IMG/VR virus record: IMGVR_UViG_3300027728_000121
Coordinates: 1-20,336 of that record
Direction: 5' to 3' (one strand)
From: a virus
DNA: 20,336 nt
Positions 1-20,336 of this stretch are shown one piece after another; the first letter of the stretch is position 1, and each line of letters starts with the position of its first letter. The translations under genes and the position numbers were made by a program. The notes under the pieces were generated by a model. It did no database searches, was not told the DNA's origin, and saw nothing but the letters and a program-made list of their open reading frames with translations.

Positions 1-2
1 AT

Positions 3-407
3 GTAAAACATAACCATAACGATTGTAGTTGGGACTATGTTGAAGAAGTAATGATAAGGGCTGAATTATTAAAACATCAATATGAACAAGACATAAAAGA
101 GGGTAAACTTAATTTAAGAAAAGTTAAGTGGGAACGATGGGTTGCTTCGGATGATTGTGTAACCTGCCCCATCTGTGTGACACTTCACAATTTAGGTTTC
201 CAAATTCAAGGTTCATTTTTCACTTACAGTTGGCCCGGAGGTAGTAAAGAAATAGAAATGCCACGATTCAAACAAGCGCATAGTTATGTTGGTGAGGGTC
301 GTTGGAAAAGTAGAAACGATGCGTGTAGATGTCGTAAAGAAACATTTATAAGTGACGCAAGGAATCCTAATTTACCAAAAATTAATCTAATCAAACCTTG
401 CGACTAA
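3..407 (+). CDS. Minor head protein, C-terminal part (Mu F / SPP1 gp7-like), 5' end outside window
   Basis: The reading frame is open from the left edge, so the ATG at 51 is probably internal and the gene starts outside the window. What is visible is a cysteine-rich C-terminus: a TCPIC pair, an aromatic and glycine-rich stretch, then DACRCR about 57 residues later. In Mu F / SPP1 gp7-type minor head proteins the C-terminus ends in a comparable CPIC...NCRC arrangement, thought to be a metal-binding knuckle. These proteins are present in few copies inside the head near the portal and help DNA exit or capsid assembly. Its place upstream of the scaffold and capsid genes fits. The N-terminal domain that defines the family cannot be seen, so the name rests on the cysteine pattern and context. 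The next gene starts two bases after the stop. Confidence 0.55.
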   Translation, partial: VKHNHNDCSWDYVEEVMIRAELLKHQYEQDIKEGKLNLRKVKWERWVASDDCVTCPICVTLHNLGFQIQGSFFTYSWPGGSKEIEMPRFKQAHSYVGEGRWKSRNDACRCRKETFISDARNPNLPKINLIKPCD

Positions 408-409
408 TT

Positions 410-901
410 ATGAACCCAATAGAAAAACTCAAATTTATAAAAAATATTAAGTTAGAAAGTTATAATGATTACCCACAAGGTGCTTCGGATAACGCAAAAA
501 ACGCATTAGAAAAAAATAGTGAGTTAGGAAATAAATGTGCTACAAGAGTTGGAAAAATAAGAGCAAATCAATTAGCAAATAGAGAAAATATATCAATTGA
601 TATTATAAAAAGGACTTTTTCATTTTTAAGTAGGGCTAAAACATATTCGGATGGTGAACCCGATTCTTGTGGCGTGATTTCATATAATATGTGGGGTGGT
701 GATGTTATGTTAAGATGGTGTGAGAATAAATTAGACGAACTTAATTTATCAAAGTATTTTTTTATTTTACCCACCCCTTCAACAGATGATACTGAGGATA
801 AATTTATATCAAGGTGTATGAGAAATAATAAAATGAAAATTGAGTTCCCCGATTATACACAGAGAACAGCAGTATGTTATAGTCAGTGGTCAAATAAATA
901 A
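410..901 (+). CDS. Conserved phage head-associated protein (two-module, function unknown)
   Basis: A 163-residue protein. The ATG at 410 is preferred over an in-frame TTG at 398, because it follows the upstream stop after two bases. Two blocks stand out. The first, roughly residues 12-100, has PQGASDNAKNAL, KCATRVGKIRANQLANRE, a helical stretch and CGVISYNMWGGD. The second, near the C-terminus, is EDKFISRCMRNN followed by FPDYTQRTAVCYSQW. I recall the same two blocks in many tailed-phage proteins encoded beside portal or head-protease genes, sometimes fused to a prohead protease. No protease catalytic residues are visible here. It sits between a minor head protein and the scaffold gene, so a role in head assembly is inferred. 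The biochemical function is unknown. Confidence 0.7.
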   Translation: MNPIEKLKFIKNIKLESYNDYPQGASDNAKNALEKNSELGNKCATRVGKIRANQLANRENISIDIIKRTFSFLSRAKTYSDGEPDSCGVISYNMWGGDVMLRWCENKLDELNLSKYFFILPTPSTDDTEDKFISRCMRNNKMKIEFPDYTQRTAVCYSQWSNK

Positions 902-907
902 ATTATT

Positions 908-937
908 TTTGACTATTGATTAATTAATAAATATTTA
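908..937 (+). promoter_or_regulatory. Promoter-like site before scaffold/capsid unit
   Basis: TTTG at 908-911 and a second TTG at 916-918 precede AATATTTA at 930-937, which ends 16 bases before the ATG at 954. This compares with the Bacteroidota boxes TTTG and TAnnTTTG, with an 18-base spacer from the first TTTG. Confidence 0.45.
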
Positions 938-953
938 CAAATAAAGCAACAAA

Positions 954-1547
954 ATGAAAAAAGAAATGACAACACTACAAAAAATCAAAGAAATGTTGGA
1001 ACTTAGTAAAGTTCAATATTCGTTAGCAAGAACAACTACTTCAAGTGGTGTAGTTGTTGAAACTGAGGGTGATTTTGAAATTGGTAAAGAAGTATTTGTA
1101 GTCGCAGAAGACGGCACAACTTCACCAGCACCCGATGGAGAACATACACTACCCGAACTTGGTATTATTATTCAAACTGAGGGTGGGGTTTGTATTGAAA
1201 TTGCGGAAATTTCATCAGAACAAGCAGAAGAAATTGTTGATGAGGCTGAATTAGCGGTAACACCAGAGGAACAAACGGCAATTATAACAGAAATTATGCA
1301 GATTTTAGACCCCCGTTTTGAACAAATGAATGCGATTCACGCACAACTTATGTTAAGAATTGATGAGTTAGAAGCAAAAATGAATGAGGGTATGATGTCA
1401 AAAGTAAATGAATTAACATCTAAGGTTGAACAATTATCAAAACAACCCGGTGAAAAATCAAAAACAACTATTGATGAATACAACAAAATTAAAAAACAAA
1501 CATTTGAAGATACAATCAATAAATTTCGTTCAATCAAAAGAAAATAA
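954..1547 (+). CDS. Probable capsid scaffolding protein
   Basis: A 197-residue acidic protein immediately upstream of the major capsid gene, the classic scaffold position. After a short helical N-terminus, residues about 27-85 form a beta-rich segment with VFVVAEDGTTSPAPDGEHTL and a following TEGGVCIEI strand, a pattern I associate with head scaffold or core proteins next to Bacteroidota-phage capsid genes. Residues about 95-165 are rich in E, Q, L and K with heptad-like spacing and probably form a coiled coil. The C-terminus is strongly basic (FRSIKRK), as in scaffolds that dock onto the capsid protein. No protease motif is seen. A transient role templating HK97-fold capsid assembly is inferred. 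Alternative: a head-decoration or tail-assembly protein. Confidence 0.65.
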   Translation: MKKEMTTLQKIKEMLELSKVQYSLARTTTSSGVVVETEGDFEIGKEVFVVAEDGTTSPAPDGEHTLPELGIIIQTEGGVCIEIAEISSEQAEEIVDEAELAVTPEEQTAIITEIMQILDPRFEQMNAIHAQLMLRIDELEAKMNEGMMSKVNELTSKVEQLSKQPGEKSKTTIDEYNKIKKQTFEDTINKFRSIKRK

Positions 1548-1614
1548 ATTTTTTTGAACAAATAAATAAAAACAAATATTCAAGAATAAATAAACATAAA
1601 AAAAAAATTAAGAA

Positions 1615-2517
1615 ATGGCACTAGTAGATAATACAGTATTTACCGGCAGAGACGCAGAAGGGTTTTACTCAGCGGCACTATTATCCGGACCGTCAAAATC
1701 AGTTTTGACACTAATCCCGAATGTAAAGTCAAAAATTAAATTGGCTTCTTTTGATTTGGGTAACATCCTTCAAGACGCTGACTGTACATTCACATCAAGT
1801 GGTGAAGGAACACTAGCACAAAAATCTTTTGAGGTATGTGCGATTAAAATTAACTTGGAGTATTGTAAAAGAACTTTTGAGACAAACTATTTATCTGAGC
1901 AACTAAGGGCAGGTTCAAACAACCCCGAAGTAATGCCAATATCTATGGAACAATATCTTTTAGATTTGACCGCTCGTAAAGTTTCTTCTGACTTGGAACA
2001 AATCGTATGGCAAGGTAATACAACTGGCGCGACATATCCAATTAATGTATGTGATGGTTTGATTTTCAAATTCTCTGCTGACACTAATGTTATCAAACCA
2101 AGTGGTTTTACTTTGAGTTTGACAAATATTATATCGGCTACTACATTAGTATATAACGCAATCCCTACGGCTGTATTTACAAAACCAGACCTTAAAATCT
2201 TTATGGGTGTGGCGGCTGCTAAACTTTACAGACAAGCGATTGCTGCGGCTTCATCTGAGGCTTACTATGTTGGGGCTAAAACACTTGACTTCTTAGGTAT
2301 TGAAATTATTGAAGCACCGGGAATGCCAGCGAACACTATTGTTGCGGGGGCATTGTCAAATATGTTCTTACTTACTGACTTAGAGTCTGATTTTGAAGAT
2401 GTTAGAATTATCCCTATGTTGGATGTTATCGGACAACCAACTGTAAGATTGATTGCTTCATTCAAATTCGGTGTAGATTATTACTTCGGTGCTGAAATTG
2501 TATATTTTAGACCATAA
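1615..2517 (+). CDS. Major capsid protein (HK97-like fold, Bacteroidota-phage type)
   Basis: A 300-residue protein forming the icosahedral shell. The diagnostic C-terminal half reads YYVGAKTLDFLGIEI, then EAPGMPANTIVA, then a TDLESDFEDV segment and a terminal FKFGVDYYFGAEIVYF strand. I recognise this order in the short major capsid proteins of Bacteroidota phages. The N-terminal region (about residues 60-150) is consistent with an N-arm and E-loop followed by the long spine helix. The length is typical of the family without a fused protease or delta domain. Codon use is richer in GC-ending and ACT/GCT codons than neighbouring genes, as expected for a highly expressed product. A terminator lies 18 bases after the stop, so this gene closes the head unit. 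No promoter-like element is seen in the 67-base gap after the scaffold gene; co-transcription is likely. Confidence 0.9.
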   Translation: MALVDNTVFTGRDAEGFYSAALLSGPSKSVLTLIPNVKSKIKLASFDLGNILQDADCTFTSSGEGTLAQKSFEVCAIKINLEYCKRTFETNYLSEQLRAGSNNPEVMPISMEQYLLDLTARKVSSDLEQIVWQGNTTGATYPINVCDGLIFKFSADTNVIKPSGFTLSLTNIISATTLVYNAIPTAVFTKPDLKIFMGVAAAKLYRQAIAAASSEAYYVGAKTLDFLGIEIIEAPGMPANTIVAGALSNMFLLTDLESDFEDVRIIPMLDVIGQPTVRLIASFKFGVDYYFGAEIVYFRP

Positions 2518-2534
2518 CCTTTACACAAAAAAAT

Positions 2535-2560
2535 GGGGGGTCACAAACCCCCCCTTTTTT
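2535..2560 (+). terminator. Rho-independent terminator after capsid gene
   Basis: GGGGGG (2535-2540), a 7-base loop and CCCCCC(C) from 2548, followed by six T. A flanking A tract upstream mirrors the T tract, so it could work in both directions. Confidence 0.85.
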
Positions 2561-2590
2561 AACAAATAAACTAATTAATAAAAATATAAA

Positions 2591-3142
2591 ATGGCGTGTC
2601 AATCGGACTTACTAAACGGCGGGATTTCACTTGGATGTGAACCTAACGCTGGTGGTGTAAAAAAAATATATATTACTGACGCTGTAAGTGTAACGGGTAT
2701 TACTCAAAATGCGGGTGGTATATTAGTTGCTAGTGGTGAGGTTATTAATAATATCGCAATGGCTACTAGTACATTCTTCTATAACTTTGAATTTAATAGG
2801 AATACTTCAAGTTATGTGGAAAGTGCGACTGTAAATTTAGAAAATGGAACAACTTTTTACACTCAAACAATTACTTTGGTTATCCCACGCAGGGAACAAA
2901 CAAAAAGAAATAAAATATTATTACTTGCGGCAGGACAAAAGAAACTAAACATTATAGTTCAAGATAGTAATGATTTATATTGGTTCTTTGGTCAATCTGA
3001 GGGTTGTATATTAACTGGAAATGAAGGTGGGTCGGGAACGGCAAAAACCGATTTGAACGGATATACTCTTACATTCACCGCTGAGGAACCAACATTAGCA
3101 CCCGAAGTGGATGCTACTGTTATTCCATCAATTGTTCAATAA
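2591..3142 (+). CDS. Probable major tail (tail tube-like) protein
   Basis: A 183-residue, beta-rich protein. Features typical of the tail-tube-like proteins of Bacteroidota siphophages are visible: the start MACQSDLLNGGISLGC, a following GGVKKIYI strand, a central FYNFEFNRNTSSYVES segment, an ENGTTFYTQTITLVIPRR strand, KRNKILLLAAGQKKLNIIVQD, then YWFFGQSEGCILTG and the C-terminal GYTLTFTAEEP strand. Such proteins polymerise into hexameric rings around the tape measure, which is not in this window. It is its own transcription unit between two strong terminators, although no clear nATATTTA element precedes it; the leader is simply A/T-rich. The assignment is by motif recall and position; an alternative is a minor virion protein. 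Confidence 0.7.
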   Translation: MACQSDLLNGGISLGCEPNAGGVKKIYITDAVSVTGITQNAGGILVASGEVINNIAMATSTFFYNFEFNRNTSSYVESATVNLENGTTFYTQTITLVIPRREQTKRNKILLLAAGQKKLNIIVQDSNDLYWFFGQSEGCILTGNEGGSGTAKTDLNGYTLTFTAEEPTLAPEVDATVIPSIVQ

Positions 3143-3166
3143 TCAATTTTTTCATATTAGATTAAG

Positions 3167-3194
3167 CCCCCTTCAAAAAAAGGGGGTTTTTTTT
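3167..3194 (+). terminator. Rho-independent terminator after tail-tube-like gene
   Basis: CCCCC (3167-3171), a 10-base A-rich loop, GGGGG (3182-3186) and eight T. Confidence 0.85.
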
Positions 3195-3222
3195 GTTTAA
3201 TGATTAAATTAGTATATATTTA
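3192..3222 (+). promoter_or_regulatory. Promoter-like site for cargo island
   Basis: TTTG at 3192-3195 overlaps the T run of the preceding terminator. A 19-base spacer leads to TATATTTA at 3215-3222, the best match in the window to the Bacteroidota TTTG / TAnnTTTG pair. The box ends 17 bases before the ATG at 3240. Confidence 0.55.
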
Positions 3223-3239
3223 TTATTAAAATAACATAT

Positions 3240-3543
3240 ATGGAAAAAATTAATTTACTTAAAGGAAACAATATTGACTTATTAAAAACACTTGAAAATA
3301 ACTCAATAGACAGCATTATTACTGACCCCCCTTATGGTTTATCATTTATGAATAAAAAGTGGGACTACGATGTTCCTAGTGTTGAATTTTGGAAGGAAGT
3401 ATATAGGGTATTAAAACCCGGAGGACATATATTAAGTTTCGGTGGGTTTTAACTTTATCGGAATGGAGATGGATGAAGATTACTTTAAAATTGCCGAAGC
3501 GAGAATAAATAATTTTGAACAATATAGAAAATTATTAAAATGA
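3240..3543 (+). pseudogene. DNA methyltransferase remnant (internal deletion plus frameshift)
   Basis: The first frame encodes 70 residues with the DPPYGL catalytic motif IV at 29-34, then VLKPGGHILSFGGF and a TAA at about 3450. The +1 frame continues at once with NFIGMEMDEDYFKIAEARI and runs to a TGA at 3541-3543. This second piece is the usual C-terminal end of beta-class (motif IV before motif I) N6-adenine or N4-cytosine methyltransferases. Missing between the two halves are the target-recognition region and the DPFxGSG SAM-binding motif. The joined product would be about 100 residues, against 200 or more for the family. A deletion that fused GGF to GFN out of frame explains this. No methylation activity is expected. 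A promoter-like site still lies in front. Confidence 0.8.
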
Positions 3544-3704
3544 AAAAAGTAAAACATAAAGATGCGATTTTCGTAATGAAAATTAACTCACAAAAAAAAC
3601 AACAAATACAATCGTATTGTAAAAGAAATGGATTATCATTAGCGAAACTTATTGATGTGTTTATAACAGATGTATTATTAACCGAAAAAGAATTTGAAAA
3701 ATAA
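3540..3704 (+). CDS. Small ribbon-helix-helix (Arc/CopG-like) DNA-binding protein
   Basis: A 54-residue protein whose ATG overlaps the TGA ending the methyltransferase remnant (ATGA, 3540-3543). The predicted order is a short strand (AIFVMKIN, about residues 9-16), a helix (SQKKQQIQSYCKRNG), a turn and a second helix (LSLAKLIDVFITDVLL). That is the ribbon-helix-helix pattern, in which a dimer inserts a two-stranded sheet into the major groove. The length matches phage Arc-type repressors. The coupling suggests it was co-transcribed with the methyltransferase, perhaps as its regulator. After the deletion it may be the only useful product of this unit. Fold assignment is by pattern only; no operator can be named. 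Confidence 0.6.
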   Translation: MKKVKHKDAIFVMKINSQKKQQIQSYCKRNGLSLAKLIDVFITDVLLTEKEFEK

Positions 3705-3714
3705 TTTTTTAGTA

Positions 3715-3746
3715 ATTGATACTTTTTTTAGATAGGTATATATTTA
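3715..3746 (+). promoter_or_regulatory. Promoter-like site before degenerate GIY-YIG gene
   Basis: ATTG at 3715-3718, a 20-base spacer, then TATATTTA at 3739-3746. The start codon is 29 bases further on. Confidence 0.5.
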
Positions 3747-3774
3747 TTAAATATAAACAAACAAAAAAAACAAA

Positions 3775-4128
3775 ATGGAAACACATAAAATAAGACCCGA
3801 TTATTTAGACGCCTACCATCAAGGTGGGGGATTTTATTATCCCGTGATAATTTATCAAATAATAAATGTAGAAAATGGAAAAAGATGGGTTGGTGAGACA
3901 TTCAATTTAGATGTTTCAAAATTCGGTCAATTGTTTTTATTAAAAAAACAACAACACCCTTCAAAAGAATTTATAGAGGATTATAATTTATATGGAGATA
4001 AAGTATTTCATTTTTCAATATTAGAAATTATTAAGGATATTGAAGAAGTCAGAGAAAAATTTAACTTCTATATTAATTTATTAAAACCCGAATATAATTT
4101 ACAAAATAAATTTAAGTTGATTGAATAA
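3775..4128 (+). CDS. Degenerate GIY-YIG domain protein
   Basis: A 117-residue protein with the outline of a GIY-YIG nuclease. IIYQIINVENGKRWVGE (residues 25-41) replaces the two signature tripeptides with IIY and WVG. NLYGDKVFHFSILE (71-84) matches the usual KYGxxxFxxxILE block, and FYINLLKPEYN (98-108) matches the YIxxxxPxYN block. The arginine and histidine expected after WVG are not visible, and the usual catalytic glutamate before the YI aligns with Phe96; Glu94 is nearby but two positions off. No NUMOD or other DNA-binding tail follows. Known family: phage homing endonucleases and related nucleases. Inferred: catalytically weak or inactive, possibly repurposed or decaying. It has its own promoter-like site and a downstream terminator. 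Confidence 0.6.
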   Translation: METHKIRPDYLDAYHQGGGFYYPVIIYQIINVENGKRWVGETFNLDVSKFGQLFLLKKQQHPSKEFIEDYNLYGDKVFHFSILEIIKDIEEVREKFNFYINLLKPEYNLQNKFKLIE

Positions 4129-4170
4129 GTAATATTTATATAAAAATTGGATTTATTTTTCTTTTGAAGA

Positions 4171-4199
4171 ACCCGTCACTGCTCCCGACGGGTTTTTTT
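4171..4199 (+). terminator. Rho-independent terminator closing the cargo island
   Basis: ACCCGTC (4171-4177), a 9-base loop, GACGGGT (4187-4193) and a run of T to 4199. An AATATTTA element at 4131-4138 lies just before it with no gene between. Confidence 0.85.
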
Positions 4200-4202
4200 A
4201 TA

Positions 4203-4226
4203 TTTGTTAATTGTATTTGATATTTA
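4203..4226 (+). promoter_or_regulatory. Promoter-like site for the portal unit
   Basis: TTTG at 4203-4206, a 12-base spacer and GATATTTA at 4219-4226, ending 12 bases before the ATG at 4239. Its layout is nearly identical to the site at 6263-6286. Confidence 0.45.
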
Positions 4227-4238
4227 TTGTAAAAACTT

Positions 4239-4595
4239 ATGATTGTCTTAAATAAAAATGAAAATAATGTAGTGGCTTTAACACTAACCGAAAAATTACC
4301 AGTTAGTTTTTCAGCAACACCCGTAGAATATTTATGGTGGTTTTCAAATGATGAGTCAAACTTTATAACGACAAACATTTACACGCCAGTTATAAATTCG
4401 TGGAGATATAATCAATTCAATATTAATATTTCGGGTGATACTGACCTAAATCAAGGTTTTTACGACTATCAAATTTACGCACAGATAAGTGGTTCAACTA
4501 ATACAGATATAACATTCAGTGGGGCTAGCCTTGTTGAAACTGGTAAAGTATTTATTAGTGGAAATAATCAAACAATTCAATCAGTATATTTATAA
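4239..4595 (+). CDS. Small conserved Bacteroidota-phage protein, function unknown
   Basis: A 118-residue beta-rich protein. It begins with a MIVLNKNENNVVALTLTEK strand pair, continues with an aromatic YLWWFSNDES segment, an SWRYNQFNI strand, GFYDYQIYAQ, and ends with LVETGKVFISG. This layout, especially the start and the closing 'E-GK' strand, recurs in short proteins encoded among the structural genes of Bacteroidota phages, usually labelled hypothetical. The sequence suggests a compact beta-sandwich and no enzyme motif. One base separates its stop from the portal ATG, so the two are translationally linked. A minor virion or assembly role is inferred only from this linkage. Confidence 0.6.
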   Translation: MIVLNKNENNVVALTLTEKLPVSFSATPVEYLWWFSNDESNFITTNIYTPVINSWRYNQFNINISGDTDLNQGFYDYQIYAQISGSTNTDITFSGASLVETGKVFISGNNQTIQSVYL

Positions 4596-4596
4596 T

Positions 4597-5763
4597 ATGG
4601 CACTATTAGATTTTTTATTCACAAAACAAAAAACTGAAACACCGCAACCAAAAGAAACACAACCAACTTATGTGGTGTCAGTAAATTTACAAAATTCAGA
4701 TTTCCCTAAAATCAAGGAAATAAAGAATAAGGATTGGGTTAATTTCGGAGATGATAATTTATATCCCGATACACTTATTGACTTATATAATTCATCTTCA
4801 ATTCATCAATCAATATTAACTCAAAAATCTAAAATGATTGCGGGAAATGGATATACATATGATGATACAACATTAACTGATATTGAAAAAGTTGAACTTC
4901 AAAAACTTCTAAAATATTTTGATAACGACAAATCAATTGATACATTTTTGGATTTAGTTAGTGGAGATTGGGAACTATTTGGTTCTATGTGTGTAGAAAT
5001 AATTTGGTCAAGGGATTTTAGTAAGGTTGTTCAATTCAAAAGAGTAAAACCTTCTTATATTCGTAGTGGAAAAATGAAGGATGGTAAAGTTGAAGAATAT
5101 TATTATTCAAATGATTGGTCAAACATAAGAGGTGTTCCCCCCGTTAGAATTGCGGCTTTTAATATTAATGATAAAGAAAATTATACTCAATTATTATATA
5201 TTAAAAAATATAATCCTAACACGGAATATTATGGTGTTCCAACATATACATCTGCCTTAAATTGGATTAAAGCAGATGCGGCAATAGCGGTATTTCACAA
5301 TATGAATATTACAAACGGATTTAACCCCGGTCTCGCTATACACTTTACTAAAAAACCCAACTCAATTGAAGAGCGTGAAACTATTGTTAATGAATTAAAG
5401 AGACAATATAGTGGAGCAAGAGCGGCTGGCAAACCATTAGTATTTTTTAGTGATGGGGTTGAAAATAAAACTACTATTGATACTATTTCACCATCTGACC
5501 TTGATAAACAATTTACAGTAATTGGGGAACAAATAGTAGTTCAGATATGTTCTGCTCACCGTATTGTTTCAACAGAATTAATGGCTATCGCAATTCCCGG
5601 TAAATTAGGTTCTGCTGATATATCAACCGCTTATAATATATTTGAATCAACTGTTATAGCACCCGAGCGTAGGGTTATTGAAACTTTAATGAATGATTTA
5701 TTTTTCTTAAATGGATTATCAGTTAATTTCAAATTAACACCCCTAAATATTTTGGAGGCTTAA
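4597..5763 (+). CDS. Portal protein
   Basis: A 388-residue portal, the dodecameric ring through which DNA enters and leaves the head. The ATG at 4597 (MALLDFLF) directly follows the upstream stop and is preferred over an in-frame start at 4519 inside the previous gene. Portal-like features: a DWVNFGDDNLYPDTLIDLYNSS block near residue 50, a repeated-helix clip/wing region, the long-range HNMNITNGFNPGLAIHF segment around residue 240, KRQYSGARAAGKPLVF, and a C-terminal helical region with the VVQICSAHRIVSTELMAI segment. The length is typical of HK97-type phage portals. The stop overlaps by one base the start of a homing endonuclease gene, an arrangement that keeps the portal intact. The terminase genes lie 3 kb downstream rather than next to it. 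Confidence 0.88.
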   Translation: MALLDFLFTKQKTETPQPKETQPTYVVSVNLQNSDFPKIKEIKNKDWVNFGDDNLYPDTLIDLYNSSSIHQSILTQKSKMIAGNGYTYDDTTLTDIEKVELQKLLKYFDNDKSIDTFLDLVSGDWELFGSMCVEIIWSRDFSKVVQFKRVKPSYIRSGKMKDGKVEEYYYSNDWSNIRGVPPVRIAAFNINDKENYTQLLYIKKYNPNTEYYGVPTYTSALNWIKADAAIAVFHNMNITNGFNPGLAIHFTKKPNSIEERETIVNELKRQYSGARAAGKPLVFFSDGVENKTTIDTISPSDLDKQFTVIGEQIVVQICSAHRIVSTELMAIAIPGKLGSADISTAYNIFESTVIAPERRVIETLMNDLFFLNGLSVNFKLTPLNILEA

Positions 5764-6188
5764 TGAACGAATATTATATCTATTTTCATATAAATAAGAC
5801 CACTGGTAAGGTTTTTTATGTTGGGAAGGGTAAAGATAGACGAGCGTGGAGAAAAGAGGGTAGAAGTTATTATTGGAACAATATTGTGAATAAATATGAA
5901 TATGAAATATATATTATCCACGAAAATTTATCTGAAAAAAGAGCGTTAGATTGGGAAAAATTATATATATCTATGTTTGGTAGAGAAAATCTTTGTAATT
6001 TGACTAATGGAGGTGAGGGAACAAGTGGAACAATTAGTTGGAATAAAGGAAAAAAACATACTAAGGAACATATTGAAAAAATGAAGGAAAAATTAAAGGG
6101 TAGGATTTTTTCCGATGAATGGAGAAAAAAATTATCAGAAGCCGCAAAAAAAAGGCATCAAAATATTTTACAAAACATAAATTTATAA
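5763..6188 (+). CDS. GIY-YIG homing endonuclease with NUMOD-type DNA-binding repeats
   Basis: A 141-residue protein that looks complete. The GIY-YIG nuclease domain (about 1-85) has YYIYF at residues 4-8, FYVGKG at 18-23, arginines 26/27 in the catalytic position, and WEKLYI at 64-69 with Glu65 as the metal ligand. CNLTNGGEGTSG is followed by SWNKGKKHTKEH and then FSDEWRKKLSEAAKKRH, two NUMOD3-like helical repeats that bind DNA in phage homing enzymes. Its ATG overlaps the portal stop (TAATG). Such free-standing enzymes cut related phage genomes lacking the gene and spread by repair. Target inferred: the corresponding portal/connector junction in relatives. Two terminators follow. Confidence 0.85.
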   Translation: MNEYYIYFHINKTTGKVFYVGKGKDRRAWRKEGRSYYWNNIVNKYEYEIYIIHENLSEKRALDWEKLYISMFGRENLCNLTNGGEGTSGTISWNKGKKHTKEHIEKMKEKLKGRIFSDEWRKKLSEAAKKRHQNILQNINL

Positions 6189-6196
6189 TTAATATT

Positions 6197-6216
6197 AAAC
6201 ATCAGATGTTTTTTTT
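6197..6216 (+). terminator. Weak first terminator after homing endonuclease
   Basis: AAACAT (6197-6202), loop CAG, ATGTTT and a T run to 6216. The stem is AT-rich, so it is less convincing than the next one. Confidence 0.4.
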
Positions 6217-6224
6217 GTTAGAGA

Positions 6225-6253
6225 CCCCCCGAAATATAGTAAGGGGGTTTTTT
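6225..6253 (+). terminator. Rho-independent terminator after portal unit
   Basis: CCCCCC (6225-6230), a 12-base loop, GGGGG (6243-6247) and six T. Confidence 0.85.
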
Positions 6254-6262
6254 GTTTTTATA

Positions 6263-6286
6263 TTTGATGTTTTTTTTTGATATTTA
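6263..6286 (+). promoter_or_regulatory. Promoter-like site before connector gene
   Basis: TTTG at 6263-6266, a 12-base spacer and GATATTTA at 6279-6286, 16 bases before the ATG at 6303. Aligned with 4201-4227, both read TATTTG, nine bases, TTTGATATTTAT (the last block with one mismatch-free copy in each). Confidence 0.45.
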
Positions 6287-6302
6287 TAAATAAACTGAAA
6301 TT

Positions 6303-6860
6303 ATGATAAATGTATTTTTTACAAGTCAAGCGTGGCTTAAAGCCTATTTACCAATATCACAAAATGTTCAATTCCAAGATTTGGTGCCCCATCTTCAAAC
6401 AGTTCATCAAATTAACTTAAATGAATTTTTGGGAACTAATTTTTTCAATTATTTGTTGGATACATTTAGTGCTCAAACATTAAATGCTAATGAAACTATA
6501 TTAGTTGAAGATTATATAAAACCCTACACAGCGTGGCAAATGTTATTTTATGCGTTTCCATATATGAGTTACCAATTATTCAATAAGGGGGTGCTTCAAT
6601 TAACATCAGAAAATGGGAATGCGACTGATTTGGATGTGATAAAATATATGCAGAAATTGACTAACGACCGAGCACAATGGTTCAGTCAAAGATTAATCAA
6701 TTATTTATGTGATAATTCATCTTTATTCCCACAATATCAAACTAATAATGGGGATGATATAAAACCCTTCAAAGGAAATACAACTTATGAGGCGGACTTA
6801 TATTTAGGTTTTGATTATCACGACCGTCAAAATAGATTATTAAGATATATTAGAGAATAA
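6303..6860 (+). CDS. Head-tail connector-like protein of Bacteroidota phages
   Basis: A 185-residue, mostly helical protein. It starts with VFFTSQAWLKAYLPISQNV and a HLQTVHQINLNEFLGTNFF segment, then LVEDYIKPYTAWQML, YQLFNKGVLQLTSENG, a QWFSQRLINYLCDN helix and a tail with DDIKPFKGN and LYLGFD. I recognise this order from a family widespread in Bacteroidota phages next to portal genes (I believe the Pfam DUF6712 group), whose helical outline resembles gp6/gp15-type head-completion adaptors. Function as a connector between portal and tail is inferred from size, helix content and position. Its last 11 bases overlap the end of the convergent minus-strand nuclease gene. Confidence 0.65.
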   Translation: MINVFFTSQAWLKAYLPISQNVQFQDLVPHLQTVHQINLNEFLGTNFFNYLLDTFSAQTLNANETILVEDYIKPYTAWQMLFYAFPYMSYQLFNKGVLQLTSENGNATDLDVIKYMQKLTNDRAQWFSQRLINYLCDNSSLFPQYQTNNGDDIKPFKGNTTYEADLYLGFDYHDRQNRLLRYIRE

Positions 6861-7350
6861 CTTTGCGTCTCACAAAATTATTTTTAGTTAATATTTCTTT
6901 TGGTATTATATAAACTGACTCATCTTGTCTATTTGCCCATACATCACAACTATTAGTTGGGGTATTTCGTTCTTGTCGTTCTAATTGTCTAAAATCAATT
7001 CTATTTAGAATTATATATTGGAACACATCATCATCAAAATAGAATAAAATACACGCAAGATAGCCATCATATTTACCACCCCTTGAAGTAATGTTTAATA
7101 GTTTTTCAACTTTTTGAGTTTCAATCATCATTTCACCATTATATTTATTATCAAAGGTGTCAGAACTAAAACGCCTATTTTTAATTTCAATTATGCTTTT
7201 ACCCTTCGGAAAAACTAAATCGTATGGTGAGAATTTATTATGGGGTATGATTATTTCTTCTTCACTAAATAATTTTTCAGTAATTGTCTTTTTTTCAATA
7301 CTTTTGAATTTTGATAAATTTTTGGCAAATTTTTCGTTAATATTTTTCAT
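6850..7350 (-). CDS. PD-(D/E)XK nuclease-like protein, opposite strand to structural genes
   Basis: A 166-residue protein. The ATG at 7350 is chosen over an in-frame TTG at 7371, which lies inside the promoter-like palindrome. The centre carries the restriction-nuclease signature: SPYDLVF with Asp44, a short loop, then SIIEIKNR with Glu55-x-Lys57. This is followed by a helix (MMIETQKVEKLLN) with Gln79-Lys80 and a YLACILFYF strand, fitting the alpha-beta-beta-beta-alpha-beta core. A separate specificity domain is not seen. It is the only minus-strand gene among the structural genes, convergent with the connector gene and divergent from the sigma-like gene. Possible roles: free-standing homing-type nuclease or host/competitor DNA cleavage. 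Both are inferences; the catalytic triad is what is seen. Confidence 0.65.
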   Translation of the reverse strand: MKNINEKFAKNLSKFKSIEKKTITEKLFSEEEIIIPHNKFSPYDLVFPKGKSIIEIKNRRFSSDTFDNKYNGEMMIETQKVEKLLNITSRGGKYDGYLACILFYFDDDVFQYIILNRIDFRQLERQERNTPTNSCDVWANRQDESVYIIPKEILTKNNFVRRKVIL

Positions 7351-7371
7351 CTTATGTTTTTTTGTTATCAA

Positions 7372-7381
7372 TAAATATTTA
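7372..7381. promoter_or_regulatory. Palindromic promoter-like element between divergent genes
   Basis: TAAATATTTA is a perfect palindrome, so both strands read AATATTTA. It lies 21 bases from the nuclease ATG (minus strand) and 40 bases from the GTG of the sigma-like gene (plus strand), and may serve both. Confidence 0.4.
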
Positions 7382-7421
7382 CATATTCGTTTTTTTTACA
7401 TAAACAAAAAAAAAATATAAA

Positions 7422-7985
7422 GTGAAGGAAATTTTAGACGATTATTTCAAAAATAATTATAAATTTTTATTGGAGGTTGTGGGCAACATCAATAACAACG
7501 GAGTAATACCCTATGAACTATATAGGGATTTAGTCGTTGAATTATATTTACACTGTATAAAAAAAATTGATGTTCTTGAAAAAGCCTATAATGATAAAGG
7601 GGAAAATGGCATTAAAGGTTATTGTATTAGATGGATAAAAAATCAATCTTACTGGTGGTCAGATTTCAAAAAATTGAATAATTTACATATTGACCGTCAG
7701 ATAGAATATAACCCCGAAAAAGACAACCGCATAGATGTTATTAGTGAAGAAGTTGAAGGATATTATAAGGATTTGGAAAATATCCATACCCCCGAACAAA
7801 TAGACAAAATCAAAAAAACAAAAGCGATTTATGAAACACTTGAACTATATGAAAAAAACTTATATGATATGTTGGTAACTCAAAAAATGACTATGGAACA
7901 AATATCAATTAAAGTGGGGATTTCAAAGGGTTCAGTTCATAATTTGGTAAAAAACCTAAAAGATAAAATAAAACGAAAAATGTAA
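7422..7985 (+). CDS. RNA polymerase sigma factor-like protein
   Basis: A 187-residue protein starting at a GTG after an A-rich leader; no better ATG lies nearby. The C-terminus (about 140-185) is a sigma region 4-like helix-turn-helix: LYEKNLYDMLVTQKMTMEQISIKVG, then ISKGSVHNLVKNLKDKIKRK. The N-terminus (about 1-85) has the helical outline of region 2: a DYFKNNYKFLLEVVG start, ELYRDLVVELYLHCIKKID, and GYCIRWIKNQSYWWSDFKK, comparable to the aromatic promoter-melting segment. Size fits the ECF-like sigma proteins of phages. If functional, it would direct host RNA polymerase to phage promoters; the nATATTTA elements in this window are obvious candidates (inference). It begins a run of closely packed genes leading to terminase. 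Confidence 0.65.
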   Translation: MKEILDDYFKNNYKFLLEVVGNINNNGVIPYELYRDLVVELYLHCIKKIDVLEKAYNDKGENGIKGYCIRWIKNQSYWWSDFKKLNNLHIDRQIEYNPEKDNRIDVISEEVEGYYKDLENIHTPEQIDKIKKTKAIYETLELYEKNLYDMLVTQKMTMEQISIKVGISKGSVHNLVKNLKDKIKRKM

Positions 7986-7986
7986 T

Positions 7987-8265
7987 ATGTTTCTACAAAT
8001 TCTAACAATCATAGCCATATCTTATTTATTTATTCACGCCGAACCAAGTATATTATTAAAACGATTTTTAGGGTTCAAAGAAGAAAAATACGATGAATAT
8101 TCAAAAAATAAAAAATTTATCCATAGATTAATACATTGTTGGATGTGTTCAACCTTTTGGATTGGAATTATATATACTTTATTATCTGGTTGTTGTTTTG
8201 AAGGGGTATTTATAATATCAGTAATATCATCATTTATTGCTGGTATAATAGACAATAAATTATAA
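7987..8265 (+). CDS. Small membrane protein with HCWMC motif
   Basis: A 92-residue protein starting one base after the upstream stop. Residues about 2-18 are a hydrophobic helix, followed by a charged loop (FKEEKYDEYSKNKK), then IHRLIHCWMCSTFWIGIIYTLL, a membrane helix that begins with a C-x-x-C pair. A third hydrophobic stretch (VFIISVISSFIAGII) precedes the C-terminus. Small phage proteins with 'CxxC-xFWIG' at the start of a membrane helix are common and remain uncharacterised. There is no holin-specific signature, and its place beside a sigma-like gene is not that of a lysis cassette. An inner-membrane location is predicted; function unknown. Confidence 0.55.
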   Translation: MFLQILTIIAISYLFIHAEPSILLKRFLGFKEEKYDEYSKNKKFIHRLIHCWMCSTFWIGIIYTLLSGCCFEGVFIISVISSFIAGIIDNKL

Positions 8266-8271
8266 TATTTA
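8264..8271 (+). promoter_or_regulatory. Promoter-like element before 8279
   Basis: AATATTTA overlapping the upstream stop, only seven bases before the ATG. No TTG is placed suitably upstream, so this is one of the weaker copies. Confidence 0.25.
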
Positions 8272-8278
8272 TATTAAT

Positions 8279-8485
8279 ATGGAAAAATTAGAAGAATTAG
8301 GAAAATTATTATCCGAACTTGAAGGTAAAGAAAAAATAATGGACACACAAACTAAGTTATTATTCAATTTACATAATTTTTTTTTCCCAAACCAACAAGA
8401 ATGGGGTGTTCATTGCGCAGGTTGCCGAGGTAGGGTTTACAAAAAAATGAAACAATATTATGATGACCAAATTAAAGAAGAATGA
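8279..8485 (+). CDS. Small cysteine-containing phage protein
   Basis: A 68-residue protein: an acidic helical N-terminus (MEKLEELGKLLSELEGKEK), then LLFNLHNFFFPNQQEWG, HCAGCRGRVYKKMKQYY and an acidic tail. The 'LFNLHN...EWG..C.GCR.RVY' block is familiar from short hypothetical proteins of Bacteroidota phages located near terminase genes. The C-x-x-C with a nearby histidine may bind metal, but a single pair is not enough for a classical finger unless it dimerises. The last 26 bases overlap the start of the next gene. Function unknown. Confidence 0.55.
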   Translation: MEKLEELGKLLSELEGKEKIMDTQTKLLFNLHNFFFPNQQEWGVHCAGCRGRVYKKMKQYYDDQIKEE

Positions 8486-8921
8486 GCAAAAACTTAATGA
8501 TATTGACAAATGGTCTGAACGATTATTTAATTATATGAAAGAAGCCTTTGAAGATGAATTTATTTTACATCGGGAGGATATGGATTATAAAACCAAATTA
8601 TGGGTCAATAAAGAACTTGAAAAAACTTATGCTCATATCTACCCCATTTTGAAAAATAAATTCGTTAGTGATGAGATATTAGAAGATTTAGCCTATAAAT
8701 TAATGAATGATATTATCTTTTTAAGAGTTGTAATAAAAGATGATTGGGATAATTTATATGATGAAATACCCGCTCACTATATAACAATACTTGGATATAT
8801 TTTAATCAGAGCAATTCAATTAGAAAAATTTGAAATATGTTCTAATATAAAAAAATTTTATGATTTATATATTAATCAATTAACAATTAATGATATTATT
8901 AAAAATGAAAAAGGAGAATAA
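8460..8921 (+). CDS. Unknown helical phage protein
   Basis: A 153-residue protein I do not recognise. Composition is almost entirely helical and charged: an N-terminal KLKKNEQKLNDIDKWSERLF segment, a DYKTKLWVNKELEKTYAHIY helix, and a C-terminal half with LILIRAIQLEKFEICSNI-type amphipathic helices (the actual text has YILIRAIQLEKFEI). No catalytic or metal-binding motif is apparent. Tandem ATGs at 8460 and 8463 are both possible starts; either makes the gene overlap its neighbour by 23-26 bases. It also overlaps the small terminase gene at its 3' end, so it belongs to the tightly coupled sigma-to-terminase run. Its place suggests a packaging or regulatory accessory role, but nothing in the sequence proves this. 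Confidence 0.5.
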   Translation: MMTKLKKNEQKLNDIDKWSERLFNYMKEAFEDEFILHREDMDYKTKLWVNKELEKTYAHIYPILKNKFVSDEILEDLAYKLMNDIIFLRVVIKDDWDNLYDEIPAHYITILGYILIRAIQLEKFEICSNIKKFYDLYINQLTINDIIKNEKGE

Positions 8922-9288
8922 AACAACTACGGACAAAAAGAAAAGATTTTTAGAAGAATTTGCCAGAGCAAGGGGTATTATTTCCGTTGCTTCAAATAAT
9001 GTCGGTATATCAAGACAACAAGTGTGGAATTGGACTCAATCAGACCCAGACTTCAAAATATTATATGATAATGTATTGGAAGACCAAATTGACTTTGTTG
9101 AAAATAAATTGATTGAAAAAATTGAAGATGGGTCTGATACAGCGATTATATTTTATCTAAAATGTAAAGGTAAAAAGAGGGGTTATGTTGAAAAACAAGA
9201 ATTTGATATTAACAATATGACAAAAAATGTCAAAGTTAGTTTTGGGGAACTTAATGATGAAGATACCTTGAATTTATTAAATGGATAA
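8905..9288 (+). CDS. Terminase small subunit
   Basis: A 127-residue protein from the ATG at 8905; an in-frame ATG at 8890 would add five residues, and both overlap the upstream gene. The N-terminal half is a helix-turn-helix: KKRFLEEFARARGIISVASNN, then VGISRQQVWNWTQSDPDF. The second half has the family's ENKLIEKIEDGSDTAIIFYL stretch followed by KCKGKKRGYVEKQE, a combination typical of phage small terminases of the Terminase_2 type. The protein recognises phage DNA ends or pac sites and loads the large subunit. It overlaps the large-subunit gene by eight bases, the usual translational coupling. Confidence 0.85.
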   Translation: MKKENKTTTDKKKRFLEEFARARGIISVASNNVGISRQQVWNWTQSDPDFKILYDNVLEDQIDFVENKLIEKIEDGSDTAIIFYLKCKGKKRGYVEKQEFDINNMTKNVKVSFGELNDEDTLNLLNG

Positions 9289-10516
9289 AAAGGTAAATAT
9301 AGAACTTTATACCCCATATAAAAAACAAAGGGAAATACACCAAAAGATTAATGATAAAAATATTTTTGGTGTTGTAGTTGTTTGTGGTCGTCAAGTTGGA
9401 AAAACTTTATTAGATATTAACCAATCTTTAATGTGGGCATTATCAAAAAAGAATGTTCAGATAATGATGGTTCTACCAACCGACAGTCAAGCAAATAAGG
9501 TCTATAAACAAACTATTGAAGGTATAATATCGGCAGATGTTGTCAAATCACATAAAGGTCAATCTGGCTCAGCAGAAATACTATTTGAAAATAATTCAAA
9601 GATATTATTTAGGTCTGCTTTACAAGAAGATAGTTTGAGGGGTTATTCAAATGATTATCTGATTATAGATGAGGCAGCCTTTATAAATGAAAATACCATA
9701 CATTCAATATTAATACCCACATTAACAGTAAAAGGTAAAAAAATATTAATAACTTCAACACCAAAAGGTAAAAATTGGTTATTCAAATATTTTACCAAAC
9801 AAAATATAGATAAAGGTTGGGCTTCATTCAAATTTACAAGTTATGATAGTCCATATGTTAATAAAAAGTTTTTGGATGAACAAAAAAATTCACTACCCCA
9901 AGAAATTTTTGAACAAGAATATATGGCAGAGTTTGTTGATAAAGCGTCAATATTCAAAAATTTAGATGAAATAATGACATTTAATGAACTACCTAATAAT
10001 AAAGGTGATGTTTTTATAGGTGTGGATTTGGGTATGAATAATGATTACACAGTAGCAACTGTAATTAATTACAATTATCAAGTTGTTGATATTTTGAGAT
10101 TTACAAATGTGACTTCAAACGAACTTAAAAATAAACTTCAAGTATTTTTTGGTATTCATAAACCAAAAAATATAGTGATTGAAAATAATGGATTGGGGAT
10201 TCCTATTGTGTCTGATTTACTTGAAACAAGTTGGGGTCAATTTATAACCCCATTTACAACAACATCAAAGTCAAAACACGAAATAATACAAAATATGGTT
10301 AGGTTGTTTAATAATAAAGAAATTAAATTACCCGATGATAAAAATTTAAGAGTTGAATTGGAGAACTTCATATTTGTTATGAGTGATAGTGGAAATATTA
10401 AATATCAAGCGTCAAGTGGTATTCACGATGATATGGTTATGTCGTTAGCATTTAGTTTAGAAGCCTTAAATAGGGGGAATAAAAAAGAATTTGATTATTT
10501 TTTTTCAACCTTGTAA
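9281..10516 (+). CDS. Terminase large subunit (packaging ATPase/nuclease)
   Basis: A 411-residue motor protein that pumps DNA through the portal and cuts the concatemer. The ATPase domain has Walker A CGRQVGKT at 35-42, Walker B YLIIDEAAF at 126-134 and the coupling motif ITSTPKG at 157-163. The nuclease domain has the RNase H-type acidic residues Asp249 (FIGVDLGMNNDYT), Glu301 (NIVIENNG) and Asp383/384 (HDDMVMSLA). All expected residues are present and the length is standard for a full-length protein. The second ATPase motif uses GRQVGKT rather than GRxxGKS. It ends the packed operon; the next unit starts after 26 bases with its own promoter-like element. Confidence 0.95.
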   Translation: MDKKVNIELYTPYKKQREIHQKINDKNIFGVVVVCGRQVGKTLLDINQSLMWALSKKNVQIMMVLPTDSQANKVYKQTIEGIISADVVKSHKGQSGSAEILFENNSKILFRSALQEDSLRGYSNDYLIIDEAAFINENTIHSILIPTLTVKGKKILITSTPKGKNWLFKYFTKQNIDKGWASFKFTSYDSPYVNKKFLDEQKNSLPQEIFEQEYMAEFVDKASIFKNLDEIMTFNELPNNKGDVFIGVDLGMNNDYTVATVINYNYQVVDILRFTNVTSNELKNKLQVFFGIHKPKNIVIENNGLGIPIVSDLLETSWGQFITPFTTTSKSKHEIIQNMVRLFNNKEIKLPDDKNLRVELENFIFVMSDSGNIKYQASSGIHDDMVMSLAFSLEALNRGNKKEFDYFFSTL

Positions 10517-10519
10517 ATA

Positions 10520-10527
10520 GATATTTA
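10520..10527 (+). promoter_or_regulatory. Promoter-like element before tail module
   Basis: GATATTTA ends 15 bases before the ATG at 10543. No well-placed TTTG is visible upstream. Confidence 0.35.
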
Positions 10528-10542
10528 TAAAAAAATAGAAAA

Positions 10543-13500
10543 ATGAACAAAACGGAATTAATAGTTTTCAAATATAAGCAAACCGCTGAATTAGAATTTC
10601 AAGATACATATTTAGCCTCTTCTTCATTTGGTCTTAAATTAGGTTTAGAATTTAGTTCTAATACAACAAATGAATTAAGTTTAGGTCAAAAAATTACAAT
10701 AGATAAAACAAATAAATCTATTAATCCTTGGGCTGATGGTGAAACTGAAATTATAGGTATTGAACCTTCAACACTTTATATAGGTGGAATTACAATATTC
10801 ACAAATGTAGATTTACAATTACCTATTAGTTTTACAAGCGGTGAAAATGGTAAAGTAATTTTTGCTTCTGAAAATAGACAATATGAAATATATGAGAGTT
10901 TAGATTTATTTGATAATGAACAATTCCCATTAACATTTTCAATTGCTGATATAACATCACCCGAAAAAAGAAATTCATCATTTTCAAAAACAATTACAAT
11001 CCCCGGCACAAAAAATAATAATGTTTTTTTTAAGAACATTTTTGAGATTGGGGCTGATTTAGAATACGACCCAAGAAAAAAAGCACAATTCGTAATTTAC
11101 TCAGAAGGTTTAGAACAATTAAGTGGTTATTTACAACTTACTAAAATTGTAAGAGACGATTTTAATAATATTAAATACGAAATTAACCTATACGGACAAT
11201 TGGCAAATATCTTCTATAATTTGGGTGAAGATAAGATGTGTGGCTTAAATTTCTTTGAATATACCCACACTTATAATTTTGGTAGTATATTAAATAGTTG
11301 GAATACTAATATTCAAAAAAATGGTTCAAATTATATTAATTGGACTACGGGTAATACCCAAACTTTTATTGATACCCAATTTAATAATGGTAAAGTTAAT
11401 TTAATCTATGGTTCTGCTCATAATTATTCAATAGGTGAAACTATATGGGTTGAAAAGGCTGACCCAACTATAAATCACATCTATAATGGTATTTCAACGA
11501 TTATAGATGTTCCAAATTCAACAACCATAACAATAAACAAAGGTTGGGGTGAAAATTCATTAAATGAGAGCGGAACAACATATGTGAAATGTCAAACTGG
11601 TGAAGGTTATGTTTATCCTATTATTGATTATGGTAAAAAAACTTTATTCGGTAATAGTATATTAAGAAATGGTTATGGAGTTCAAGATTTTTACCCATCA
11701 ATATATTTAAAAACGATTATTGATAAAATATTTGAAAATGCGCAATTTACATATCAAAGTGATTTTTTTGATAGTTGTTATTTCAAAAGATTAATCGTTC
11801 CATATACCGGTGAATATTTCCCAAAATCAACTCAGCAAATACAAAGACAAGAATTTAGAGCGGGTTTAACTGGCGCAACATTCGTTTACGCAAAACCAGT
11901 AGGAACAACCCAATTTAATGAGATATTCACATCGTTTAATGCGGACACTAGTGGTTCAACATTCCCCGATTTATTTGATAATTTTAATAACTATAATCCA
12001 GCCTTAAATTCTCGTAGGTTTATATCCCAATATACTACCGAAATGAAATTTCAAGCCGATTTTCAATTTAGGATACAATTATTACCTATCGCAGGAACAC
12101 CAAGTGCGGGATTTTGGCAATATTCAAATTTAGCCGGTGATGAATGGGGGCAAATAGAAGTTGAATTTCAGATAATTAAAAAACGAAATGGTGTTGAAAC
12201 AATTGTAGCGTCAAATGTTGAAATATATGATACAATCAATATTCAAATTCCTACGCAAACAACTAGCGCACAAGGTTATGTTTCACCTTATTTAAGTATA
12301 TCAGTTCAAACTGAGGGTGTCCAAATAGATATTAGTGATGAAGTATTCCCAAGAATATTGATTAGAAATTCAAATAATTTAGCAGGTTCAAATTTATTAG
12401 AAAATGCTTTTTATAAAAATGGAGCGATAATTAGAATATTATTTGAAGATAGTGTTTCAAGTAGATTTTATAATGCCGTTTCTAATAATAGAATTTTTGA
12501 GGGTAACCAAATTGACTTAAATGAATTTTTTGATTGTGGTGTAAAACAATCTGACTTCTTATTATCAATAATTAAATTATTTAACTTATATATTGATGAT
12601 GTTAAGGGTCAAACTAATGTAGTTAGGGTTGAACCAAGAAATGATTATTATAGTCAAGGTAGTGTAATTGATTGGAGTAAAAAATTAGATATTTCACAAT
12701 CAATTAATATCACCCCATTAAGTGATGTTGTTAGTAAAGATTTTGAATTAAGTTATAAAAACGATACTGACTATTGGAATGATAATTATTCAAAGAAATA
12801 TAATGAAATTTATGGTAATTACGAATTTACAACGGATAATGATTTTGTAAAAGGTAATACCAAAATAGAAGTTTTATTTTCACCTACCCCACAAATTGAA
12901 GATAGCACCAAAAAAATATCATTCCCCCAAATTACAAAAGAAGTTAATTCAGAAAATGGGGTAACTTATATTAAACCAAAAACTAATTTAAGAGTTTTAT
13001 ATTATGGTGGCTTAAAAAGTTATAGAGGTTATGATTTTACAAATATTAATAAAAATAGATTATGGTATGGTTCGTCCTTAAACTCCGGTACGGTATTCAC
13101 CGATTTAGAGTATTACCCTTACTGTGGGATGGAAGATGATGGTTATATATCATATACATCATTAGTGTTCGGTATTCCCCTTATAAGTTATTATCAGAGA
13201 CAATCATATACTAATGGAACATTATTTAATAGATATTATAGGTCTTATTATTTTGAGATATTAGACAAAAATTCTAAATCAGTTGAAGCGAATTTTTATT
13301 TGACTCAAAGAGATATTTTTGAATTAGATTTTAGAAACACTATCAATATTGATGGACAATATTATCGTTTAAACAAGATTAGCGATTATAACCCTATGTC
13401 AAATAACACTACATCGGTTAGTTTAATTAAATTACTTGATGTATTGATTTTCCAACAACAAGTCAAAGATATTAATAATGGTAATGATAACATTTTTGAT

Positions 13501-13962
13501 GATGTCGTTGAAGATAAAAACCCAGTTAATCAATTTAATAGACCATTAACTAATAATGATATTAACATTATTGGACAACAGAATAATATATCAAGTTTGA
13601 ATCAAAATATATTCGTCCAAGGAGATGGTAATACTATTTTACAAGGAACTTATAATTCAAGTATTATAGGGGGTCGTAATAATTTAATTTATGGAAATGT
13701 TGAGAATGTTTCTATTATTGGGACAAATAACGCAACTATTACAGATAGTAATGTAACGATTATTAACGGTGTTAAATACCAAAATGGTATTATGCTACCT
13801 GCGATGAATATTAACGACGCAGGATTAGACCAAGTGTTTAGTTTATCATCTTCAATAACAGCAAATATATGGGACGCATCGGTTGATACTGTGATAAACA
13901 TAGGCTCCCCATTAACTAATAATATGATTGATGGTTCATTAGATATTTCATATCAGATTTGA
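10543..13962 (+). CDS. Large virion protein, probable tail/baseplate component with repeat-rich C-terminus
   Basis: A 1139-residue protein. The N-terminal part has a beta-rich segment, then LTFSIADITSPEKRNSSFSK and TITIPGTKNNNVFFKNIFEIG (about 125-170) and AQFVIYSEGLEQLSGYLQL. I know this order from large structural proteins in Bacteroidota phage tail modules. The middle (about 380-980) is a long mixture of beta domains. Residues about 1004-1075 are Asn/Gly/Ile-rich with repeating strands such as SIIGGRNNLIYGNV and SIIGTNNATITDS, suggesting a short beta-solenoid. A predicted C-terminal domain of about 60 residues follows, as in receptor-facing tail proteins. It begins the tail unit and is followed at 43 bases by the fibre-fusion gene. 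Baseplate/hub or tail-tip function is inferred; no enzymatic motif is seen. Confidence 0.65.
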   Translation: MNKTELIVFKYKQTAELEFQDTYLASSSFGLKLGLEFSSNTTNELSLGQKITIDKTNKSINPWADGETEIIGIEPSTLYIGGITIFTNVDLQLPISFTSGENGKVIFASENRQYEIYESLDLFDNEQFPLTFSIADITSPEKRNSSFSKTITIPGTKNNNVFFKNIFEIGADLEYDPRKKAQFVIYSEGLEQLSGYLQLTKIVRDDFNNIKYEINLYGQLANIFYNLGEDKMCGLNFFEYTHTYNFGSILNSWNTNIQKNGSNYINWTTGNTQTFIDTQFNNGKVNLIYGSAHNYSIGETIWVEKADPTINHIYNGISTIIDVPNSTTITINKGWGENSLNESGTTYVKCQTGEGYVYPIIDYGKKTLFGNSILRNGYGVQDFYPSIYLKTIIDKIFENAQFTYQSDFFDSCYFKRLIVPYTGEYFPKSTQQIQRQEFRAGLTGATFVYAKPVGTTQFNEIFTSFNADTSGSTFPDLFDNFNNYNPALNSRRFISQYTTEMKFQADFQFRIQLLPIAGTPSAGFWQYSNLAGDEWGQIEVEFQIIKKRNGVETIVASNVEIYDTINIQIPTQTTSAQGYVSPYLSISVQTEGVQIDISDEVFPRILIRNSNNLAGSNLLENAFYKNGAIIRILFEDSVSSRFYNAVSNNRIFEGNQIDLNEFFDCGVKQSDFLLSIIKLFNLYIDDVKGQTNVVRVEPRNDYYSQGSVIDWSKKLDISQSINITPLSDVVSKDFELSYKNDTDYWNDNYSKKYNEIYGNYEFTTDNDFVKGNTKIEVLFSPTPQIEDSTKKISFPQITKEVNSENGVTYIKPKTNLRVLYYGGLKSYRGYDFTNINKNRLWYGSSLNSGTVFTDLEYYPYCGMEDDGYISYTSLVFGIPLISYYQRQSYTNGTLFNRYYRSYYFEILDKNSKSVEANFYLTQRDIFELDFRNTINIDGQYYRLNKISDYNPMSNNTTSVSLIKLLDVLIFQQQVKDINNGNDNIFDDVVEDKNPVNQFNRPLTNNDINIIGQQNNISSLNQNIFVQGDGNTILQGTYNSSIIGGRNNLIYGNVENVSIIGTNNATITDSNVTIINGVKYQNGIMLPAMNINDAGLDQVFSLSSSITANIWDASVDTVINIGSPLTNNMIDGSLDISYQI

Positions 13963-13989
13963 CGCAATTGACTAAATAAAAAATATTTA
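13958..13989 (+). promoter_or_regulatory. Promoter-like site before tail-fibre gene
   Basis: TTTG at 13958-13961, overlapping the upstream stop codon, a 20-base spacer, then AATATTTA at 13982-13989. A second TTG lies 11 bases before the box. The ATG is 15 bases on. Confidence 0.45.
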
Positions 13990-14004
13990 TATAAAAACGA
14001 AAAA

Positions 14005-16359
14005 ATGAGTGTATTATCTTATAACCAAATTATAGAACTTTTTGAAGTAATATCAGAGGCTCACTACCAAATAAAAAGATTTGGGGCCGGTGAATTATCA
14101 GAAGCGGATTTGAATAAATATATTAGTGAAAATTCAACATACCCCGTTTTTTGGGCAACCCCCGTTTCAGTTCAATCAAATCAAAATACGATAAATTATA
14201 ATTTCAATTTATTATTTTTTGATATTGTAAAAAAGGATAAAAATAACGAACAAGAAGTTTTATCTGATACATTACAAATCGCATTAGATGTATTTAGAAT
14301 ATTAAAGTTAGAAGACGACCAATTTTTCGTTGATGGGGAACCAACAATAAGTCCATTTGCGGGTAGATATTCGGAGTGGGTTGCGGGTTGGTCTATGGAG
14401 ATTAGTATTCAAGTTAATTTTCAAGAGAACTTATGTGATATCCCCTATGAAGGATTAAACTTAACTCAAATACTTCAAAACTTTACTGGTGGTAATATTG
14501 GTGGATTTGGTTGTGATGATTTGGGAACTTGTATTGATTTTATCAATTTAGAAAATAATGTTTCCGTTGCTCTTGGTGGAACAATCACTGGTGGGACATA
14601 TTCAAGTGCTACAACTACATTAAATTTATTTAATACAACTGGTGGAACTATTCAAATTACTGGATTTACCAATGGTGGAGGTGGAACAAGTTTTAATTGT
14701 AACGACCTTTTAAATTGTACAGTAATTACTACATTAACCGGTGATGTTCAAACCCTACAAACACAAATAGTAAGTGCTGTAAGTGGGGGTAGTTACTCTG
14801 CGGGAACTTTAACATTGAATACAATTGGTAATACCCCAATTAATATAACTGGGTTTTCAAATGTTGATACCTTAGTTACCGCATTTACTTATAACAATAG
14901 TAATGTTTTAACTATTGAACAAAATAATTCTCAACCCCCATTAAGTATATTAATTAATCAAGTAACTGGTTGGACATCAACTGGCGATGTTAATATTAGT
15001 GGTAATACAAATGTTAATGGATATGTTCAATTCTCTACCGCATCAACTGCGACTTCAAGTGTTGCGAAATTAACTTGGAATGATGTTGATGGAACCTTAG
15101 ATTTAGGTTTAAAAGGTGGTAATGTAACTTTACAGATAGGTCAAGAAGAAGTTATTAGAGTGGTTAATAAAACCGGTTCAAATTTATTAGAAAGTAATTA
15201 TCAAGTAGTAAGAATTAGGGCATCATCAGAAGGTGGGGCCCAAGGCCAAAGATTAGCAGTATTGTTGGCACAATCCAATAATAAACTTAATCATTCGGGT
15301 ATATTAGGTATAGTTACAGAAAATATTGATAATAACCAAGAAGGTTTTATTACTAGTTTTGGAAATGTTAGAAATATTAACACAACGGGTTCATTACAAG
15401 GTGAAACTTGGATTGATGGTGATAACCTATGGTTATCTGAAACTGTTGCTGGTAGATTAACAAATATTCAACCTCAGAACCATCCAGTTCAAATAGGTTA
15501 TGTATTATACGCACACCCTAATCAAGGTAAAATATTTGTTAAAGTTGATGAAGGTATTGATGAATTAAGTGAATTACACGACGTTAATGTCACTGGCGCA
15601 ACTGACGGTCAAGTATTAACTTATTCGGCAAGTACTGGATTGTGGGTTCCAAGGACTCCAACATCGGGGGATGTTTCAAATAAATACGATAAAAGTGGGG
15701 GAACAATAAGTGGTGATGTTTTTATCCAAAGCGGATTAACTGCTAATACAATATCAGCAACAACTTATCAGAATTTACCAACCGACGTTTTTGTAACGGG
15801 CGGAACATTTAATGGAAGTCAAATCACTATGACTAATAATAGTGGGACATCATTTAATATCACCGGCTTTACTAGTACCACCGGAGGAATTGATACTTGG
15901 AGTGATGGTAGTGATGGAACCTTAGTTAGTGGTACAACAGCTAATTCAGTCACTTACACTCAATTGATTAGTGGAGGAACTTTTGGGAATGGTGACCTTG
16001 TGCGTATTAATTATAGAAGTAGGACTACGATAAATTCATCTACGACTATGAGGATTTATGTTAATAGCACGCCAGATTTATCGGGTTCGCCTATTTTGGT
16101 TGGGCAATATAATAACGCTGGCGCAACATCATTCTTGGTTAATCATATGTTAAGAACCTTGGTTGTAAAAAACGCATCAAATAATACAGAAGTTTATATA
16201 ACTGCGGGTATTACTGCGACAGATTTAGTGTTATATAACTCAGTTTCAAATTTAAATATAAATTGGGTTAACGACCAATATATTGTTTTCGCATTACAAA
16301 ATACAGCGTCATTAACTCAAAATGCGAGAGGTTCATATTACTTAATAGAAAAAATATAA
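14005..16359 (+). CDS. Tail-completion domain fused to tail fibre
   Basis: A 784-residue protein with two unlike parts. Residues 1-147 resemble small tail-completion/terminator proteins of Bacteroidota phages: a helical start, YNFNLLFFDIVKKD, SDTLQIALDVFRIL and WSMEISIQVNFQENLCDIP. From residue 150 on it is Gly/Thr/Ser/Asn-rich fibre. A 28-residue module (GGTY...TL....GG..ITGF) appears at 194-221, 257-284 and 595-622. Between them (about 350-525) lies a known appendage domain with KLTWNDVDGTLDLGL, VTLQIGQEEVIRVVNKTG, INTTGSLQGETWIDGDNLWL and KIFVKVDEG. A DGQVLTYSASTGLWVP spacer and a KSGGTISGDV repeat lead to a C-terminal domain of about 155 residues, the likely receptor-binding tip. Host attachment is the inferred role. 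Confidence 0.75.
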   Translation: MSVLSYNQIIELFEVISEAHYQIKRFGAGELSEADLNKYISENSTYPVFWATPVSVQSNQNTINYNFNLLFFDIVKKDKNNEQEVLSDTLQIALDVFRILKLEDDQFFVDGEPTISPFAGRYSEWVAGWSMEISIQVNFQENLCDIPYEGLNLTQILQNFTGGNIGGFGCDDLGTCIDFINLENNVSVALGGTITGGTYSSATTTLNLFNTTGGTIQITGFTNGGGGTSFNCNDLLNCTVITTLTGDVQTLQTQIVSAVSGGSYSAGTLTLNTIGNTPINITGFSNVDTLVTAFTYNNSNVLTIEQNNSQPPLSILINQVTGWTSTGDVNISGNTNVNGYVQFSTASTATSSVAKLTWNDVDGTLDLGLKGGNVTLQIGQEEVIRVVNKTGSNLLESNYQVVRIRASSEGGAQGQRLAVLLAQSNNKLNHSGILGIVTENIDNNQEGFITSFGNVRNINTTGSLQGETWIDGDNLWLSETVAGRLTNIQPQNHPVQIGYVLYAHPNQGKIFVKVDEGIDELSELHDVNVTGATDGQVLTYSASTGLWVPRTPTSGDVSNKYDKSGGTISGDVFIQSGLTANTISATTYQNLPTDVFVTGGTFNGSQITMTNNSGTSFNITGFTSTTGGIDTWSDGSDGTLVSGTTANSVTYTQLISGGTFGNGDLVRINYRSRTTINSSTTMRIYVNSTPDLSGSPILVGQYNNAGATSFLVNHMLRTLVVKNASNNTEVYITAGITATDLVLYNSVSNLNINWVNDQYIVFALQNTASLTQNARGSYYLIEKI

Positions 16360-16364
16360 AAATT

Positions 16365-16793
16365 ATGGAAATAACAATACAAAATAATATTATAACTTAC
16401 GAAAGTAATTCTGGCGTGGTTTTTTTATATCAAAAAATTGATGACGAATTTATGCATATCGGATTTGGTCAAGGTATGATAATAGGATTACATTGTAATC
16501 AAAATTCATTCAACGGTTTAACTTTTAATAATTCAGATGAGTTAATTGATTATTTAGATGATATTATAAAAAAGTATATTGATTCATCTGATGGTATGAT
16601 AACATTAAATGGTCAATATGTAACCCCAACTAATACAATTATACCTTACGCTTTCAAAGAAGTTGATAGGGTCCTTATTGAGTTGGATTATATGGTGTAT
16701 GATTGTTATTTGACTAATACATATCTCAACGGAGAGTTTCCACAGTCGTTGGATGACTTATATAACGAATACATTTACTTAATAGAACAATGA
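16365..16793 (+). CDS. Unknown protein between fibre and neck genes
   Basis: A 142-residue acidic protein that I do not recognise. It opens with beta strands (MEITIQNNIITYES, VVFLYQKID), continues with FMHIGFGQGMIIGLHCNQNSF, a helix LTFNNSDELIDYLDDIIKKY, and ends with a DDLYNEYIYLIEQ helix. There is no signal peptide, membrane helix or catalytic motif. It starts five bases after the fibre stop and its TGA overlaps the ATG of the next gene (ATGA, 16790-16793), so it is translated as part of the tail operon. Genes directly behind fibre genes often encode fibre-assembly chaperones or tip proteins; that is only a positional guess. Confidence 0.55.
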   Translation: MEITIQNNIITYESNSGVVFLYQKIDDEFMHIGFGQGMIIGLHCNQNSFNGLTFNNSDELIDYLDDIIKKYIDSSDGMITLNGQYVTPTNTIIPYAFKEVDRVLIELDYMVYDCYLTNTYLNGEFPQSLDDLYNEYIYLIEQ

Positions 16794-17224
16794 GTTTAGA
16801 AGTTGCCATATTAAAAAGATTAGACAAATTCGGCGACGAAATAGTTGGGGATATTAAAGAGATATTAAGGGCTAATAACGCAATCGCTTCTGGCAACCTT
16901 GAAAAATCAATTGATTATAAAGTTATTCAAAAAGAAGGGGAATATAGATTAATTATAACCTATCTTGATTATGGTGAATTTGTTTTGAGGGGTAGGAGAG
17001 CGGGAGCAAAACCCCCACCATATTCTGCGATAATTAAATGGACAAGATTTAAGGGTTTGCCAAAAGAAGCCGCATATCCAATCGCAAAATCAATAGGTGA
17101 AAAAGGTATTAAACCCCTAAACTTTTTATTTCCATTTTTTTCAAAACAAAATCAAATTGAACGATTTTTAGAACAAGATGTTGCGATTGATATTGAAAAA
17201 GAAATAACACTATTTAATAAATAA
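16790..17224 (+). CDS. HK97 gp10-like neck / head-tail joining protein
   Basis: A 144-residue protein. N-terminal helices (LEVAILKRLDKFGDEIVGDI) are followed by the segment ASGNLEKSIDYKVI, a strand with LIITYLDYGEFVLRGRRAG, then KPPPYSAIIKWTRFKGLP, AAYPIAKSIGEKGIKPLNFL and a C-terminal helix. The 'ASGxLxxSI ... YxxFVxxGRRxGxxPP ... I..W...KG.....A..IAxxIxxxGIxP' sequence is the pattern of gp10-like neck proteins, which form a ring between the connector and tail. Length is normal. It is coupled by ATGA to the preceding gene. Confidence 0.75.
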   Translation: MSLEVAILKRLDKFGDEIVGDIKEILRANNAIASGNLEKSIDYKVIQKEGEYRLIITYLDYGEFVLRGRRAGAKPPPYSAIIKWTRFKGLPKEAAYPIAKSIGEKGIKPLNFLFPFFSKQNQIERFLEQDVAIDIEKEITLFNK

Positions 17225-17230
17225 TATTTA
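17223..17230 (+). promoter_or_regulatory. Promoter-like element before last tail gene
   Basis: AATATTTA begins within the upstream stop codon and ends 14 bases before the ATG at 17245. No well-placed TTTG is seen. Confidence 0.3.
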
Positions 17231-17244
17231 TAATATAAAAAACT

Positions 17245-18831
17245 ATGGGACTTAATAATGACGATATATCAATAAAATATACCCCTATATATAATGATTT
17301 TTGGGCATCGGTTGGAACAACATTTATAACCCCGCTACCACCGAATTATAGATTTGTGGCGGATGTTTATGTTAATGATTCATTTGTAACAAGAATGAAG
17401 GTATTCCCTAATAAACTTGATTTTGGTGTGTTTAGATTAAATAGGGTTTTGGAGGATTATGTTAGTTATAATTTCGCACCCAAAGCCGATATTGGCGAAC
17501 CTTTTTATGGAAATTGTGATTCAATTAAAAATGTCTATTGTGTATTTTTTGAAGAATATGGTTCATTAAGTACTGGTACGACTATTTTTACGGCAACATC
17601 AATAACTGGTGATACAAGTATTTTTTATAATGGTGCGATTTCTTATTTAGGTGATTACAAACAAAATTACGATAAGGATGTATTACAACCAAATGGTTTC
17701 GGTGGAAATAGGGGGCCAAAAACATTTATTGAATCTGCCACAACATTTAGGAATAATTTAGCAACTACCGCTTTTGCTCCATTTGGTGGGCAATTTTTAA
17801 CTAACGCCCCCCGAGTATTGACTATGGATTATTCGGATATGTATTTTGTAGATATATTTAATGTTATACCTAGTGGTATAACCTATTTATTGGTTGAAAC
17901 ATTTGATAATACAAATACACTATTATCAAGTGCGACTTATAATAATTTTAGTTTCATAGACCCGAATTTAAGTGGAATTACTATGTGTAATGATAAAATA
18001 TCCGTTGGTATTGGACCACATAATATTAATACCGTTCAGAGTTCTTTTTCAACATTTCCCATTATTAATCAAGATGTTGCTTACTATACTTGCGCAACTT
18101 ATTTTTCAGATGGTGTGAACCCCGATATTAGAACAAGTGAAATATATAGGGTCAATATGACAAATAAAAAATATTATGATAAATTTAGATTTGCTTGGTT
18201 GAATAATTATGGTAGTTGGGATAGATACTCATTTGAAGGAAGACATCAACAAACAAAAACTGCGGTTAATACAACTGAATATAAGCGTTTATTAGGAGAT
18301 ACAACAACAACTACAATATTATCATATCCAGACCCAAAAGGTAGGGACATTATTTATCAGAATGTTCAAAATAGTTATACAGTAAATAGTCAGTTTATAA
18401 CTGAGGATGAGGCTTACTGGTTGAATGAACTTTATAATTCAACACTAGTATATTTAGAAATAACACCAAAGGTAAATAGATTTATAGCAACTGAGGATGT
18501 CGGTGGATTATTAAAATTAATTTTTGCTGAACCACACTATATGGAGGATGGTGATTTTGTAGTTATATTAGATTGTCTAAATTCAAGTAATAATCAATAC
18601 GCAAGTATTACAGTTGAAGACCCATTTACTTGTTTGGTTGCCGCTACTTATTTCAATTCAACAAATGGATATTGCCATTGGATTGGTAAAATTCATACTG
18701 AAATACCTATCATAATTGACTCAAAAAATTATTTGATTAAACAAGCGATTAGTCCTAGAAATATTTCAGTTGAATTATCATTTACAACATCAATAGACGA
18801 CCCAAAACAAAGAGGTGGTAAAGCATTTTAA
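17245..18831 (+). CDS. Tail structural protein of Bacteroidota-phage type
   Basis: A 528-residue beta-rich protein. The N-terminus (IKYTPIYNDFWASVGT, then FVADVYVNDSFVTRMKVFPN, GVFRLNRVLEDYVSYNF) and the later EEYGSLSTGTT, ISYLGDYKQNYDKDVL and LTNAPRVLTMDYSDMYFV segments form a pattern I recall from large tail-module proteins of Bacteroidota phages and prophages. The middle (about 270-360) contains YYTCATYFSDGVN and NKKYYDKFRFAWLNNYGSWDRYSF, and the C-terminus has RNISVELSFTTSIDDPKQRG. There are no enzyme motifs. A tail-tip or baseplate role is inferred. It is the last plus-strand gene and runs into a terminator shared with the opposing operon. Confidence 0.65.
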   Translation: MGLNNDDISIKYTPIYNDFWASVGTTFITPLPPNYRFVADVYVNDSFVTRMKVFPNKLDFGVFRLNRVLEDYVSYNFAPKADIGEPFYGNCDSIKNVYCVFFEEYGSLSTGTTIFTATSITGDTSIFYNGAISYLGDYKQNYDKDVLQPNGFGGNRGPKTFIESATTFRNNLATTAFAPFGGQFLTNAPRVLTMDYSDMYFVDIFNVIPSGITYLLVETFDNTNTLLSSATYNNFSFIDPNLSGITMCNDKISVGIGPHNINTVQSSFSTFPIINQDVAYYTCATYFSDGVNPDIRTSEIYRVNMTNKKYYDKFRFAWLNNYGSWDRYSFEGRHQQTKTAVNTTEYKRLLGDTTTTTILSYPDPKGRDIIYQNVQNSYTVNSQFITEDEAYWLNELYNSTLVYLEITPKVNRFIATEDVGGLLKLIFAEPHYMEDGDFVVILDCLNSSNNQYASITVEDPFTCLVAATYFNSTNGYCHWIGKIHTEIPIIIDSKNYLIKQAISPRNISVELSFTTSIDDPKQRGGKAF

Positions 18832-18832
18832 T

Positions 18833-18856
18833 AAAAAACCCCACTTGTGTGTGGGG
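18833..18856. terminator. Bidirectional terminator between convergent operons
   Basis: CCCCAC (18839-18844), loop TTGTGT, GTGGGG (18851-18856). On the minus strand it is followed by six T, so it fits termination of the lipoprotein operon. On the plus strand the T tract is weaker (CTCTTT). Confidence 0.8.
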
Positions 18857-18884
18857 CTCTTTAATTTATATATATTGGGGGTGA

Positions 18885-19310
18885 TTAAATCAAAGTTTTT
18901 GAAATTGTGATTGGGGTTGTTTGTATATTATGATATAAAGTGTCGTTATCAATAATAATCAATATTTCGTAATTTGAACTATCTTGAAGAACCCAACCAG
19001 AAGGTTGAGGTAATGAAATGTCAATATTATTATAAGTTTCTTGAAGTGTTTTTTGTTTTAAGAAAATATTATCACCAATTTTACCATTAAGTGTTATAGT
19101 TTCCCAATAAGGAACTTCCGGACTATTAGAAAATGATTGGTCTTGAATTGTAGGATAATTTATATTTTTATAATTCAAGTATATTTCAGTATGTGTGGTA
19201 GAATAAATATATATTTTTCTTGGTGATTTAATAATATCATCATCTTTTTCACAAGATGTCAAAAAAAATATTGAAGATAGTATAATAAGAATGTAGATTA
19301 GTTTTTTCAT
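18885..19310 (-). CDS. Phage-encoded lipoprotein with surface-export signal
   Basis: A 141-residue secreted lipoprotein. The N-terminus has MKK, a hydrophobic stretch (LIYILIILSSIFF) and the lipobox LTSC, with Cys20 as the lipidated residue after signal peptidase II cleavage. Residues +2 to +6 are EKDDD, close to the QKDDE / K-(D/E)2 lipoprotein export signal that sends Flavobacteriia lipoproteins to the outer face of the outer membrane. The mature part is beta-rich (IYIYSTTHTEIYLNYKNI, YWETITLNGKIGDN, YEILIIIDNDTLYHNI). It is the last gene of a minus-strand operon. Known phage lipoproteins often block receptors against superinfection; that role is inferred here. No homologue is named. Confidence 0.75.
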   Translation of the reverse strand: MKKLIYILIILSSIFFLTSCEKDDDIIKSPRKIYIYSTTHTEIYLNYKNINYPTIQDQSFSNSPEVPYWETITLNGKIGDNIFLKQKTLQETYNNIDISLPQPSGWVLQDSSNYEILIIIDNDTLYHNIQTTPITISKTLI

Positions 19311-19364
19311 AGGATAAAGTTAGTCAAAATATTTGATACCATCAACAATATCATTTTTTGGTTT

Positions 19365-19595
19365 TCAATTTTCATCATCGGGTTTACAATTAACCCCATA
19401 CATTTTTTGATTATATTGTTTTGTATATTCATCATATGGTATAAATGATTTTGTGAATATATCATAAACAAGTCGTTTGTTATTAACATCAGTTGAACTA
19501 ATATCTTCAATATTATCAAAATCCTTGATTATAAGGGGTTTTTCTTTATCATCTATAATATCCCCTACCCATTTGTTTTTTAGTTCGTTATCCAT
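19365..19595 (-). CDS. Small unknown protein, reading frame continues past an in-frame TGA
   Basis: A 76-residue acidic protein, middle gene of the minus-strand operon. Its ATG overlaps the stop of the winged-helix gene (ATGGATAA, eight bases). I do not recognise it; visible are WVGDIIDDKEKPLIIKDFD, RLVYDIFTKSFIPYDEYTK and the end CKPDDEN. The frame resumes after TGA with KPKNDIVDGIKYFD and a TAA at 19322-19320, nine bases before the lipoprotein ATG. Stopping at the TGA leaves a 54-base gap. The 90-residue version fits the compact operon better, so the TGA may be a recent nonsense change, a sequencing error, or a readthrough site. Function unknown. Confidence 0.55.
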   Translation of the reverse strand: MDNELKNKWVGDIIDDKEKPLIIKDFDNIEDISSTDVNNKRLVYDIFTKSFIPYDEYTKQYNQKMYGVNCKPDDEN

Positions 19596-19914
19596 TGTTT
19601 AAATAGTTTTCTAATACATCATAATTTATTGTTATATTTCTACGCTTCACGAAGCCAGATTTTGTTTCTCTTGAATGGTCGTAAAAACCATATTGACATC
19701 TTGATATAATACCTTTATCACACAAATCCTTTATATAGTATTGTGGTTGTCTTTTGGTTTTATATCCAAATATTTGGGATATTTCTTTATCAGTTAGGGT
19801 AAAGTTTCCCCTATGTTTAGTATATTCTTCAATTAAAGCAAGTAATCTTATTTGAGTTGTTGATAACTTTTTAATTTGGAAATAAATAACTGGGGTTTTA
19901 AAAGTAGTTTCCAT
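19588..19914 (-). CDS. Winged-helix DNA-binding protein
   Basis: A 108-residue protein and first gene of the minus-strand operon. LSTTQIRLLALIEEYTKHRGNF is helix 1, LTDKEISQIFG helix 2, TKRQPQYYIKDLCDKGII the recognition helix, and ISRCQYGFY plus RRNITINYDVLENYL the wing and following helix. This is the layout of winged-helix domains in phage and plasmid regulators and Rep-like proteins ('...T.EIA..L....K.V...I..L...GII'). It may autoregulate its operon; a direct repeat of ACTTAGT lies in the promoter region upstream. An alternative is a replication or partition accessory. The basic KSGFVKRR stretch suits DNA binding. Confidence 0.65.
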   Translation of the reverse strand: METTFKTPVIYFQIKKLSTTQIRLLALIEEYTKHRGNFTLTDKEISQIFGYKTKRQPQYYIKDLCDKGIISRCQYGFYDHSRETKSGFVKRRNITINYDVLENYLNNG

Positions 19915-19930
19915 ATTTTTTCTTTACATA

Positions 19931-19953
19931 TAAATATATACTTATATAATCAA
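19931..19953 (-). promoter_or_regulatory. Promoter-like site of the winged-helix/lipoprotein operon
   Basis: On the minus strand TTG (19953-19951) is followed after 12 bases by TATATTTA (19938-19931), which ends 16 bases before the ATG at 19914. Confidence 0.5.
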
Positions 19954-19954
19954 T

Positions 19955-19973
19955 ACTTAGTTGGAAACTTAGT
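19955..19973. repeat. Direct repeat ACTTAGT x2, possible operator
   Basis: ACTTAGT occurs at 19955-19961 and 19967-19973, twelve bases apart, next to the minus-strand TTG box. The spacing is near one helical turn, which suits two protein subunits on one DNA face. The winged-helix protein is the natural candidate ligand. Confidence 0.35.
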
Positions 19974-20026
19974 AGATATGAAAAAAAATATTAAATAATC
20001 AAATTTTTTTTATGAAATATTTATCT

Positions 20027-20049
20027 TTTGTCAAACAACGATATATTTA
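20027..20049 (+). promoter_or_regulatory. Promoter-like site for the structured RNA
   Basis: TTTG at 20027-20030, an 11-base spacer and TATATTTA at 20042-20049. A second AATATTTA lies at 20016-20023. The next plus-strand element is not a gene but the RNA and its terminator. Confidence 0.45.
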
Positions 20050-20054
20050 TTAGT

Positions 20055-20165
20055 ATAACAATAATAATTCCGAGTTATTAAAGTTAAAAAGTATTTATTG
20101 GAAAGATATATTCATACATATTTCCCCTAACTTTTTACTCGGAATATTAAGTTAGGGGTTTTTTT
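20055..20165 (+). ncRNA. Putative structured small RNA with pseudoknot or terminator/antiterminator switch
   Basis: Between a promoter-like site and a strong terminator lies about 110 bases without a convincing reading frame. ATTCCGAGT (20067-20075) is a perfect 9-base complement of ACTCGGAAT (20137-20145), which lies inside the 15-base loop of the terminator hairpin. The order A-B-A'-B' is that of a pseudoknot. Between them GGAA/TTCC with ATAT/ATAT (about 20100-20124) can form a local bulged hairpin, and AAAAAGT (20086-20092) can pair with ACTTTTT (20130-20136) as an alternative. The 5' end is estimated from the box position. I do not recognise it as any known RNA family. Transcription has not been shown. 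Confidence 0.5.
20124..20165 (+). terminator. Terminator whose loop pairs with upstream RNA
   Basis: CCCCTAACTT (20124-20133) pairs perfectly with AAGTTAGGGG (20149-20158), followed by seven T. The loop (20134-20148) holds the 9-base complement of 20067-20075. Confidence 0.8.
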
Positions 20166-20240
20166 ATACCCCAATTTCAAAGTGGGTAAAGATACAAGAA
20201 CCATAAGTATAGGAGGGAGTTTAACCTTTTGGATGATAAC

Positions 20241-20336
20241 CTAATAATCAAAAACAATATTACAATCTTTAATTGTGTAAATGGGTATTCCAAACTTATT
20301 TCCCGACACAGCCTCATCATAATAGTGGTAGTTGAA
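20241..20336 (-). CDS. C-terminus of an unknown minus-strand gene (start outside window)
   Basis: On the minus strand the frame is open from the right edge to a TAG at 20243-20241, giving 31 residues that end with a KFGIPIYTIKDCNIVFDY sequence. The alternation of hydrophobic and charged residues, and a stop after typical C-terminal residues, look like real coding sequence. The opposite strand is also open here but has no start codon and a run of I/V residues. The gene would be convergent with the structured RNA. Too little is visible to name a family. Confidence 0.55.
   Translation of the reverse strand, partial: FNYHYYDEAVSGNKFGIPIYTIKDCNIVFDY

Follow-up and report, generated by a model that had tools for sequence, protein, structure and literature searches.

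A predicted small RNA of a tailed phage with a 5' arm complementary to its terminator loop

The locus and the phage genome

The window analysed here, 20,336 bases long, is a virus record from IMG/VR, and positions are numbered on that whole stretch unless another record is named. Near its right end, a promoter box on the plus strand is followed by a predicted small RNA, which is also found in a second lineage made up of L110 plus L112/L115 (also L023/L025). The parts of the element are as follows.

20042-20059, plus strand: promoter box TATATTTATTAGTATAAC, with an identical box in L110 and L112
20055-20165, plus strand: predicted non-coding small RNA of about 110 nt, a conserved unit in L110 and L112/L115
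20067-20075, plus strand: 5' arm ATTCCGAGT, exact complement of the terminator-loop arm
20076-20123, plus strand: AU-rich linker between the 5' arm and the terminator stem
20124-20133, plus strand: 5' strand CCCCTAACTT of the 10-bp terminator stem
20134-20148, plus strand: 15-nt terminator loop TTT-ACTCGGAAT-ATT, with the second arm ACTCGGAAT at 20137-20145
20149-20165, plus strand: 3' strand AAGTTAGGGG of the terminator stem (20149-20158) and T7 tract (20159-20165)
20166-20336: non-coding stretch, conserved in part, that continues past the window to an inverted repeat

The first-pass annotation had described a 9-base perfect complement between 20067-20075 and 20137-20145, with the second copy inside the loop of a 10-bp terminator stem and a 3-base linker on each side of it, and a direct read of the sequence bears this out to the base. 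The whole terminator hairpin spans 20124-20158, with the T7 tract coming next, and folds by itself to −14.0 kcal/mol; because the opposite strand has no T run, the terminator serves the plus strand. It had also been stated that a promoter-like box is followed by no gene, and the view of a promoter-driven non-coding unit gains support both from the relatives, where the box is identical, and from the direct read of the window, where the predicted RNA contains no ATG. Besides the 5' arm, only a single 9-nt stretch of the phage genome, on the minus strand near 5230, is complementary to the loop, and no convincing trans target of the arm or the loop was found inside the phage genomes.

The TATATTTA in the box fits the flavobacterial TAnnTTTG element, which is located at −12 to −5 (position from PMC9723704), with its final base being A, not G. 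Based on the spacing of this element, transcription is predicted to start near 20054/20055. The TATATTTATTAGTAT core occurs in 26 distinct contexts across the compared loci, mostly just 5' of open reading frames, and in 5 of the 26 copies an ATG follows directly, at the base predicted from the TAnnTTTG spacing to be the transcript start. This suggests leaderless mRNAs, and it supports the promoter function of the box and a 5' end of the RNA near 20055. It is also seen that the box TATATTTATTAGTAT(R) is common to many phage genes, and a sigma-factor-like protein (7422-7985, phrog_1190) might serve this shared box.

A nearly identical contig (3300028571_000215, denoted L015) bridges the end of the window (20336) to its start (1) by 4,418 bases (L015 2977-7396), which contain a tape-measure-like gene and neighbouring genes, and thus the map is circular with 24,754 bases. 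The gene set is that of a small tailed phage, comprising a large terminase, a portal, a capsid-region protein, long tail-type proteins and the sigma-factor-like protein; the capsid-region protein has distant relatives in the Nonlabens phages P12024L/S, and the host of the phage is probably a member of Bacteroidota. Three further loci (3240-3452, 3775-4128 and 5763-6188) hold an N-terminal DNA methylase fragment and a pair of GIY-YIG-type endonuclease genes; these are possibly homing elements, and the second endonuclease gene carries a NUMOD3 motif. In the Pfam and PHROGs scans no replication enzyme was recognised in the phage.

To the right of the RNA, the following features are arranged.

L015 2976-3052, L110 9118-9165, L023 around 2600-2670: G-rich inverted repeat, between the RNA and the AT-rich tract
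L015 about 3090-3400, L110 9151-9376, L112 4126-4350: stretch poorest in GC in each record, 3' of the RNA
L015 3418-3999, plus strand: next plus-strand gene, beyond the AT-rich tract

The earlier placing of the RNA between two minus-strand genes is not supported on the right-hand side, where the minus-strand open reading frame at 20177-20335 is without a counterpart in the relatives and the actual neighbourhood is the G-rich inverted repeat and then the very AT-rich tract. In the window lineage the arms of the inverted repeat are AAAATAAGTTAT/ATAACTTATTTT, around GGGGGGTAAGGGGGG or GGGGGCCTGGGGG, and the AT-rich tract carries the repeats TTCTAATAGAA and GTTATAACAA. The GC content of the tract is 14% over 250 bases in the window lineage and 9-10% over 150 bases in the others, and such a very low-GC tract lies ahead of the RNA in each of the three genomes. 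It is possible, as a speculation, that this tract is a replication origin, and it is likewise speculative that the RNA would gate transcription into it. To the left of the RNA, the window has divergent minus-strand genes (18885-19914), in the place of which L110 (8549-8797) and L112 have an unrelated protein of 82-83 aa; judged on the sequences, this site is a swapped cargo site.

Compensatory changes between the two lineages

In L110 and L112/L115 the element sits between homologues of the same two flanking genes, with the box, the arm, the linker and the terminator in the same order and place. The flanking proteins are 41-72% identical to those of the relatives, with the left one at 41-43% and the right one at 46% over its length (L112) or 72% over its first 65 residues (L110). 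The 5' arm of the second lineage is ACATCCAAGTTA and its loop complement is TAACTTGGATGT, giving a helix of 12 bp.

Compensatory changes in both arms had been named in the first-pass annotation as a check on the pairing, and this check, now run, gives a positive outcome: the arms diverge and the pairs are restored. In the common register (core TCCRAGT/ACTYGGA), all 9 of the window pairs are kept in the second lineage and none is broken, with 3 of the 9 differing between the lineages by two-sided changes (A-U/C-G, U-A/A-U and G-C/A-U). Here the 5' arms were aligned by MAFFT and the register of the 3' arm was set by eye, MAFFT being off by a base. Before being put in this register the arms had seemed wholly different between the lineages, a view that was then dropped. 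For three random changes of the 3' arm, the probability that all 9 pairs are restored is about 7e-4; if 35% random divergence is assumed instead, it is about 3e-4. The arm of one lineage pairs with the arm of the other over no more than 5-6 nt. Moreover, the inner pairs of the terminator stem are changed on both sides in L110 and L112 relative to the window. Between L110 and L112 themselves, the arms and the terminator are identical, with the surroundings being about 89-90% identical.

When the 5' region of the window is shuffled with its dinucleotides preserved, a complement of at least 9 to the fixed loop arises in 0.4% of the shuffles. This rate is suggestive, yet the complement was noticed after the fact; by itself the window complement would be worth little. 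The 12-nt complement of the relatives, which is independent of the window, was reached in 0 of 20,000 shuffles, and among 100 distinct terminator hairpins of the compared loci a loop/upstream complement of at least 9 is present in these two lineages only. Since the arms are compensated in the relatives and no further case of at least 9 appears among about 100 terminators, the pairing of the 5' arm with the terminator loop is very probably under selection, as read from sequence comparison two lineages deep; three covarying pairs are few, and the independent lineages number only two.

Folding of the RNA and the competing readings

The folding program works without pseudoknots and hence compares nested folds, which cannot judge the coexistence of the arm/loop helix and the terminator. 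For the window, the energies of the two nested folds almost coincide, being −21.3 kcal/mol for the arm/loop fold and −20.9 kcal/mol for the terminator fold. In L112 the values are −21.3 and −27.0 kcal/mol, respectively, and in L110/L112 the terminator fold is favoured over the arm/loop fold by about 6 kcal/mol. The pairing of an upstream strand with a terminator strand, by which an antiterminator is recognised, is present in the minimum-free-energy fold of the window, where the 5' strand of the terminator is paired too (AAAGTTA/TAACTTT), and is absent in L110/L112, where the arm pairs with loop bases only. In the prefix folding of all three sequences, the arm/loop helix is the best one in the examined prefixes before the 3' strand of the stem is complete. 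A hairpin in the linker forms in the relatives, being significant in L112 only and none being significant in the window, in a test from which the last two folded stretches, 3 nt out of register, were excluded.

The first-pass annotation had doubted that a 9-bp helix fits between 3-base linkers, which is not decisive. The end-to-end distance of an A-form strand is about 26 Å for 9 bp and about 31 Å for 12 bp, and on such simple strand-end distances the arm is not too long; short linkers could span these distances, though strained, if the helices are unstacked. The pairing of the 5' arm with the terminator loop most likely results either in a pseudoknot of the H type or in a structure by which termination is delayed.

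The layout of the element, its same place in the second lineage and the compensatory changes in its arms are direct observations, and with them we propose that the element is a stand-alone phage non-coding RNA gene of about 110 nt, forming by this pairing an H-type pseudoknot like that of the small RNA RydC, an explanation to which we give an even chance. In the model, we infer that the RNA is made, with the transcript beginning near 20055 and stopping within the T tract, at 20165. In the course of transcription, as the prefix folding suggests, the 5' arm would grab the loop complement once it is made. The terminator stem would close afterwards, with both helices then coexisting in an H-type, RydC-like pseudoknot that anchors the 5' end on the 3' hairpin, and this fold may stabilise and present the RNA. 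As two minus-strand open reading frames lie between the RNA and the next plus-strand gene in L112, the RNA is not simply the leader of that gene. With no inner ATG, a distant plus-strand gene and a right-hand open reading frame that is not conserved, the stand-alone RNA is the simplest reading, and since the RydC topology exists in a working terminator-ended small RNA, the RydC-like pseudoknot is favoured, with a switch being the main rival. Counting against the pseudoknot, the loop L3 has 3 nt in both lineages, so that the full arm of 9-12 bp in a closed terminator would be strained. Moreover, arms of 9-12 bp exceed what a pseudoknot needs (7 in RydC), which would suggest that an exclusive switch suits them better, and the weakness of the linker hairpin in the window counts against the pseudoknot too.

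The switch would be a conditional terminator (attenuator), in which the arm/loop helix forms first and blocks the closure of the terminator, with a factor or the polymerase speed choosing between the stop at 20165 and read-through to the conserved AT-rich tract and on toward the structural genes. This reading is possible but doubtful. It is consistent with the arm/loop helix being best before stem completion in all three sequences, with the nearly equal energies in the window and the engagement of the terminator 5' strand in its best fold, and with the long arms. It is also consistent with the lowest-GC stretch of 150-250 bases lying a few hundred bases downstream in all three genomes, with the repeats in that tract in the window lineage, and with the replication enzyme missing from the family scans, which is a weak point because most of the small phage proteins have no match at all. 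By contrast, in L110/L112 the arm pairs with the loop only and the terminator fold is better by about 6 kcal/mol, so that the fold there is not that of a classical antiterminator, and in L112 two minus-strand open reading frames come after the RNA. No regulated gene is present directly downstream on the same strand, the next plus-strand gene being about 390-880 bases away. If the AT-rich tract is a replication origin, the read-through could open or prime it; that the switch between the terminator loop and the 5' arm gates transcription into an AT-rich origin, with the RNA fold timing the start of replication, is unlikely, though still a rival to be weighed. The origin is guessed from composition, and AT-rich intergenic tracts are common.

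The perfect complementarity of arm and loop would also allow two or more RNA copies to bind each other arm-to-loop, or arm and loop to bind a host RNA; since the phage genomes offer no convincing second target, the RNA would have to find its partner in another copy of itself or in the host. The cis partner is, however, always nearer than a trans partner, and we regard such intermolecular pairing as quite unlikely. Finally, the complement could have arisen by coincidence, with the promoter and terminator being ordinary ones of an AT-rich phage, in line with the 0.4% shuffle rate for the window alone and with the complement having been spotted after a scan of the whole window by eye. This is very unlikely, because the second lineage keeps 9 of 9 pairs with three two-sided changes and has the helix grown to 12 bp, and no other of the about 100 terminators is alike.

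Comparison with known systems

The RydC-like pseudoknot also bears on the earlier statement that no described RNA family with such a layout was known, which is incorrect, as E. coli RydC, checked on its sequence, has the same topology. RydC is an Hfq-bound small RNA of Escherichia and Salmonella, the pseudoknot of which is seen in the crystal structure and is needed for stability, with the half-life falling from over 32 min to about 2 min when the pseudoknot is broken (PMC4337610). The helix in RydC of E. coli K-12 joins GACCCGT (12-18) to ACGGGTC (35-41), the latter in the loop closed by CGCCTGTAC/GTACAGGCG. Like the phage RNA, RydC thus has a 5' arm, a linker, a terminator stem, a 15-nt loop with the arm complement and a U-rich tail, and the phage RNA would share, judged on complementarity, its topology of a 5' arm against a 3' terminator loop. 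They differ in arm length (9-12 bp in the phage RNA versus 7 in RydC), in L1 (about 48 nt versus about 6) and in L3 (3 nt versus 7), with no sequence relation, and the one is phage-borne whereas the other is enterobacterial. In L112, moreover, about 4 nt separate the predicted 5' end from the arm, so that a seed of the RydC type would have little space. The window scores below the gathering threshold of every Rfam family, and at a permissive threshold only chance-level matches appear near the element, none of them RydC; the phage RNA is thus unrelated in sequence and of a known kind of fold.

The full element was found in two lineages only, both in exact-pattern scans of IMG/VR and among relatives of the terminase, the capsid protein, the left-hand HTH-like protein and both flanking genes. 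Nucleotide searches of isolate phages with the window region and the L110 region gave no match, and neither did protein searches with both flanking genes. A scan of 395 genomes from the phylum to which the L199 genome (a MAG labelled Crocinitomicaceae) belongs gave no case of the box-plus-terminator pattern, and in the literature on phage small RNAs in Flavobacterium nothing relevant was found. To our knowledge, few non-coding RNAs have been described from phages of Bacteroidota.

Attenuators of the pT181/pIP501 type are switched by an antisense RNA, and their 5' sequence ties up one strand of the terminator. The phage RNA is similar in that pairing of its 5' sequence with a portion of the terminator hairpin further downstream could delay termination, and differs in that L110/L112 pair loop bases only and no antisense RNA was identified. 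At the primary origin of phage T7, a promoter points at a short AT-rich tract, where no terminator or pairing RNA is known; the phage box also points at an AT-rich tract, here a candidate origin only. A small covariation-supported RNA gene near a possible origin would be an easily mutated test case for a terminator that carries a second pairing, as well as for the independent rise of RydC-like folds in phages. Taken with RydC, the topology is already known, while the sequence, the host group, the arm length and the setting are new, which places the phage RNA outside the RydC family.
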